Source: Pandoraea horticolens (lineage in GTDB: Bacteria; Pseudomonadota; Gammaproteobacteria; Burkholderiales; Burkholderiaceae). Taken from it: DNA of 64,000 bases. The notes under the pieces are model-generated. The model saw nothing but the letters and a program-made list of their open reading frames with translations. It had not been told where the DNA came from and did not search any database. The first letter of the stretch is position 1, and every line of letters begins with the position of its first letter. The stretch spans positions 248,001-312,000 of the forward strand of contig NZ_CABPSM010000001.1 in NCBI RefSeq assembly GCF_902459555.1, given 5' to 3'. The position numbers and the translations under genes are program-made. This document shows, one piece after another, positions 1 through 64,000 of the stretch.

Positions 1-1
1 C

Positions 2-970
2 AGCGACAAGCGGGCGCAAGTGCCGGTGACGTATGACGAGAGCACCGGAGAATGGCAAGCCCACGCTCCCCTACGGCTGTGCGGTGGCGGGTGTAGTTCG
101 AGCAAGGTCGATTTTCCGTCCGACAGCATCGTGGATAGCGTTGAAGATGTTGCCAGGGCGATTCACCATATCCCCGACGAAGTCACGCGAGAAGCCATTC
201 CCGAAGCGTTTATCACATTGGGGGGATTGCATCTGCGGCGATCGAATCGCGCCGATCTGCAAGCGCTTCGCGACAATTCGATCATCAATCACCGTGCCGC
301 CCTGCGCGCTGACATGCGGGAACGAATCGATCCGAACTTGCCTTTGATAAAGCAGCAGTGCATCGCGTCCGAGATCACGGCAATGTATTACTCGTGGAAC
401 ACGGCGGCCGAGGCATTTTGTCAGGAGAACGCTGAAATTCTCTTTTTCAACCTGCGCCAGAATGGCCTGTCGAGAAGTCAGATTCGCATGATCACGATCA
501 AGCCGAAAAACCGCCCCCCCCATGTCATGGTGCTTTACTCGGACTCCAAACACTTTATCAAGTTGATGGACCGCACGACGCCACAGCCGCCGAACGTGGG
601 GCATCCGGACGGCATCAGTCACGAACTCTTCCGGGAGGCTGTCTACCTGACACGTCAATCGACAGTACTTCTCGATCCGTGGAGCACCACAAAGGCGATC
701 TCGTTCGCCGGCGCAAGGAACCGGATCGATGCAGGACGCATCATCAATCGGGCGCTGATCGACATCGGACATACCCCTGGAAATCCGTACACGGTTTCCG
801 TCACGCGTCCGCTGGGTATTCACAGGGTCACGGTGAGAGAGCGGGGAAATTCGGTGAACTCGGACAGCGTGTCGAGCCAATCGGCAGCGAGCCCCACGAG
901 CCGGGGCGGCAGCCCGATGTCGGGAGATTCATTGACTTCGCAACAGGAATACGCCGAGTCTTCAAATTAA
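2..970 (+). CDS. C-terminal part of an unknown protein with possible papain-like triad (5' end outside window)
   Basis: The frame is open to the left edge (first whole codon at base 2), so this is probably the end of a longer protein; the first possible in-window start is a GTG at 20, with no clear ribosome site. Numbered from that GTG, the protein has a Cys at 114 (KQQCIASEITAMYYSW) and at 134 (AEAFCQEN), a His at 168 (PPHVMVLYSDS) and an Asp at 219 (VLLDPWS). A Cys at a helix start, a His at a strand start and an Asp followed by Pro-Trp recalls papain-fold proteases and deamidases among bacterial effectors, but I cannot confirm the fold. The last 45 residues are Ser-rich and look disordered. 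I do not recognise the family; the cysteine-enzyme reading is inference. Confidence 0.6.
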   Translation, partial: SDKRAQVPVTYDESTGEWQAHAPLRLCGGGCSSSKVDFPSDSIVDSVEDVARAIHHIPDEVTREAIPEAFITLGGLHLRRSNRADLQALRDNSIINHRAALRADMRERIDPNLPLIKQQCIASEITAMYYSWNTAAEAFCQENAEILFFNLRQNGLSRSQIRMITIKPKNRPPHVMVLYSDSKHFIKLMDRTTPQPPNVGHPDGISHELFREAVYLTRQSTVLLDPWSTTKAISFAGARNRIDAGRIINRALIDIGHTPGNPYTVSVTRPLGIHRVTVRERGNSVNSDSVSSQSAASPTSRGGSPMSGDSLTSQQEYAESSN

Positions 971-989
971 CGCCCGGCCAACGCCCGCC

Positions 990-1012
990 ACCGGCGCGAC
1001 ATCCGCGCCGGT
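990..1012. terminator. Hairpin between convergent genes
   Basis: A perfect 9-bp inverted repeat (ACCGGCGCG / CGCGCCGGT) with a 5-nt loop sits between two convergent stop codons. There is no T-tract on either side, only a C-run, so termination by this hairpin alone is uncertain. Confidence 0.4.
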
Positions 1013-1032
1013 TCCCCCCCTTCGCGCCGTCG

Positions 1033-1881
1033 TCAATACGTGTACACACCACGCCCGGTCTTGCGGCCGAGGTACCCGGCGGCGACCATCTCCTTGAGCA
1101 ACGGGCACGGACGATACTTCGAGTCCGCGAACTCTTCGTAGTAGACGTTCATCACGGACAGGCAGACGTCCAGACCGATCATGTCGGCGAGCGCGAGCGG
1201 TCCGATCGGATGGTTGCAGCCGAGCTTCATGCCTTCGTCGATCTCTTCGGGCGAGGCGAGATTCTCGGCCAGCACGAAGAACGCCTCGTTAATCATCGGC
1301 ACCAGAATGCGATTGACGACGAAGCCCGGTGCGTTCTTCACCGTGATCGGCGACTTGCCGAGCTGGCGCGCGAGCGCGTCGACACGCGCGTGCGTCTCGT
1401 CGCTCGTCTGCAAACCGCGAATGATCTCCACGAGCGCCATGAGCGGCACCGGATTGAAGAAGTGCATGCCGATGAACTGCCCCGGCCTGGCGACCACTGC
1501 CGCGAGTTTGGTAATCGAGATCGACGACGTGTTCGACGCGAGAATCGCGTCGGCCTTCGCCACCCCCTCGAGCTGCTTGAGGATCTTGATCTTCAGATCG
1601 AAGTTCTCGGTGGCCGCCTCGATCACGATGTCGGCGCCGGCAAGCGCAGCGTAGTCGGTCGCCGTCGAAATTCGTGCGAGCGCCGCCGCTTTGCCGGCCG
1701 CAGTGAGCTTGTCTTTCTTGATGAGACGGTCGAGACTGCCGGATATCGTCGCCACGCCCTTTTGCACGGCCGCATCGCTGATGTCGACCATCGTCACCGG
1801 CAAGCCGGCCACCGCACAGGCCTGTGCAATGCCGTTACCCATCGTGCCTGCGCCAATGATGCCTACGTGTTGAATCGTCAT
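1033..1881 (-). CDS. hbd: 3-hydroxybutyryl-CoA / 3-hydroxyacyl-CoA dehydrogenase
   Basis: This 282-residue cytoplasmic enzyme oxidises L-3-hydroxyacyl-CoA to 3-ketoacyl-CoA with NAD(P). The Rossmann fingerprint GIIGAGTMGNGIAQ starts at about residue 6. The middle carries ASNTSSISIT and the catalytic-His motif GMHFFNPVP, and the C-terminal domain has the family signature GFVVNRILVPMINEAF and LGCNHPIGPLALAD. Length matches the usual 280-285 residues. The start at 1881 is preceded by GGAG (ggagcagagacgac); a longer in-frame extension exists upstream but lacks family similarity. It stands alone here and could serve butanoate, polyhydroxybutyrate or beta-oxidation metabolism; the context does not decide. 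Confidence 0.93.
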   Translation of the reverse strand: MTIQHVGIIGAGTMGNGIAQACAVAGLPVTMVDISDAAVQKGVATISGSLDRLIKKDKLTAAGKAAALARISTATDYAALAGADIVIEAATENFDLKIKILKQLEGVAKADAILASNTSSISITKLAAVVARPGQFIGMHFFNPVPLMALVEIIRGLQTSDETHARVDALARQLGKSPITVKNAPGFVVNRILVPMINEAFFVLAENLASPEEIDEGMKLGCNHPIGPLALADMIGLDVCLSVMNVYYEEFADSKYRPCPLLKEMVAAGYLGRKTGRGVYTY

Positions 1882-2045
1882 GTCGTCTCTGCTCCGTTTG
1901 TGCTGAAAGGTGGCGGGAATACCGTCTTGCGCGGCGCACAAATCATAGCGCGGACGCGTCGGATCGGTGACACACGAAACCGCTGTGCGAAACGTTACGA
2001 CGCCGATGCGCGGTATGGCGGGCGCACCGGCATCGGTAAACGAAT

Positions 2046-2084
2046 GAAGGGGGCAGACGCGCCCAAACGGCGTCGGCCCCCTTC
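2046..2084 (-). terminator. Hairpin downstream of the porin gene
   Basis: GAAGGGGGC pairs with GCCCCCTTC (9 bp); after one mismatch GACGC pairs with GCGTC, closing a loop. It lies about 47 bases past the porin stop. The following T-run on the minus strand is weak (TTCATTCGTTT). Confidence 0.55.
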
Positions 2085-2130
2085 GATGATCTTCCCCGGC
2101 ACGCGTCTCGCTCACGCGTGCGCCGGAACA

Positions 2131-3171
2131 TCAGAACTTCATGCGAACGCCGCCGCCGAAGGTGTCGCCGCCCGAGAGCGAACTCACCTTGTCGTTCATG
2201 TAAGCAGCGTAAATGTCGGTGCGCTTCGACAGGTTGTAGTCGTAGCCGAGCGCCCATGTCTTGCGATTGACGTTGCTCGCTCCCGAACTCTTCATGTATG
2301 CGTACGAAGCCAGCACGCTGCCACCGCCCAGCGGCACGGACACGCCGAGCTGACCGCCGTTCTCCGACACACCGCCGCCGGTGACGTTGTTGCGGATGTA
2401 CTGATACTGACCGAAGAGCTTCACGACCTGGAAGTCGTACGTCGCGCCCAGTTGCACGGCCTGCTGGCTGCGAAAGCCTGCCATGCCGGCGAGGTCGTCG
2501 GGCTGCGAGTCGAACTTCACCTGCTGATAGGCGACGGTCGCGGCAAAGGGACCGTTGAAGTACAGCGCCGATGCGCTCCACTTGTTCTGCCCGGTTTCGC
2601 CCGCCTTGTTGCCGAAAGCATACGACACGCTTCCCGACAGACCCTTGAAGTTCGGCGTCGTGTACATCACGGCGTTGCTCCAGCCGGAGTCGCCCACAAT
2701 GCCCTGACCGGCCTGGCCGATGTATGTGTGGAACACCATCGGGCTGAAGGTGTACGAATCGACGAACGGGTTGAACAGAATCGTCGAGACGAAGTACGAC
2801 GTGGTGAGACGGCCCATCGTGACCGTGCCCGCGGTGTCAGACGACAGACCGACGTACGCGTTGCGCGAGAACATCGTGTCGCCCTGAAAACGGCCGTACT
2901 GGCCGTTCTGCGGACGGAAGAAGTCTTCGAGCACGAACACGGCCTTCAGGCCACCGCCAATATCTTCTTTACCCTTCATGCCCCAGTAAGACGTCGACAT
3001 GCCGCCGCCGGCCTGTGTCCAGGCACGATTGCCCCCCGGATTCTTGACCGCACCCACCCAGGCGTCGACCTGACCGTACAGCGTGACGTTCGATTGGGCG
3101 AATGCCGGTGCGCTCACGCACGCACCCAAAACGAGTGCCCCGCCAATGCCCTTGGCCATGCTTCGCTTCAT
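2131..3171 (-). CDS. General porin, outer membrane (Gram-negative porin family, burkholderial type)
   Basis: A 346-residue trimeric 16-strand beta-barrel porin for diffusion of small hydrophilic solutes. It has a Sec signal peptide (MKRSMAKGIGGALVLGACVSAPAFA, split here at about residue 25) and the classic mature start SNVTLYGQVDAWVG. Porin_4 landmarks such as SYWGMKGKEDIGGGLKAVF and NAYVGLSSDTAGTVTMGR follow, and the chain ends in phenylalanine (RMKF) as needed for Bam-dependent assembly. The start at 3171 has AGGAG 7 nt upstream. It is a single gene with a long leader. Such genomes carry many porin paralogues, so the substrate cannot be named. Confidence 0.93.
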   Translation of the reverse strand: MKRSMAKGIGGALVLGACVSAPAFAQSNVTLYGQVDAWVGAVKNPGGNRAWTQAGGGMSTSYWGMKGKEDIGGGLKAVFVLEDFFRPQNGQYGRFQGDTMFSRNAYVGLSSDTAGTVTMGRLTTSYFVSTILFNPFVDSYTFSPMVFHTYIGQAGQGIVGDSGWSNAVMYTTPNFKGLSGSVSYAFGNKAGETGQNKWSASALYFNGPFAATVAYQQVKFDSQPDDLAGMAGFRSQQAVQLGATYDFQVVKLFGQYQYIRNNVTGGGVSENGGQLGVSVPLGGGSVLASYAYMKSSGASNVNRKTWALGYDYNLSKRTDIYAAYMNDKVSSLSGGDTFGGGVRMKF

Positions 3172-3393
3172 TGACTTCTCCTTGGTTTATGTATTTTGTG
3201 TGCCTGTTCCCACATTGCGTGGGACCTGCCGGCGCCCGCTGAAGAAGCGCCTCCCTGTGAAACGGCCGTGATTCTCGCATAGCCCCGGCACGCACAGATA
3301 GGCCGGAACCGTACGGAAAAAGCACCACACGAAGTGGCCGGGAAATGGTGGGGAGACAAAAATCGGACGGCCACCCGCGCCGCTATTAATCCC

Positions 3394-3422
3394 GGTATAA
3401 CAAAATCGATATATTCCTTACA
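3394..3422 (-). promoter_or_regulatory. Candidate extended -10 promoter of the porin gene
   Basis: Within an AT-rich island, the minus strand reads TGTTATACC (TGn plus TATACC, an extended -10) with only a weak -35 (TGTAAG) 17 nt upstream. This would give a leader of about 215 nt. It is suggestive only. Confidence 0.35.
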
Positions 3423-3522
3423 TCGGCGGGTTGGCGATGACTCACATACGCCATGATGTGCGGGAATAATAGGAGGTGGGCAAGCGCGACCGGCAGACGC
3501 CGTTGGAAAGGGTCAGCCAAAT

Positions 3523-3548
3523 CCGATGTTGCACGTGTGCAACATCGG
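3523..3548. repeat. 26-bp perfect palindrome, possible operator
   Basis: CCGATGTTGCAC, a 2-nt centre GT, then GTGCAACATCGG: both 12-nt arms match perfectly. No T-tract follows on either strand, so it is not a standard terminator. It lies in the 541-bp gap between the porin start and the end of the next gene. The rest of that gap holds only the porin promoter region and nothing else I recognise. Confidence 0.8.
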
Positions 3549-3712
3549 GGCATCCGGGAAAGGGGGAGAAAAAAATGGGAACCCGGGCAGGGCGAGCCGC
3601 CGGGTGTCATGAAGCACGGATGAGGGGGAGCGACGTCGCAGCATGGCGGGAGGGAAGTCCCCTCGGCAGCGACAAACGTCGGAGTGCTGTGATGGCGGCT
3701 AGCGGCTAACCG

Positions 3713-3979
3713 TTAGCGATTTCGACGGTTGCCCTCGCCGCCGCGCGAGCCACGCGGTTCGCCTTGCGGCGTGTACTGACGCTCACGCGGTTCCGCCGGT
3801 GCCGCCCAGTTCGGATAGGCCGACTGTCCATGGCCGCGATCGGCATTGAAACGGCTGATGTCTTCCCGAAGCGACGCCTTGTTCACGTCCAGCACATCGC
3901 GCCCTCGCCCGCCTCCAGCCCAGGCAGGGTAGGCACACACAAACAGCAACAGGAAACAGTAACGAAATCGGGCACGCAT
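3713..3979 (-). CDS. Small predicted secreted protein, unknown function
   Basis: An 88-residue protein with a convincing signal peptide (RFRYCFLLLFVCAYPAWA, cleavage around residue 22). The mature part is short, charged and rich in Gly, Arg and Asn, with DVLDVNKASLREDISRFNAD near its start; that segment could form a helix. The Arg/Gly-rich tail ends in RRNR. There is no strong ribosome site before 3979, and I do not recognise the family. It could be a minor periplasmic protein; the signal peptide is the main reason to accept it. Confidence 0.5.
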   Translation of the reverse strand: MRARFRYCFLLLFVCAYPAWAGGGRGRDVLDVNKASLREDISRFNADRGHGQSAYPNWAAPAEPRERQYTPQGEPRGSRGGEGNRRNR

Positions 3980-4267
3980 TTGGGTTCAACCACGGCACCC
4001 GGCCCTGAGTGGGGCCGGTTGGCACGGGACGCATTCGGCACCTGCAGGTTGCATGTGCGCCATACGCCTCAAGGATGACTGTACCGGGTCGGCCGAACGA
4101 GCGTCGACCGAAAAAATGTTAATGCCTGACGGGGTCTGCAACCGTTTGTAACTGCCGCAACACGGCCACGCGAGAAAGCCCGGGACGGTATATCCGGCAC
4201 CGTCTGGCAGCCACGTGACGGGCGAGCGTCGAGAGGACGATAGACCGCTGCGAGCGCGGCGCCCGCC

Positions 4268-4783
4268 TTACTTCTCGACTTGTTTCTCGACGGACAGCGA
4301 GATTTCGCGCAGACGCTCGCCACGCTGCGTCATCAGATCCTGCGCCGTGACGGTGAAGTTGACGACACGCGTGTACTTCTTGCTCACACTCTGCCATTCG
4401 GCGGGCAAGCCGGCCGGGTTCGTCGTCGTGGTGCGCAGGGTGGTTACACCCCGAGTGCAGCGCGAGACCTGCGTAGCGAACGCTTGCGCCTGATTGCGCA
4501 GATCCATCGGCGTGATCTTCTGGTAATCCCAGATGCATTCATAGGTCGGCGCGAGGCCCGTGGCCCGGAACACCTTGCAGTCGCCGCTGGGCAGCGAATA
4601 GGTGGCCTGATAGCTCTCGCCGCGGTCGTTCTTGGCCGCGAGCGGGCCGGTGACATCTTCAAAACCGTTCTGCGCGCTCTTGGCCAGCATGAGGATGCCC
4701 TCGCACTGGTCCGCAGCATAGGCCGACTGCGCTGCGCAAAGGCAAGCCAGCAAGGCCCATCGTTGTCGTGAGTTAGTTGCCAT
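4268..4783 (-). CDS. Predicted periplasmic protein, unknown function
   Basis: A 171-residue protein, counted from the Met at 4783, which directly opens a signal peptide (RQRWALLACLCAAQSAYAAD). Longer in-frame starts up to 4867 would bury this signal, so I chose the shorter form, though no start has a clear ribosome site. The mature part has four cysteines (DQCEGI, GDCKVF, YECIWD, SRCTRG) that could form two disulfides, and a threonine-rich stretch. I do not recognise the family; the export signal and cysteine pattern suggest a periplasmic or surface-associated protein. The 288 bp downstream, to the preceding gene, hold no feature I trust. Confidence 0.65.
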   Translation of the reverse strand: MATNSRQRWALLACLCAAQSAYAADQCEGILMLAKSAQNGFEDVTGPLAAKNDRGESYQATYSLPSGDCKVFRATGLAPTYECIWDYQKITPMDLRNQAQAFATQVSRCTRGVTTLRTTTTNPAGLPAEWQSVSKKYTRVVNFTVTAQDLMTQRGERLREISLSVEKQVEK

Positions 4784-4981
4784 CGTTGGAATGTTATGAC
4801 TGGATGCCGTGGCGTGCAGCGTGGCTGCCGTATGGGATTGCGCCACTTGCGATATGAATGGTGCCATTAAAACGCAAAGTCGGCGCGGACGAAACCATGG
4901 TCACAGGGGAAATCGTGCGCCAATTCGAGTGCGGGCAGCGCTGATAGTTCGCGCACGGCGTGCGCTCATCCAAAAGACCGA

Positions 4982-5009
4982 TTCACGAGTGCCGTTGGCG
5001 ACCTATACT
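4982..5009 (+). promoter_or_regulatory. Candidate sigma-70 promoter of structured RNA
   Basis: The -10 is TATACT (5004-5009), one base off consensus. A -35-like TTCACG lies 16 nt upstream at 4982-4987. Predicted transcription would begin near 5016, exactly where the first hairpin of the RNA candidate opens. Confidence 0.5.
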
Positions 5010-5015
5010 CAAATC

Positions 5016-5178
5016 GCAGTGAAACTGCATGGGCAAGGCCGAGAACCGATGGTGGTTCGTGCATGACGGCAATACCCTCAGGTGCCAAGTCTCCTTGGCC
5101 CTTACCATGCCGCGCCGGTACACGCGGCTGGCGATGCCCCGATGGGGCCTCAACCGGCGGCTCAGTCCGCCGGTTTTC
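5016..5178 (+). ncRNA. Highly structured small RNA candidate ending in an intrinsic terminator
   Basis: About 163 nt containing six consecutive local hairpins. They are GCAGT/ACTGC (5016-5028), GAACC/GGTTC (5043-5058), GCCAAG/CTTGGC (5084-5099), GCCGCG/CGCGGC (5109-5128), GCCCC/GGGGC (5136-5148), and finally AACCGGCGG/CCGCCGGTT (5152-5175) running into TTTT. The last is a textbook Rho-independent terminator. A TATACT -10 sits at the right distance upstream. I looked for 6S RNA, 4.5S RNA, tmRNA and common riboswitch cores and see none. The remaining 250 bp to the next gene (5179-5429) carry nothing I can name, so this is more likely a free RNA than a leader. Confidence 0.55.
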
Positions 5179-5429
5179 ATTGGTATCGCTCACACAGAAG
5201 CGCGCCCCCTCGCGGGCAGGCGAACTTGCGCCGCACCTCATGCCGACGGATTAAGCGAAAGTGCGGATTTCGCGCGTGGCATCGCTCTGCAACTATCAAG
5301 GCACAAGATCAATATTCGCCGGGCACTCACTTTCGGGAAGTCAACGGAGTGTTTGTGGATTCGTGGACGTCATCAGCGGCGCATGGCAGACAATGCGCTC
5401 GCGTCTTTATGCGTTACGCGGGGTGAACC

Positions 5430-5822
5430 ATGGGACACCTCGCCCTTCCTGGCGGTCTTCGCCCAGATAAACCGGTCGCTGGCGCGGCACGCGATACGGC
5501 GCATACGATGCGGCACGTTCGCGGCCACGGCGGCACGCTCGCCCACGTGCTCGGCGCCATCGGCAAGTTCCGGTTCCGCCACGGCCACCGGCCCCAACGG
5601 TTGTATCTGTACCCCGAGACACTTGCCGCGCTCGTGCAGGATCTCACGCCACTGGGTTTCTACCGATTCCAGCAACGGCTCGACATCGTTGCCGATCTCG
5701 AGCGAGATCTGTACTGTGCCGACGACAGCGGCAACGTGTCGATCTACCGTATTCAGATGGCCTCCGATCCCGCAAGCCTCGAGGCGGCGGCGATCTGGCT
5801 GGACCTGTTATCGATAAGCTGA
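5430..5822 (+). CDS. Hypothetical cytoplasmic protein
   Basis: A 130-residue protein with no signal peptide or membrane segment. Its C-terminal two thirds look like a compact alpha/beta domain (FRFRHGHRPQRLYLYPETL, then GFYRFQQRLDIVADLERDLY, then NVSIYRIQMASD). The start at 5430 has GGGGTG about 8 nt upstream; an internal Met at AHTMRHVRG is an alternative. It ends 8 nt before the next gene, whose ribosome site overlaps its stop, so the two are probably one operon. I do not recognise a family. Confidence 0.65.
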   Translation: MGHLALPGGLRPDKPVAGAARDTAHTMRHVRGHGGTLAHVLGAIGKFRFRHGHRPQRLYLYPETLAALVQDLTPLGFYRFQQRLDIVADLERDLYCADDSGNVSIYRIQMASDPASLEAAAIWLDLLSIS

Positions 5823-5830
5823 GAGAAGTC

Positions 5831-6235
5831 ATGAACCGACTCGCGATCGTTCTGGATGGTTTGATGCTGCTCTATCTCGCCGCAGCCACAGTCGCCGGCG
5901 TGCAATCGAGCGCTGCCGATGGGCACGAGTTGCTCGCCAGCGTGCTCGGCGTGTTGCTCGCGCTTTGCGCGTTGGCCCTGCTTGCCACGCCGTTCTATGT
6001 CTCGCTCGTGGTGCTGATTGCGCAATCCGAACGGCATCTTCGTCTGGCTGCGTGGCTGCACCGGGCGATGCTGACACTCATGATCGGGCTGACACTCATC
6101 TCGCTTCTCGCCCGCGACACTATCGAAGTCTCGGCGCCCCTCTTCGTGCTGGTCGCCGCAGTGTGTGTCGTCAATCTCGTTGCGCTCTCCCGGTGGCGCA
6201 CGCACTTCGAAGCGTTTCATCTGTTCGAGCATTGA
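5831..6235 (+). CDS. Small inner-membrane protein, unknown function
   Basis: A 134-residue protein with four predicted transmembrane helices (about residues 5-25, 36-65, 75-97 and 103-123) joined by short loops. The end is soluble and aromatic (RWRTHFEAFHLFEH). GAGAGAAG precedes the start and overlaps the stop of the upstream gene, so the two are probably co-transcribed. I recognise no family signature. It is placed just before the copper operon, but nothing in the sequence links it to copper. Confidence 0.7.
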   Translation: MNRLAIVLDGLMLLYLAAATVAGVQSSAADGHELLASVLGVLLALCALALLATPFYVSLVVLIAQSERHLRLAAWLHRAMLTLMIGLTLISLLARDTIEVSAPLFVLVAAVCVVNLVALSRWRTHFEAFHLFEH

Positions 6236-6296
6236 CGAACGCGCCACCCTCACGCCGATTTGCGAGTATGGCGCGGGCGATGCTAGACTGCGCGGC

Positions 6297-6788
6297 ATGA
6301 ATCGCTGGCGCAAACTTCTCGTGTTGTGGCTGTTGTGCGTAACCATGCCGTTGCAGGCCATGGCCGCACTGCGCACGCATTGCGCGCCGGGAACTTCGGC
6401 ATCGGCAATGCAGAGCGCCACTACTGCGGCTGAGAATGACGCCACCGCCTCGATGGCCATGCTTCACGCCATGACGATGTCCGCACAGGGCGACGCCATG
6501 CCGGCCATGCATCACCATGACAGTGCCGCCCCGGACGACGCGAAGTCGCATCCGATGGCGCAGCAGGACACATCGCTGAACCACGCATCGTCAGACAGCA
6601 ATACGCACAGCCATTACACTAGTTGCTCGGCCTGTGCCGCCTGCGTTGTCTGCACGGCGCTGCCGCCAAGTGTCGTTATTCGCCTGCCGGACGCACAGCC
6701 GTCCACCGCCATTCCCTTCCTGCGCACATCGGCCGCCAGCGCCGTGGTCGCCGTGCTTGAGCGTCCTCCCAAAAACCTCGCCGCCTGA
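6297..6788 (+). CDS. His/Met-rich periplasmic protein of the copper operon
   Basis: A 163-residue secreted protein with a signal peptide (NRWRKLLVLWLLCVTMPLQAMA). The mature region is full of potential copper ligands: MLHAMTMSAQ, AMPAMHHHDSA and NTHSHYTSC. A cysteine cluster CSACAACVVC then precedes a hydrophobic tail. The layout resembles small DUF2946-like copper-operon proteins, a loose inference. The start at 6297 was picked because it opens the signal peptide; the ribosome site is weak. It lies upstream of four genes that clearly handle copper, separated from them by a 237-bp gap. Confidence 0.7.
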   Translation: MNRWRKLLVLWLLCVTMPLQAMAALRTHCAPGTSASAMQSATTAAENDATASMAMLHAMTMSAQGDAMPAMHHHDSAAPDDAKSHPMAQQDTSLNHASSDSNTHSHYTSCSACAACVVCTALPPSVVIRLPDAQPSTAIPFLRTSAASAVVAVLERPPKNLAA

Positions 6789-7025
6789 CGGTCGCGCGTC
6801 GGGCCGAAGGTCACAGCGGCATCGTCTGATGCCGTACCCTCCCCGGCCTACCGCCCACCGTCTCTGTTCCCCGTCGGACTGACTTTCCGCACTATTTCTT
6901 TGTGACTGGCCTGCGTTCGCCCGTCATTCGTGCCGTGAGTCCGTCCGCCCGACGAACGTGCGACGCCGGACTACCCCGCCGCTTTGCGGCACGGCCACGG
7001 CATCGCCAGCTTGACGAGCGTATCA

Positions 7026-7454
7026 ATGATGCTTCTTTCTCTACGACGGCACGCGTGGATCGTGCCGGTCGCGCTATCGCTGTTGGGCGCATGGTCTGCG
7101 CCGGCCGCCAACGCGACAAGTGCCACGGCACCGCCAGCTCATGACGACCACACCGGCGTGACCGGTGCCGATGATCCCGCTGCACCTGAGGCCCCAGCCG
7201 GGCCGCCGCCGGTCGGCGTTCTCCATGACTTCTCACGGCCTTCGTTGTCCGTCCCAACGGGCGATTGGCGCAAAGTGAATGCCAGCGTCGCCGCAATGCC
7301 GGGCATGGCCGGTATGTCTGGTATGGCCAGCGGTAGCCACGACATGTCCGAACAGTCCGCCGGCAGCATGAACGCGCCGCCATCGAACGGCCATGCCGGA
7401 TATAGCGAACATAGCGGAAATGCGGGACACAGCATGCAGGGAGACTCGCGATGA
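7026..7454 (+). CDS. Met/His-rich periplasmic copper-binding protein
   Basis: A 142-residue exported protein with a signal peptide ending near SAPAANA. The C-terminal half carries methionine motifs of the Mxx M type (MPGMAGMSGMAS, SHDMSEQS) and histidines (GHAGYSEHSGNAGHSM), suited to Cu(I)/Cu(II) scavenging. Two adjacent ATGs (7026, 7029) follow GACGAG. The stop overlaps the start of the outer-membrane factor by 4 nt (ATGA), so they are translationally coupled. It could act like CopB- or CusF-type carriers that hand copper to an oxidase or efflux channel; that role is inferred from composition and operon. Confidence 0.75.
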   Translation: MMLLSLRRHAWIVPVALSLLGAWSAPAANATSATAPPAHDDHTGVTGADDPAAPEAPAGPPPVGVLHDFSRPSLSVPTGDWRKVNASVAAMPGMAGMSGMASGSHDMSEQSAGSMNAPPSNGHAGYSEHSGNAGHSMQGDSR

Positions 7455-9010
7455 CGGTCTCACATCCCTTCCCCGGCTTACCGCTGTCGTCCGTCGATAG
7501 ACGCGACGCGTTAGTCGTATCGCGACCGCGCCACCGCCACCGCCGCCGCGCGCCATGGGCCGCTGCAGTGCTCGCCACGCTGGCGCTGTCGGGCTGCGCG
7601 ACGTTCAGCAGCGACGGCGGCTTCGGTGCGGTCGCCGACGCGGCGCAGCAACACCTCGGCCAACCTGTGACCTGGGCACGCGACGATGCGGCGGCGCAAG
7701 ACCTTGCGAAGGCGCGCGACGATCTGCTCTCTCGCCCGCTCGACATCGACGCCGCCGTACGTCTGACCTTGCTCAATCATCGTGGCTTGCAAGCCACGTA
7801 TGAGGAACTCGGCATCGCCGAAGCCTCGCTCGTGCAAGCGGGCCGCCTGCCGAATCCACGCTTCTCGTTTCAACGGGTGCAAGGCGGCGGCGACATCAGC
7901 ATCGAGCGCACATGGGGACTCGACTTCGTTCGCGTGCTCACGATGCCGCTCGCCTCGCGGATTGAAGCGCGCCGCTTTGCACAGGTGCAGGCGCAAGTGA
8001 CGCAGGCGATCATCGAACAGGCAACGCTTACGCGCCGCGCCTGGATCGAGGCCGTGGCGGCGCAGGAGCGCGTGCAGATTCTCGAACAAACGAGTCTCGC
8101 CACGCAGGCCGCTAGCGAGCTGGCCGACGGCATGGCCCGCGCGGGCAACTTCAGCGCGATGCGCCGCACGCAGGAGAATCTCGTCTACGCCGACACGGCG
8201 GCGCGTCTCGCGCGAGCCCGGGAGCAGGCGGGCACTGCGCGAGAGCAACTCGCCCGGCAAATGGGCCTGTGGGGTCAGCAACTGCCATTCACGCTGCCAG
8301 CGCGTCTGCCCGCGCTTCCGCGCACGCGTCCGGTGTGGCCCGACGCGGAAGCACAGGCGTTGCGTGATCGCGCCGACATTCGGGCCGCCCGCGCCGCGCT
8401 CGACAGCACGGCGAGCGATCTGGGGCTTACGCGCATTACGCGTTTCGTGAACGTGCTCGATACCGCCTATCGCAACAACAGTGCGACAGGCTCGCCCAGC
8501 GAGCGCGGTTACGAGATCTCGCTGGAGGTACCGCTCTTCGACTGGGGCACCGCTCGCGTGGCCGGTGCGCAAGCCCGCTATCGCCAGAGCGTCGATCGCC
8601 TCGCGGACACGGCGGTCGCAGCACGCGCCGACGTTCGCACGCGTCGCGCCCAGATGCTCGCCGCCTGGGACATCGCCGAGCACTACCGCGTCACGATCCT
8701 GCCAATGCGCCAGCGCGTCTCCGACGAATGGCTGTTGCGCTACAACGGCATGCTCGCCAGCGCCTTCGACCTGTTGACCGATGCTCGCGAGCAACGCGAT
8801 ACGGTGCTCGCTTACATCGACGCAACGGCCGATTTCTGGCTGGCCGAAGCGTCGTTTCGCGAGAGCCTGGGCGGCGGTGAAGCCGGCAGTCACGACACCG
8901 CCGGTACGGCTTCCGCGCCTGCGGCCCCGCAAGGCACGGTCTCACCGCCCACCCCTGCCGTATCGCCCTCACAACCTTCTTCCGCTCACCAACATGGAGG
9001 TGGCGCATGA
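7451..9010 (+). CDS. TolC-family outer membrane lipoprotein of the copper operon
   Basis: A 519-residue outer-membrane factor. The N-terminus has a long basic lead, then a hydrophobic stretch and lipobox LSGC, so the mature protein is a lipoprotein. Two long coiled alpha-helical repeats follow, with typical TolC/CusC features (LTLLNHRGLQATYEELGIAEASLVQAGRLPNPRF and EISLEVPLFDWG, quoted in parts). The C-terminal 50 residues form a Pro/Ser/Thr linker ending HQHGGG, unusual for the family and a possible extra metal site. Both ends overlap neighbours by 4 nt. No RND pump or adaptor gene is present here, so its partner is either elsewhere or it acts with the oxidase system. Confidence 0.88.
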   Translation: MTVSHPFPGLPLSSVDRRDALVVSRPRHRHRRRAPWAAAVLATLALSGCATFSSDGGFGAVADAAQQHLGQPVTWARDDAAAQDLAKARDDLLSRPLDIDAAVRLTLLNHRGLQATYEELGIAEASLVQAGRLPNPRFSFQRVQGGGDISIERTWGLDFVRVLTMPLASRIEARRFAQVQAQVTQAIIEQATLTRRAWIEAVAAQERVQILEQTSLATQAASELADGMARAGNFSAMRRTQENLVYADTAARLARAREQAGTAREQLARQMGLWGQQLPFTLPARLPALPRTRPVWPDAEAQALRDRADIRAARAALDSTASDLGLTRITRFVNVLDTAYRNNSATGSPSERGYEISLEVPLFDWGTARVAGAQARYRQSVDRLADTAVAARADVRTRRAQMLAAWDIAEHYRVTILPMRQRVSDEWLLRYNGMLASAFDLLTDAREQRDTVLAYIDATADFWLAEASFRESLGGGEAGSHDTAGTASAPAAPQGTVSPPTPAVSPSQPSSAHQHGGGA

Positions 9011-10353
9011 CTTCGCGCCGACGATTCCTGCGTAATGCGAGCCTCGCCGTGATGGGCGCGACCGCCGTCGAACGCACCGCCCTGGCCGCCCTGCCCGACG
9101 CCGCCACGCGTAGCGACGCCAGCACTGCCAAACCGCACTCACCGCCTAACGGCCGCCCATATCGTCCGGTCGTGACGCTCAACGGCTGGACATTACCGTG
9201 GCGCATGCGCAATGGCGTCAAGGAATTTCACTTGATCGCCGAGCCCGTCGTGCGCGAGATCGCACCTGGCATGCAGGCGAACCTGTGGGGCTACAACGGG
9301 CAGAGCCCCGGGCCGACCATCGAAGTCGTCGAAGGCGATCGCGTACGCCTGTACGTGACGAACCGTCTGCCCGAGGCGACAAGCGTGCACTGGCACGGCC
9401 AGCGTCTGCCGAACGGCATGGATGGCGTGGCGGGCCTGAACCAGCGTGCCATCGCACCGGGACAGACCTATGTCTACGAGTTCGAAGCGAAGCGTGCCGG
9501 CACCTTCATGTATCACCCGCACGCCGACGAGATGATGCAAATGGCCATGGGCCTGATGGGCTTCTGGGTCACACACCCGAAAGACCCGTCTTTCATGCCG
9601 GTCGAGCGCGACTACGTGTTCCTCATCAACGCCTACGCCATCGACCCCGGCAGCCGCACGCCGCGCGTAAACGAGATGACGGACTTCAATCTCTGGACAT
9701 GGAACAGCCGCGCGTTTCCGGGCATCGATCCGCTGGTGGCGCGTCAGGGCGACCGGGTGCGCATTCGTATCGGCAACCTCACGATGACCAATCACCCGAT
9801 CCATCTGCACGGTCACGAGTTCAAGGTGACCGGCACCGACGGTGGTTGGGTGCCGCCCACGGCGCAGTGGCCGGAAGTCACGACCGACGTTGCCGTGGGC
9901 CAGATGCGCACCATCGAGTTCGACGCCACCGAGCCCGGCGACTGGGCCTTCCATTGCCACAAGTCGCACCACACGATGAACCCGATGGGTCACGACGTGC
10001 CGACCATGCTGGGCGTGAACCAGCGCGAGATCGCCACCAAGATCGCCCGCATCATTCCCGACTATATGGCGATGGGCGAAACCGGCGCCTCGATGAACGG
10101 CATGGAGATGCCGTTACCGGAAAACACGTTGCCGATGATGACTGGCACCGGCCCGTACGGCCCCATCGAAATGGGCGGCATGTTCACCACCTTGAAAGTG
10201 CGGCAGGACCTGCCGCGCGACAGTTATCGCGATCCCGGCTGGTATCGCGCGCCGCGAGGCTCGGTTGCGAGCCCGTGGCAAGGCAGCACTTCAGCGTTAC
10301 CCTCTACCCATCGTCAGCCTGCTAACGTAGGCAAAACCGGAGTCAAATCATGA
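9007..10353 (+). CDS. Tat-exported multicopper oxidase (CopA/CueO-like)
   Basis: A 448-residue periplasmic oxidase, probably converting Cu(I) to the less toxic Cu(II). It has a twin-arginine signal (TSRRRFLRNASLAVMG). All four copper-binding segments are intact: HWHGQRLPNGMDG, YHPHADEMMQM, HPIHLHGHEFKV and HCHKSHHTMNPM, the last giving the HCHxxxHxxxxM pattern with an axial Met. A Met-rich tail (ASMNGMEMPLP, MGGMF) is typical of copper-resistance members. The start overlaps the TolC-like gene by 4 nt, and the stop overlaps the cupredoxin gene the same way. Laccase-like activity on phenols cannot be excluded. Confidence 0.92.
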   Translation: MTSRRRFLRNASLAVMGATAVERTALAALPDAATRSDASTAKPHSPPNGRPYRPVVTLNGWTLPWRMRNGVKEFHLIAEPVVREIAPGMQANLWGYNGQSPGPTIEVVEGDRVRLYVTNRLPEATSVHWHGQRLPNGMDGVAGLNQRAIAPGQTYVYEFEAKRAGTFMYHPHADEMMQMAMGLMGFWVTHPKDPSFMPVERDYVFLINAYAIDPGSRTPRVNEMTDFNLWTWNSRAFPGIDPLVARQGDRVRIRIGNLTMTNHPIHLHGHEFKVTGTDGGWVPPTAQWPEVTTDVAVGQMRTIEFDATEPGDWAFHCHKSHHTMNPMGHDVPTMLGVNQREIATKIARIIPDYMAMGETGASMNGMEMPLPENTLPMMTGTGPYGPIEMGGMFTTLKVRQDLPRDSYRDPGWYRAPRGSVASPWQGSTSALPSTHRQPANVGKTGVKS

Positions 10354-10868
10354 TTCGTTCACGTGTCTCGTCGCGCTTCACCCGTATCTTCGCAGTTCCC
10401 TTCGTGTTCGGCGCCGCCTCGCTGGCGTTCGCCCTTCCCGCGTTGGCCGAAGATCCGCACGCCATGCACATGCAGCACGGTCACGGCGGCGCAGCGGCAA
10501 CCATCGGAGAACCTGGCGACGACGCCCAGGCCACGCGTACCGTGGACGTCGACATGCGCGACACCATGCGCTTCTCGCCTGCCACGCTCACGGTGCGCCG
10601 CGGCGACACGGTGCGCTTCGTCGTCACCAATAACGGCAAGATCCGTCACGAAATGACGCTTGGCACGGGGGCTACGCTCGCAGAGCACGCCAAGATGATG
10701 CAGCAGATGCCCGGCATGTCTCACGCCGAGCCCAATGCCGTGACGGTGGAACCCGGCGAGCGCAAGACGCTCGTGTGGCACTTCACCCAACCGGGGACGG
10801 TGGAATTCGCCTGCCTCGAACCGGGGCACTTCGAAGCCGGCATGCGCGGCGTAGTCAACGTGCGCTGA
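10350..10868 (+). CDS. Periplasmic cupredoxin-domain protein
   Basis: A 172-residue blue-copper-like protein with a signal peptide ending FALPALA. A His/Met-rich lead (HAMHMQHGHGG) is followed by a plastocyanin/azurin-type beta barrel. The presumed ligands are His in GKIRHEMTLG and Cys, His and Met in FACLEPGHFEAGM. A Met-rich insert (KMMQQMPGMSHAE) lies in the middle. Its start overlaps the oxidase stop (ATGA). Likely it shuttles copper or electrons to the oxidase; this role is inferred from the operon. Confidence 0.87.
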   Translation: MIRSRVSSRFTRIFAVPFVFGAASLAFALPALAEDPHAMHMQHGHGGAAATIGEPGDDAQATRTVDVDMRDTMRFSPATLTVRRGDTVRFVVTNNGKIRHEMTLGTGATLAEHAKMMQQMPGMSHAEPNAVTVEPGERKTLVWHFTQPGTVEFACLEPGHFEAGMRGVVNVR

Positions 10869-10886
10869 TCGCAGTGCGGAGGTGAC

Positions 10887-10917
10887 GATGCCGGCACGCC
10901 GGGGACGCGCCGGCATC
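10887..10917 (+). terminator. Hairpin after the copper operon
   Basis: GATGCCGGC / GCCGGCATC, 9 bp, lies 19 nt after the cupredoxin stop and before a convergent gene. There is no T-tract, so it may work with Rho or only protect the 3' end. Confidence 0.4.
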
Positions 10918-10975
10918 GGCGTCGTCCCCGTGCAAGGCCGATGCATGTCCGGTGCGGTTGCCGCTTTTCAGGCGG

Positions 10976-11557
10976 TCAGTCGCACCGCACCAGACCGCCG
11001 CTGAGCGCTTCGGTCGCGTCGGCTTCGAACGCTGCCACGTCACGCACCTTCAGCCGTAACCGGAGCGTGACGGCGTCGTCGTAGGCGGCGTCGAGCACCT
11101 CGGCCGAATGACGCTCCGCCAGCCGGCGCAGCGTCGCTTCGTGTGCAAACGTACAGCGGTAGCGCGGCTCCGTCGTCGGTTCGACGGCAGTGAGCGTCGC
11201 GAGCTTCAGCGCTTCGCTCACCGCCTGTCCGTAGGCCCGGGTCAACCCGCCCGCGCCGAGCTTGATGCCACCGTAGTACCGCACGACAACCGCCAGCACA
11301 TTCGCCAGCCCCTTGTGCATGAGCACGTTGTACATCGGCTTGGCCGCCGTGCCTCCCGGCTCACCGTCGTCGTCGAAACCCGACGCGCCTTCGCACAACA
11401 ACACCCAGCAGTAATGCGTAGCGTTGGGGTAACGCACACGCAACGCGTCGAGTTCGCGCATTGCGGCCTCTCGCGAGGTCACGGGCGTGACAATGCCGAT
11501 GAACCGGCTTTTCTTGATGTCCAGCTCGGTCTCGACCGGTGCTGCCAATGCATACAT
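10976..11557 (-). CDS. yigZ: YigZ/IMPACT-family protein
   Basis: A 193-residue cytoplasmic protein. The N-terminal UPF0029 domain shows KKSRFIGIVTPV, HYCWVLL, the signature DDGEPGGTAAKPM and VRYYGGIKLGAGGL; a ferredoxin-like C-terminal domain follows. Eukaryotic IMPACT modulates translation control through GCN1, while the bacterial role is not settled. GGAAGAG precedes the start. It lies 21 nt downstream of the PhzF-like gene and is probably co-transcribed with it. Confidence 0.92.
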   Translation of the reverse strand: MYALAAPVETELDIKKSRFIGIVTPVTSREAAMRELDALRVRYPNATHYCWVLLCEGASGFDDDGEPGGTAAKPMYNVLMHKGLANVLAVVVRYYGGIKLGAGGLTRAYGQAVSEALKLATLTAVEPTTEPRYRCTFAHEATLRRLAERHSAEVLDAAYDDAVTLRLRLKVRDVAAFEADATEALSGGLVRCD

Positions 11558-11578
11558 ACGGCGCTCTTCCCCGGCGCC

Positions 11579-12448
11579 TTACAGGCGCACCTCGCCGCGT
11601 GCGAGTTCGATAACGTTGCCGCCTACGCGAATCTCCCGATTTGCCGTGACTTCAAGCGTCAATCGGCACGGACGCTCGATGGCGTCGCCCTGCGTCACGC
11701 GTGCGCGCACCGGCAGCGGGTAGCCCTGACCGATGAACCAGCCGCCGAGGTTCGCACAAGCTGAACCGGTGCCCGGATCTTCGCTCACCCCGCCCCCCTG
11801 TGTCGTGAAGAAATATCGTGCGCTCACCTGCAACTCGCCGTCCTTCTCGCCATCGATCGAAAACACGTAACCGGTCTTGCGCTCGAGGCTCGAAAGCGGC
11901 CACCGGTCCATACGTGCGCTGTCGGGCTGCGCCTGCGCGACAGCGTGGGCGTCACGCAGCGGAATCAGCAGTTGATCGGCCCCGGTATCGACCCATTGTG
12001 GCGATTGCGCGAGATCGTCGCGGCTCAGTTGCACCAGCGCGGCGACGTCGGCATCCGCTTCGCTCGCCTTCTCGATTTTCGGCTCGCCCGACGAGGGCGC
12101 CGTCAGCGTCCAGTGATCGCCGTTGGCCTTGACCGGCACGAGTCCGGCGGCGAATTGCAGTGTCACGTCGTCGCCCAACTCGCGCATGGCGCGCAATACG
12201 TGTGCCGTACCCAGCGTCGGATGCCCGGCGAAACGCATCTCATAGCCGGGCGTGAAGATGCGCACATGGGCGTCGGCCGTCTCCGAGGGAAAAATAAATG
12301 TCGTCTCCGACAGATTGAACTGCCGTGCCAGCAATCGCATTTCCTCATCGCTCAGGCCGCGCCCGTCTTCGAACACGCACAGCGGATTGCCACCGAAGGT
12401 GGTTTCGGCGAACACATTGACGATACGAAATGCATAGGTGCGGCTCAT
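11579..12448 (-). CDS. PhzF-family isomerase/epimerase-like protein
   Basis: A 289-residue protein of the diaminopimelate-epimerase fold. PhzF landmarks are FAETTFGGNPLCVFEDG near the N-terminus (with the Glu-type catalytic region), FAGHPTLGTAHVL, and GTGSACANLGGWF in the second half. The start at 12448 has GGAG 9 nt upstream; a longer start lacks one. Members catalyse isomerisations in phenazine and unknown pathways. No phenazine genes are present, so this is a generic member. It heads a two-gene operon with yigZ. Confidence 0.9.
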   Translation of the reverse strand: MSRTYAFRIVNVFAETTFGGNPLCVFEDGRGLSDEEMRLLARQFNLSETTFIFPSETADAHVRIFTPGYEMRFAGHPTLGTAHVLRAMRELGDDVTLQFAAGLVPVKANGDHWTLTAPSSGEPKIEKASEADADVAALVQLSRDDLAQSPQWVDTGADQLLIPLRDAHAVAQAQPDSARMDRWPLSSLERKTGYVFSIDGEKDGELQVSARYFFTTQGGGVSEDPGTGSACANLGGWFIGQGYPLPVRARVTQGDAIERPCRLTLEVTANREIRVGGNVIELARGEVRL

Positions 12449-12703
12449 GACAAATCTCCAGTTGGGGGCGTCGAACAACGGCACGGCCCTCGGGCCTTGT
12501 CAGCCAGAGGTGCCGATATCGGCCTGCCGCGCCAGTTTGCGCCGCAGTGGCCGGCCGGCTGGCCTTGCGAAAGAAGGTTCGTAGTCTCGCACATCGCGCG
12601 GCGGCACGCGCACCCATGCTGGCGCTTTCGGCCATTTGTACCCCGCCCGATAGGAATCATCTGCCTCCCCACCGGACGGTGAGCTATCGCCAACCGATCT
12701 TTA

Positions 12704-12724
12704 TTGTCACATATTAGTTGACAA
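12704..12724. promoter_or_regulatory. Dyad TTGTCA-N9-TGACAA upstream of pirin gene
   Basis: A perfect 6-bp dyad with 9-nt spacer lies in an AT-rich patch about 110 bp before the pirin start. The right arm supplies a TTGACA -35-like hexamer. The same dyad with the same spacer recurs before the LysR gene at 34781. The remainder of the 383-bp gap (12449-12831) shows nothing else. Confidence 0.6.
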
Positions 12725-12831
12725 TTATTCGCAAACCATACGGATTGTAGTTCTCCGTCAGGACTCTAAAATGACATTCATCGAGGCCAATCAAGCCTCC
12801 TAACGAAACGATGAAGACACAGGAGCCCATC

Positions 12832-13551
12832 ATGCTGGACATCAGAAAAGCTGCAGACCGAGGCGTTGCCGATCACGGCTGGCTTAGTTCGCGCCACACG
12901 TTCTCGTTCGCCAATTATTACGATCCGAAGCAAGTCGGCTTTTCCGATCTGCTGGTGATCAACGACGACCGCGTGGCCCCGGCACAGGGCTTCGGCAAGC
13001 ACCCGCACCGCGATATGGAGATCTTTTCGTACGTGCTCGAAGGCGCGCTCGAACACAAAGACACCATGGGCACGGGGTCGGTGATCGAGCCGGGCGACGT
13101 GCAGTTGATGAGCGCCGGGCGCGGTGTTGCGCACAGCGAATTCAATCACTCGCCCACGTCGCCGGTGCACTTCATGCAAATCTGGATCGTGCCGAATCAG
13201 ACGGGGATTGCACCGGAGTATCAGCAACGGCGCTTCACGCCTGAGGAAAAGCGCGGTCGACTGCGCATGATCATCTCGCCGGACGGCAGCGATAGCTCGC
13301 TGCGTATCCATCAGGATGCGCGGGTGTATGCCGGTCTGTTCGACGGTGACGAGTCGGCCACGCTGACGCTCGCGCCGAACCGCTACGCCTATGTGCATGT
13401 GGCACGCGGCAGCGTGAGCCTGAACGGGGTGGCGCTGGGTGAAGGGGACGGGGTGCGCGTGCGCGACGAAACCGCGCTCACACTCTCGAACGGCACCGAC
13501 GCCGAAGTGCTCGTGTTCGACTTGCGGCCGGTGGAAACGCCCAACTTCTAA
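12832..13551 (+). CDS. Pirin family protein (bicupin)
   Basis: A 239-residue protein. The N-terminal cupin holds the metal site FGKHPHRDMEIFSYVLEG with two His and a Glu, completed by SAGRGVAHSEFN. The second cupin (ARVYAGLFDGDESATL) lacks metal ligands, as usual for pirins such as YhhW. Family functions include quercetin-type dioxygenase activity and redox sensing. I chose the Met at 12832 because GGAG lies 8 nt upstream; an ATG at 12811 would add 7 residues. It is monocistronic and closed by a strong terminator. Confidence 0.92.
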   Translation: MLDIRKAADRGVADHGWLSSRHTFSFANYYDPKQVGFSDLLVINDDRVAPAQGFGKHPHRDMEIFSYVLEGALEHKDTMGTGSVIEPGDVQLMSAGRGVAHSEFNHSPTSPVHFMQIWIVPNQTGIAPEYQQRRFTPEEKRGRLRMIISPDGSDSSLRIHQDARVYAGLFDGDESATLTLAPNRYAYVHVARGSVSLNGVALGEGDGVRVRDETALTLSNGTDAEVLVFDLRPVETPNF

Positions 13552-13628
13552 GGCGAGGCAGGTAGACGCTGCGTACGGTCTGCTTCCCCACGTATGTGGC
13601 GTCTTGGACGCGACTCTCCACGCGCCCG

Positions 13629-13665
13629 CGCGGCCGGCACCTCACGGTGCCGGCCGCGTTTTCTT
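13629..13665 (+). terminator. Intrinsic terminator of the pirin gene
   Basis: A perfect 13-bp stem (CGCGGCCGGCACC / GGTGCCGGCCGCG) with loop TCAC is followed by TTTTCTT. Confidence 0.92.
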
Positions 13666-13694
13666 ATGGCGACGCCCGGGATTCCTCAGGCCAT

Positions 13695-14180
13695 TCAGGC
13701 ATCGCGCATTGTGAGCGAGCAGGCGTCGCCACGTGCGTCGCGGCTGACCGTGACCCGCGAGAGCCCGGCCAAGTGCGGCGCCAGCGCGCGCCAGATAAAC
13801 GCACAGAGATTTTCCAGCGTGGCCGGGCCGAGACCGGCCACATCGTCGAGCAACCGGTGATCGAGCCGCTCGCTCAACCGGCTCAATTCGGCATCGAGGC
13901 AAGCGAGATCGAGCACCATGCCGCTCTCGCTCTGCGGACTGCCCGTCACTTCGACCGTCGCCCGGTAGCTATGGCCGTGGACGCGACGGCTCGCGTCGAT
14001 ACTCGGCGAATCGATGTCGCGCCGAATCAGCGTGTGCGCCGCTTCGAACACGAAGCTGCGCGCGAGCGTGAACTGTGCCCGCTTTTGTGTGACGGCGAGA
14101 CTGCGGGGGCTGCGCTCCATCGTCCGCTTCAGCGGGCGCTCACGCTCGCCACGCGACTTGCCCGATCCCTCACGACTCAT
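13695..14180 (-). CDS. QueD-like 6-carboxytetrahydropterin synthase family protein lacking usual catalytic residues
   Basis: A 161-residue protein of the QueD/PTPS T-fold. Zinc-binding histidines are present (FVFEAAHTL and VHGHSY), as is the LDH motif (ERLDHRLLDD). The Cys that precedes HGH by four positions in QueD (CGRLHGH) is Ser here (SRRVHGH). The C-terminal catalytic Glu region (VKET in E. coli) reads VSRD. It may therefore have altered or no classical QueD activity. Its ATG overlaps the stop of the COG0523 gene (ATGA), so it is translated with it. COG0523-linked QueD paralogues in zinc-limitation regulons are known (QueD2); I infer this is one. Confidence 0.8.
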   Translation of the reverse strand: MSREGSGKSRGERERPLKRTMERSPRSLAVTQKRAQFTLARSFVFEAAHTLIRRDIDSPSIDASRRVHGHSYRATVEVTGSPQSESGMVLDLACLDAELSRLSERLDHRLLDDVAGLGPATLENLCAFIWRALAPHLAGLSRVTVSRDARGDACSLTMRDA

Positions 14181-15439
14181 GCGTTCTCGCTCGCCATCTC
14201 GCTTTCCATCTCGATCGGCAGCGCATGTTCGGCATCGCGCCACGCACGATCGCCCTGCGACAACTCGACAGCACTCAGACAACACGCGTGGAACGCCCGT
14301 TCGATGGCACCGCGATCCATGTCGCGGCCGATGAAGACCACCTCGTTGATGCGATCGCCCCACGGCGCTTCCCAATTCGCCTCGATAGCCGCACGCTGCG
14401 GGTCGCCTTCCGGCGGCCATTGCTCCGCGTCTGCGGCGGCCCACCAATGACCCACGGGCTCCAGCGTCGCGGTGTTGCCCGCACGGGAGTAGGCCAGCGC
14501 CCACGCCGGTCGGTTCGCGGCCCAGACATACCCCTTGGCGCGAATCAGCCCATCGAACGGCATCGACATGAACGATGCGAAACGCGCCGGATGCAGCGGC
14601 TCACGCTGGCGCAGCACGAAGCTCGTCACGCCGTAAGTGTCGGCTTCCGAGTCGTGCTCGCCGGCGAGCGCTTGCGCCCATCCGGCCATCTGTTGCGCGC
14701 GCTGCGCATCGAACAGCCCCGTGCCCAGCACTTCGGGCAACGGCACCTGTCCGCGCCCGCCCAACACGATGCGGGCCGACGGATTGAGGCCCGCAATCAA
14801 CGCCTTGACGGCGCCGAGCCGCGCCGCATCGACGCAATCCACCTTGCTCACCACCACCACGTCCGCGAACTCGATCTGCTCGGTCAGCAGTTCGGCAAGA
14901 CGCCGCTCGTCGTCCTCCCCTGCCACTTCGCCGCGCTGTGCAAGCGTGTCGAGGCTGTGGAAGTCTTCGAGCACATGCAGGGCGTCGACGACCGTCACCA
15001 TCGTATCCAGACGCGCAATGTCGGCGAGCGACTGGCCGGCCTCGTCGCGAAACTCGAACGTCGCGGCCACCGGCATCGGCTCGGCGATGCCCGTCGACTC
15101 GATGAGCAGGTAATCGAAGCGGCCGTCCTGCGCAAGCTCACGCACGGCGATAAGTAAATCCTCGCGCAGCGTGCAGCAGATGCAACCGTTGCTCATCTCG
15201 ACGAGTCGCTCTTCCGTGCGCGACAGTGCCGCACCCGCGTTGGCCGCGCCGCGCTCCACGAAAGAGGCGTCGATGTTCACCTCGCTCATGTCGTTGACGA
15301 GCACGGCCACTCGCAAGCCGTCGCGATTGCGCAGCACATGATTGAGCAGCGTGGTTTTGCCCGCGCCGAGAAAGCCGGAAAGCACGGTGACGGGCAGGCG
15401 GCGATCGGCGCCGCCGGATTTCACGAGAGGGAGAGTCAT
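14177..15439 (-). CDS. COG0523 (CobW/ZigA-type) GTPase, putative metallochaperone
   Basis: A 420-residue G3E GTPase. The Walker A is GFLGAGKTTLL, the metal-binding CxCC motif is NGCICCTLREDL, ESTGIAEP gives the Walker B/switch region, and VVSKVDCVD is the NKxD-type guanine motif. The C-terminal CobW_C domain starts near SFVLRQREPLHPARF. Members deliver zinc, cobalt or iron to client proteins under limitation. AGGA lies 10 nt before the start. A promoter flanked by twin palindromes about 360 bp upstream suggests metal-responsive control. No cobalamin genes are near, which favours the zinc subgroup. Confidence 0.9.
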   Translation of the reverse strand: MTLPLVKSGGADRRLPVTVLSGFLGAGKTTLLNHVLRNRDGLRVAVLVNDMSEVNIDASFVERGAANAGAALSRTEERLVEMSNGCICCTLREDLLIAVRELAQDGRFDYLLIESTGIAEPMPVAATFEFRDEAGQSLADIARLDTMVTVVDALHVLEDFHSLDTLAQRGEVAGEDDERRLAELLTEQIEFADVVVVSKVDCVDAARLGAVKALIAGLNPSARIVLGGRGQVPLPEVLGTGLFDAQRAQQMAGWAQALAGEHDSEADTYGVTSFVLRQREPLHPARFASFMSMPFDGLIRAKGYVWAANRPAWALAYSRAGNTATLEPVGHWWAAADAEQWPPEGDPQRAAIEANWEAPWGDRINEVVFIGRDMDRGAIERAFHACCLSAVELSQGDRAWRDAEHALPIEMESEMASENA

Positions 15440-15777
15440 GGCAACAAAGTCCTGTGATCTTGTGGGGCGGGCGAGGCGCGCTCAGCACACGCAATCCCCC
15501 GAAGGATGCGCGCCGACGACACCCGGCCGGAATGTCTCGCCGCACCCGCCGCCTGGGATGGCTGGCACGGCAATGCGTGACGCCGCTGGCGCGCGCCGTC
15601 GGGGGACCGGCACGGCATCACGCACGACGGGTACGTCGGCGCGCATTCGTGGCGGTGCCCGCCGTTCACCGGACACCGCGTAGCAAACAACCCCGGCGGG
15701 GGTGAGGCGACACCAACACGTCGCACCAGCGTCATCGCCCATCGCCCATCGCGCCGCGCTGTCCGCAGGCAAATTAA
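15440..15777. other. 338-bp leader/intergenic stretch without a supported gene
   Basis: This stretch lies between the predicted promoter of the COG0523 gene and its start codon. Short open frames on the minus strand are rich in Pro, Arg and Cys and have no ribosome sites or family features. It may be a long untranslated leader; I see no riboswitch core. Confidence 0.5.
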
Positions 15778-15841
15778 TGCAACAGAGTTGCAATATGTCG
15801 CGATGATACGGTGGCAATTCTATTTTTGCAACTCAGTTGCA
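15778..15841 (-). promoter_or_regulatory. Promoter of the COG0523 operon with two identical-type palindromic operators (Zur-like candidate)
   Basis: Two dyads TGCAAC-N3-GTTGCA lie at 15778-15792 and 15827-15841. On the minus strand a -35 TTGCAA (15826-15831) overlaps the upstream dyad. After 17 nt comes a -10 TATCAT (15803-15808), and the second dyad follows just past the predicted start point. A repressor bound at both would block the promoter. The COG0523/QueD-like context suggests Zur; I cannot confirm the consensus from memory. Confidence 0.65.
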
Positions 15842-16102
15842 CATACACGACAGGCAGTGCAACGGCTGACGCGACACATCGCCGCGCGAAGCCTGTCGCC
15901 GGAACCCACGGGCGGCTGCACGGGTCAGCAAGGTCTGCGATACTGCGTGAGCGGCGCGGGTCGCGTATCCATGCGGGCCGGATCGGCCGCCGACTGCCCC
16001 GGCGTCGGGTGCACGACGGGCTGTGCCCAAGTCGCCGGTGCGCCCGCGAGTGCCGCTTTCCAGACCTTCCCGACCTTTCCGTCTTTTTTTGCCGAACTCG
16101 AT

Positions 16103-16513
16103 ATGCGTTCTTCCAAGATCCCTTCCCACGCGCCTCGTACCACTGCCTTGTTGCGTCGTGCGACGCAGGGCCTCGCGCTTGCGACAGTTCTGGGGCTAGC
16201 CGGGCTCTCTCAGGGGGCATGGGCACATGCGCACGCCGTATCGAGCGAGCCCGCCGCACAGGCCACTGTCGAAGCGCCGAAATCGGTGCGTGTCACGTTC
16301 GACTCGGTGCTCGAAGGCGCCCTCTCGAAGCTGAGCGTCGTCGACGCCCAGGGCAAGCCGGTCACGCAGACGAAGTCAGAACTCGACGCCGCGCGCAAGA
16401 CACTCACGCTATCGCTTCCCGCACTGCCTGCGGGCGACTATCAGGTGAACTGGACCGCCGTGGCGAGCGACGGCCATCGGACGCAAGGCCGCTTCAAGTT
16501 CACTGTGAAGTGA
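16103..16513 (+). CDS. copC: CopC-type periplasmic copper-binding protein
   Basis: A 136-residue exported protein (signal peptide ending SQGAWA). The mature N-terminus HAHAVSSEPA supplies the Cu(II)-binding His brace, and SDGHRTQGRFKF near the end supplies the third His. There is no Met-rich Cu(I) loop, so it fits the Cu(II)-only CopC subclass. The start was chosen where the signal peptide begins; upstream in-frame sequence runs through the palindromic control region and is unlikely to be coding. It overlaps copD by 3 nt (TGATG). The 260 bp upstream hold no other gene. Confidence 0.9.
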   Translation: MRSSKIPSHAPRTTALLRRATQGLALATVLGLAGLSQGAWAHAHAVSSEPAAQATVEAPKSVRVTFDSVLEGALSKLSVVDAQGKPVTQTKSELDAARKTLTLSLPALPAGDYQVNWTAVASDGHRTQGRFKFTVK

Positions 16514-17502
16514 TGTCGAGCGATCTGGCCGCCGGGGCGTGGCAACCCGCCACGGCGGGACTGCTGAACCTCGCGCTGGCGCTCGCACTCGGCGTATTGC
16601 TGTTGCGCAGTCCACATGCCGTGCGGCGCAGTCTTACGATGCGCGTGCTGCCCGCGTTTGCCGCCGGGCTTGCCGTGCTCGCGTGGACTGCATACGTCGT
16701 CGCAAGTACCGAGGCGATGACCGGTGGCGACTGGGAAAACACGTCCGCCATGCTCAGCGACGCGTGGCTGGTGCTCACACAGTCGCACTTCGGCCGGATG
16801 CAGTGGGTCGCGGGGCTCGGCGTCGCGCTGCTGTGTGCGGGGGCATGGGCCTGGTACGACGCGCGCCGCCGTCTGCGAGCCGTGCTGCCTATCGCCGACG
16901 ATCCCCGCGACCGGCATCATCGGCGCGAGCATCGTCAGGAGCGTTACGCTCGCACGGTCTACGCCGTCGGGGCCGTCGTGCTGACGCTCGCTCGCGCCGG
17001 CACGGGGCACGCGGCCGATGCGTCGACGCCGTGGCTCGCCATCGGCGTTCATGCGCTGCATGTCGGAGCAGCCGCGTCGTGGGCAGGCGCGTTGCTCGTG
17101 GCCGGATGTGCGATCCCGAGTTGGCGTCATTGGCCGGTCGGTGCGCGCGCCGCCTACGGTGAACGGCTGTCGTCGGTCGCCGCGCTGGCGATGTTCGTGG
17201 CGCTCGTGACGGGAGCGTTCAACGCCTGGCGCATGCTTGGTGAGACGCCCTCGCTGGGGGTCGCCGATCAGAACGCGCCGTATCTGGCGTGGCTGATGAC
17301 GAAGCTCGTGCTTGTGGCCTGTGCCGCGTTGCTCGGGGCCTGGAATCGTTGGCATTTCCTGCCCCGTCTTGCGCTCGATACGGGTGAGACCCCGCTCGAT
17401 ACGACGGCTTTCGCACGCGTCGTCGCCATCGAAGCCCTCGTGCTGGTGATGGTGATGAGTCTGGCTGCGAAACTTGGCACCACGATGCCCCCGGGCGTCT
17501 GA
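16513..17502 (+). CDS. copD: CopD family copper-resistance membrane protein
   Basis: A 329-residue inner-membrane protein with about eight transmembrane helices. Family landmarks are TQSHFGRMQWVAG, HALHVGAAASWAGALLV (conserved His and Trp), SVAALAMFVALVTGAFNAW and YLAWLMTKLVLV. A His/Arg-rich cytoplasmic loop (RDRHHRREHRQER) could bind metal. It is coupled to copC through overlapping stop and start codons. CopCD pairs are thought to import copper or hand it to cuproenzymes; the direction of transport here is not evident. Confidence 0.9.
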   Translation: MSSDLAAGAWQPATAGLLNLALALALGVLLLRSPHAVRRSLTMRVLPAFAAGLAVLAWTAYVVASTEAMTGGDWENTSAMLSDAWLVLTQSHFGRMQWVAGLGVALLCAGAWAWYDARRRLRAVLPIADDPRDRHHRREHRQERYARTVYAVGAVVLTLARAGTGHAADASTPWLAIGVHALHVGAAASWAGALLVAGCAIPSWRHWPVGARAAYGERLSSVAALAMFVALVTGAFNAWRMLGETPSLGVADQNAPYLAWLMTKLVLVACAALLGAWNRWHFLPRLALDTGETPLDTTAFARVVAIEALVLVMVMSLAAKLGTTMPPGV

Positions 17503-17525
17503 TCGAATTCGATAGCAAGAAACGG

Positions 17526-17572
17526 AGCGCAGCGTCGCGCCCCGCTCCCTACACTGAAGGCAACACTTCAGT
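17526..17572 (+). promoter_or_regulatory. Candidate Ada-controlled promoter and 5' hairpin
   Basis: AGCGCA (17526-17531), within AAACGGAGCGCA, resembles the AAAGCGCA Ada box. It sits where the -35 would be, 18 nt before TACACT (17550-17555). A 7-bp inverted repeat ACTGAAG/CTTCAGT (17553-17572) follows, just before the ribosome site. Confidence 0.4.
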
Positions 17573-17590
17573 CATCGGGAGAACACCGTG

Positions 17591-18778
17591 ATGCGTACCG
17601 ACCAAATGACCGCCAAACGTCCGCTTCGCCCCGGCACCGCCACCTCTGGCTCGCGCGATGCGCAGGCCCGGGCAGCGTCTGCCCCGGTCACGCCGCGCTA
17701 TGCGACCGACAACGCCAAGTGGGCGGCGGTCGTTGCCCGCAGCAAGCAGGCAGACGGCGAATTCTTCTACTCCGTGCGCACGACCGGCGTGTATTGCCGC
17801 CCATCGTGCGGGGCGCGGCTCGCACGGCGCGAGAACGTGGCGTTCCATACGGATCGGGCAGCGGCCGAACGGGCGGGCTTTCGTCCGTGCAAGCGCTGCA
17901 AGCCGGATCAGGACGCACTCGACGCTCGGCACGCTGCACTGATTAGCGCCGCGTGCCGGCGTATCGACACGGCCGAGGCGCCTCCACGTCTGGAAACCCT
18001 CGCCGCCGAGGCAAGCCTGAGTCCGCATTATTTCCACCGGCTCTTTCGCGCCGTCACGGGTGTGACGCCTCGCGCCTATGCCAACGCCCGCCGTGCCGAA
18101 CGTGTGCGCAACGCGTTGCCTTCGGCCGAGAGCGTCACGTCGGCGTTCTACGATGCCGGATTCAATTCCAACGGTCGCTTCTACGCGAAAGCCGATGCGT
18201 TGCTCGGCATGAAGCCGGCCGCGTTCCGCGCAGGGGGCAAGGCCGAATCGATTCGCTTCGCCGTGGCGCAGTGCTCGCTCGGCGCACTACTGGTTGCCGC
18301 CACCTCGCGCGGCCTGTGCGACATCTCGTTGGGCGACGAACCCGAGCAGCTCGTGCGGAATTTGCAGGACCGTTTCCCGAAGGCAGAGCTGGTTGGCGCG
18401 GACGCCGAGTTCGAACACTGGGTCGCACAAGTCGTCGGGTTTGTGGAGTCACCGCGCATGGGTCTGTCGTTGCCGCTCGATATACGTGGCACCGCATTTC
18501 AGCAACGCGTCTGGCAAGCGCTTCGGGAAGTCCCCGCAGGTGAAACCGCCAGCTACGCGCAAATCGCCGAGCGCATCGGTTCACCTCGTGCAGTGCGTGC
18601 GGTGGCGCAAGCGTGCGCGTCGAACAAGCTGGCCGTGGCGATTCCGTGTCACCGGATCGTGCGCAACGACGGCGCGCTGTCGGGCTATCGCTGGGGGGTC
18701 GAGCGCAAGCGCGCGCTGCTCGCTCACGAGCGTGGGGAAAGCGGCGAAGCGTCGAACCCGGATAAGGGGGAACTGTGA
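17591..18778 (+). CDS. ada: Ada: bifunctional DNA repair methyltransferase and transcription activator
   Basis: A 395-residue protein. The N-terminal Zn domain has the four Cys ligands (GVYCRPSCGAR and FRPCKRCKP), one of which accepts methyl groups from phosphotriesters. An AraC-type helix-turn-helix follows (SLSPHYFHRLFRAVTGVTPRAY). The C-terminal O6-methylguanine methyltransferase carries the catalytic IPCHRIVRNDG. Length matches typical Ada plus an N-terminal tail. GGGAG precedes the start; a GTG at 17588 adds one residue. It opens a three-gene repair operon with 4-nt overlaps and should be self-induced by methylation damage. Confidence 0.94.
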   Translation: MRTDQMTAKRPLRPGTATSGSRDAQARAASAPVTPRYATDNAKWAAVVARSKQADGEFFYSVRTTGVYCRPSCGARLARRENVAFHTDRAAAERAGFRPCKRCKPDQDALDARHAALISAACRRIDTAEAPPRLETLAAEASLSPHYFHRLFRAVTGVTPRAYANARRAERVRNALPSAESVTSAFYDAGFNSNGRFYAKADALLGMKPAAFRAGGKAESIRFAVAQCSLGALLVAATSRGLCDISLGDEPEQLVRNLQDRFPKAELVGADAEFEHWVAQVVGFVESPRMGLSLPLDIRGTAFQQRVWQALREVPAGETASYAQIAERIGSPRAVRAVAQACASNKLAVAIPCHRIVRNDGALSGYRWGVERKRALLAHERGESGEASNPDKGEL

Positions 18779-19533
18779 ACGCTCGCCCCTCGCCGCTCAC
18801 GTCCCCCGAGTCGGTCAAATCGCTCGATTGGGCCGCACTGGAAGACGAACTCGATCGCTTCGGTGCGACGCGCATTCCCCGTCTGCTGAATGGCAACGAA
18901 TGCGGCGATCTCTGCGCGATGTACGGCGAGACGAACGGGAGAATGAACACTATGCCGACATCGCCCCGCTTTCGCAGCCGTGTCGTGATGGCGCGTCATG
19001 GTTTCGGACAAGGGGAATATCAATACTTCGCCTACCCATTGCCGCCGCTCGTCGCCGAACTGCGCGAAGCGTTCTACGCGCCGCTGCGTGAGATCGCGCA
19101 CCGCTGGCACGCGGCGATGGGCATCGATGTCCGCTACCCGCCCACACACAGCGTCTACCTCGCGCAATGCCATGCGGCCGGGCAGCGCCGCCCCACGCCG
19201 TTGCTGCTGCGTTACGAGGCGGGCGACTACAATTGCTTGCATCAAGACCTCTATGGGGAACACATCTTCCCGTTGCAGGTGGCCATTTTGCTGTCGCAGC
19301 CCGGCGAGGATTTCACGGGCGGCGAATTCGTCCTCACTGAGCAGCGTCCGCGCATGCAGTCGCGTGCCGAAGTGGTGCCGCTCACGCGCGGCGACGCCGT
19401 CGTGTTCGCCGTGCACCACCGTCCGGTGAACGGCACGCGCGGGGTGTATCGCGTGAACATGCGACACGGCGTGAGCCGCGTGCGCAGCGGCCATCGGCAT
19501 ACGCTCGGCGTGATCCTGCACGACGCCACATGA
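18775..19533 (+). CDS. 2OG-Fe(II) oxygenase in the ada-alkB operon
   Basis: A 252-residue protein, distinct from AlkB. The iron site appears as NCLHQDLYGEH (HxD) with a distal His in RVNMRHGVSRVRSGHRH, and an Arg nearby for 2-oxoglutarate. TGGEFVLTEQRPR and GDAVVFAVHHRPV fit the double-stranded beta helix. It starts with GTG overlapping the ada stop, with AAGGGGG upstream, and its end overlaps alkB by 4 nt. The tight coupling argues for a role in alkylation repair or tolerance; substrate unknown. Confidence 0.85.
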   Translation: MNARPSPLTSPESVKSLDWAALEDELDRFGATRIPRLLNGNECGDLCAMYGETNGRMNTMPTSPRFRSRVVMARHGFGQGEYQYFAYPLPPLVAELREAFYAPLREIAHRWHAAMGIDVRYPPTHSVYLAQCHAAGQRRPTPLLLRYEAGDYNCLHQDLYGEHIFPLQVAILLSQPGEDFTGGEFVLTEQRPRMQSRAEVVPLTRGDAVVFAVHHRPVNGTRGVYRVNMRHGVSRVRSGHRHTLGVILHDAT

Positions 19534-20189
19534 CACTCGATCTCTTCGGCAACGCAAACGACAACGCCCGCCACGACAGCCCGCCAGCCGACGAACTCGG
19601 TCCGGGGGCCTTCGTGCTACGGGGGTTTGCGCAGTCGCAACTGACCACGTTGCAGGCCGACATCGATGCGGTCATTGCCCAGGCGCCGTTGCGTCACTGG
19701 CTGACGCCGGGCGGCAAGCGCATGTCGGTCGCCATGACGAATTGCGGGGAAGCAGGCTGGATCAGCGACCGGCAGGGATATCGCTACGGCACGCACGATC
19801 CGCTCTCGAAGCAACCGTGGCCACCGATGCCTGCCTCGTTCGTTGCACTCGCCCGTCACGCCGCCGAGGCGGCCGGTTACCCCGACTTCAGACCCGACGC
19901 CTGCCTCATCAATCGCTACGCGCTGGATGCGCGACTCACGCTGCATCAGGATCGTGACGAACGCGAATTGGGGGCACCCATTGTGTCGGTCTCGCTGGGA
20001 CTGCCCGCGACCTTCCTGTGGGGAGGCCTCCAGCGCAGCGATCGCACACGCCGCGTGCGTCTTGCGCCGGGCGACGTGGTCGTGTGGGGCGGGCCGTCGC
20101 GGCTCGTCTATCACGGCGTTGCGAGCGTCGAAGGCAGCTTCGACGCTCAGGCCGTGCGTTACAACCTCACGTTCCGGCTGGCGCGCTGA
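19530..20189 (+). CDS. alkB: AlkB alkylated DNA repair dioxygenase
   Basis: A 219-residue dioxygenase that removes methyl groups from 1-methyladenine and 3-methylcytosine by oxidative demethylation. Motifs are ACLINRYALDARLTLHQDRDE (HxD iron ligands, shown up to 20 residues as CLINRYALDARLTLHQDRDE), FLWGGLQRSDRT, SRLVYHGV (third His) and the terminal RYNLTFRLAR with the 2OG-binding Arg. Start and length are typical. It is third in the ada operon through an ATGA overlap. Confidence 0.94.
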   Translation: MTLDLFGNANDNARHDSPPADELGPGAFVLRGFAQSQLTTLQADIDAVIAQAPLRHWLTPGGKRMSVAMTNCGEAGWISDRQGYRYGTHDPLSKQPWPPMPASFVALARHAAEAAGYPDFRPDACLINRYALDARLTLHQDRDERELGAPIVSVSLGLPATFLWGGLQRSDRTRRVRLAPGDVVVWGGPSRLVYHGVASVEGSFDAQAVRYNLTFRLAR

Positions 20190-20228
20190 TCGTTCTCGCG
20201 AGCGGCGCGCACCGCCGTCGTGCTGCGC

Positions 20229-20849
20229 TCAATACCCGACCGTGAAACGCGCGCGCGGGTGCTGATTCTTCTCGAGTTCGTCGACCAGCGCGATAGCGTA
20301 GTCTTCCATCGAAATCCAGCTCTTGCCGTTGGCGTCGACCAGCAGGCCGTCGCCACCCACGCGGAACTTGCCCGTGCGCTCCCCCGGCTCGAACAACGCC
20401 GATGGCGACAGGAACGTCCAGTTCAGCGGCGAGTCTTTCGGCTCGGCGCGCAGCACTTGCAGAAAGACGCGGCCGGCGCTGGCTTCCGGCTTATAGGCCT
20501 CGGGAAATTCCGGCGTGTCGATGAGCGCCTTGCCCGGCGCGATTTCCAGACTGCCCGCACCGCCCACCACGAGCAGACGCGGCACGCTCGCGTGCTTCAC
20601 CGCGTCGATAAGCTTGGCCGCATCCATCGACGCGAAACGACCGGCGCTGATCACGGCGTCGTGACCGGCGAGCAGCGGCGCGAGCGCCGCCGGGTTCGCC
20701 GCGTCCCCCTTGACGACGGCGAGACCCGCCTCGGCTTCGACCCGCTCAGGGTTCCGGGCAATTCCAGTGACGGTGTGACCACGTTGCAGCAACTCGGCGG
20801 CAACGCGCGTACCCACGCGGCCGGTAATACCAATCAAGGCGACTTTCAT
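20229..20849 (-). CDS. NAD(P)-binding oxidoreductase (atypical SDR, YwnB-like)
   Basis: A 206-residue Rossmann-fold protein. MKVALIGITGRVGTRVAAEL carries the GxxGxxG nucleotide loop; ARNPERV, HDAVISAGRF and PRLLVVGGAGSLEI are typical NAD(P)H-binding family segments. Members act as flavin/quinone reductases or are uncharacterised. GGAG precedes the start. It lies 49 nt downstream of the DsbA-like gene on the same strand and is divergent, as part of that unit, from the LysR gene at 21742. Confidence 0.85.
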   Translation of the reverse strand: MKVALIGITGRVGTRVAAELLQRGHTVTGIARNPERVEAEAGLAVVKGDAANPAALAPLLAGHDAVISAGRFASMDAAKLIDAVKHASVPRLLVVGGAGSLEIAPGKALIDTPEFPEAYKPEASAGRVFLQVLRAEPKDSPLNWTFLSPSALFEPGERTGKFRVGGDGLLVDANGKSWISMEDYAIALVDELEKNQHPRARFTVGY

Positions 20850-20898
20850 CAGGAATCTCCTGGAGGTGAGGGGGAATTCGGAATAAGGGGTGGAACGC

Positions 20899-21615
20899 TC
20901 AGCGCGCGCAGCCGTCGGGACCGCATTGCGGCAACACGCCCGCGTCGCCCTCGTTAGACGCCTTCATCTGCGCCGCCAGCAAACGCTCGCGCAGCGCATC
21001 GCGCCAGGCATCGGGTTGTGCCAGATAGCGGCCCGGTTCGAGCCGTTCGATCTGGCCGCCGATCTCGAGCGCGAAGGTCGGGAAGCCGCTGCCGCCCACC
21101 CGGGTGAGCCACGCACGGCTGTCGCGGAAATGCCGCATGAGCGCGGCCGCATCCTGTGCGTCGAAGGCGTTGGCGAAGGCGTCCCGGTCAAGGCCGAGAT
21201 CTGCCGCGATACCGACGAGCACGTCGCGATCGGCGATACGCTTGCCGTCGACGTAATGGGCGCGCTGCAACGCGGCGAACATGTCGAGGCCACGCCCGGT
21301 CAGCGCCTGGGCAGCCAGCACGGCCGCCGTGGGCGGTGCGGAGTCGAACACGGCGGTGCCGTCGCGCAGCAGCCCTTCGAAATAAGCGTCGCCGAACGGC
21401 TGACCGGTGAGCGCTGCAATGCGATGGTCGTGCGGCACGACGTAGTTGCGAAGCTGCGGTGTGACGGGTTGCGCGTTCGGGCCGGCCATCATGCCGCCGC
21501 CGTGAAACACGACGTCGAGGCCCGCCACGTCGCGTGCCGCACGCACCAACGGCGCGGCGGCGTAGCACCAGCCGCACAGCGGATCGGCGATGTAATGCAA
21601 CGTTGCCTGAGTCAT
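20899..21615 (-). CDS. DsbA-family thioredoxin-fold protein (FrnE/2-hydroxychromene isomerase-like)
   Basis: A 238-residue cytoplasmic protein without a signal peptide. The active-site CGWC is in YIADPLCGWCYAAAPLVRAA, and the inserted helical domain (GKRIADRDVLVGIAADLGLD) and cis-Pro segment GGSGFPTFAL are characteristic. A C-terminal pair CGPDGC may add redox chemistry. The start at 21615 follows AGGA; a longer start at 21672 is less likely. It is probably controlled by the adjacent divergent LysR. Confidence 0.88.
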   Translation of the reverse strand: MTQATLHYIADPLCGWCYAAAPLVRAARDVAGLDVVFHGGGMMAGPNAQPVTPQLRNYVVPHDHRIAALTGQPFGDAYFEGLLRDGTAVFDSAPPTAAVLAAQALTGRGLDMFAALQRAHYVDGKRIADRDVLVGIAADLGLDRDAFANAFDAQDAAALMRHFRDSRAWLTRVGGSGFPTFALEIGGQIERLEPGRYLAQPDAWRDALRERLLAAQMKASNEGDAGVLPQCGPDGCAR

Positions 21616-21741
21616 TTCGGTATGTCCTGTGGGGTGCAGTGCCGTCGTTCGACGGCGTCTTATGAATGTCATCGTAGTCGCGTCAGTCGCTCAAAAAAAG
21701 CCCATAATGACGATCACTTTGTTGCATCGATCGAGCAAATC

Positions 21742-22671
21742 ATGGACCGTCTGACAGCAATGCGTGTCTTTACCGAAGTGGCCGAACGCGGCTCACTCAC
21801 GGCAGCGGCGCAGCGGCTGGACATGTCGCGGGCGATGGTCTCGCGATATCTGGCGGAACTCGAAGCGTGGCTCGGCACGCGGTTGCTGCACCGGACCACG
21901 CGCGCAGTGAGCCTTACCGACGCCGGTAACGATGCGCTGCCGCGCTGCCGCGAAATGCTCGGGATCGCCGACGATCTGGCGGGCGCCTCGCACGCCGACA
22001 GCACGCCGCGCGGTCTGCTTCGCGTAGCTTGCAGCACCTCGCTTGGTCAGGCGTTTCTCGCCTCAGCCGTCACGCGTTTCATCGTTCGGCACCCAGGGGT
22101 GGCCATCGATCTCGTGGTGGCAGACCGCACCGTCGATCTGGTGGACGAGCGCATCGATCTGGCGATTCGCGTGACCAACGAACCCTCGCCCGGTCTCATC
22201 GCGCGACGCCTCGCCACATGCCACTCGGTGATCTGCGCCGCACCGTCGTATCTCCAGCGTCATGGCACGCCGGAGCGCGCGGAAGACCTCGCGCTGCACA
22301 ACTGTCTGACGTACACCTACTTCGGCAAGAGCCTCTGGCAGTTCACGTACAACGGCACGCCGCTCGGCGTGCCCGTCGGCGGCAATCTGTCGGCCAATGA
22401 AGTGAACGTGGTCTTCGCCGCCACACTGGCAGGCGCAGGCATCTCCATGCAGCCCGTCTATGCGGTGCTGCCGCATCTGCGCGACGGCACCCTGAAAGCC
22501 CTGCTGCCCGACTACGTGCCGCGCGAGATGACCGTCTACGGCGTATACATGTCGCGCAAGCAAATGCCGAGCGCTCTGCGCGCGTTGCTCGACGATCTGA
22601 TCGAACAGTTCCGCACGGGGCTGTTCGAGGACACCGGCTACCCCGGGCGTCAAGCCGCGCCATCCGCCTGA
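21742..22671 (+). CDS. LysR family transcriptional regulator
   Basis: A 309-residue regulator. The winged helix-turn-helix is MRVFTEVAERGSLTAAAQRL-DMSRAMVSRYLAELE, followed by an effector domain of the CrgA type (RGLLRVACSTSLGQAFLASA, RRLATCHSVICAAPSYL). The start was placed at the Met opening MDRLTAMRVF, as in this subfamily. It is divergent from the DsbA-like/reductase pair with a 126-bp gap, so these are the likely targets. Confidence 0.9.
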   Translation: MDRLTAMRVFTEVAERGSLTAAAQRLDMSRAMVSRYLAELEAWLGTRLLHRTTRAVSLTDAGNDALPRCREMLGIADDLAGASHADSTPRGLLRVACSTSLGQAFLASAVTRFIVRHPGVAIDLVVADRTVDLVDERIDLAIRVTNEPSPGLIARRLATCHSVICAAPSYLQRHGTPERAEDLALHNCLTYTYFGKSLWQFTYNGTPLGVPVGGNLSANEVNVVFAATLAGAGISMQPVYAVLPHLRDGTLKALLPDYVPREMTVYGVYMSRKQMPSALRALLDDLIEQFRTGLFEDTGYPGRQAAPSA

Positions 22672-22696
22672 AGCGCCTCGCAGCGTTTCGTCTGTC

Positions 22697-22717
22697 GTGA
22701 CGCCATCGCGGCGTCAC
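22697..22717. repeat. 8-bp inverted repeat between LysR gene and phospholipase gene
   Basis: GTGACGCC / GGCGTCAC with a 5-nt loop lies 26 nt after the LysR stop. There is no T-tract; it may be a Rho-assisted 3' end or an operator for the downstream gene. Confidence 0.4.
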
Positions 22718-22879
22718 CGAATTGTCACACTCCCCGCGTAAAAACGTCGTCTGCCTCGCCCGCTCCGGCAAGCTGACGACGCCGTTCCCGTACGTCGACG
22801 TCAGCCCCTGCCAACCGGTTGCGGATGCTCGCGCGCGCCTGACCGAGCGCCGCTGCCCGATACGCCAATCAAGGACATC

Positions 22880-24598
22880 ATGACGAACGACGCCACGCCC
22901 CACCCCCACAAGCCCGCTCTGGATGCCGATCTCGCACACGACGACAATCCGTCGGACCCGTCGCGTCGCCGTCTGCTTCAGGGCCTGGCCGCCATCGGTG
23001 CCGCCGGTGCGGCAGGCGCCACCACGGCATTGACCGGCTGTGCCGCCGAAGGCGGCGCCGGCGCCCCGACGGCGGTGGCCGCAGGCGGCACGTTCGACGC
23101 GCAGCTCAAGGCCAACATCAAGACGGTCGTCGTCATCTATCTCGAGAACCGCAGCTTCAACAATCTGTTCGCCGATTTCCCCGGTGTGGAGAAGCCGCTC
23201 TCGAAGGTCGCCGCGTCGGCCTACACGCAGCTCGATCGCGACGGCAAAACGCCGATGCCGCTGCTGCCGCCGTTCTTCGACGGCGTGGTGCCGCGCGCAC
23301 AGACCCTCGGCGGGAAGAAGTACCACATCACCGAAAAGGACATCGCGCGTCAGCCGAACGCGCCGTTCATGCTCAAGGACATCGAGGGCCAGTTGCTGCC
23401 GACATCGGTCATCACGCGTGACCTGTGGCACCTGTTCTGGCAGAACCAGATGCAGATCAACGACGGCGCGAACAACCAGTTCGCCGCATGGGCCGATTCG
23501 GGCGGTCTGGTGATGGGCTACTACGGCGAGACCGCCAAGACGCTCGACATGTACAAGATCGCGCAGCAGTACACGATGTGCGACAACTTCTTCATGGGGG
23601 CATTCGGCGGCTCGTTCCTGAATCACCAGTTCCTGATTTCGGGTCGCCCGCCCGTGTATCCGAACGCGGCGCAGAGCCCCGCCAAGGACAAGATCGCCGT
23701 GCTGGCCGATGGACCGCAAGGTGTGCGTCTCGCCGTGGCCCCCGACTCACCCGCATCGGCCGCCGACGGCAAGCCGAAGTTCGTGCGCGACGGCGCCATC
23801 ACGCCCGACAACTTCGCGGTGAACACGATGATGCCGGCTTACCAGCCGTCGCCGATCAAGCCGGCGGCGTCGGGCGACAAGCGTCTGGCCGATCCGTCGA
23901 ACCCCGCTACGCTGCCGCCTCAGACGTTCGCCACTATCGGCGACCTGCTCTCGACGAAGGGCGTGTCGTGGGCATGGTATGCGGGCGCGTGGCAATCGGC
24001 GCTCGATCACAAGGGCGGCGCAGACAGACCGAACTTCCAGTACCACCATCAGCCGTTCAACTACTTCGCACAGTTCGCGCCGGGCACGGCCGCCCGTGAA
24101 GCGCATCTGCGCGATGGTGGCGAAGGCGACAGCCCGATCGCGAACAAATTCATCGCCGACGCCATCGCCGGCAAGCTGCCGGCCGTCACGTTCTACAAGC
24201 CGCAAGGCAACCTGAACCAGCACGCCGGTTATTCGGATGTGGAGTCGGGCGACCAGCACGTGGCGAACGTGCTCGCGCACCTGATGAAAGCGCCGCAGTG
24301 GCAGAACATGCTGGTTGTGATCACGTACGACGAGAACGGCGGCTGGTGGGATCACGTCGCGCCGCCGAAGGGGGATCGCTGGGGTCCGGGCTCGCGCGTG
24401 CCAGCGCTCGTGGTCTCGCCGTTCGCCAAGCGCGGCAATGTCGATCACACGTTCTACGACACCACGTCGATCCTGCGCTTCGTCACGCGTTTGCACGATC
24501 TGCCGACGCTCGAAGGCATCGCTCATCGCAACGCGGCTTTCGTCGCACGCGGCGCGATGCCGCCGGGCGATCTCACGAAGACGCTGACGTTCGCGTGA
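22880..24598 (+). CDS. Tat-exported phospholipase C / AcpA-type acid phosphatase
   Basis: A 572-residue phosphoesterase-family enzyme. The N-terminus has a Tat motif (DPSRRRLLQGLAAIGAAG) and a lipobox-like LTGC, so it may be a Tat-exported lipoprotein. The catalytic start IKTVVVIYLENRSFNNLF carries the ENRSF motif of PLC and AcpA enzymes, and metal-site segments include TYDENGGWWDHVAPP and GSRVPALVVSPFAK. It releases phosphate from phospholipids or phosphomonoesters outside the inner membrane. It is single and followed by a strong terminator. No Pho box was evident upstream. Confidence 0.9.
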   Translation: MTNDATPHPHKPALDADLAHDDNPSDPSRRRLLQGLAAIGAAGAAGATTALTGCAAEGGAGAPTAVAAGGTFDAQLKANIKTVVVIYLENRSFNNLFADFPGVEKPLSKVAASAYTQLDRDGKTPMPLLPPFFDGVVPRAQTLGGKKYHITEKDIARQPNAPFMLKDIEGQLLPTSVITRDLWHLFWQNQMQINDGANNQFAAWADSGGLVMGYYGETAKTLDMYKIAQQYTMCDNFFMGAFGGSFLNHQFLISGRPPVYPNAAQSPAKDKIAVLADGPQGVRLAVAPDSPASAADGKPKFVRDGAITPDNFAVNTMMPAYQPSPIKPAASGDKRLADPSNPATLPPQTFATIGDLLSTKGVSWAWYAGAWQSALDHKGGADRPNFQYHHQPFNYFAQFAPGTAAREAHLRDGGEGDSPIANKFIADAIAGKLPAVTFYKPQGNLNQHAGYSDVESGDQHVANVLAHLMKAPQWQNMLVVITYDENGGWWDHVAPPKGDRWGPGSRVPALVVSPFAKRGNVDHTFYDTTSILRFVTRLHDLPTLEGIAHRNAAFVARGAMPPGDLTKTLTFA

Positions 24599-24633
24599 GC
24601 AAGCGATCGGCTTAGGCGAGAACACATAAGGAA

Positions 24634-24663
24634 AAGGGCACCTGCGGGTGCCCTTGCTTTTTT
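24634..24663 (+). terminator. Intrinsic terminator of the phospholipase gene
   Basis: AAGGGCACC / GGTGCCCTT, 9 bp perfect, with loop TGCG, followed by GC and seven T. Confidence 0.95.
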
Positions 24664-24690
24664 GGGGTGGCGCAACGCGCGGGGTGAGCG

Positions 24691-25146
24691 TCACTCAAGC
24701 GCGTCGAGTTCGTCCGAGCGCAACAACAGTTTGTCGAGCAGACGCTCGTACACGCGCATTTCGTCGTCTGTCAGCGCTTCGAACAACCGGTCGTAATGCG
24801 CGCGCGCCGCTTCTATCACCACACGCCACACACGCTCGCCTTCCGGCGTGAGCGCCACCTTGACCGCGCGACCGTCGTGCTCGTCCGGCCCGCGACGCAC
24901 CAGCCCGCGCGAGACCAGACCATCCGCTCCCCGGCTCGCCTGACTCTTGTCGAGATTCGCCCGGCGCGCCAGCTCGGAATTCGACAACGCCCCCGCCGTG
25001 CCCACGGCGGCGAGCACGCGAGACTCGGCCAGACTCAACTGCGCCGCATCGGCATACGACTGCGCGATACGCTTGTCGTGCTGCTTCATTAGACGGTGCA
25101 TCTTGTACGTCAGGAACTGATCGAGCAATTTGTGGGCTGGCCGCAT
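24691..25146 (-). CDS. MarR family transcriptional regulator
   Basis: A 151-residue winged-helix repressor. The recognition region is LSNSELARRANLDKSQASRGADGL, quoted only in part for length, and the wing is RRGPDEHDGRAVKVALTPEG with the conserved Asp-Arg pair. The start at 25146 follows AGGGGAAAA; an earlier Met at 25206 would begin inside an operator. It is divergent from the FAD monooxygenase gene, with two matching palindromes in the gap, so autorepression and control of that operon are likely. Confidence 0.9.
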   Translation of the reverse strand: MRPAHKLLDQFLTYKMHRLMKQHDKRIAQSYADAAQLSLAESRVLAAVGTAGALSNSELARRANLDKSQASRGADGLVSRGLVRRGPDEHDGRAVKVALTPEGERVWRVVIEAARAHYDRLFEALTDDEMRVYERLLDKLLLRSDELDALE

Positions 25147-25184
25147 TTCAGTGTTTTCCCCTAGACGAAATGGGTCGATATTTT

Positions 25185-25229
25185 GTTGCGAGCGCAACCT
25201 TAGCACACTAGAATTGTTGCGTTAGCAAC
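25185..25229. promoter_or_regulatory. Twin MarR operator candidates
   Basis: GTTGCG-AG-CGCAAC (25185-25198) and GTTGC-GTTA-GCAAC (25216-25229) are 14-bp dyads whose centres are 31 bp apart, about three helical turns. They lie between marR and the divergent monooxygenase. Confidence 0.7.
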
Positions 25230-25336
25230 TAAATGCTCGGTGGCGTTTTCGTCATTCGCACGATGTGCAACCGTTGTCTCTCCGCTGACACGAGACCCGC
25301 TGCACACGTGCCGAGCGGCTTATTGAGTGCCGCATC

Positions 25337-27022
25337 ATGCATCGACCAGAGACCACCCCACGCGCGTCGCTTTATCACGCGTATCGCGTTCATCCCCACT
25401 TTGCGCCGCAGGGCGACACCCCGGAGGTGCCCGTCACCGTCGTCGGCGGCGGCCCCATCGGCATGGTCACGGCGCTCGCGCTGGCGCGCCACGGCGTGCG
25501 CTGCGTCGTGCTGCAAGCCGAGCAACAAGTCTCGGAAGGCAGCCGTGCCATCGTCTTCACACGTCGCTCGCAGGAGATTCTGCAAGCCGTGGGGGTGGCC
25601 GACGCCGTCGTCGCCAAAGGCCTGCCCTGGACCAGCGGAAATTCGTACTATCGCGGCCAGCGCGTATTCCGCATGGAATCGCCGGTGGACGAGGACGATC
25701 GCTTCGCGCCGCTCATCAACCTGCAACAGAACGTGCTCGAGAGTTATCTGGTGGACGCCGTCGAGCGTGAGCCGCTCATCGACATGCGCTGGGGCAACAA
25801 ACTCGTCGCACTCGCACAGGATGCGCATGGCGTTGCCCTGCAAATCGACACACCCGACGGCGAGTACACGCAACGCACCGGCTGGCTCGTCGCCGCCGAT
25901 GGGGCGCGCTCGACCGTGCGTACCGCGCTGGGCCTGCGCTTCGAAGGCGCGAGCTACGAAGGCCGCTTCGTCATCGCCGACATTCGTATCGATCTCGATC
26001 TGCCGACCGAGCGCCTCGCCTACTTCGCCCCCGACTGGAATCCGGGCAACACCGTGCTCATGCACCGTGAGCCGGACGGCATCTGGCGCGTGGATTATCA
26101 ATTGCCCGCATCCGAAACCTCGGAGCACGCGCTGCAATCCGAGACGATTCGCGAGCGCATCGACGCGCAACTCGACATGATGGGCCTCGGCGGCAAACCG
26201 TGGGAACTCGACTGGTGCTCGGTGTATTCGGCACGCGCGCTCACGCTACCCGACTACGTGCAGGGCCGCGTGCTCTTCGCGGGAGACGCCGCGCATCTGC
26301 TGCCGATCTTCGGTGTACGCGGCGCCAACACCGGCTTTCAGGACGCCATCGATCTGTCGTGGAAACTCGCGGCCGTCGCGAAAGGCGCGGCGCCCGCGCC
26401 GCTGCTTGCCTCATACACGCACGACCGCGTGGGCGCCGCACGCGAGATCATCGCGGAAGCCGGCAAGAGCACGCGCTTCATGACGCCGCCATCGCACGGC
26501 TTTCGCGTATTGCGCGACGCCGTGCTGGATCTCTCGCTCGATCATGAATTCGTGCGGCCGCTGTTTCACTGGCGCACATCGCGGGCGCACGATTACCGCG
26601 ACTCGCCGCTGAACTGCCGCGACGACGACAACGCGCAGATGACGGCAGGCCCCGCCGTCGGTGCCCCTGCACCGAACGTGAAGCGCGGCGAAAACGACTA
26701 TCTCTACGACCATCTTGGCGCTGCATTTCATTTGATGACGTTTGGCGATGCACCGCTCGACGAGGGCTTGCGTCATGAAATATCAACGTGGCGTGAAAGC
26801 GGTGTGCCGGTAAAGGTGATCGCGTTTGCGGTGTCGCAGCGCTCCGTCGCAGGCGCGGACATCACGCTGCCCGATCCGGATGGCCGCGCCGCCGCGAAAT
26901 ATGGTGCGACCGGCGGCACGGCGTATCTCGTGCGTCCCGATCATCACGTCTGCGCACGTTGGCAGCGGCTTGACGCAAGGCGTCTTGCCAGCGCGCTCGC
27001 GCAGGCGACAGCTCGCGCCTGA
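25337..27022 (+). CDS. FAD-dependent aromatic monooxygenase (PheA/TfdB type)
   Basis: A 561-residue flavoprotein hydroxylase. FAD-binding motifs are VTVVGGGPIGMVTALALARH (GxGxxG), LVAADGARSTVR (DG motif) and GRVLFAGDAAHLLPIFGVRG (GD motif). The C-terminal thioredoxin-like domain (VKVIAFAVSQRS to HVCARW) matches the family. It uses NAD(P)H and oxygen to hydroxylate an aromatic ring; the substrate is unknown. It is followed 29 nt later by a DUF2783 gene, a frequent partner. Regulation by the divergent MarR through twin operators is likely. Confidence 0.9.
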   Translation: MHRPETTPRASLYHAYRVHPHFAPQGDTPEVPVTVVGGGPIGMVTALALARHGVRCVVLQAEQQVSEGSRAIVFTRRSQEILQAVGVADAVVAKGLPWTSGNSYYRGQRVFRMESPVDEDDRFAPLINLQQNVLESYLVDAVEREPLIDMRWGNKLVALAQDAHGVALQIDTPDGEYTQRTGWLVAADGARSTVRTALGLRFEGASYEGRFVIADIRIDLDLPTERLAYFAPDWNPGNTVLMHREPDGIWRVDYQLPASETSEHALQSETIRERIDAQLDMMGLGGKPWELDWCSVYSARALTLPDYVQGRVLFAGDAAHLLPIFGVRGANTGFQDAIDLSWKLAAVAKGAAPAPLLASYTHDRVGAAREIIAEAGKSTRFMTPPSHGFRVLRDAVLDLSLDHEFVRPLFHWRTSRAHDYRDSPLNCRDDDNAQMTAGPAVGAPAPNVKRGENDYLYDHLGAAFHLMTFGDAPLDEGLRHEISTWRESGVPVKVIAFAVSQRSVAGADITLPDPDGRAAAKYGATGGTAYLVRPDHHVCARWQRLDARRLASALAQATARA

Positions 27023-27051
27023 GTCGTCGCGCCCTTCAAGGAAACACCGTC

Positions 27052-27264
27052 ATGACTACCGAACAAACCGCCATCGCCGGACTCGAGGAAATTTACGACA
27101 CCCTCGCACTGGCCATCGACGCCGCGCCGGAAGACAAACGCGAGTTACTGCTCGCCAAGGTTGCCCTGCTGCTGGCCCACGAGATCCGCGATCCGCAACG
27201 GGTGATCGATCTCATCGGACGTGCGGGGAGTCGCGCGCAGGATGCATTGACTCAAGCGAACTGA
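27052..27264 (+). CDS. DUF2783-type small protein
   Basis: A 70-residue all-helical acidic protein (GLEEIYDTLALAIDAAPEDK). It matches, in size and context, the DUF2783 proteins found next to FAD monooxygenases of aromatic catabolism. The ribosome region is AAGGAAAC. It ends just before an intrinsic terminator. Its function is not established; a role in assembly or activity of the monooxygenase is inference. Confidence 0.8.
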   Translation: MTTEQTAIAGLEEIYDTLALAIDAAPEDKRELLLAKVALLLAHEIRDPQRVIDLIGRAGSRAQDALTQAN

Positions 27265-27289
27265 CGCACCGTTCGGCCCCCTTCCCTTT

Positions 27290-27319
27290 GGCGTCCGCCC
27301 TCGACGGCGGCGCCGTTTT
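27290..27319 (+). terminator. Intrinsic terminator after the DUF2783 gene
   Basis: GGCG-T-CCGCC / GGCGG-CGCC, nine pairs with one bulged T and a 6-nt loop, then GTTTTC. It separates the monooxygenase unit from the transporter. Confidence 0.75.
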
Positions 27320-27373
27320 CATTACACCGCCACGTACAAACCAAGGCGGGGAGCGTTGGAGAAGACCCCTATC

Positions 27374-28810
27374 ATGAGTCGCATCACGTCTGCCGCCGGC
27401 CTCGCCAGCGGCGTTGCCGCATCCGCATCCGCGTCCTCCGTCGCAGCCGCCTTCGATGACGCGCACGCGAAACAGGAGGCTCCGAACGACGCGCCGGAAC
27501 GCGCCGTCGTCCGCAAGGTTTCCCGCCGCTTACTCGGCTTCCTGTTCGTGCTGTTCCTGTTCTCGTTTCTCGACCGCATCAACGTCGGCTTCGCCGCGCT
27601 CACGATGAGTCAGGATCTGGGGCTCACGAGCACGATGTTCGGCATGGCCTCGACCGTGTTCTATCTGACCTATGTGCTGTGCGGCGTGCCGAGCAATCTG
27701 ATGCTCGTGAAGTTCGGCGCACGTCGCTGGATCGGCGCGATTCTGATGGCGTGGGGACTCGCCTCGAGCGCCACCATGTTCGCGCACGACGCCACGAGCC
27801 TCTACCTCATTCGCGCCATCGTCGGCATCACCGAAGCGGGCTTCCTGCCGGGCATGCTGCTCTACATGGGCGACTGGTTTCCGTCGGCCGCCCGTGCCCG
27901 GGCTAACGCCTGGTTCATGATCGCGATGCCGGTCACGTCTGCGCTGGGTGCCGCCGCATCGGGTTATCTTCTGCGGCTCGACGGTGTCGCCGGGCTCGCG
28001 GGCTGGCAATGGCTGTTCGTGCTGGAGGGACTGCCCACGGTGCTGCTCGGTCTCGTCACGTGGGGGTATCTCGACGACAAGCCGGCCGACGCGCACTGGT
28101 TGAGCACCGCCGAGAAGCAAACGCTCGACACGATGATTGCCCGCGACCGCGCTACGGCCAGCGCGCAGCAGGCAGGTACGCCGTCGAGCGAGGGCGGCAG
28201 CGTGTGGCGTGCGATCCTCACGCCGAGCGTGGCGACGTTCGCCCTCGGGTACTTCTGCCTCGTCAACACGCTCTCGCTCGCGTCGCTGTGGATTCCGCAG
28301 ATCGTGAAGAGCTTCGGCACAACGAGCAGCAACGTCACCATCGGCCTGCTCGCGGCCATTCCGTCGGTGTGCACGATTGCCGGCATGATCTGGTGGGGAC
28401 GCCGCTCCGACCGGTTGCAGGAACGTCGCTGGCATCTGGTGCTGCCGATGCTCTTCTCTGCCACAGGCTGGGTCGTGACGTGTTTCGCACCGAACCCATC
28501 GCTGCGACTGGCGGGGGTGGCCATGGCCTCGACCGGCGCCTATACCGCGATGGCGATCTTTTGGACGGCGCCCGATCGCAGTCTGGCGCCGCATACGCGC
28601 GCACTCGGACTGGCCGTCATCAACGCTGTCGGCAATCTCGGGTCGGCGCTGAGCCCGATCGTCGTCGGCATGCTCAAGGACTGGACACACTCCTTCACCT
28701 CGGGCCTGATGTTCGCTGCGGCGAGCTTGCTCGTCGGCATTGCGGTGCTGTGGTTCGCGCCATTGGGGCAACGGGCCCGGCAAGGTCGGCATCGCGGCGG
28801 CGCATACTGA
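27374..28810 (+). CDS. MFS transporter, anion:cation symporter family
   Basis: A 478-residue inner-membrane porter with 12 predicted helices. The first helix ends FLFSFLDRINVGFAALTMSQ, the ACS signature; ITEAGFLPGMLLYMGDWFP and RSDRLQERRWHLVLP follow. The Ala-rich N-terminal tail of about 50 residues is cytoplasmic. A TTG at 27356 is an alternative start; the ATG at 27374 gives the better N-terminus. Such proteins import organic acids or aromatic acids. It probably takes up the substrate of the upstream monooxygenase, by proximity only. Confidence 0.9.
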   Translation: MSRITSAAGLASGVAASASASSVAAAFDDAHAKQEAPNDAPERAVVRKVSRRLLGFLFVLFLFSFLDRINVGFAALTMSQDLGLTSTMFGMASTVFYLTYVLCGVPSNLMLVKFGARRWIGAILMAWGLASSATMFAHDATSLYLIRAIVGITEAGFLPGMLLYMGDWFPSAARARANAWFMIAMPVTSALGAAASGYLLRLDGVAGLAGWQWLFVLEGLPTVLLGLVTWGYLDDKPADAHWLSTAEKQTLDTMIARDRATASAQQAGTPSSEGGSVWRAILTPSVATFALGYFCLVNTLSLASLWIPQIVKSFGTTSSNVTIGLLAAIPSVCTIAGMIWWGRRSDRLQERRWHLVLPMLFSATGWVVTCFAPNPSLRLAGVAMASTGAYTAMAIFWTAPDRSLAPHTRALGLAVINAVGNLGSALSPIVVGMLKDWTHSFTSGLMFAAASLLVGIAVLWFAPLGQRARQGRHRGGAY

Positions 28811-28882
28811 CCGGCATCAAGGCATGGCGGACACGGTTCCGGGCCATAATGCGGAACGTCTTCGCGATCAAGGAACCTCGCC

Positions 28883-29671
28883 ATGCCTGAAAAAACACCG
28901 GTAGCCGCCCAGGGCCCCACGCTCGTCGTTCTCATCGATGCCGATAATGCCGCCCCCGCTATCGTCGAAGGCCTGCTCACCGAAGTGGCCAAGTACGGCG
29001 TGGCGAGCGTGAAGCGCATCTACGGCGACTGGACGAAGCCGAACCTCGACGGCTGGAAGAAATGTCTGCTTGAATACTCGATCCAGCCAATCCAGCAATT
29101 CCGCTACACCGTCGGCAAGAACGCCACCGACAGCGCGATGATCATCGACGCGATGGATCTGCTCTACACGGGGCGATTCGATGGCTTCTGTCTCGTCTCC
29201 AGCGACAGCGATTTCACGCGCCTCGCCTCGCGCATCCGTGAGCAAGGTCTGATCGTGTACGGCTTCGGTGAGCGCAAGACCCCGCAGCCGTTTGTGACCG
29301 CCTGCGACAAATTCATCTACACGGAATTGCTGCGCCAGGACGACGAGCCCGACGGCGACGAGGCGCCCGCGCCGCGCAAGCGCCGCACCGCGTCGGATCT
29401 CAAGCGCGACACACGCCTCGTGCGGCTGCTACGCAATGCCGTGACCGGTGTCTCGGACGAAGACGGCTGGGCCAGCCTGGGCCCCATCGGCAGTCACATC
29501 GCCAAGCAGGCACCCGACTTCGACGCGCGCAACTATGGCTTTGGCAAGCTGAGCGACCTCGTGACGACTATCGGTCTGTTCGACGTCGAGCAGCGTGCAG
29601 GCAGCGGAGGCAACAAGGGACTCTGGGTGCGCATCAAGCCGAAACGCGGGCCGGCGAAGCGCGGCGAATGA
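28883..29671 (+). CDS. NYN-domain protein with C-terminal OST-HTH/LOTUS domain
   Basis: A 262-residue predicted RNase. The N-terminal NYN (PIN-like) domain has the acidic residues in VVLIDADNAAP, KNATDSAMIIDAMDLLY and FCLVSSDSDFTRLASRIRE, the expected metal-binding set. The C-terminal part (RLVRLLRNAVTGVSDEDGWA to GLWVRIKP) is a LOTUS-type winged helix that binds RNA. AAGGAA precedes the start. Bacterial members of this LabA-like group are thought to process RNA, but targets are unknown. Confidence 0.88.
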   Translation: MPEKTPVAAQGPTLVVLIDADNAAPAIVEGLLTEVAKYGVASVKRIYGDWTKPNLDGWKKCLLEYSIQPIQQFRYTVGKNATDSAMIIDAMDLLYTGRFDGFCLVSSDSDFTRLASRIREQGLIVYGFGERKTPQPFVTACDKFIYTELLRQDDEPDGDEAPAPRKRRTASDLKRDTRLVRLLRNAVTGVSDEDGWASLGPIGSHIAKQAPDFDARNYGFGKLSDLVTTIGLFDVEQRAGSGGNKGLWVRIKPKRGPAKRGE

Positions 29672-29711
29672 GCGCGCCGGAGACTTTTTCCGGCTATTTC
29701 GTGCGAAACAC

Positions 29712-29740
29712 TTGCCAGGTTTAGAAATTGACCCTATAAT
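29712..29740 (+). promoter_or_regulatory. Promoter of the tRNA-Val gene
   Basis: TTGCCA (29712-29717), a 17-nt spacer and a perfect TATAAT (29735-29740), 12 nt before the tRNA. Confidence 0.85.
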
Positions 29741-29752
29741 CGCGGTCTTTCT

Positions 29753-29829
29753 AGGCTCGTAGCTCAGCTGGTTAGAGCACCACCTTGACATGGTGGGGGT
29801 CGTTGGTTCGAGTCCAATCGAGCCTACCA
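29753..29829 (+). tRNA. tRNA-Val (anticodon GAC)
   Basis: A 77-nt cloverleaf. The acceptor stem is AGGCTCG/CGAGCCT, the D arm GCTC/GAGC, and the anticodon stem CCACC/GGTGG with loop TTGACAT (anticodon GAC, valine GUC). The T arm is GTTGG/CCAAT with TTCGAGT, and CCA is encoded. It has its own promoter and terminator. Confidence 0.97.
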
Positions 29830-29843
29830 ACGAATCAAAGCAC

Positions 29844-29882
29844 AAGGCGTTGCGCGTTTTCGCGTGACGCCTTTTGTTTTTT
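29844..29882 (+). terminator. Intrinsic terminator of tRNA-Val
   Basis: AAGGCGT / ACGCCTT with an inner CGCG/CGCG stem and TTTT loop, followed by TTGTTTTTT. Confidence 0.9.
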
Positions 29883-30163
29883 CCGCAGCCGATTTTTCTG
29901 GCCTGCTTCTCTCGTCGATTCGTCCGGCACGCACGCTGGCGAAGCCCGTCCAGTCGCGTTACAAAACGACACATCCCAGACAAACTCGTAGCACCTGCTA
30001 CGCGGCCTCGTCGCTACACTTGCCTCAACGGTTCGACGACAGGCATCGCTTCCCAACGCTTCACCCGCCTTCGCGAATCGATCCGACTCACTGGCTACAT
30101 TGCCTACGCGCGCGCAGCATCCTCGCCCTTTGCGTCAACCTGCGAGCGCCCCTGGAGGTCATC

Positions 30164-30460
30164 ATGAAACGCATGCTTGTCATCGCTGCCCTCGGCGCCG
30201 CCGCCGCTGTCGCTTCGACCGCCGCATCGGCCCACGTAGACGTTGGCGTATATCTGGGCATGCCCGGGCCGATCGTCGCAGCCCCGCCCGTCTACGTCGC
30301 ACCGCAACCGGTCTATGTGCAACCGGCTCCGGTGTACGAAGCCCCGCAGCCGGTCGTCTACTACGGCCGCGAGCGCTGGCACGATTGGCGCGAGCGCCGC
30401 TGGGACGAGCGCCACGATCGCGGCTGGCACCGTGGCTGGCGTCGCGGCGACGACGACTGA
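30164..30460 (+). CDS. Small periplasmic PXPV-repeat protein
   Basis: A 98-residue exported protein. The signal peptide is MKRMLVIAALGAAAAVASTA up to SASA. Repeats of the Pro-x-Pro-Val type (VAPQPVYVQPAPVYEAPQPV) follow, then a basic Trp/Arg/His tail (ERWHDWRERRWDERHD). GGAGGT is 8 nt before the start. Family members are called PXPV or virulence-associated proteins in related genera, with no firm function. It has its own terminator. Confidence 0.85.
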   Translation: MKRMLVIAALGAAAAVASTAASAHVDVGVYLGMPGPIVAAPPVYVAPQPVYVQPAPVYEAPQPVVYYGRERWHDWRERRWDERHDRGWHRGWRRGDDD

Positions 30461-30479
30461 CCCCATCAAGTACGAAGCG

Positions 30480-30508
30480 GCCCGCCGGTTGGCGCCGGCG
30501 GGCTTTTT
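30480..30508 (+). terminator. Intrinsic terminator after the PXPV gene
   Basis: GCCCGCCGG / CCGGCGGGC, 9 bp, with loop TTGGCG, followed by five T. Confidence 0.92.
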
Positions 30509-30582
30509 AAGCGGGAAGCGGCACTGCCGCTTTCCGCGTTCTTTTATCTGACGCCCGCGTATTCCCTGTCGCACGCGCGCGC

Positions 30583-31485
30583 TCACACCATCGGCACGTC
30601 GCGCAACTCGCGCTTCATCCACTCGACGAACGCCCGCGTACGCGACGGCAGCAGCCGCGCATGCGGATACACGATATTGACGGGACGTGCCGGCCCCTCG
30701 TAGTCCTTGAGTACGCGCACCAGACGTCCATCCGCCATCGGTATGGCCACCTGATACGAGAGGAAGCAGCCGTAGCCCATCCCGCCGATGCACGCCTCGA
30801 CCGCGGTGAAGCCGTGACTGATTTCCAGATTGCCGTCGACCGGCACAACGAACTCGCGCCCGCCATCCCAGAACCGCCACTGCCCATAGCCGCCCCCATG
30901 CGAGCGGATGCAGTTCTTGCCGACAAGCTCGCGCGGATGCGCGACCTCGCCCTGCTCGGCCAGACATTCGGGGCTCGCCACCACCACACGACGAATCGCC
31001 CCGATGCTCTGCGCAACCAGGCTGGAGTCCTCCAATGGCGAGATGCGAATACCGACGTCGATGCCCTCCTCCCAGAGATTCACCACGCGGTCGTTGAGTA
31101 ACAAACGGCACTTGACGGCCGGATAGGCGCGCAGAAAGCGATACAACGCAGGCGCGACATGCAGTTGGCCGAAGAGCACCGGCGCCGTGACCACGAGTGT
31201 GCCCGTCGGCGCTTCGTGCCGTGCCGCCAGCCGCGCTTCGGCCTCCTCTAGCTCGCTGAGTATCTGGCGGCATGTGTCGAGATACGTCCGCCCCTCTTCG
31301 GTCAGCGCGATGCGGCGTGTCGTGCGGTTGAGTAAGCGCACGTCGAGCGAAGTCTCAAGCGCCGCCAGAGTGCGCACCACCGCCGGAAGCGACGAATCGA
31401 GCGAGCGCGCCGCAGCGCTCAGGCTGCCCTGATCGACGATGGCGACAAACGTCTGCATGGCGCGAAGTTTATCCATGCCGCGCAT
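30583..31485 (-). CDS. LysR family transcriptional regulator
   Basis: A 300-residue regulator. The DNA-binding domain begins MDKLRAMQTFVAIVDQGSLS and ARSLDSSLPAVVRTLAALE; the effector domain has GTLVVTAPVLFGQLHVAP and NDRVVNLWEEGIDVGIR. I chose the ATG at 31485, five bases after GGAG; a Met three codons later is also plausible. It is divergent from the GST gene, and a 7-bp palindrome overlaps its own ribosome site, suggesting autoregulation. Confidence 0.9.
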   Translation of the reverse strand: MRGMDKLRAMQTFVAIVDQGSLSAAARSLDSSLPAVVRTLAALETSLDVRLLNRTTRRIALTEEGRTYLDTCRQILSELEEAEARLAARHEAPTGTLVVTAPVLFGQLHVAPALYRFLRAYPAVKCRLLLNDRVVNLWEEGIDVGIRISPLEDSSLVAQSIGAIRRVVVASPECLAEQGEVAHPRELVGKNCIRSHGGGYGQWRFWDGGREFVVPVDGNLEISHGFTAVEACIGGMGYGCFLSYQVAIPMADGRLVRVLKDYEGPARPVNIVYPHARLLPSRTRAFVEWMKRELRDVPMV

Positions 31486-31489
31486 CATT

Positions 31490-31506
31490 ACTCCGATTTT
31501 CGGAGT
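31490..31506. promoter_or_regulatory. Palindrome overlapping the LysR ribosome site
   Basis: ACTCCGA-TTT-TCGGAGT is a 17-bp perfect dyad. On the minus strand one arm contains the GGAG of the LysR gene. It is a likely operator in the LysR/GST divergent gap. Confidence 0.6.
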
Positions 31507-31622
31507 AGTCAAATCAGCATTAGGGCATTTATCCGGAAATCGGCAGGATGGACAATTCGCTCATGGTGTGACGGCTCCCGCAACGGGGCCATCAACCGCC
31601 CGTCATTACCCGGAGACGTTTC

Positions 31623-32303
31623 ATGACTCATCCTGCCGAAGCCCAAGCGCAACATCCCGTTCGCCCTGCGCGCCCGATCCGCCTTTATCGGCACGTGCTC
31701 TCGGGGCATTGCCATCGCGTCGAACTGATGCTGCACTTGCTGGATCTGCCCTACGAGACCATCGATATCGACCTTCTCGCGGGAGAACACAAGCAGCCCG
31801 CGTTTCTCGCCATGAATCACTTCGGTCAGATCCCCGTGATCGACGACGACGGGCGGGTGATCGCCGATTCGAATGCCATCCTCACGTATCTGGCGACGCG
31901 CTACGACACTCGTGGCACATGGTTGCCGCGCGATGCCGTCGCTGCCGCGAAGGTGCAGCGCTGGCTGTCGGTGGCGGCGGGCGATCTGGCATTCGGGCCG
32001 GCGGCGGCACGTGTCGTCGTGGTGTTCCAGCGCCCCGTTGACGCGAGCGCGATGATCGAGCGCGCTACGCTTTTGCTCTCGCGCACCGAGACCTATCTCG
32101 CCGCACCGCAAGCCACGCGGTTCCTCGCGGGCGACACGCCGACGATTGCCGACGTTGCCTGCTACGCCTATCTCGCACACGCCCCCGAGGGCAACGTCTC
32201 GCTCGCCCCCTATCCCGCCGTGCGTGCATGGCTGGCTCGTGTGGCCGCGCTACCGCGCTTCGTGCCGATGGTATCGACGGCATGCGGCCTGAACGCCGCC
32301 TGA
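31623..32303 (+). CDS. Glutathione S-transferase family protein
   Basis: A 226-residue soluble GST. The N-terminal thioredoxin fold shows IRLYRHVLSGHCHRVELML and the glutathione-site motif NHFGQIPVIDDDGRVIADSN (cis-Pro and Ser). The C-terminal helical domain contains the N-capping box GDTPTIADVACYAYL. GGAG precedes the start. It forms a likely operon with the flavin-fold protein 16 nt downstream, and is divergent from LysR, which probably controls both. Confidence 0.9.
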   Translation: MTHPAEAQAQHPVRPARPIRLYRHVLSGHCHRVELMLHLLDLPYETIDIDLLAGEHKQPAFLAMNHFGQIPVIDDDGRVIADSNAILTYLATRYDTRGTWLPRDAVAAAKVQRWLSVAAGDLAFGPAAARVVVVFQRPVDASAMIERATLLLSRTETYLAAPQATRFLAGDTPTIADVACYAYLAHAPEGNVSLAPYPAVRAWLARVAALPRFVPMVSTACGLNAA

Positions 32304-32319
32304 ACCTCGGGAGGAAATC

Positions 32320-33294
32320 ATGACCGCGCCCGTAGAAACTTCGTTCGCTGCCTCGCCGTTCCATGCGGGCGAGATCGCCGTCCAGACACTCGCCGGTTCC
32401 CGCGAAGCCATGGCGGCTATCGGCGCACGCGTCATTCGTACCGCAATGCCGGATCAGCATCGCCAATTCTTTGCGCAGTTGCCGTTTCTCGTCGTGGGCG
32501 CGCTGGACGCACGCGGGCAGCCCTGGGCGACGCTGCTTAGCGGCACGCCCGGCTTCGTGCACTCCCCCGACGCAACGCGGCTGCGCGTCGACACGTTGCC
32601 GCCCTCGATCGATCCGCTGCATGGCGCGATGACGTTGGGCGCGCCGATCGGCATATTGGGGCTGGAGCCATCGACGCGTCGCAGGAATCGCGTGAATGGG
32701 CCGGTCGTCGAAGCCGACGCGCAGGGCTTCGCGATTCGCGTCGCGCAGAGCTTCGGCAACTGCCCGCAGTACATCCGCAAACGAGACATTTCGCCGGACG
32801 GTCACGACGAAGCACCCCGGGCCGAACCGGCGCAAACGTCGCTCGACGACGACGCGCGATGGCAGATCGCCAGCGCCGACACGTTCTTCGTCGCCACGCA
32901 TTACGCCGGCGACGGCGCGACGCAACACAGCACCGGGGCCGACGTGTCGCACCGCGGCGGCAAGCCGGGCTTCGTGCTTGTTGAGGACGCACACACGCTG
33001 ACGTGGCCCGATTTTCGGGGCAACGCGTTCTACAACACCCTCGGCAATTTGCACGCCAATCCGCGAGCGGGACTGGTGTTCGTCGACTTCGCGTCCGGCG
33101 ACTTTCTTCACGTGGCGGGCGACGCCGAAATTCTCTGGCAGGACGAAGCAGAGAGCGGCTTCGAAGGCGCGCAACGACTCGTGCGCGTATATGTGCGCGA
33201 AGTGCGTCGCGTGCGCGGCGCGCTGCCCGCACGGTGGCGTGACGGCGAGACATCGCCCAGCGTCGAACGCACGGGTGCGTGGCCGACGGCGTGA
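32320..33294 (+). CDS. Pyridoxamine 5'-phosphate oxidase-fold protein
   Basis: A 324-residue protein of the flavin-reductase/PNPOx split-barrel type. The segments FLVVGALDARGQPWATLLSG and NALYNTLGNLHANPRAGLVF (read here as NAFYNTLGNLHANPRAGLVF) fit FMN-binding strands, and SFGNCPQYIRKR is characteristic of the subgroup found beside GST genes. GGGAGGAAA precedes the start. It may use FMN or act on an electrophile with the GST; the reaction is unknown. Confidence 0.82.
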   Translation: MTAPVETSFAASPFHAGEIAVQTLAGSREAMAAIGARVIRTAMPDQHRQFFAQLPFLVVGALDARGQPWATLLSGTPGFVHSPDATRLRVDTLPPSIDPLHGAMTLGAPIGILGLEPSTRRRNRVNGPVVEADAQGFAIRVAQSFGNCPQYIRKRDISPDGHDEAPRAEPAQTSLDDDARWQIASADTFFVATHYAGDGATQHSTGADVSHRGGKPGFVLVEDAHTLTWPDFRGNAFYNTLGNLHANPRAGLVFVDFASGDFLHVAGDAEILWQDEAESGFEGAQRLVRVYVREVRRVRGALPARWRDGETSPSVERTGAWPTA

Positions 33295-33788
33295 TCCCTC
33301 GTCGAGGTTAGGGCTTGCCGCGTGCAAACGCGACGTGTACATTACGAGCACGCCCGTCGAGTGACGGACATCGTTTGTTTCTTCATCGATCCATGACTGC
33401 TCGCGCGTCTCTCCGACTTGCCAAGTCCGACGTCGCACCGCTGCAATGCGGTGCCGGCTCGCGTCTGCGCGCGCGATTCACAGCAGTCGTACCTCCGCCG
33501 GCGCCGCCGGCCAGTGTAGCACCGCCCGCCGTGGTGGTTGCCGACGTCAGCGTCGTGGCCTGACGCCACGTCTGGCGCGCTGGGTGCCCAACACCCGGCA
33601 CAACACCTTTTCATCCGAATTTCAGTGCTGATCCGCCTGCCGGCGCGTCGTCCGTCGTCCGTCGTACGCGACGACACGTCTTCACGTTGCGCATGCGCCC
33701 TGTGTTGCGTCACGGGAAATGGCGTTCTCTAGCCGTTTTCGTCGACGCGACGCCCGGCAGGCCGGACATCCTTTTCAGGGGAAGATCG
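33295..33788. other. 494-bp stretch without a supported gene
   Basis: Between the flavin-fold gene and the EamA gene I find only short Pro/Arg/Val-rich frames with no ribosome sites. A small hairpin (GGGTG-CCCAA-CACCC) and three near-tandem CGTCGTC units around 33646-33675 are present. No regulatory site is convincing. Confidence 0.5.
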
Positions 33789-34637
33789 ATGCAAGTGGAA
33801 AGTCTCGCGTGGCGCCGGCATGGCGCAACGCTCTTGTTTGTTCTGTTGTGGAGCGGCGGCGCACTGGCCGCCAAATGGGGGCTGACGCATGCGTCGGCGT
33901 TTGCGTTTCTCGTGGTGCGGCTTGGCGTAGCGCTTGCCGCGCTTACGCTCATTGCGTTGACGCGCCGTCAATGGTGGCCGGCGGCGGGCACCCGATGGCA
34001 AGTCGCGGGCACCGGAGTATTACTCATCGGCGGTTATCAGGCGGCGTATCTGCTGGCGCTCGCGAACGACATCACGCCCGGTGCACTCGCGACGGTGCTG
34101 GGCGTGCAGCCGATTCTCACGCTCGTGGCGCTTGAGCGGGCGCACAGCGCGCGGCGTCTTGCCGGGCTTGCCCTTGCGCTTGTGGGACTGGCGCTCGTCG
34201 TCGCGCAGAGTCTGATGTCGGCGAGATTGTCGGCAGCGGGCTCGGTGTGGGCGCTAGGTGCGCTCGCGTGTATGACGCTCGGCACCCTCGCGCAGAAAAG
34301 CTCGCGCCAGACGCCGCTCGACGTGCTGCCGCTGCAATACGCTGTTGGGCTCGCGTTGGCACTGCTTGTCGCACCCACGCAGCCGTGGCACTTCGATGCA
34401 TCGTGGGGCTTCTGGCTGCCATTGCTGTACATGGGCCTTGTGATTTCGGTCGGCGCTACGCTGCTGCTCTACCGCATGATCGCAACGGGCAACCTCGTCA
34501 CCGTCACCAGTCTGTTCTATCTGGTACCCGTGGTGACGGCGTTGCTCGACTGGGGCATCTTCGGCCATCGCCCCACAACGCTCGCCGTCGCAGGCACCGC
34601 TGCGATCTTGTTGGGACTGCGGTTGGCGCTTCGATAG
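33789..34637 (+). CDS. EamA/DMT-family transporter
   Basis: A 282-residue inner-membrane protein with ten predicted helices in two EamA repeats (WRRHGATLLFVLLWSGGALA, then FAFLVVRLGVALAAL; second repeat from GSVWALGALACMTLGTLAQK). Members export amino acids or metabolites. AGGGGAAG lies just before the ATG at 33789. It precedes a LysR gene in the same direction with a 143-bp gap that holds a dyad operator. Substrate unknown. Confidence 0.9.
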   Translation: MQVESLAWRRHGATLLFVLLWSGGALAAKWGLTHASAFAFLVVRLGVALAALTLIALTRRQWWPAAGTRWQVAGTGVLLIGGYQAAYLLALANDITPGALATVLGVQPILTLVALERAHSARRLAGLALALVGLALVVAQSLMSARLSAAGSVWALGALACMTLGTLAQKSSRQTPLDVLPLQYAVGLALALLVAPTQPWHFDASWGFWLPLLYMGLVISVGATLLLYRMIATGNLVTVTSLFYLVPVVTALLDWGIFGHRPTTLAVAGTAAILLGLRLALR

Positions 34638-34692
34638 CGACGCACAAGCGGTGAAAACGGCACGAGCAGGGCAACGCCCTCGTCGGCTAAGA

Positions 34693-34713
34693 TTGTCAGC
34701 TACCGGGTGACAA
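34693..34713. promoter_or_regulatory. Dyad TTGTCA-N9-TGACAA upstream of LysR gene
   Basis: The same arms and same 9-nt spacing as the dyad before the pirin gene (12704-12724). A further half-site TTGTCA lies at 34734-34739. It is a likely binding site of the LysR protein encoded downstream. Confidence 0.6.
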
Positions 34714-34780
34714 TGACGGGATAAACCCTCTCGTTGTCACCCGAACTCTCTTACGACTGGAAACGACTGGAATCTTGCCG

Positions 34781-35677
34781 ATGGATTTGCTCGACGATAT
34801 GCGCATCTTCGTCACCGCCGTGGACGCGGTGAGCTTTACGGGGGCGGCGGCGAAGCTCGGGCTCTCGAAGCAGTTCGTGAGCCGCCGCATCTCGTCGTTG
34901 GAGCAATCGCTGGGCGTGCGGCTGCTGCTGCGCACGACGCGGCGGCTGGCGGTCACGGACCTCGGCCGGATCTATTACGAGCGTGCACGGCGAATTCTCG
35001 ATGACGTGGAGGCTGCCAACCTCGCCGTGAGCAGTCAGGGCGAGCGCCCGCGCGGCAATCTGCGCGTCTCGGCGCCCATGTCGTTCGGGACAATGTTCCT
35101 CGGATCGGTCATTCCGTCGTTTCTCACGACATATCCCGACGTCACGATCGAGCTTGAACTGAACGACCGCACCGTCGACATTATTGCCGAAGGCTACGAC
35201 GTGGCGGTACGCATCGGCGAGTTGGCCGATTCGTCGCTGATCGCCCGAACCGTCGCCCCCATGCGAATGGTCACGTGCGCCAGCCCGCGCTATCTGGAAG
35301 CCCGCGAAGCGCCGCAAACCCCGGAAGACCTGCGCGAGCACGCCTTGCTGCCCTACGGCCACACCCAGCGCGTAAGCTGGACCTACACACGGGACGGGCA
35401 TCCAGTCGACATTCCAGTGGCCGGACGCTTGCGCGTGAACAACGGCGAACTAGCGCGCGACGCGGCCGTGGCCGGGCTTGGCCTGACGTGGCTGCCGGTG
35501 TTCATCGTCGCGCCGGCTCTGCTGAGCGGGCGGCTGGTCACCGTACTCGACGACTTCGCGCCCGCGCCGACGGCAATTCACGTGGTCTATCCGCAGCATC
35601 GTCAGGCATCGCTCGTGATCCGGGCGTTCTCGGATTTTCTGGCCTCGGCGTGCAGTGTGGCGGGTACGCAATGGTGA
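34781..35677 (+). CDS. LysR family transcriptional regulator (probable pirin regulator)
   Basis: A 298-residue CrgA-type LysR. The DNA-binding domain runs from DDMRIFVTAVDAVSFTGAAA to KQFVSRRISSLEQSLG; the effector domain contains RGNLRVSAPMSFGTMFLGSV and LNDRTVDIIAEGYDVAVRIG. The ATG at 34781 fits the family start; a TTG two codons earlier is possible. LysR genes of this type often sit beside pirin genes in related bacteria. Here the pirin gene is about 22 kb away but shares its upstream dyad, which is the basis for the suggested target. Confidence 0.9.
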   Translation: MDLLDDMRIFVTAVDAVSFTGAAAKLGLSKQFVSRRISSLEQSLGVRLLLRTTRRLAVTDLGRIYYERARRILDDVEAANLAVSSQGERPRGNLRVSAPMSFGTMFLGSVIPSFLTTYPDVTIELELNDRTVDIIAEGYDVAVRIGELADSSLIARTVAPMRMVTCASPRYLEAREAPQTPEDLREHALLPYGHTQRVSWTYTRDGHPVDIPVAGRLRVNNGELARDAAVAGLGLTWLPVFIVAPALLSGRLVTVLDDFAPAPTAIHVVYPQHRQASLVIRAFSDFLASACSVAGTQW

Positions 35678-35727
35678 GAATTTGGGAGGTCGCGGCCGTC
35701 GCGGCACACGGGAATCGGCCGTCAGAC

Positions 35728-35757
35728 TTGACCATCCATAGCCCAGACAGGGATACT
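35728..35757 (+). promoter_or_regulatory. Candidate promoter of argG
   Basis: TTGACC, an 18-nt spacer, then GATACT. The leader would be about 26 nt. I see no clear ArgR box. Confidence 0.5.
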
Positions 35758-35768
35758 TGACAGGTTAA

Positions 35769-37124
<1,356 letters not shown>

Positions 37125-37182
37125 GTCAGCCGGCTAATGCATCGCCCCACGGGGTGCTGCATCTGTGTTGTCTGTCACAACA

Positions 37183-37221
37183 GGCGGCGCGCCCCGAGAG
37201 GAGCGCGCCGCCTTTGTTTTT
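37183..37221 (+). terminator. Intrinsic terminator of argG
   Basis: GGCGGCGCGC / GCGCGCCGCC, 10 bp perfect, followed by TTTGTTTTT. Confidence 0.93.
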
Positions 37222-37343
37222 GGCCTGTCACGGTTCACGCGCTAAGATAGCGTCAAATAAGCTGAATCCCCAATCCTCCCGCATTCGGGGCGCGCGCTTT
37301 CTCCGTGATCGGCGGGATGGGCGCATGCGATGGAGACCTAACG

Positions 37344-38747
37344 TTGGTACGTCTGATACTGCTGTTGCTTGGCGTTGATTACCTGCGCCGCCGGGCGCGC
37401 GCACTGATCTGGATCGGTGCGATCTTCTTTGCCTTCGGGCTGGCCCTCATCTGCGACGCACTCGACGGTGTGGTGCACTTCCCGCTCAAGGTGTTCGCCT
37501 GGCTGCTCCTGCTCGAAGGGTTGGCAACGCTCGCCATCGTCACCATCGGCGTAGGTGGCCAGCGCATCGTGCGTGGGCTCAAAGGAGGCACGTTCACGAT
37601 GGCCGCGTTGCTCGTGCTGTTCTTCGACCAACGATCCGGCAACTTCTGGCTGTCGATGCTGTTCGGTACCCTGTTCCTCGCCGACGGCCTGCTGCAATGC
37701 GTGGCCGCATATGTCGTGCGGTATCCGCGCTGGGCGTGGGCCATGGCGGGCGGGTTGCTTGAAATTGCCGTCGCGATCTTCTTCTACCAACCGTATCCGA
37801 CGCACTACAAAGGCACGCTGCCGTATGCGATCGGGCTGGGACTCGCGTTCACTGGCTGGAACGTATTGGTGCTCGCGATGCGAGCGCGACGCATGCGCCG
37901 CGACTTCCGCGTCGAGCAGATTCTCGGCAGCCCGGAGGACAAGCGGCACTTGTGGGAAGAGCGTCTGCGTGCGCCGCGCTGGGAAGGCCCGCCGGCCGAT
38001 TCCGAGCCGGCGTTGACAGTCCATGTCTGGACACCCTCGGGCTCGGCCAAAGCGCCGGCGCGCCGACACCCGGTGATCGATCGTTACATCGCCGCCGTCG
38101 ACAAGAACGGCGTGATCTCGACGGGCCACGCGGCGCTGGAAAGCCATGAAGGCATCTACGTGAGCCTTTACCCGGCCAAGGAAATCGACCGCTCGCCGGA
38201 CCAGTTCGGGCAACTGCTGCGCGCCACGCGCGAAAACGATGTGCCCGGCGTGTTCCAGCCTGACTACGCGACGGAATCGAAGGCTTGGTGTCCCTCGACG
38301 GTCAAAGTCCGCATTCGCAACTACAGCCCCCGGCAACTCAGCGCCTTTTGGCAGACTTACCAGCAGAACGCCACGTATAACCTCACGCACCGCAACTGCT
38401 CGAGCAGCGTCGCCAAGGCACTCGAAGCCGCCATCGAAGGCCGGGTCGGGCAACTGCCAAACGGGGCGGACGCCGGCTGGTGGACATTCGTACGCTTGTG
38501 GCTCACACCTGAGCTATGGGTCGCGGCCCAACTGCGCAAGCGAGCCAAGACAATGGCCTGGACACCGGGTCTGGTGCTTGATTACGCCCGTGCGGTGAGC
38601 ATGCTCGTCGATCCGCGTCCGTTCGGCTGGATCACGATGTCATCGCTCGCGCTGCGTCGCATGCGGCGGTCGCGTCGCGCGTGGCGTGAGGCCGCAGAGC
38701 AAGCCGCCGTCGCGCAAACGCAAGGCAATCCGGCGTCGCACGGTTGA
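37344..38747 (+). CDS. HdeD-like membrane protein fused to a papain-like (permuted NlpC/P60 or LRAT-type) domain
   Basis: A 467-residue two-part protein. Residues 1-190 form six to eight transmembrane helices in DUF308/HdeD style (LIWIGAIFFAFGLALICDAL, LFGTLFLADGLLQCVAAYVV). The rest is soluble: His262 in ISTGHAALESHEGIYVSLYP and Cys352 in YNLTHRNCSSSVAKALEAA, His before Cys, as in permuted papain-fold enzymes. The start is a TTG at 37344 with GGAG 8 nt upstream; a GTG at 37305 lacks such a site. Function unknown; hydrolysis or acyl transfer at the cytoplasmic membrane is inference. Confidence 0.75.
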   Translation: MVRLILLLLGVDYLRRRARALIWIGAIFFAFGLALICDALDGVVHFPLKVFAWLLLLEGLATLAIVTIGVGGQRIVRGLKGGTFTMAALLVLFFDQRSGNFWLSMLFGTLFLADGLLQCVAAYVVRYPRWAWAMAGGLLEIAVAIFFYQPYPTHYKGTLPYAIGLGLAFTGWNVLVLAMRARRMRRDFRVEQILGSPEDKRHLWEERLRAPRWEGPPADSEPALTVHVWTPSGSAKAPARRHPVIDRYIAAVDKNGVISTGHAALESHEGIYVSLYPAKEIDRSPDQFGQLLRATRENDVPGVFQPDYATESKAWCPSTVKVRIRNYSPRQLSAFWQTYQQNATYNLTHRNCSSSVAKALEAAIEGRVGQLPNGADAGWWTFVRLWLTPELWVAAQLRKRAKTMAWTPGLVLDYARAVSMLVDPRPFGWITMSSLALRRMRRSRRAWREAAEQAAVAQTQGNPASHG

Positions 38748-38914
38748 GCGCGGGTTGACGATGGATTGAGGGCGGGCCCCCGTCGAGACATTCGGAGGGA
38801 GACGGTGTAACGTCACCCGTACCGGCCAAGGCAACGACAGCCGGCATGCGGACGACGCGTATTCGTCGCTCGTGCGAACTTTGGAAGCACAACCCAAGAC
38901 GAGGACAGCTCAGC

Positions 38915-40087
38915 ATGTTCAACCGCCTGTGGCACTTCACGAGCGCCGCCCTGTTCGCCAGTCTGGTCATCGGCCGCGCTGCCCACGCGATCACGCCCGA
39001 AGCCGCTCCCGCCACCCTCCCTCACGGCGCCATCGTCGACCGGCAGCCGTTCGAAGCCGACCACGGTCTATCCGAGGCCGGCGAACAATTCCGCATTCGT
39101 TACAGTTCCATCGACGGCGTTGGCGGCATCGAGGCCCGCGAGGACACGGGCGCAGTCTTTCTGCCCAAGGGGCCGACACCGCCCGGCGGCTGGCCCGTAG
39201 TGGTGTGGGCGCATGGCACCGTGGGTGTCGCCAGCGCGTGTGCGCCGTCACTTAACGTACGCAGCCAACGCGACACTCAGTACCTTGGCACCTGGCTCTC
39301 GCTCGGCTTCGCGATTGTGGCGCCCGACTACGCGGGCCTTGGCTCGCAAGGGCTGCATCACTACCTGAATGCGCGTGCGGAAGCCTATAGCGTGCTCGAC
39401 AGTCTGCTCGCCGCACGCAGCGTGTTCCCGTTGCAGAACCGCGTGGTCATCGTCGGGCAGTCGCAGGGGGCGCATGCGGCGTTCGCGGCGGCAGGCTATC
39501 AGCCGTTGTACGCGCCGGACGTCAAAGTGATCGCGACGGTGCTCACGGGCACGCCGTACTTCAATGCCCAGACGTCCGCCGCCATGCTGTTCGCGAGCCA
39601 ACCCGATCCGGGCGCGCCGGACCCGAAGATTCCCTACGCAATGTACCTGTTCCTGTCGGCTGCCGACCGCGATCCGACATTGCAGGCAGCGCGGTACTTC
39701 TCACCGCAGGCGCTGCCTGTGCTCGACGAGGCCCGCACGCTTTGCATCGACGAGTTGACCAGTCACTCCACTGCCGCAGGCCTGAACGCCGGCAACAGCC
39801 TTCAGCCGATGATCCAGAAGCTGCTGAATCACCAAACGCCATCGCTGCGCTATCCGACACTTCATATCAAGCATCCGGTGTTCATTGGCTTTGGCAGCAA
39901 GGACATCGACGTGCCGGTCATCATGCAGCAAGCATTTGCGCACGACGTCGCCAAAGCGGGCACCACGACGCGCGTGCACCTATATGAGGGGCTCGACCAT
40001 GACGCGACGCTCAATCCGTCCCTGCGCGATTCGGTGCCGTTCATCCTCGAGCAAATGTCGACAAAAAGACGTGCGCACGCACAATAG
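38915..40087 (+). CDS. Secreted lipase-family alpha/beta hydrolase
   Basis: A 390-residue exported hydrolase with a signal peptide ending VIGRAAHA. The oxyanion region is VVVWAHGTVGVASACAPS, the nucleophile elbow VIVGQSQGAHAAF (GxSxG), the acid probably Asp in FGSKDIDVPV, and the His in YEGLDHDATLNPS. This matches the secretory-lipase group (fungal LIP-like, also in Proteobacteria). GAGGA precedes the ATG at 38915. It probably acts on esters in the periplasm or outside; substrate unknown. Confidence 0.88.
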   Translation: MFNRLWHFTSAALFASLVIGRAAHAITPEAAPATLPHGAIVDRQPFEADHGLSEAGEQFRIRYSSIDGVGGIEAREDTGAVFLPKGPTPPGGWPVVVWAHGTVGVASACAPSLNVRSQRDTQYLGTWLSLGFAIVAPDYAGLGSQGLHHYLNARAEAYSVLDSLLAARSVFPLQNRVVIVGQSQGAHAAFAAAGYQPLYAPDVKVIATVLTGTPYFNAQTSAAMLFASQPDPGAPDPKIPYAMYLFLSAADRDPTLQAARYFSPQALPVLDEARTLCIDELTSHSTAAGLNAGNSLQPMIQKLLNHQTPSLRYPTLHIKHPVFIGFGSKDIDVPVIMQQAFAHDVAKAGTTTRVHLYEGLDHDATLNPSLRDSVPFILEQMSTKRRAHAQ

Positions 40088-40246
40088 CTAGAGGAAGAAC
40101 TCGGAATTCAGGAAGAGAGACAGGCTGGGACGTGTGTTAGCAAGGGAAATAAAGCATTGATTTCATGAAATTTATCTACCGTTGCAAGTATGCAACATGT
40201 AGAGACTTACGTAAAAATACATATGGTGCATTGCAGCACGTCGTCC

Positions 40247-40252
40247 TATACT
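40247..40252 (+). promoter_or_regulatory. -10 element of the sRNA candidate
   Basis: TATACT in an AT-rich stretch, about 7 nt before the predicted RNA start. The -35 (TGGTGC at 40224-40229) is weak. Confidence 0.45.
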
Positions 40253-40257
40253 GAATT

Positions 40258-40319
40258 CGTCTCCTCCATGTCTCCTCCTGATATGGATTTAGCCCGCAGC
40301 TTGCGGGCTTTCTTTTTTT
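40258..40319 (+). ncRNA. Short sRNA candidate with two anti-Shine-Dalgarno UCUCCUCC motifs
   Basis: About 62 nt from a TATACT promoter to a clear terminator (AGCCCGC/GCGGGCT, loop AGCTT, then TTTCTTTTTTT). It contains UCUCCUCC twice (40260-40267 and 40271-40278). The second copy lies in the loop of a small hairpin, TCCAT (40265-40269) with ATGGA (40283-40287). The layout resembles sRNAs that expose CCUCC loops to block ribosome sites. The rest of the 281-bp gap (40088-40368) is AT-rich without a gene. Confidence 0.6.
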
Positions 40320-40368
40320 CTACGTCCGGAAAACCGGCTGCCGTCCGGCCGCTCGTCACGCGGGCCGA

Positions 40369-40671
40369 TCAGTCGATGGCCGCTGCGCAAGCGTCCGTCG
40401 GCGCGGCCAGCACGCCCCCGACGCCTGGAATGATCTTCAACCCCGCCGACGTCACCCGGCACGGCGCGGCCATCAATCCACACCCCGACACCGAAGTCAC
40501 AAACGGAAGAATCGCGAACAAGGCCCACCAACGGCGCAGGTTGCGCGGCGCGGGCTTCGACGCCGATGTCGCGTCATTCGTCTCGGCGATGCGGAGATCG
40601 TGTTCGTCGGCCGCTACGGGGTGCGCGCGCGAAGCGGCAATGGCCTGGTGCATCGGGGGGAGTGAGGTCAT
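40369..40671 (-). CDS. Small lipoprotein, DUF6726-like
   Basis: A 100-residue protein. About 45 hydrophilic residues precede a hydrophobic segment (RRWWALFAILPFVTSVSGCG) with lipobox VSGC, then the conserved tail GLMAAPCRVTSAGLKIIPGV and PTDACAAAID. That tail is common to small burkholderial lipoproteins. The unusually long lead before the lipobox is odd; a later start would leave a normal signal peptide, but no Met is available. The ribosome site is weak. Function unknown. Confidence 0.7.
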   Translation of the reverse strand: MTSLPPMHQAIAASRAHPVAADEHDLRIAETNDATSASKPAPRNLRRWWALFAILPFVTSVSGCGLMAAPCRVTSAGLKIIPGVGGVLAAPTDACAAAID

Positions 40672-40761
40672 GGGAGGGAGGTCCTGAAAATGGCGAGGTG
40701 AGGTGAATCGTGCGGTTCGGGCGCGCCGATACCAAGCGCGCGGGCGCGCAAACACGATGGC

Positions 40762-41043
40762 TCACGCGGCGGGGGTAGTGTGACCGATGTACGTGAAGCG
40801 CGGCACCGGCCCGCTCTGGGTCATCACCGGTTCGTTCCAAATGCGCAGCAGGCGGGTGCTCATGGGCAAGCCTTCACGTGGATAGAGTCGCGTATAGACG
40901 ACGACCGGTTCATTCGTCTCGTCGGCGCGGGCGATGCCCAGCGCGAGGTAGCAATTGCCTTTGTAGTGACGGTAGACACCTGGGCGGAACGCCTCGATTT
41001 CCGGTGTGGATTCCGCCGACGGCATTGGCATATTCGAATACAT
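40762..41043 (-). CDS. DUF1653 family protein
   Basis: A 93-residue protein whose core FRPGVYRHYKGNCYLALGIA, VVYTRLYPREGLPMSTR and the terminal PRFTYIGH are the DUF1653 pattern, a small beta-rich fold of unknown role. The ribosome site is very strong (AAGGAGGAGA), and its GGAGGAGA is the exact complement of the UCUCCUCC motif of the sRNA candidate 740 bp away. Confidence 0.9.
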   Translation of the reverse strand: MYSNMPMPSAESTPEIEAFRPGVYRHYKGNCYLALGIARADETNEPVVVYTRLYPREGLPMSTRLLRIWNEPVMTQSGPVPRFTYIGHTTPAA

Positions 41044-41111
41044 CGTTCTCTTCTCCTCCTTACGACAACCGGAACCGATCCGGGACAAGAAACGCTCGCG
41101 AAACGCCCGCG

Positions 41112-41909
41112 TCAGCGTGTCACCGCGATACCCACCGATTTCGCCAGTGGCACAGGCGAAATGGCCGACACACCGCGGAACGGTTCATCCAGATTGATGA
41201 TCAGGGCAATCACCATCCCGATGGCACCCATATGGATCGCAATGATGAAATTTCCTTTCCACGAACCGGGATACCGCCCATTCATCGCCATTGCCGCCAG
41301 CATGAAGAGCGAAATGACCCACCAGAACACGCCGGGTACCGTCTTCGTCGAGTTCTCGAAGCGTCCCTGGCGCGACTCCTCCAGCCGATCGAGCAGTGTA
41401 CGGATCGAACTGGCGCTGTCTTCGTGCCTCGTGATCACGCGGCGCGTGGCACCGACAAACGCCGTGAGCGCTTGCTCCGTCACCGGCGACAAGTCGGGAT
41501 CGGCCGTGCCCAACGTTGCCCATTCGTCGGTGACCGCAGACTTCACGTAACTGCGCAGCAGCACGCGCGCGGCCTGCGCATCGGCGTCTCCTACCGCTTT
41601 GAGTTCCCGATCCAGACGCCTTACCACCGACGCCTCGTGCAATGCCTGATCGTCGGCGCGGCCAAGATTGCCGCGCACGTCGGTCAACACGTGAGCAAGC
41701 ACGAAGACGATGAACGCCAGCAGGCTGCCATGGACCACATCGGCCGCCGTGCCGCGCACCTCGGACGGGTCGGCCAGCCGGTCGAACAACCAGATACGCA
41801 CCAGCCAGGCGACGACGACAGCGACCAGCGCCGTGCCGAACGCCATACAGATAAGCAACAGCCCCGTCGGCAGCAACGTCAATTGGTCAACCAGCCATTG
41901 CATTTGCAT
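41112..41909 (-). CDS. DUF4239/bestrophin-like membrane protein
   Basis: A 265-residue inner-membrane protein. Two helices lie at the N-terminus (LPTGLLLICMAFGTALVAVV and HGSLLAFIVFVLAHVLTDVR), a long cytoplasmic helical region with the conserved Arg/Glu pattern (HEASVVRRLDREL, RVLLRSYVKSAVTDEW) follows, and two more helices near the end (VFWWVISLFMLAAMAMNG). The layout is typical of DUF4239. AGGGGA precedes the start. Function unknown; the family is sometimes compared to bestrophin channels. Confidence 0.8.
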   Translation of the reverse strand: MQMQWLVDQLTLLPTGLLLICMAFGTALVAVVVAWLVRIWLFDRLADPSEVRGTAADVVHGSLLAFIVFVLAHVLTDVRGNLGRADDQALHEASVVRRLDRELKAVGDADAQAARVLLRSYVKSAVTDEWATLGTADPDLSPVTEQALTAFVGATRRVITRHEDSASSIRTLLDRLEESRQGRFENSTKTVPGVFWWVISLFMLAAMAMNGRYPGSWKGNFIIAIHMGAIGMVIALIINLDEPFRGVSAISPVPLAKSVGIAVTR

Positions 41910-42067
41910 CCCCTCGCATGCGTCTTTTGAAGTTTCTATGAAAACGGCATGGCAGCGATGCGCAACGCCCCGCCGCCAATGCGGCGACTATACCTGATGC
42001 GCAAAAGAGGGCAACTTCGGAAAATTTCCGTGTCTGACAACGGAAACGTGGCGAGAGTTTTCGCGGC

Positions 42068-42553
42068 TCAGAGGGCCTTGGTCAGCAACACGGTCGTGAA
42101 GCCGCTATCCCATTCCTCGTCGGGATACATCGCGACCTCGGCGTAACCGTGTCTGGCATAGAACGCGCGGCTTTGTGTGTTGAACGTGTCGGTTTCGAGC
42201 CGGGCGATGCGATGTCCAAGCGCGCGCATGTGCGCCTCGGCGTGCGCCAGTAACAATGCGCCGATGCCACGACGCTGCTGCGACGGCGCCACATGCAAGG
42301 CGTCGACGAAGTCGCCTGCAACGTGCACCATGCCGACGACCGAATCGTCATCCACGTCCAGCGCCGCCACCACGAACGCGTTCCAATGGGCCTGCACATA
42401 CGCTTGCGTGCGTTCGCCGGAGCCGAACGCTGCCGCCACCTCGGGCCGCAGCATGGGTGCCCACGTCGTGTGATAGGTCTGCATGAGCAGCGACGTCAAC
42501 GCGGCCGCATCCGACTCACGCGCGTCGCGCAAAACAATCTCAGGACCACGCAT
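42068..42553 (-). CDS. GNAT family N-acetyltransferase
   Basis: A 161-residue acetyltransferase. The acetyl-CoA loop is VAPSQQRRGIGALLLAHAEA (Q/RxxGxG/A) and the C-terminal ETDTFNTQSRAFYARHGYAE is typical. I chose the Met at 42553, with AAGGA about 9 nt upstream, so the gene overlaps the end of the helicase gene by 14 nt; a Met at 42574 is an alternative. Substrate unknown; co-translation with the helicase may only reflect gene packing. Confidence 0.88.
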   Translation of the reverse strand: MRGPEIVLRDARESDAAALTSLLMQTYHTTWAPMLRPEVAAAFGSGERTQAYVQAHWNAFVVAALDVDDDSVVGMVHVAGDFVDALHVAPSQQRRGIGALLLAHAEAHMRALGHRIARLETDTFNTQSRAFYARHGYAEVAMYPDEEWDSGFTTVLLTKAL

Positions 42554-44624
42554 TGCGGAGCTTCCTTGCGACATCGATGTGGACGGTCACGTCGCCCACC
42601 GGACCACGCGGAACATCGCCCTCGCGCGGCTTCGGCAGCATCTCGTACAGCGGCAGCATCTTGTCGGAGACGAAACGGCTGCGCGTGCCATACACGTGAC
42701 GATCTCCCAGACCGGTTTGCTGATGCACGTAAAACCGCTGCGGCACCACCAGTTGCAGCGACACTTTCGCCCGCGTCATCGCCACGTACAACAGCCGCCG
42801 CTCTTCCTCGATGTCCGCGTCGTCGCCCGTACTCATGTCGGACGGAATGCATCCGTCGATCACGTTGAGCACGTAGACCGAGTGCCACTCCTGCCCCTTC
42901 GCGCTGTGGATGGTCGACAGAATCAGGTAATCCTCATCGAGCAACGGCACGCCGGATTGCGCGCTCGTGGCGTCCGGGGGATCGAGCGTCAATTCGGTCA
43001 GGAATGTCTCGCGAGAGCCATACGTGCCCGCAATGCGGGCGAGCTGTTCGAGATCGGCCTGACGCACGGCGGCATCGTCGAAGCGTTGCGTGAGCATAGG
43101 TGCGTACCAGCGCAACGCGAGATCGACATCGGCAGGCCATGCAACGCGTGTGTCATGCAGCGCCATGAAGACTTCCACGAACGCCCGCCAATCGGCGGCT
43201 GCCGCCGACGGCGGTTTGAAGTCTGCGAGCACCTGTGCGGGCGTGGCCGATTGCGCCATGACGTCGAGCAGACGTGTTGCGCTCACCGGGCCAATGCCCG
43301 GGATGAGTTGCGCCACCCGAAACCCCGACAGGCGGCTGGCCGGGTTGTGCGCCCAGCGCAGGATCGACAGCATGTCCTTCACATGCGCCGCCTCAAGGAA
43401 CTTTAGCCCCCCGAACTTCACGAACGGGATGTTGCGGCGTGTCAATTCCAGTTCCAGCGCTGCGCTATGGCTGCCAGTACGAAACAACACCGCCTGCTGC
43501 TTCAATGGCGTGCCGGTCTCGCGCTGCGCCAGCACCTGATCGGCGACCCAGCGCGCCTGCCCCGATTCGTCGCTCACGTTGACAAGCTGCGGCAAACGCG
43601 TCGAGTGGCGATCGGTCCACAGTGCCTTCGCATAGCGCTCGCTAGACTCGGCGATCACGGCATTGGACGCATCGAGAATCGGTTGCGTCGACCGGTAGTT
43701 ACGCTCGAGCGTGACCACATGCGCGGGCTCGGCGAACTGTGCCGGGAAATCGAGGATGTTGCGGATCGTGGCCGCGCGAAAAGCATAGATCGACTGCGCA
43801 TCGTCCCCGACAACAGTCAGGCCGCGCCCATCGGGCTTCATCCCGAGCAGAATCTGCGCCTGCAAGCGGTTGGTGTCCTGATACTCGTCAACAAGAACAT
43901 GATCGAAGCGCTCACCCAACTCGCGCGCGAGTTCTGGTGCGCCCATCGTTTCAGCCCAGTACAACAGCAAGTCGTCGTAGTCGAGAACGTGTTGTGCCTG
44001 CTTCGCGTCGACATAAGCGCCAAAGAGCGTTTTGAGTTGCGCCTCCCATTGCGCGCACCATGGGAAGTGCTTCGCGAGTACCTCCGAGAGCGGTGCCTGA
44101 CTGTTCACCACGCGCGAATAGATCGACAGGCAGGTGCCCTTGAGCGGGAAGCGCGACTGCGTGCTGGAAAAACCGAGTTCGTGACGCGCGATGCCAAGCA
44201 GATCCTCGGCGTCGCTGCGATCGTGAATGGTGAACGCTTCCGACAGACCGATGCGCGAGGCAAAGTCACGCAGCAAGCGCGCACCGATGGCGTGAAACGT
44301 TCCGGCCCACGGCAGCGACGGCGGTTGCGACGACGCCAGCCCCAACACCTTCTGAAGCACGGCCCCCACGCGCCGCTCCATTTCCCCCGCCGCGCGGCGC
44401 GAAAACGTGAGCAGCAAGATGCGATTGGGGTCCGCCCCGCGCACGATCAGGTTGGCCACGCGATGGGCAAGGGTGCTGGTTTTGCCCGAACCCGCCCCGG
44501 CAATGACGAGCAACGGGCCGCCGGGCTCGCCGCCGTCACCCACACCGTGGTCGACGGCCTCGCGCTGGCGTTCGTTGAGTTCAGCCCACGGATTGCGGGC
44601 AGCGGCAGTCGGCTGTTCTGACAT
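42540..44624 (-). CDS. UvrD/Rep-family ATP-dependent DNA helicase
   Basis: A 694-residue superfamily 1A helicase with all motifs: Q motif LNERQREAVDH, motif I IAGAGSGKTSTLAHRVA, II VDEYQDTNRLQ, III VVGDDAQSIYAFRAA, IV LERNYRSTQPILDAS, V STIHSAKGQEWHSVYVLNV, VI EERRLLYVAMTRAKVSLQ. It unwinds DNA 3' to 5' in repair or replication restart. It is shorter than UvrD, with little of the C-terminal extension. An SOS box lies about 60 bp upstream, so LexA control is likely. The start was placed at MSEQPTAAARNPW; the ribosome site is weak. Confidence 0.93.
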   Translation of the reverse strand: MSEQPTAAARNPWAELNERQREAVDHGVGDGGEPGGPLLVIAGAGSGKTSTLAHRVANLIVRGADPNRILLLTFSRRAAGEMERRVGAVLQKVLGLASSQPPSLPWAGTFHAIGARLLRDFASRIGLSEAFTIHDRSDAEDLLGIARHELGFSSTQSRFPLKGTCLSIYSRVVNSQAPLSEVLAKHFPWCAQWEAQLKTLFGAYVDAKQAQHVLDYDDLLLYWAETMGAPELARELGERFDHVLVDEYQDTNRLQAQILLGMKPDGRGLTVVGDDAQSIYAFRAATIRNILDFPAQFAEPAHVVTLERNYRSTQPILDASNAVIAESSERYAKALWTDRHSTRLPQLVNVSDESGQARWVADQVLAQRETGTPLKQQAVLFRTGSHSAALELELTRRNIPFVKFGGLKFLEAAHVKDMLSILRWAHNPASRLSGFRVAQLIPGIGPVSATRLLDVMAQSATPAQVLADFKPPSAAAADWRAFVEVFMALHDTRVAWPADVDLALRWYAPMLTQRFDDAAVRQADLEQLARIAGTYGSRETFLTELTLDPPDATSAQSGVPLLDEDYLILSTIHSAKGQEWHSVYVLNVIDGCIPSDMSTGDDADIEEERRLLYVAMTRAKVSLQLVVPQRFYVHQQTGLGDRHVYGTRSRFVSDKMLPLYEMLPKPREGDVPRGPVGDVTVHIDVARKLRNAWS

Positions 44625-44682
44625 GCGAGATCTGGGAGAACCTCGAGAATGCGGACGATTGCCCGAGGTTACGCTCAAAGAG

Positions 44683-44702
44683 TACTGTATATTTATACAT
44701 TA
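44683..44702. promoter_or_regulatory. LexA (SOS) box in the helicase/DUF72 gap
   Basis: TACTGTATATTTATACATTA matches the E. coli consensus TACTGTATATATATACAGTA at 18 of 20 positions. One half-site has ACAT in place of ACAG. It overlaps AT-rich -10-like sequences on both strands. Confidence 0.75.
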
Positions 44703-44737
44703 TAACGGCGGCGCCAATGCCCATCGAGCCCCTTTTG

Positions 44738-44767
44738 AATTCGAGACAATTCGGGACAATTCGAAAC
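44738..44767 (+). repeat. Three tandem 10-bp repeats AATTCGRRAC
   Basis: AATTCGAGAC, AATTCGGGAC and AATTCGAAAC follow one another without gaps in the divergent gap. The spacing matches one helical turn. Confidence 0.7.
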
Positions 44768-44821
44768 GAACCGCAGCGGCTTCCCCGCCAGCGCCCTATT
44801 GAAGCCCCACCGACCAGCCTC

Positions 44822-45754
44822 ATGACGATTCGCACCGGCACCTCGTCATGGACCGATCCGACACTCATTGCGTGCGGACGGTTCTACCCGCCGGGCGTCG
44901 CTACGCCCGAGGCGCGGTTGCGTCACTACGCGTCGAAGTTCGATCTGGTGGAAGTCGACAGCAGCTATTACCGTTTGCCCGATGCCGCCGTGGCATGGCG
45001 ATGGACGCAACGCACGCCGCCGTCGTTTCGCTTCCACATCAAGGCATTTCGCGCGTTCACCGGCCATACGACACCGCTCGCGGCATTGCCCCCCGACATC
45101 GCCGGCGCACTTGGCGCGAGCGGTGGGGCGAGACCATGGCCTGCGGGCGGCGTCACGCCGGATGACATCCCCACCGAGCTGCGCGACGAACTCTGGCGAC
45201 GCTATCTCGAAGCCGTCGAGCCGCTGCGTCAGAGCGGACAACTGACGGCGATTCACTTCCAGTTCTCGCCACGCGTGCGCAACGACAAGGCAGGCCGGGC
45301 GCTCGTCTTCGAGACAGCACGGCGGCTGGAGGGCGAGCGGCACGCCATCGAATTTCGGCACCGTAGCTGGTTCGACACGTCATCGCGCGAAGCCGCCACG
45401 CTGGCCATGTTGCGCGAGACTGGCGCGGCGCACACCATCGTCGACAGTCCGGAGGGATTCGACAATACGGTGCCCGCCGTGTGGGCGACGACGCGCGACG
45501 ACCTGTGCGTCGTGCGTCTGCATGGCCGGAATGCGGACGCGTGGAACCGGCAGGGCGTTGTCGCCTCGTCCGGACGATTCGTCTACGAATACAGCGCGAG
45601 CGAATTGATCGACATTTCGGCTCGCGTCCAACGCATTGCGGCGCTGGCCGACGACACACATGTCCTCTTCAACACGAATCACGAGGATCAGGGCATGAAA
45701 AACGCGGCGGCATTTCAGCGAACGCTGAGGGATCTGGCGCGCGGCACCGTTTAG
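44822..45754 (+). CDS. DUF72 (YecE-like) TIM-barrel protein
   Basis: A 310-residue protein. DUF72 hallmarks are the start TIRTGTSSWTDPTLIACGRF with YPPG, then KFDLVEVDSSYYRLPDA, FHIKAFRAFTGH, AIEFRHRSWFD and the final DTHVLFNTNHEDQGMKNA. The family resembles endonuclease IV-type TIM barrels; its function is unknown. It is divergent from the helicase across an SOS box, suggesting a DNA-damage link. Its stop overlaps the stop of the convergent CLC gene. Confidence 0.92.
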   Translation: MTIRTGTSSWTDPTLIACGRFYPPGVATPEARLRHYASKFDLVEVDSSYYRLPDAAVAWRWTQRTPPSFRFHIKAFRAFTGHTTPLAALPPDIAGALGASGGARPWPAGGVTPDDIPTELRDELWRRYLEAVEPLRQSGQLTAIHFQFSPRVRNDKAGRALVFETARRLEGERHAIEFRHRSWFDTSSREAATLAMLRETGAAHTIVDSPEGFDNTVPAVWATTRDDLCVVRLHGRNADAWNRQGVVASSGRFVYEYSASELIDISARVQRIAALADDTHVLFNTNHEDQGMKNAAAFQRTLRDLARGTV

Positions 45755-47109
45755 CGGCGGTGCGTGTCCTGCGCGTCCTCCGTGGCACGGCGACCTGCCC
45801 CGAGCGACTTGCGCCATGCCGGCAGGTCGGCAAGTCGCGTGCCTTCCGGCACTGCGCCATGTTTGCCGTGCCCGACGCGCTGTGCACGATATATCCCCGT
45901 ATGCCCGGAACACAGATACGCCAGCACGCACGCGATCGCAGCGTAGCTCCCGATCTGCGGGCCGAAGATCTCGATGGCCATCAACGTCGACGCAATGGGC
46001 GTGTTGGCAGCCCCGGCGAATACCGCGACAAAACCGATGCCCGCGAGCACGGCAGCGGGCAACGTCAACACATGCGAGAGCGCATTGCCGAGCGTCGCGC
46101 CGATGTAGAACAACGGCGTCACCTCCCCGCCCTTGAAGCCCGAGCCCAGCGTGACCACCGTGAAGAGCGCCTTGCCGAGGAAGTCGTACCAGGGCAACGT
46201 AGTATGAAACGCGTCGACGATGGTCGGAATGCCGAGGCCGAGGTACTGCGGCGTGCCCAACGCCGTGGCAGCGGCCGCGACCAGCACGCCCCCGGCCACG
46301 GGCCGCAGCGGAGCGTAGGCGATGCGCCGTTTCATGAAGGCAGACATTGCATGCGTCGCCTGCGCGAAGGCCATGCCGGCCAGTCCGCAAAGCACCCCGG
46401 CGACCGCGGCACTGAACGCGCCCGAGAGCGACATCGACGCGGCAAATAAGCCAGGTGCGATCGTGTACGCAGTGTGATGCACTCCCCAGGCACGCGTGAC
46501 GGCGTCGCCGACGAGCGCCGCGACGAGACACGGCAACAGGGCGTCATAACGCAGGCGGCCGATGGCGAGAACTTCCAGACCGAAGACAGCGCCCGCGAGC
46601 GGCGTGCCGAATACCGATGCGAACCCTGCGGCAATGCCCGACATCAGCAGCACACGACGCTGTTCGCCAGACAGCCGGAAGACGTGGGTGAGTTGATCGG
46701 CCAGAGCGCCGCCCATCTGCACGGCGGTGCCTTCCCGCCCGGCGGACCCGCCAAACAGATGCGTGACGACAGTGCCAACGAGCACGAGCGGCGCCATGCG
46801 CAACGGCACGACGCGTTGCGGATCGTGAATCTCGTCGATCAGCAGATTGTTGCCGGCTTCCACACTGGCGCCGAGGCGCAGGTAGATCCAGCCGACCCCG
46901 AAGCCAGCCACGGGGAGCAGCCAAAGCAGCCACGGATGAATCAGCCGGGTATCGGTCGCGAGATCGAGTGCAACGAGAAACAGCGCCGACGCGCTGCCGG
47001 CCATCACACCGGCGAGCGCGGCAAGCGCACTGACATGGGCGGCACGCGGCAGTACACCGAATAGGTCACGCAACGGGGAATCGTGAAACATCTTCATGGG
47101 CTCAAACAT
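45751..47109 (-). CDS. eriC: CLC-type fluoride/proton antiporter (EriC-F like)
   Basis: A CLC membrane protein of about 452 residues with 10-12 helices. The filter region reads VEAGNNLLIDEI where chloride CLCs have GSGIP, and GSAGREGTAVQMGG where they have GREGP; both changes mark the fluoride-specific clade. GSGFKGGEVTPLFYIGA and FAGAANTPIASTLMAIE follow. A fluoride riboswitch upstream supports the assignment. The start is uncertain among ATGs at 47109, 47097 and 47091; the longer upstream frame runs through the riboswitch and is not coding. It expels fluoride in exchange for protons. Confidence 0.88.
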   Translation of the reverse strand: MFEPMKMFHDSPLRDLFGVLPRAAHVSALAALAGVMAGSASALFLVALDLATDTRLIHPWLLWLLPVAGFGVGWIYLRLGASVEAGNNLLIDEIHDPQRVVPLRMAPLVLVGTVVTHLFGGSAGREGTAVQMGGALADQLTHVFRLSGEQRRVLLMSGIAAGFASVFGTPLAGAVFGLEVLAIGRLRYDALLPCLVAALVGDAVTRAWGVHHTAYTIAPGLFAASMSLSGAFSAAVAGVLCGLAGMAFAQATHAMSAFMKRRIAYAPLRPVAGGVLVAAAATALGTPQYLGLGIPTIVDAFHTTLPWYDFLGKALFTVVTLGSGFKGGEVTPLFYIGATLGNALSHVLTLPAAVLAGIGFVAVFAGAANTPIASTLMAIEIFGPQIGSYAAIACVLAYLCSGHTGIYRAQRVGHGKHGAVPEGTRLADLPAWRKSLGAGRRATEDAQDTHRR

Positions 47110-47146
47110 CGGGACGAGCGACGTCGTCGACAAATTGCCTGAACAC

Positions 47147-47217
47147 TGCCGGGAGGGAATCGGGATTCGAAGGGAACGAGAGAAATGCTCGTACGCATAG
47201 CCCGCAACCTCCCGGCA
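47147..47217 (-). repeat. Long-range inverted repeat between riboswitch and CLC gene
   Basis: TGCCGGGAGG (47147-47156) and CCTCCCGGCA (47208-47217) are perfect 10-bp partners. A smaller ATGC/GCAT hairpin lies inside. It could be part of the riboswitch expression platform; there is no T-tract. Confidence 0.6.
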
Positions 47218-47228
47218 CGCCAGGATCT

Positions 47229-47294
47229 TGCAGGCATCATCAGCCCCGGGGAGGGGCGGTTTGCGAAACGAACGCCGGAGGTATGCCATCTCCG
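47229..47294 (-). promoter_or_regulatory. Fluoride riboswitch (crcB motif)
   Basis: The minus strand reads GGAGATGGCATACCTCC, then CAAACCGCCCC, then GGGGCTGATGATGCCTGC. This closely follows the crcB consensus (GGAGAUGGCAUUCCUCC, AACCGC, GCUGAUGAUGCCUAC) as in the Pseudomonas eriC leader. It lies about 120 nt before the CLC start, where it should permit expression when fluoride is bound. Confidence 0.92.
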
Positions 47295-47425
47295 TGTAGC
47301 AGTCGTCATGCTATCAGGAAGCACGCGCACTCACAATGAGTGACAATTTTTGCACCGGAATAACGAACCGGATCGGCGCGTCGTCAAACTCGACGCAAGA
47401 CGTGACACCGAACGCTCCCCCTACG

Positions 47426-47463
47426 AAAACGGCGGGCGCGACGCCATGCATCGCGACCCGCCG
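47426..47463 (-). terminator. Intrinsic terminator of the catalase gene
   Basis: On the minus strand CGGCGGG...CCCGCCG, extended by TCGCG/CGCGA with one bulge, leads into TTTT. It lies 25 nt past the catalase stop. Confidence 0.7.
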
Positions 47464-47488
47464 CAGTCGATAGCGTGGCAAAAAACGC

Positions 47489-48958
47489 CTACTTCTTGGC
47501 GCTCTTCACCGCTTGCTCGATGCGCGCACCGACATCCCTGTCGATCTGCTTCCAATAGTCGAAGGCCCGCTCGAGTACCGGGCTGCGCACCCCGGCCAGC
47601 AACGCGCCCGACACGGTCTCGACCAGACGCGTGCGTGCCGCATCGTCGAATACGTGACGCACCAGATTGCCCGGTTGCGAAAAGTCGTCGTCCTCTTCGT
47701 GCAGCGTATAGGCACTGCGCACCATAGCGCCATCCGACTCCCAACCGTCCTCCGCCGGGCCCGTCTGATCGGCATACGGACGGCCACCGCTATTCGGCAC
47801 ATAAGTCGGCGCATTGCCGCTGTGTTCGAACGCCATGTGGCCGTCGAACATATACGACTGCACCGGCACCTTCGGGCGATTGACCGGCAGTTGATGGAAG
47901 TTCGTCCCGATGCGGTTGCGCTGCGCGTCGTTGTACGCGAAGGCGCGTCCGAGCAGCATCTTGTCGGGCGACAGGCCGATGCCCGGCACGGTATTGCCTG
48001 GCGAGAACGCCGCCTGCTCGATCTGCGCGAAGAAGTTCTCCGGATTGCGGTTGAGCGTCATCTTGCCCACCTTCATCAGCGGATAGTCCTTGTGCGACCA
48101 CGTCTTCGTCAGGTCGAACGGATTGAAGCGGTACTGTTTCGCGTCGGCATACGGCATGACCTGCACCCACAGAATCCAGCTCGGATGCTCACCGCGCACG
48201 ATGGCGTTGAACAGATCCCGGCGATGGAAGTCGGCGTCCTGACCGGACATCGTTGCCGCTTCGGCGTTCGAGAAGCATTCCATGCCCTGCTCGGTATGGA
48301 AGTGATACTTCACCCAGAATTTCTCGCCGCTCGCATTGATCCACAGATAGGTATGCGAACCGTAGCCGTTCATGTGCCGCCAGGTACGCGGCAAGCCACG
48401 GTCGCCCATCAGATACGTCACCTGGTGCGCCGACTCCGGATTGTTCGTCCAGAAGTCCCATTGCATATGGTTGTCGCGCAACCCCGAGTCCGGCAAACGC
48501 TTTTGACTGCGGATGAAGTGCGGGAACTTCATCGGGTCGCGCACAAAGAAAACCGGTGTGTTGTTGCCGACGAGATCGTAATTGCCTTCGTCGGTATAGA
48601 ACTTGAGGGAGAAGCCGCGCACGTCGCGCCAGGTATCGGGGCTGCCTGATTCGCCCGCGACCGTGGAAAAGCGCGCGAGCATTTCCACCTTGGCGCCCTT
48701 CCTGAATAGCGAGGCCTTGGTATATCGGCTGACATCTTCGGTAGTTTCGAATATGCCGAAAGCGCCTGCACCTTTCGCGTGGGGCTGACGCTCGGGCACC
48801 TTCTCCCGATTGAAGTGCGCCATTTGCTCGATGAAGTGAACGTCGTGAAGCAGCAGCGGGCCATCCGCCCCGACCGATAGCGTGTTTCGGTCGCTTGCCG
48901 CCGGCGCACCGGCGCCTGTCGTTGATCCGGTGTCCGAACTATCTTTCTCTTTGCTCAT
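47489..48958 (-). CDS. katA: Monofunctional haem catalase
   Basis: A 489-residue small-subunit (clade 3) catalase that splits hydrogen peroxide. The distal His/active-site region is [20 protein letters not shown] with [20 protein letters not shown]; the distal Asn lies in [15 protein letters not shown]. The proximal haem Tyr is in [15 protein letters not shown]. The family core [19 protein letters not shown] is intact. GGAGGT is 6 nt before the start at 48958. It has no signal peptide, so it is cytoplasmic. It is monocistronic, with a terminator; no OxyR site is obvious. Confidence 0.95.
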
Positions 48959-49106
48959 GCATACCTCCGATGTGAAGGTGGGTGGGGAGAGGGAGAGAAT
49001 GGCAGTCAGCAGTGTCGCAAGTCGTTCAAAGCATAATACAAGACGGCGACACACACCCTTCGGCGTTCGGCGCGTTGGAGCGCCGAAGCAAGCGGCAAAC
49101 GTGATC

Positions 49107-50267
49107 TCAGGCGGCTAATGCCCGGCACTGACAGACGGCGCGTTCGAAGCAGGCAATCGCGAAGTCGACGCAAGCCTCGTCGGTAAAGCGACCGAGGCTC
49201 ACGCGCACGGTGCGGCTCGCCGCTTCACCGTCGAGTCCGATGGCACTCAGCACGTGCGAAGGCTGCCCCGAGGCCGAGTTACAAGCCGACGTCGACGACA
49301 CGGCGAGATTACCGTTGAGCATGAACGTGTAGAACCCGGGATGCCGGACCGTCAGGCTCAGCGTATGCGGAATGCGTTGCGCATCGGACGCGTTGTGCAC
49401 CACGCCGTCAAATGCCAGCACGCCGTCGAGCAGGCGGCGGCTCAGTTGGGCAATGCGCGCGTTATCGGTCGTCATGGCCTGCATGGCCAACTCGCACGCC
49501 GTCCCCATGCCAACGATCTGATGCGTTGCCAGCGTGCCGGAGCGCAAGCCGCGTTCATGACCGCCGCCGTGCATTTGAGGCGCGACGCGCGGCATGACAT
49601 CCTTGCTCACGTACAGCGCGCCGACCCCCTTCGGCCCGTACACCTTGTGTGCCGACATCGAGAGCATATCGATGCCCATGGCCTTCACGTCGATGGGCGT
49701 CTTGCCTAGCGCCTGCGCAGCATCGACATGCAGCAGCGCCCCTGCCGCGTGCACGACTCTGGAAATGGCCGCGACGTCGGTCAGCGTGCCGAGTTCGTTA
49801 TTGACCAGCATGAGCGACACCAGTCCCGTATCGGGACGCAGCGCCGCCGCCACCGCATCGACCGTGATCTCGCCGGTGACCGAAGGCGTCAGATACGTTA
49901 CCGGCACGCCGCGCTTTTCCAGATACGCCATCGTGTCGAGAATCGCCTTGTGCTCCAGCACGCTCGTCATCATGTGCGCGCGCGCCTGCCCCAGCTCCGC
50001 GTAGCCCTTGAGCGCCAGATTGTTCGATTCGGTGGCGCCGGACGTCCACACGATCTCCGTCGGGTCGGCACCGATGAGTGCCGCGACCTGCGCGCGCGAG
50101 CGCTCCACGAGACGGCGCGCGCTCACGCCCGCCGCATGCGAACTCGACGCGGGATTGCCGAAGACGCCATCCACGCCGAGGCAGTCGGACATCGCGGCAA
50201 TCACAGCCGCGTCGGCGGGCGTGGTGGCGGCATAGTCGAAGTAATGGAGTGTTTCTCTCTCGCGCAT
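49107..50267 (-). CDS. Cysteine desulfurase (NifS/IscS-like)
   Basis: A 386-residue PLP enzyme that transfers sulfur from cysteine to acceptor proteins. Motifs are [11 protein letters not shown] at the N-terminus, [33 protein letters not shown], the PLP lysine in [19 protein letters not shown], and the catalytic Cys loop [17 protein letters not shown]. No Fe-S assembly genes (iscU, hscA) are adjacent, so it is an accessory copy, not the isc operon enzyme. The start at 50267 was chosen from the conserved N-terminus. Confidence 0.92.
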
Positions 50268-50452
50268 GATCGGCCCCGGATAAATAAGTGCGTCGATCCT
50301 ACGCGGCGGAAGTGAGAAAAGGCTTGCCGAATCACCCATCCGAGACAGATTTTATGGAAAATCCATCCCAACAATCACAAAAATCAGGAAATTTTATCCA
50401 GACCCAATCCAACAGCCCTCACCGGCCGGGAATCGCACGGTGACTTCGAGCC

Positions 50453-50483
50453 CGCCGCCGCGTCGGCGAGCGACGCGGCGGCG
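50453..50483 (-). terminator. Strong hairpin after the saccharopine-dehydrogenase-like gene
   Basis: CGCCGCCGCGTCG / CGACGCGGCGGCG, 13 bp perfect with a 5-nt loop, 12 nt past the stop. There is no T-tract. The rest of the gap up to 50267 is AT-rich with a small GATTTT/AAAATC dyad at 50348-50363. Confidence 0.55.
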
Positions 50484-50494
50484 CGCTTCTTGCG

Positions 50495-51592
50495 TCAGGA
50501 GAGGGATTCGATACGCGTCGAATGGGCGTAGACCTGACCGAAGCGATTGGCCAGAAAGTCCGGCAAGGCAATCTGCTCCTGCCGTATGAAGCCGCGCTGC
50601 GGTAATTGTCCGGCAAAGAACATATCGACCGCTGCACAGATGGCCGATGCCGTCGTGATCTGAATCGCACTGGCACTGTGTCCGTTATTGCGCTCCGCGA
50701 AGATCTTCCGCGCAAAGACTTCTTGCGTGAGCACCCCGCCGCGCAGACCGCTCACGACCACGAAGATGAGCACCACGTCCTGCAAGGTGCTCGGCACGGC
50801 GCGCTTGAGCATTGTCTTAAGCGTCTCCTGATCGTCTTTCAGACGCAGTTCGTTCAACAACACCTTCATCAACGCCCCATGGCCCGGATAGCGCACCGAC
50901 TTGTAATCGAGATCGCGCACGCGCCCACTGAGTGTTTCACACAGCGTGCCCAGCCCGCCCGAGGTGTTGAACGCCTCGTACTCCACGCCATCGAGCGAGA
51001 AGTGTTCCAGGTCCTCCAGCGGCTGTACGGTCAGCCTGACGCCGTCGCGAATTGCCTCGCACGGCTGGCAATACTCGTTGATCAGCCCGTCGACGCTCCA
51101 CGTCAGGTTGTATTTCAGCGAGTTGGTGGGGAACGCCGGCAACGCGCCGACGCGCATCTTCACGGAGTCGACCTGATCGAACGCCGCCGCCAGGTGATGC
51201 GCCGCGATAGCGATGAAACCCGGGGCCAGACCGCACTGGGGCATCAGCGCAGTCGATGCCCCTTCTGCGAGTTGCTGGATGGCATGGGTCGCGGCCACGT
51301 CTTCGGTCAGGTCGAAGTAGTGACAGCCGGCCGCCACTGCGGCCGTCGCAGCACTCGTCGCCATCGTGTAAGGCAGCGCATTGACGACGGCGTCGTGGCC
51401 CGACATGGCCTTCCGTAATGAGCCCGTGTCGCTACCGGTCAGTTCGACAAACGCATCCGCATATTCATGGACCACCGCAGACGCCAGCGGGTTGCGGTCG
51501 AAAACCGTCACCCGGTAGTCGCCGCTGTCATGCAGCAGGCGTGCGATGGTCTGGCCGATATGTCCCGCGCCAAGTAAAGCGATCTTTTTCAT
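50495..51592 (-). CDS. Saccharopine dehydrogenase-family / lysine dehydrogenase-like protein
   Basis: A 365-residue protein. The Rossmann motif MKKIALLGAGHIGQTIARLL is followed by DAVVNALPYTMATSAATAA, HYFDLTEDVAAT and QCGLAPGFIAIAAHHLA, all typical of the saccharopine/lysine dehydrogenase group. GGGGAA precedes the start at 51592; a longer frame reaches 51739 but lacks a family N-terminus. It probably oxidises lysine or a related diamine acid. Repeated ATTCGTC elements upstream suggest dedicated control, but no regulator gene is adjacent. Confidence 0.87.
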   Translation of the reverse strand: MKKIALLGAGHIGQTIARLLHDSGDYRVTVFDRNPLASAVVHEYADAFVELTGSDTGSLRKAMSGHDAVVNALPYTMATSAATAAVAAGCHYFDLTEDVAATHAIQQLAEGASTALMPQCGLAPGFIAIAAHHLAAAFDQVDSVKMRVGALPAFPTNSLKYNLTWSVDGLINEYCQPCEAIRDGVRLTVQPLEDLEHFSLDGVEYEAFNTSGGLGTLCETLSGRVRDLDYKSVRYPGHGALMKVLLNELRLKDDQETLKTMLKRAVPSTLQDVVLIFVVVSGLRGGVLTQEVFARKIFAERNNGHSASAIQITTASAICAAVDMFFAGQLPQRGFIRQEQIALPDFLANRFGQVYAHSTRIESLS

Positions 51593-51716
51593 GTTTTTTC
51601 CCCGGATCAAGATGTCGAACAAGAGGGCTCGCATCACGCCCGCGTCATCCCGTCGGCGTTCGTGCAAGCACCACAACATCAATTCTAGGGAGGGTGTCCG
51701 ATGAAATGTAGCGTCA

Positions 51717-51768
51717 ATTCGTCGTAAAAACGCATTCATTCGTCTAAATGACGATTTTTATGACGAAT
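51717..51768. promoter_or_regulatory. Cluster of ATTCGTC / GACGAAT operator-like repeats
   Basis: ATTCGTC occurs at 51717-51723 and 51738-51744; its complement occurs as GACGAAT (51762-51768) and imperfectly as GACGATT (51750-51756). The outer pair extends through TAAAAA/TTTTTA, giving a long dyad around an AT-rich centre. It lies in the 350-bp gap before the divergent nuoA, which otherwise holds nothing. Confidence 0.6.
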
Positions 51769-51942
51769 CATATAAACAGCCTGCATAACTCGGCCAAGTG
51801 CACGAGCGCCAACGACGGTGGGGACTCGCCGGCAGGGACACTCCCCAAAGCTGTCGCCAAGGGGGAACGTCTGCGCGCGTCGAAGGCACTAACGCGCACC
51901 GCCCGGCACGACATTCGGTGCCGACCTCATGAAGGAACCCCG

Positions 51943-52302
51943 GTGCAACTCTCCGAATACTTCCCCGTCCTGCTGTTTCTGATTGTCGCTCTGCTCATCG
52001 GCGCGGGCCTGCTGGTGGTCGCAAAGCCGATTCGGCCACATCGTCCGGACGCCGAGAAGAATTCCCCGTACGAGTGCGGGTTCAACGCTTTCGGCGACGC
52101 CCGCAAACAGTTCGACGTGCGCTACTACCGCGTCGCGATCTTTTTCATCGTGTTCGATATCGAATTGGCATTCACCATTCCGTGGGCCGTGGCGATGCGA
52201 GACGTGGGCTGGCCCGGCTTTATCGCCATGATGTTCTTCCTGTTCGTTCTCGCGGTCGGTTTCGCTTATGAATGGGGCAAGAAAGCGCTGGATTGGGAGT
52301 AA
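51943..52302 (+). CDS. nuoA: Orphan NADH-quinone oxidoreductase subunit A
   Basis: A 119-residue membrane protein with three helices. The family core [39 protein letters not shown] and [15 protein letters not shown] is intact, including the CGF motif and the FDIE acidic residue. The start is GTG at 51943 with AAGGAA upstream. No other nuo gene is nearby, so this is a stand-alone extra copy, or less likely a relocated sole copy. Its role could be an alternative subunit of complex I. Confidence 0.92.
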
Positions 52303-52422
52303 GGGTTAAGCGCAGAAGTCAAAACTGAACGCGACCGTCACGAATCGTGTTGCTCTCTTCGTCGATAAGTGCGCCTGCGGCCGCTTCTACAGCGGGAGGC
52401 GTTGCTGCGATATCCTCTCGAA

Positions 52423-53358
52423 TTACTCCTGAAGCAAGCGGTGCCGCTCGATATCGAAACGATGGCACTCCCGCTTGATCCAATCGGAAAAAATCAGGGT
52501 TCGACGGTCGTGAGGGTCACGAGAGAGCAGCACGTATCTCGCAGGCGCTTTCACCGGCTTGCCCATGATCGCGACCAGACGGCCGCTTCGAATGTCGTCG
52601 TAGACAAGTGCCGTCCGTCCCATGGCGACGCCCTGGTGACTGAGTGCCGCCGCCAGCGCAAGGCTCGACAAGTTGAATTGGGGGCCGTCGATATGGCGCG
52701 GCCCGTCGGGGCAATTCACTCGCATCCACGTTCGCCACTCGACGAATTCCGCCGCGCCGACCCACGGCGACGCGTCGTGCAGGAACACCACGCCGTCCAG
52801 CGAGGTGGCGTCCGCGAGCCCCGGATGGGCCGCCAGATACTCCGGCGTGGCGACCGCCACCAGATATTCGTCGAGCAGCACGTCGGCCCGGACCTCCGAG
52901 TATGTCGTGGGGTCGTAGCGCACGGCGACATCGATGTCTTCCACACGCATGGACTGCCGGTCCACGCTCTGAAATTCGGCCCGCAATCGCACGGAAACGT
53001 CCGGCTCCTGCCGGTGGAACTCCGTCAGGCGCGGCATCAGCCATTGCAGCGCAAAGGACGGCAGGCAACTCACCTGAAGCGGCGCATTCGATAGCCCGAG
53101 CCTCTGCAATGTCGCCTGAATATCGCCCAACGCGCGCGTGGTGACCTCGAACAGCACCTCGCCCTTGCCGGTGAGTTTCAGACTCCGCGCTTGCCGCACG
53201 AACAACCGATACCCAAGCCGCTCCTCCAAATGCCGAATCTGTTGGCTGACGGCACTTTGCGTGAGATTCAGCGACCGCGACGCCTGCGTGAAACTCAGCA
53301 GTCGCGCCGCCGCTTCGAAGCATCGCAGCGCCCCGAGCACGGATGAATCCAGTTGCAT
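52423..53358 (-). CDS. LysR regulator, GcvA/DsdC-like
   Basis: A 311-residue regulator. The DNA-binding domain LGALRCFEAAARLLSFTQAS, LNLTQSAVSQQIRHLEERLG is typical of GcvA-like LysRs; the effector domain has PLQVSCLPSFALQWLMPRL. I chose the Met at 53358 because a palindrome (53373-53388) covers an earlier Met at 53385. It is divergent from the D-serine dehydratase gene across about 100 bp. This mirrors the dsdC/dsdA arrangement, so it probably activates that gene in response to D-serine. Confidence 0.88.
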   Translation of the reverse strand: MQLDSSVLGALRCFEAAARLLSFTQASRSLNLTQSAVSQQIRHLEERLGYRLFVRQARSLKLTGKGEVLFEVTTRALGDIQATLQRLGLSNAPLQVSCLPSFALQWLMPRLTEFHRQEPDVSVRLRAEFQSVDRQSMRVEDIDVAVRYDPTTYSEVRADVLLDEYLVAVATPEYLAAHPGLADATSLDGVVFLHDASPWVGAAEFVEWRTWMRVNCPDGPRHIDGPQFNLSSLALAAALSHQGVAMGRTALVYDDIRSGRLVAIMGKPVKAPARYVLLSRDPHDRRTLIFSDWIKRECHRFDIERHRLLQE

Positions 53359-53372
53359 ATGAATTAGCCCAG

Positions 53373-53388
53373 CTAATGCGTTCATTAG
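53373..53388. promoter_or_regulatory. Palindrome between LysR and dsdA
   Basis: CTAATG-CGTT-CATTAG, 6-bp arms, directly upstream of the LysR start. A likely autoregulatory operator. Confidence 0.5.
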
Positions 53389-53457
53389 AATCCAGCGCTA
53401 TTTTTACCCGAAACCAGACGCTAGCATCGTGCCAAGTATCAGTAAATTGTGAGCAAA

Positions 53458-54807
53458 ATGCCAATGATGTCTGCCCTCCTCCAGTTCGGAACCCTATTAG
53501 CCAAGCTTCAAGCAAGGATTCCTGCACTCTGGTTGAACGACCGGCTCGGACAGCCGCTGCCCTCGAGCGCCCCGTCGACGGCGCTGATCGAAGACGCTCA
53601 AGAGCGCATGGCCCGCTGCGCGCCGCTTCTCGCCGAGCTTTTCCCCGAACTGAGCGACACCGGCGGACACATCGAGTCGGTGTTGATGCCCGCCGACAAA
53701 CTGAAAACCGCGCTGTCGGGCGACAGTGCCGCCAGCGCGGGTGCATGGTTCCTCAAGCGAGACGATGCCTTGCCCGTGGCGGGTTCGATCAAGGCGCGTG
53801 GCGGCTTCCACGAAGTGTTGGCGGTCGCCGAGGAAATTGCGTTGACGCGCGGATTGATTTCGCCGGACGACGACCGCCGCCGTCTCAACACGCCGGAAGT
53901 GCGAGCCGTCTTCGCTCAATACACCGTTGCCGTGGGCAGCACGGGCAATCTCGGCCTGAGCATCGGCGTGATGGCGGCCGCGCTGGGATTCGACACCGTG
54001 GTCCACATGTCCGCCGATGCGAAGGCCTGGAAAAAAGACCGTCTCCGCAAGCGCGGCGTGCGCGTTATCGAGCATGTCGGCGACTACGCGGAAGCCGTCG
54101 CCGGCGGTCGTGCTCAGGCGTCGGCACTGCCGCACAGTCACTTCGTCGACGACGAGCGCTCGGACCTGCTCTTCTTCGGCTACGCCGCAAGCGCACGTCA
54201 CCTCGCCGCCCAATTGCAAGACGCGGGCAGGCCTGTCGATGCGCAACACCCGCTGTTCGTCTACCTGCCGTGCGGTGTGGGCGGTGCGCCCGGTGGCATC
54301 ACCTATGGGCTGAAAGCGCTGTTCGGCCCGCACGTTCACTGCTTCTTCGTCGAACCGGTCGCGTCCCCCTGCATGCTGGTGCAACTGGCCTCGCATAGCG
54401 ACACACCTGTCTCCGTCTACGACATCGGCCTCGACAACAAGACCGACGCCGATGGCTTGGCCGTGGGCGAAGCCTCCCATCTGGTGGCGCCGCTCATGGC
54501 ATCGCAGCTCTCGGGCGTGTTCACCGTCTCGGATGTGGCGCTTTTCCTGAACCTTCGCGCACTGAAGTCCAGTCTCGGGGTGTTGGTCGAACCGTCTGCT
54601 GCGGCAGGCGTTAGCGGCCCGCAGTGGATCAGCGATTCGCCGGAGGGCCAGGCCTACGTTCGACAGCACGGCCTCGACATGACTCAGGCGACTCACGTGA
54701 TCTGGTCGACCGGCGGCTCGCTCGTGCCCCCCGAAGAACTCAAAGCATTTCACGACCATGCAGAGGCACTGGCGCGACGCGGGGAATCCGCCTTGCAGAC
54801 CAGTTGA
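53458..54807 (+). CDS. dsdA: D-serine dehydratase (D-serine ammonia-lyase)
   Basis: A 449-residue fold-type II PLP enzyme giving pyruvate and ammonia from D-serine. Family markers are WFLKRDDALPVAGSIKARGG (PLP lysine in SIKARGG), AVGSTGNLGLSIGVMAAALG, YLPCGVGGAPGGITYGLKAL (glycine-rich phosphate loop) and EPSAAAGVSGP. Length is normal. The start is uncertain: a GTG at 53449 and ATGs at 53458 and 53464 are in frame with no clear ribosome site. It leads a unit with a transporter and an M81 peptidase. Confidence 0.93.
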   Translation: MPMMSALLQFGTLLAKLQARIPALWLNDRLGQPLPSSAPSTALIEDAQERMARCAPLLAELFPELSDTGGHIESVLMPADKLKTALSGDSAASAGAWFLKRDDALPVAGSIKARGGFHEVLAVAEEIALTRGLISPDDDRRRLNTPEVRAVFAQYTVAVGSTGNLGLSIGVMAAALGFDTVVHMSADAKAWKKDRLRKRGVRVIEHVGDYAEAVAGGRAQASALPHSHFVDDERSDLLFFGYAASARHLAAQLQDAGRPVDAQHPLFVYLPCGVGGAPGGITYGLKALFGPHVHCFFVEPVASPCMLVQLASHSDTPVSVYDIGLDNKTDADGLAVGEASHLVAPLMASQLSGVFTVSDVALFLNLRALKSSLGVLVEPSAAAGVSGPQWISDSPEGQAYVRQHGLDMTQATHVIWSTGGSLVPPEELKAFHDHAEALARRGESALQTS

Positions 54808-54845
54808 TTCCACGAACGTCCATACCCGCCGCGGGAGTTAGGCTC

Positions 54846-56165
54846 ATGAAACAACAGGCAACGATTACACCGGACATCGGCGCAGGCATCGAGCGCACGA
54901 CATTCGAAGACGCGACCTATCGGAAGGTCGCCATGCGGTTCATCCCCTTCCTGATGCTGTGCTACGTGGTCGCGTATCTCGACCGCGTGAACATCGGTAT
55001 CGCGAAGCTCAACATGCTGGCCGATCTGCAATTCAGCGAAGCGGCGTACGGGTTGGGCGCCGGTTTGTTCTTCGTCGGCTACATGCTTTTCGAAGTGCCG
55101 AGCAACCTGATCATGCATCGCGTCGGCGCACGCCTGTGGATCGCACGCATCATGATTTCCTGGGGCTTGCTCTCCGGGATCATGGCGTTCGTCAGCGCGC
55201 CGTGGCAGTTCTACGTGGTGCGCTTTCTGCTCGGCGTGGCGGAAGCCGGGTTCTACCCGGGCGTCATTCTCTTTCTGACGTACTGGTTCCCCAATCGCCG
55301 CCGCGCGAAGATGACGGCCATCTTTCAGGCAGGCATTCCGGTCGCGGGTCTTATCGGGGGCCCGCTTTCCGGCTGGATTCTCGACACCTTCCATCAAGTC
55401 GGCGGACATGCCGGCTGGCAGTGGGTGTTCGTGCTCGAAGCGTTGCCTACGATCCCGCTGGCCATCGGTGTGCTTCTGATCCTGACGGACCGCGTCAAAG
55501 ATGCCAAATGGCTCACGCAAGCACAACGCGAATTGATCGCACACGATATTGCGCAGGATGACCAGGGGCGCCCGCATATGCCCATGTCGCAGATCGTGCG
55601 CGACGTGCGCATCGGCAAGATCATCCTGATGACGTTCCCCGCGATGATGGCGCTCTACACGCTGGGCTTCTACCTGCCCACGCTCATCAAGGACGCCGGT
55701 GCAGTGGGCGGTCTTCAGGTCGGGCTGCTCAGCGCCATCCCTTACTGCGTCGCTGCGGTCGCAATGGTCGCCGTCGGCAGAAGTTCGGATCGCCGGCGCG
55801 AACGCCGCTGGCATCTGGCCGGCATCATGCTGCTCGGATCTGCCGGACTCGTCGCCAGTGTGTTCGCCTCACAAAATCTGACGCTCGCGATTATTTCGCT
55901 TTCGGTGGCTGCCGCTGGCATCATCAGCTTCTCGCCCATCATGTGGACGTTGCCGACGGCATTCCTCGGCGGCGCCACGGCGGCGGCGTCGATCGGTGCC
56001 ATCAACAGTCTGGCCAACCTGGGAGGCTTCGTCAGCCCGTACCTGATCGGCTGGATTCGCGACACCTATCACAGCACCGCCCCCGCGATCTTCATCATTG
56101 CAGGCTCGCTCGTCATCAGCGCGCTGATCGCGCTGAGCTTCGACCCGAAGACGGTGAACCGATAA
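54846..56165 (+). CDS. MFS transporter, anion:cation symporter family
   Basis: A 439-residue inner-membrane porter with 12 predicted helices. The ACS signature YLDRVNIGIAKLNMLADLQF and VAEAGFYPGVILFLTYWFP are clear, as is SSDRRRERRWHLAGIM between helices 8 and 9. It lies 38 nt after dsdA and 26 nt before the peptidase gene, so the three are probably co-transcribed. It may import D-serine or a D-amino-acid-containing compound; E. coli uses the unrelated DsdX for D-serine. Confidence 0.9.
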   Translation: MKQQATITPDIGAGIERTTFEDATYRKVAMRFIPFLMLCYVVAYLDRVNIGIAKLNMLADLQFSEAAYGLGAGLFFVGYMLFEVPSNLIMHRVGARLWIARIMISWGLLSGIMAFVSAPWQFYVVRFLLGVAEAGFYPGVILFLTYWFPNRRRAKMTAIFQAGIPVAGLIGGPLSGWILDTFHQVGGHAGWQWVFVLEALPTIPLAIGVLLILTDRVKDAKWLTQAQRELIAHDIAQDDQGRPHMPMSQIVRDVRIGKIILMTFPAMMALYTLGFYLPTLIKDAGAVGGLQVGLLSAIPYCVAAVAMVAVGRSSDRRRERRWHLAGIMLLGSAGLVASVFASQNLTLAIISLSVAAAGIISFSPIMWTLPTAFLGGATAAASIGAINSLANLGGFVSPYLIGWIRDTYHSTAPAIFIIAGSLVISALIALSFDPKTVNR

Positions 56166-56191
56166 GCCTAGTCAGAATGACTCAGGAGAAC

Positions 56192-57709
56192 ATGACCTTG
56201 ACCATGGAACGAACCCCTGTCCGGTTTGCCGTCGCCGGCATCATCCACGAGACCAACACCTACGCGGCCGAATTCTCCGGCATGACACCGTTACGCGCGT
56301 TCGAGCAATACTGGCACGACGCGATTCCCGTCGCCTTCGAGGCGTCCAACCATCAGGTTGGCGGCTTCATCGAAGGCGCGCGCCAGGCGGGTGTCACGCT
56401 CGAATACACGTTTGTGGGACAAGCCACGCCGTCCGGCACGATCGAGGCGAGCGCCTATGCGTCGATGAAGCACGAGATCCTCGAAGGCATCCGTGCGAAG
56501 CTGCCCGTCGACGGCGTATTGCTGGCGCTGCATGGCGCAGGGGTTGCACACGGCACGGAAGACGTCGAAGGCGATCTCGCCACTGCGCTCAGAGCGCTTG
56601 TCGGCCCCGGCGTACCCATCGCAGCGGTCTATGACCTGCATGGCAACTTCACGGAGGAAATGCGCAGCGCTTGCGACATCACGCTGCCCTGCAAGCTATA
56701 CCCGCACACAGACTTTTTCGACCGTGGCGTAGAGGCCGTCGAGTTGTTGACACAGATCCTCGACGCACGTCTGAAACCCGTCGTTGCGATGCGACGCCTG
56801 CCGATGCTGCCCTACATCGTCACCACGCAAGACGGCTTCACGCCGGCGCTCGTCAACGACCTTTGCGCACGGCTCGCGCAGCAGGAAGGTGTGGTGGATT
56901 GTTCATGGTTTCATGGGTTCCCGTATGCGGATATTGCCGCCCCGTGCCCCACGGTCGTGTGCACGACGAACGGGGACGCGAAAAAGGCTCAGGCTCTGGC
57001 GGACGAAGTCGCCGATTGGATCTGGAACCATCGTGAAGCGTTTCGCCCGTCTTTCCCGTCGCCCGCCGAAGGCGTCGCCACGGCGCTCGCTGCCGCCGTC
57101 GGCCCCATCGTCGTGAACGAATATGCCGATAACCCCGGCGGCGGCACGCCCGGCGACGGCACACATCTCTTGCGCGCGTTGCTGTCGGCCCGCCCGGCGC
57201 CGGGAACCGCCTGCTTTGCTTCCATCAACGACGCCGCAGTGGTCGCACAGGCACAAGCAGCAGGTGTTGGCGCCACGATTCGCGTATCGCTGGGCGGCAA
57301 GCTGGGCCGCTACCAAGGCCAGCCCATTGAAGCCGACGCCTACGTGAAGTCGATCACCGACGGAAAGTTCGTGAACCGGCCCGGCGCCATGTTCGCGGGC
57401 GTGCGATTCGATCTGGGGGCGATGTGCCGGCTCGTCATCGATGGTGTCGATGTCATCGTGGCCTCGCGCTCGGAGCAGATCTACGACATTGAGCCGTTCG
57501 CGCTTCACGGTCTCGACGTCAGTGAGCACCAGATCATTGCGTTGAAGGGAGCGAACCACTTCCGAGCCTACTACCAGCATCTGGCGAAGCAGATCATCTC
57601 GGTGGATAGTGTGGGCTTGAGTACGGCAGACATTACGTCGTTCACGCGGGAACGTCTGCAAGGTCAGTATTGGCCGCTCTCGGATGCCGCGCAGTTTCAA
57701 AGCAGCTGA
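56192..57709 (+). CDS. M81 family metallopeptidase (MlrC/microcystinase C-like)
   Basis: A 505-residue protein. The DUF1485 N-terminal half carries VAGIIHETNTYAAEF, LLALHGAGVAHGTEDVEGDL, VYDLHGNFTEEM and KLYPHTDFFDRG, whose His and Asp residues form the zinc site of MlrC enzymes. The C-terminal MlrC half includes NPGGGTPGDGTHLLRALL. Starts at 56177, 56192 and 56204 are possible; AGGAG favours 56192. Members cleave unusual peptides or amides; with dsdA upstream, a D-Ser- or isopeptide-containing substrate is conceivable but unproven. Confidence 0.9.
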   Translation: MTLTMERTPVRFAVAGIIHETNTYAAEFSGMTPLRAFEQYWHDAIPVAFEASNHQVGGFIEGARQAGVTLEYTFVGQATPSGTIEASAYASMKHEILEGIRAKLPVDGVLLALHGAGVAHGTEDVEGDLATALRALVGPGVPIAAVYDLHGNFTEEMRSACDITLPCKLYPHTDFFDRGVEAVELLTQILDARLKPVVAMRRLPMLPYIVTTQDGFTPALVNDLCARLAQQEGVVDCSWFHGFPYADIAAPCPTVVCTTNGDAKKAQALADEVADWIWNHREAFRPSFPSPAEGVATALAAAVGPIVVNEYADNPGGGTPGDGTHLLRALLSARPAPGTACFASINDAAVVAQAQAAGVGATIRVSLGGKLGRYQGQPIEADAYVKSITDGKFVNRPGAMFAGVRFDLGAMCRLVIDGVDVIVASRSEQIYDIEPFALHGLDVSEHQIIALKGANHFRAYYQHLAKQIISVDSVGLSTADITSFTRERLQGQYWPLSDAAQFQSS

Positions 57710-57830
57710 CGGCGAAGAGGCAAGGAACGTCGATCAAATACCGGCGTCCCGCCGGAAAATCGTCTGCCAATGAAACGGAAGCGCATCTCACGGCGAGCGA
57801 GCTGCGGACTTGCATTTGTCCCGGCTATCA

Positions 57831-57855
57831 GGAAAATACCCTCAGAGTATTTTCC
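57831..57855. promoter_or_regulatory. 25-bp perfect dyad upstream of IclR gene
   Basis: GGAAAATAC-N7-GTATTTTCC, 9-bp arms, 28 nt before the IclR start. A likely autoregulatory operator for the IclR protein. Confidence 0.75.
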
Positions 57856-57882
57856 ACCCACCGTTCAATCACGGATTTCGCC

Positions 57883-58608
57883 ATGTCGAGCCTTACCAAG
57901 ATGCTGTCGGTTCTGGACGTCTTCTCGTCATCGGAAAGGTCGATGACCGCTGAAGCCCTCGCCGAACAGCTAGGCTTTTCCCGAACGACCTGCTACCGGT
58001 ACGTGAAGGAACTGGCATCGGTGGGCCTCCTGGTCAGTCACAACGGTGAATACACGCTCGGGCCTCGCATCATTCATCTCGACTACAACATGCGTCGCTC
58101 CGACCCGATGCTCAAAGCGGCGGAGCCTGTGGTGCAAAAACTGGTTCAGGTCACCGGTGGGACGGGGTTGATTTCCACGCTCTACGACGAAGAAATCATC
58201 AACGTTCTGCACGAGAATGGCATGGAAGACCTCCAGCTCGGTTTCGGCCGCGGACGCATCATGCCCCTTTTTCAAGGGGCGTCGTCAAAGGTGATCGTCG
58301 CGGCCATGTCACGGCCTCGACTGAAGCGCCTGCACGACCGGCACAAGGAATCGATGGGCGACTTCGAGGACTGGACGCTGTTCTGGCGCCATTGTCAGCA
58401 CATCGTCGAGACCGGCTATGCCATATCCCGAGGAGAATTGGACGCCGGGCATGTCGGTATCGCCGCCCCCATCGTCTCTGCATCCGGAGGGGACGTCACG
58501 AGCAGCGTCTCACTCATCTTCCGCCCCGAGCACTTTGTCCTCTTCGACGAACATGCCATCGGGAAGATACTTCGCGAAGCCGCCGCCCGTATTGGCGAAG
58601 CGACCTGA
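57883..58608 (+). CDS. IclR family transcriptional regulator
   Basis: A 241-residue regulator. The N-terminal winged helix runs SLTKMLSVLDVFSSSERSMT, AEQLGFSRTTCYRYVKEL; the effector domain has IMPLFQGASSKVIVAAM and ISRGELDAGHVGIAAPIV, the usual ligand-site signatures. The start was placed at the Met opening MSSLTKML; longer frames run into the preceding gene. It lies between the M81 peptidase gene and a convergent aldehyde dehydrogenase, and could control either cluster. A strong dyad immediately upstream suggests autoregulation. Confidence 0.9.
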   Translation: MSSLTKMLSVLDVFSSSERSMTAEALAEQLGFSRTTCYRYVKELASVGLLVSHNGEYTLGPRIIHLDYNMRRSDPMLKAAEPVVQKLVQVTGGTGLISTLYDEEIINVLHENGMEDLQLGFGRGRIMPLFQGASSKVIVAAMSRPRLKRLHDRHKESMGDFEDWTLFWRHCQHIVETGYAISRGELDAGHVGIAAPIVSASGGDVTSSVSLIFRPEHFVLFDEHAIGKILREAAARIGEAT

Positions 58609-58615
58609 CGGCGGA

Positions 58616-58631
58616 GGGCACGCTCGTGCCC
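58616..58631. terminator. Hairpin between convergent IclR and aldehyde dehydrogenase genes
   Basis: GGGCAC-GCTC-GTGCCC is followed by CCTTCTCCC. Possibly bidirectional; T-rich tracts are weak. Confidence 0.4.
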
Positions 58632-58640
58632 CCTTCTCCC

Positions 58641-60107
58641 TCAGACGCCAATGCAAAGATACTTGGTCTGTACGTAGTCCTCGATACCGTACTTCGACCC
58701 TTCCCGCCCCATCCCCGACTGCTTCACTCCGCCAAACGGCGCAACTGCGGTACTGATTAGTCCCGTGTTGATGCCGACCATGCCGTATTGCATTCGCTCG
58801 GCGACTCGCCAGACACGGCGCAGGTCGTTGGCATAGAAGTACGACGCCAATCCATACTCGGTGTCGTTGGCAAGTGCAACGGCATCGGCCTCGGAATCGA
58901 ACGCGTAAAGCGCCGCCACCGGTCCAAATATCTCTTCGCCTGCAATCGACATTGCTGGCGTCACGTCCCGAAGCACTGTCGGTTCGTAATAGGTTCCCCC
59001 CAGACGGTGCGGCTTCCCGCCGACGGCGATCGACGCGCCGTGCTCCACGGCGTCGGCAACCAGCGCCTGAACCTTGTCCATCGCTGCCGCATCGATCAAA
59101 GGCCCCTGCACCACGCCAGCGTCGAGTCCATTTCCGACGCGCAGCTCGGCGACGGCACTCGCCAGCTTCTGCGCAAACTCATCGTAGACGCGACGCTGAA
59201 CCAGGAAGCGGTTCGTACACACGCAGGTCTGCCCGGTGTTTCGGTACTTCGAGGCAATCGCGCCCTGGACTGCCGCGTCGATATCAGCGTCGTCGAAGAC
59301 AATGAACGGCGCATTCCCGCCCAATTCCATGGACAGCTTCTTGAGCGTCGGCGCGCACTGCGCCGCCAACTCCCGTCCGACTTCCGTCGACCCTGTGAAC
59401 GACAGCTTATGTACGAGCGGATTGGACGTCAGTTCCGCGCCAATCCTGGCTGCGCTTCCCGTGACAACATTGATAACGCCAGACGGGATACCGGCTCGTT
59501 CGGCAAGGACTGCGAGCGCCAAGGCTGACAGCGGTGTCTGGGACGCCGGCTTGATAACCACCGTGCAACCGGCGGCCAGCGCGGGGGCGACTTTCCGCGT
59601 AATCATCGCCGCGGGGAAATTCCAGGGCGTGATTGCAGCGCAAACGCCAACCGGCTCCTTCAGGACGACGACCCGCTTGTCTTCCCAGGGGGACGGCACC
59701 ACGTCTCCGTAAATGCGGCGCCCCTCTTCTGCAAACCACTCGATATACGACGCCGCATAAGCAATCTCGCCACGCGCCTCGGCCAAGGGCTTTCCTTGCT
59801 CCAGCGTCATCAGTGTCGCCAGGTCGTCCTGGTTCTCCATCACCAGCGTGAACCAGCGACGCAGCAACTGGGCGCGAACTTCTGCCGTCACGTCGCGCCA
59901 CGTCTGGAATGCGGCGTGCGCAGCGTCAATCGCCCGGCGGGTTTCGCTCTGTCCCGCACGCGGTACGCTTCCCAGCACCGTTCCATCGGCGGGGTTCGTG
60001 ACGTCGAGCGTATGCCCGTCGTCGGCGTCAACCCATTGCCCTCCGATAAAACACTTCGACTGCTGTAGAGAGATGTCGTTAAGCTTCATATTCATTGCTT
60101 CGCTCAT
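58641..60107 (-). CDS. NAD(P)-dependent succinate-semialdehyde dehydrogenase-like aldehyde dehydrogenase
   Basis: A 488-residue aldehyde dehydrogenase close to the GabD type. The cofactor region is [20 protein letters not shown], the catalytic Glu is in [19 protein letters not shown], the catalytic Cys in [14 protein letters not shown], and [12 protein letters not shown] is the GxTxxG turn. It oxidises a semialdehyde to the acid. Its start overlaps the stop of the other aldehyde dehydrogenase by 4 nt, so both are made together. The catabolic operon suggests a late pathway step; succinate semialdehyde is one candidate. Confidence 0.92.
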
Positions 60108-61606
60108 GAATGCATTTGCGTGACGAATTTGGTGACCAGGTAGCCATCGAACGTCTCGGTTCCCCCTTCACTACCCAAGCCACTGTCTTTGATGCCACCA
60201 AAGGGAATTTCCGCGGGCCCCATACCGAAATGGTTGATGTTCACCATGCCAGCTTCCAACTCCCGGCTAATCTTGTGCGCGTACCGCGCGGAATCGGTGA
60301 ACGCATACGAGGCAAGCCCGAAGGGCAGCCGGTTGGCTTCGGCCAGTGCTTCGTCAATATCCTGAAACGGCACAATGCCGACCAACGGACCAAACGGCTC
60401 TTCATTCATCAGGCGGCTTTCCGGAGGCGGCGCCAAAATCACCGTCGGCTCGAAGAAGTGCCCCACGGCCTCGGGGGAACGTCCGCCGGTGGCCACCTCG
60501 GCGCCGTGGGCTTTGGCATCCTCCACGAACCCGGTCATCGCGGTAAGTCGCCGGCCGTGGGCAAGCGGCCCCATGGTGACCCCGTTCGAAAGCCCGTGAC
60601 CGAGTTGAATCTTGCGCACCTCGTCGACATACTGGGAGACAAAGTCCGCGTACACGGCGCGCTGAACGAAGAAGCGCGTCGGCGAGACGCAAACCTGTCC
60701 GGCATTGCGAAACTTGTAGGCCGCCAGCATGGTTGCGGCGCGCGCCACATCGGCGTCTTCGCAAACGATGACCGGTGCGTGCCCGCCCAATTCCATCGTC
60801 ATGCGTTTCATCTGGCCAGCCGCGAGCGCCGCCAGGTGCCGCCCGACGGGCACCGACCCTGTGAACGAAATCTTGCGCACGATCGGAGATTCAATGAGCT
60901 GCGTCGAAACTTCGGATGGCTCGCCCCAAACGATGTTGAAGCAACCATGGGGAAGCCCCGCGTCGTGGAAGGCGCGGGCAAGCGCCACGATTGCGCTCGG
61001 AGACTCTTCCGGACCTTTCAACACGAGCGTGCAGCCGGACGCCAATGCGGCCGCCACCTTCCGAAGCGCCTGATTGAACGGGAAGTTCCAGGGCGAGAAT
61101 GCCGCGCACACGCCCACGGGTTCGCGCAGTACCGTCTGTTGTACGTCAGGATTGCGGGGCGGTACCACGCGACCGTAGATTCGACGCCCTTCTTCGGCAT
61201 GCCAGTCCAGATACTCGGCTGACGAAAACACTTCGGCAACGGCCTCGTGTAGTGGTTTGCCCTGGTCGAGCGTGATGCATCGGCCAATGTGACTGGCGCG
61301 CTCCCGGATGAGTCGCGCAGCCTGACGCAGGATGTCTGAACGCACCAAGGGCGATTCACGCTTCCACCTCGCAAATGCACGCTGGGCTGCGAGAATGGCG
61401 TCGTCGATATCGGCGCGCTCCGCAAGCGGCAGCTCGCCAATCACCATCTCCGTCGCCGGGTCATAAACGGGTAGCGACCGCCGCGAGCCAGCCCCGATGA
61501 ATTTGCCGTCGATATAGAGAGACAGCGGCACATAGGCGGTATCCGGCTCATATGGCAGCCCGAAGAACGTCTGTCCGCTCGGCGCCTGTGCTGGGGATTC
61601 ATTCAC
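60104..61606 (-). CDS. Aldehyde dehydrogenase family protein
   Basis: A 500-residue aldehyde dehydrogenase. Motifs are [54 protein letters not shown] (Glu) and [18 protein letters not shown] (Cys). It shares the order and general sequence of the enzyme it is coupled to but is clearly not a recent duplicate. GAGAGGT lies upstream of the start. The two may act on different aldehydes of one pathway or form a mixed oligomer; the substrate cannot be read from sequence. Confidence 0.92.
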
Positions 61607-61757
61607 TGCTAGTACCTCTCACCTTTGAAACGGCCACTGACACGTTCCACGTAACGCTTCAAACCCGGGCATTCTTCCGACGTCGCCATCTCTCGGTGAA
61701 AAGGCCCTCACCTCGGCGCCTCGATGCGGCAACGTGGAAGAATTCGAACAGCGCTGG

Positions 61758-62078
61758 TTAGAGAGCCCGAGGCTCCAGGCCGATTTCCTGCCGGAGAATC
61801 TGGTTCTCCTGCCTGACGAGCAAATGTCGAACCTTGCTGCGGAACACCTTGAAACGCTCGTCCGCCATCAATTCGGCACGACGCTCGCTTCGCTGTTGCA
61901 GCGATTCGAACGGCCAAAAGTAGACGAGTTGATTCAGCATCCCGACCTCGGTCGTGTAGCACCCGAGCATCTTTCCGAGAATCCGCTCCTGCGACTCGCG
62001 GCCAAACTCTGCGTAAAGCCGCAGGTATTCGGCAACACCGCCCGGGACTAATGTGTAAGTTCGTTGTTCAAGCAACAT
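61758..62078 (-). CDS. NIPSNAP family protein
   Basis: A 106-residue protein: LLEQRTYTLVPGGVAEYLRL at the N-terminus and GMLNQLVYFWPFESLQQRSE in the middle are the NIPSNAP pattern, a dimeric ferredoxin-like barrel. Such genes are common in aromatic and terpenoid catabolic operons, with unclear function. It overlaps the end of the FAD hydroxylase gene by 11 nt, with its GGGAA ribosome site inside that gene. A 151-bp gap separates it from the aldehyde dehydrogenases. Confidence 0.9.
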   Translation of the reverse strand: MLLEQRTYTLVPGGVAEYLRLYAEFGRESQERILGKMLGCYTTEVGMLNQLVYFWPFESLQQRSERRAELMADERFKVFRSKVRHLLVRQENQILRQEIGLEPRAL

Positions 62079-63708
62079 TTCCCAACTCCATCGCCGGCGA
62101 TCGCACCTGCGGGACAAATTCTCCGAATGCTTTGGAAAGCGCGGACAAATCGGACGGCTGGCACTGGCCCGCGACATAGCGGTCGGGACGCACGAGCGCG
62201 ACGCTCTGACCTGAGGCCTCAAACCAATCGGCCAGGGCGTTATCGACATCCTCTACACACTCGGTACCGAACGCGCTGCAGACCCGTCCTTCCCTTGAAG
62301 CGCCACTACGGGAGCGCTGGACTTGCACGAATTTCACGCCCAGCGACGCCCACCGTGCCCGCTCCTGAGGACTGAGGGCCGACTGCGGGTCATGTCGCCA
62401 CCCGACAATGGCGAACCAGGGGCCAAGCACGTCATCGAGCTTGCGGCGCACGCCACCGGCCGTCTCGACGTCCGGCTGGACCATCATTTTTCCGAGCATC
62501 GGCGATTGCCCCGTGACCAGCACGCCGTTCGTGTATCGAGGCATGGGCTTGAAGCGCATCTGCAAAACGTAGTTCCGCAGACCGGGGGCAAACCTGGCGA
62601 GACTGAAGAAGCTATCGCGCAAGAAAGCGACCGAGCGGCTTGTCGGCATCAGCATCGCCCCGAAGGTGTCTGCCAGATCGATCATCGCGCGCGCATGGTC
62701 TCGCCGCTCGGAGTCGTATGTCCGCAGCACGCCTGGCGCCAGCACCCCCTTGATGACGGCAGCGACCTTCCACGCGAGATTGCCAACGTCCCGCAGGCCG
62801 GCGTTCAGCCCCTGGCCAATCCAGGGCGGTGTCAGGTGAGCCGCATCGCCAATCAGGGCAACGCGCCCCACCAGGAATCTATCGGCCACACGCGAGTGAT
62901 GCGTGTAGGTGCGCGCCCGCACAATCTCCAGTCGCTCGACGTCCTTGACATACGGCGCGACCAAACGACGAATGGACTCCGGTTGGGCAATTTCGTTTTC
63001 GTCTTCGTGCGGGAAGACAAGAAACTCCCAACGGCGGTAGTTGAACGGCAGGTAGATGCAGACGTTCGGACGTCGCGGATCGCAATTGAGCGCGGTACAA
63101 GGTTGCTCGAGGTCAGCGTTCTTGACGTCCACCACGACCCATTTGATCGGGTGCGTTGTCCCTTCGAGCTTTACGCCGAGCATCTCCCGCATGGGGCTTC
63201 GCCCGCCATCGGCAGCGACAACATAATCCGCCTCAAGCGAATACGTTGAGCCGTCGTCACGTTTGACCGTGAGTGTCACACTGCTATCGTCCTGGGCGAT
63301 CGCCGTGACTTCTTCACTGGTGCGAAGCGAGACGTGCGGATAGCGCGCGAGCCCCTCCCGCAACGTCTTTTCCGCCAGTTGCTGCATGAAGATGTTTCGA
63401 CGCCACCACCCGAACTCCCGGACGGTCGGTCGAATGTCGGCGAAGCACTCGCCATTTGCCTTGTACATCCGTAGCGGCACGTTCTGAATCATGTCGCGCG
63501 CAAGCTCGTCGGCAAGTCCTGCCGTCTGGAAAAGGCGAAGCGCCTCGTCGTCCATGCCGACCGCGCGCGGAAATTCAACGATGGCCGGCGTCTTCTCTAT
63601 CACGACGGTGTCGATGCCGTACAGTCCGAGCATGTTCGCCATCGCTGCGCCGTTGGGTCCCGCGCCTACAATGGCGACCGACGTTCTTTGAGATTTTTCT
63701 TCACTCAC
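62068..63708 (-). CDS. FAD-dependent hydroxylase (MhpA-like, 3-(3-hydroxyphenyl)propionate hydroxylase family)
   Basis: A 546-residue class A flavoprotein monooxygenase. Motifs are SVAIVGAGPNGAAMANMLGL (FAD), YVVAADGGRSPMREMLG (DG) and GRVALIGDAAHLTPPWIGQG (GD), and the C-terminal thioredoxin-like domain is shortened (VRPDRYVAGQC). It hydroxylates an aromatic or heteroaromatic ring with NAD(P)H and oxygen. It sits 3 bp after the hydrolase gene and overlaps the NIPSNAP gene, so it is the middle of a catabolic operon. The exact substrate is unknown. Confidence 0.9.
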   Translation of the reverse strand: MSEEKSQRTSVAIVGAGPNGAAMANMLGLYGIDTVVIEKTPAIVEFPRAVGMDDEALRLFQTAGLADELARDMIQNVPLRMYKANGECFADIRPTVREFGWWRRNIFMQQLAEKTLREGLARYPHVSLRTSEEVTAIAQDDSSVTLTVKRDDGSTYSLEADYVVAADGGRSPMREMLGVKLEGTTHPIKWVVVDVKNADLEQPCTALNCDPRRPNVCIYLPFNYRRWEFLVFPHEDENEIAQPESIRRLVAPYVKDVERLEIVRARTYTHHSRVADRFLVGRVALIGDAAHLTPPWIGQGLNAGLRDVGNLAWKVAAVIKGVLAPGVLRTYDSERRDHARAMIDLADTFGAMLMPTSRSVAFLRDSFFSLARFAPGLRNYVLQMRFKPMPRYTNGVLVTGQSPMLGKMMVQPDVETAGGVRRKLDDVLGPWFAIVGWRHDPQSALSPQERARWASLGVKFVQVQRSRSGASREGRVCSAFGTECVEDVDNALADWFEASGQSVALVRPDRYVAGQCQPSDLSALSKAFGEFVPQVRSPAMELGNVA

Positions 63709-63711
63709 TTT

Positions 63712-64000
63712 TCAGTTCCCCTTCCGCCAAACGGCGTCGTCCAGGCGGTCGAGCCAGTCGCCAAGCACTCGATTGAATACATCGAGTTGGTCGTCGTGGA
63801 CGTAATGCGTCGCACCGGCGATGCGGGTCGCACAGAGGTTCGGGTTGACCAGCGCCATTTCGTTCAGCGTGGTCTCCGATAAGAAATCCGAGTCCCCACC
63901 GCGCATGACAAGGGCTGGCGCCTCCAGGGAGGTCACATACGGCCAGAGGTCCACCAACTGCGCCGGGCTCGCATTGACCCGGGCGACGGCAATTCCCGCC
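63712..64000 (-). CDS. Alpha/beta hydrolase, C-terminal part (5' end outside window)
   Basis: The last 95 residues of an alpha/beta hydrolase; the frame is open through the right edge. The catalytic acid is probably Asp in VMRGGDSDFLSE and the catalytic His in IAGATHYVHDDQ; the nucleophile lies outside the window. It is the first visible gene of the operon read leftward with the FAD hydroxylase, and may hydrolyse an ester or a ring-fission C-C bond. Confidence 0.85.
   Translation of the reverse strand, partial: AGIAVARVNASPAQLVDLWPYVTSLEAPALVMRGGDSDFLSETTLNEMALVNPNLCATRIAGATHYVHDDQLDVFNRVLGDWLDRLDDAVWRKGN

Follow-up and report, generated by a model that had tools for sequence, protein, structure and literature searches.

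The window, i.e., the whole 64,000-nucleotide stretch of DNA analysed, contains a short sRNA gene whose features are listed in Table 1. When the window was scanned against Rfam, positions 40258-40316 (+) matched RF02278 (Betaproteobacteria_toxic_sRNA) with 68.3 bits and an E-value of 1.2e-11, the gathering score of the family being 50 bits. The alignment spans model positions 1-64 of 64, i.e., the full length, and RF02278 is the sole Rfam family above its threshold at 40258-40319. The host belongs to the genus Pandoraea in the Burkholderiales, as membership in RF02278 leads one to expect. By all the sequence evidence, 40258-40319 is a real, highly conserved sRNA gene.

The fold and the terminator scan both present the two-hairpin layout, with a CU-rich loop hairpin followed by a rho-independent terminator. 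The predicted fold has a free energy of -24.2 kcal/mol and a z-score of -5.75, and none of 200 shuffles is equally stable. A preliminary description, made from the letters of the DNA, had named a TATACT -10 element, a double UCUCCUCC motif within about 62 nt and a terminator, all of which are present. It had also drawn a 5-bp TCCAT/ATGGA stem closing a 13-nt loop; the predicted hairpin pairs RNA bases 8-15 with 23-30 around the loop UCCUCCU, which is 7 nt long instead of 13 because three extra pairs form. Its picture of two anti-Shine-Dalgarno (anti-SD) motifs, one held in a loop, is thus borne out for the loop and only in part for the first motif, of which UCUCC alone is predicted to be unpaired, the last three bases lying within stem 1. 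In resampled windows UCUCCUCC occurs on average 0.53 times per strand, and a pair at most 20 nt apart was found in 0 of 120 resampled strands.

Table 1. Features of the sRNA locus, with the neighbouring ribosome site and the paralogous copies.
Feature	Position	Strand	Basis or remark
Conserved block TTACGTAAAANTACATATGGTGC	40207..40229	+	Candidate activator site over weak -35 region; only before Pandoraea type A copies
TGC-N3-GCA dyad	40227..40235	+	Near -35; common to other-genus same-core copies and type B
-10 element TATACT	40247..40252	+	Sequence
sRNA gene, RF02278 member (double-hairpin / toxic sRNA), Pandoraea type A	40258..40319	+	Rfam, fold, conservation
First anti-SD motif UCUCCUCC	40260..40267	+	Single-stranded UCUCC plus start of stem 1; positional counterpart of S17 "Site 1"
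Hairpin 1	40265..40287	+	Predicted fold: 8-bp stem, 7-nt loop
Second anti-SD motif UCUCCUCC	40271..40278	+	UCCUCC in loop of hairpin 1
Intrinsic terminator	40291..40319	+	Stem-loop 40291-40309, then U-run; terminator scan and fold
GGAGGAGA ribosome site of DUF1653 gene	41052..41059	-	8 nt before ATG at 41043, gene to 40762; a possible target, though unremarkable
Paralogue type A	window		
Paralogue type B	C5:27550		
Paralogue type C	C30:16455		
Paralogue type D	C6:247		

The P. horticolens genome carries four RF02278 copies above the cut-off, on four contigs, referred to as types A to D. A covariance search of relatives, proposed in the preliminary description, returned matches at E <= 0.001 in 384 of the 398 genomes of the Burkholderiaceae family (own genome included), 372 of them above the cut-off, and in 0 of 14 control genomes. 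Of 124 genomes sampled across the class, 31 match at E <= 0.001 and only two lie above the cut-off, one being the own genome. Within Pandoraea, 31 of 32 genomes have a match and 30 of 32 have the type A copy; the exceptions are G010, a 1.2-Mb genome without a match, and G228, which has one type B copy and one weak match only. At least 120 public genome stretches contain the exact 31-nt core; the 80 matches listed come from Burkholderia, Paraburkholderia, Caballeronia, Trinickia, Mycetohabitans, Pararobbsia and Pandoraea. Forty further same-core loci were considered, four of which matched window proteins and were counted as Pandoraea. Mobile spread of the sRNA region was rejected: no phage record matched at E <= 0.01, and the 21 plasmid records that did (14 Paraburkholderia, 6 Caballeronia, 1 Burkholderia) all stay at or below 80% of the 131-base query. 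For two PLSDB records (H18 and H19), the segment that matches the sRNA region overlaps an annotated H-NS family regulator gene.

Across the 30 Pandoraea type A loci, both UCUCCUCC motifs are unchanged, and so is the entire 30-nt core, which runs from the first UCUCCUCC to the end of stem 1. Mean column identity reaches 0.99 in the 5' part, hairpin 1 included, and 0.93 in the terminator stem; it is 0.96 both in the upstream block at 40207-40229 and at 40247-40257, compared with 0.63 in the upstream spacer and 0.50 in the downstream non-coding flank; the nearest coding ends have 0.81 and 0.78. The type A sRNA is far better conserved than its own flanks.

The -10 element directly upstream suggests that the 5' end near 40258 is a primary one. 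At a spacing of 16-18 nt, TATACT has no good -35 partner, and this promoter is absent from the output of the promoter scan. The TTACGTAAAANTACATATGGTGC block differs at 0-3 positions in each of the 30 Pandoraea type A loci and at 8 or more in each of the 110 same-core loci taken as other genera. When its first 20 positions were searched in the genome, the single exact site was the sRNA's own and the next best had 3 mismatches, the reversed-pattern control giving 1; no regulon partner for the block came to light in this search. Inside the block, TACGTA and TACATA lie 10 bp apart at 40208-40223 (+), a pair that resembles a response-regulator site.

The copies of each type were compared in 30 of 30 loci for A, 27 of 31 for B, 15 of 30 for C and 16 of 23 for D. 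All four types have the first UCUCCUCC and begin with the common 5' end [CU]GUCUCCUCCA. Stem 1 is formed by UCCAUGUC/GAUAUGGA in A, by UCCACC/GGUGGA in B and C, and by UCCAUG/CAUGGA in most D copies. The loop anti-SD motif is kept in A, B and C; in the type D loops (L004, L104-L118) it is replaced by GUGUCCUGUCC in 12 of 16, by GAAGUCCUGUCC in 3 and by GUGUCUCGUUCC in 1. Some Pandoraea genomes also hold weak RF02278-like copies below the cut-off (L119-L123), with CU-rich 5' ends and other loops.

The upstream regions of the copies differ. The TGC-N3-GCA dyad is found in 30 of 30 type A loci (29 at one place, -32 from the seed), in 79 of 110 other-genus same-core loci (78 at one place, -35) and in the 27 type B loci compared (25 at one place, -68), and is rare in C (1/15) and D (1/16); the means in shuffled sequences are 1.1, 3.9, 3.6, 0.1 and 0.4 for A, other genera, B, C and D, the loci being related by descent, these counts are not independent, and the shuffles show only that base composition does not account for them. 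By the place of the dyad, it is as if the leader of type B were about 33 nt longer than that of A, and type B may therefore resemble ncS27 of Burkholderia cenocepacia, with a longer, processed form. A second dyad, GGG-N4-CCC, occurs in 15 of 15 type C loci at -25/-26 and in 11 of 16 type D loci at -25, and is absent from all 30 A and all 27 B loci. It is also found in 59 of 110 other-genus same-core loci, mostly at -57 (49), hence in a different place from the C/D dyad. Among the literature matches listed, nothing on the subject of this second dyad was found by title.

The TGC-N3-GCA dyad is reminiscent of PhaR sites. PhaR as its reader is unsupported: TTGCRNYGCAMCA has 20 genome sites against 14 for the reversed pattern, although this pattern is narrower than the dyad and misfits the window's own copy, which makes it a weak PhaR test. 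Of two phasin-domain loci, L244 has a single palindromic TTGCNNNGCA site, near position 874, and L245 has none. A passage of PMC4873508 gives no PhaR site sequence. As PMC5688073 reports an upstream motif common to three B. cenocepacia homologues out of four, the TGC-N3-GCA dyad may already be known.

In order to list candidate targets, the genome was searched for GGAGGAGA-N3-11-ATG, which yielded 27 sites against 2 for the reversed pattern, this being the sole control and ordinary SD use being left uncorrected. Twenty of the 27 downstream frames were scanned against Pfam, the other seven being DUF1653 and six frames of less than 50 residues. A Pfam family was found in 16 of the 20, and 11 of these 16 are transporters or catabolic-type enzymes: four transport frames (three MFS, one NMT1-like) and seven catabolic-type frames (aldehyde dehydrogenase, amidohydrolase, LigB, two acyl-CoA dehydrogenases, thioesterase and TPP enzyme). 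The remaining frames comprise one GntR regulator and four others (Mur ligase, SpoVR, CobW and DUF3309). Since these classes were counted without a background set, they are in line with a carbon-uptake regulon and not proof of one. A search for the extended complement, TGGAGGAGAC-N2-10-ATG, found no site in the genome, and neither did its control; hence no ATG gene offers the longest Site 1 pairing at that spacing.

Alphaproteobacterial cuckoo RNAs repress translation via anti-SD motifs, and the preliminary description had placed the sRNA beside them; for 40258-40319, the cuckoo-type label is at most an analogy, and a dispensable one. An analogy is likewise the most that can be said of AbcR1/2 and NfeR1 of alphaproteobacteria, which repress translation by anti-SD pairing (PMC8844928). 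The sRNA belongs to an already described and experimentally studied family of very short RNAs, and is ordinary for this group. In B. cenocepacia, four homologous double-hairpin RNAs, ncS03, ncS05, ncS27 and ncS62, are expressed and predicted to cover the ribosome sites of transport and metabolism genes, with three to five homologues per Burkholderia genome (PMC5688073). Overexpression of ncS27 slows growth (PMC5688073), changed expression has been shown for its predicted carbon-utilisation targets, and ncS27 has been linked to metabolic shutdown upon nutrient deprivation (PMC10987360). The B. cenocepacia homologues are more abundant in biofilm, minimal medium or growth arrest (PMC5688073, PMC10987360, PMC11722255). 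Four family members are reported in Herbaspirillum (PMC7011215), and PMC4603805 provides transcription start site data and credits Northern evidence to Kimelman 2012. Considering Pandoraea sRNA literature, no paper on an RF02278 RNA was found by title.

The closest functional evidence comes from S17 of Bordetella pertussis, positions 2-28 of which are conserved in Betaproteobacteria and which its authors relate to RF02278 (PMC11722255). S17S is Hfq-dependent; deletion of S17 raises 91-92 genes, 70 of which have matches near the ribosome site; and BP2158 is directly repressed via Site 1, with complementary changes in Site 1 and the leader restoring repression. Of four further reporter targets, two go down about 2-fold and two are unresponsive, and overexpression of S17 in E. 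coli affects growth only modestly, as the cells enter stationary phase (PMC11722255).

In comparison with the B. cenocepacia RNAs (57-67 nt; ncS27 has 92 nt and is processed to a short form), the window copy has the same CU-rich 5' end, hairpin with a CU-rich loop and terminator hairpin, yet differs in its Pandoraea-specific upstream block and neighbours. As in S17 and S17S, there are two CU-rich sites, at the 5' end and in the loop, against ribosome sites. S17S differs in arising through RNase E cleavage of a 190-nt precursor; the window copy is immediately preceded by a -10 element, and its 5' end is probably a transcription start. NmsR RNAs of Neisseria also have two CU-rich stretches against ribosome sites (PMC5688073). 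Similarity in Rfam is weak both to NmsRb (19.6 bits against a gathering score of 52) and to anti-hemB RNA (22.9 bits against 49.5).

Taken together, we consider it highly probable (roughly 0.88) that 40258-40319 encodes a trans-acting sRNA of the RF02278 family that pairs with the ribosome sites of a group of transport and catabolic genes and thereby damps their translation. Transcription from a promoter of its own would begin at about 40258 and stop at the terminator near 40319. Its free 5' end UCUCC(UCC) and the loop UCCUCC would pair with purine-rich ribosome-binding sites, i.e., GGAGGAGA and shorter matches, and the pairing would block 30S loading, so that translation of transport and catabolic genes would be damped. 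Hfq is probably involved, and the sRNA probably acts when growth slows or the carbon source changes. For Pandoraea, we infer all of these functional steps, the inducing condition and the target list. On the side of sequence, the reading is supported by family membership, the predicted structure, conservation of the RNA and of its promoter, the four paralogues and the 27 perfect 8-nt sites before an ATG, and the keeping of stem 1 with different pairs in the paralogues also counts for it. Counting against it are the lack of a good -35 element, the two unresponsive targets among the four further ones of S17, the modest growth effect of S17 in E. coli and the 0 sites for TGGAGGAGAC. The reading as a translational repressor given in the preliminary description thus stands as far as a short, conserved anti-SD sRNA is concerned, most likely a broad repressor, which matches the B. 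cenocepacia and B. pertussis homologues.

A general titrator is quite unlikely. Such a "toxic RNA" would pair with many ribosome sites or act as an anti-SD mimic and slow the cell globally, with no specific regulon. The name of the family, the reported growth inhibition by RF02278-type RNAs cloned in E. coli (PMC4603805, PMC5688073) and the slower growth upon ncS27 overexpression are in line with it, as is an RNA that has two anti-SD motifs and little else unpaired. However, S17 deletion raises a limited set of genes and the complementary changes in Site 1 and BP2158 restore repression, while S17 is not similarly toxic in E. coli (PMC11722255). In addition, the paralogues differ in loop and promoter, which would be needless for a pure titrator.

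The adjacent DUF1653 and DUF6726 genes offer a more local reading, with the sRNA as their dedicated regulator. The DUF1653 gene is close and convergent, and its ribosome site does contain GGAGGAGA, the exact 8-nt complement on which the preliminary description had dwelt. Its standing as a special or telling target did not hold: of the 21 Pandoraea genomes in which the DUF1653 start is readable, one has GGAGGAGA there, and in the own genome this site is one among 27 of its kind. AGGAG, which matches the sRNA over a shorter stretch, is still present in 18 of the other 20 Pandoraea leaders. Among the 29 Pandoraea relatives searched, a LIP-family lipase gene adjoins the type A copy in 27 and a DUF1653 match is found in 20, and a contig end truncates one of the nine loci that lack it; in five loci (L071, L073, L075, L076 and L080) DUF1653 was not found, and DUF6726, the bestrophin-like gene and the sRNA are kept. 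The eight window proteins had zero matches in the 30 loci L005-L034 (1.5-kb flanks) and in the 75 listed loci from other named genera; in 33 of the 75, fewer than 1500 bases separate the core from a locus end. Given these results, a dedicated local regulator is very improbable. Elsewhere in the window, a fluoride riboswitch (RF01734) lies at 47224-47302 (-) with 47.1 bits, and a tRNA-Val (gac) gene at 29753-29829 (+).

There is hardly any room for a non-functional leftover terminator with a CU-rich leader, given that 51 of the 62 positions are invariant in 30 genomes, against 0.50-0.63 identity in the non-coding flanks, and that homologues were detected by Northern blot and dRNA-seq (PMC4603805, PMC5688073).

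Beyond damping by a trans-acting family member, the four copies may be related to each other in a way that we put forward tentatively, as an idea with somewhat less than even odds. Pandoraea, and in part the Burkholderiaceae, might possess a multi-input, one-output translational brake, in which four dispersed sRNA genes with an invariant 5' anti-SD seed answer to different dedicated regulators, through TTACGTAAAANTACATATGGTGC plus TGC-N3-GCA for A, TGC-N3-GCA for B and GGG-N4-CCC for C; the replacement of the type D loop by another conserved sequence would then give D a partly separate target set. One 5' seed with differing promoters across the copies is possibly new.

With these results, Pandoraea, whose species are opportunistic relatives of Burkholderia, joins the genomes suited to studying RF02278 sRNAs. 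The 5' seed is constant between the copies; their differences lie in the promoter and, for one copy, in the loop. This variation makes it testable whether anti-SD sRNAs merge several signals into one translational response.
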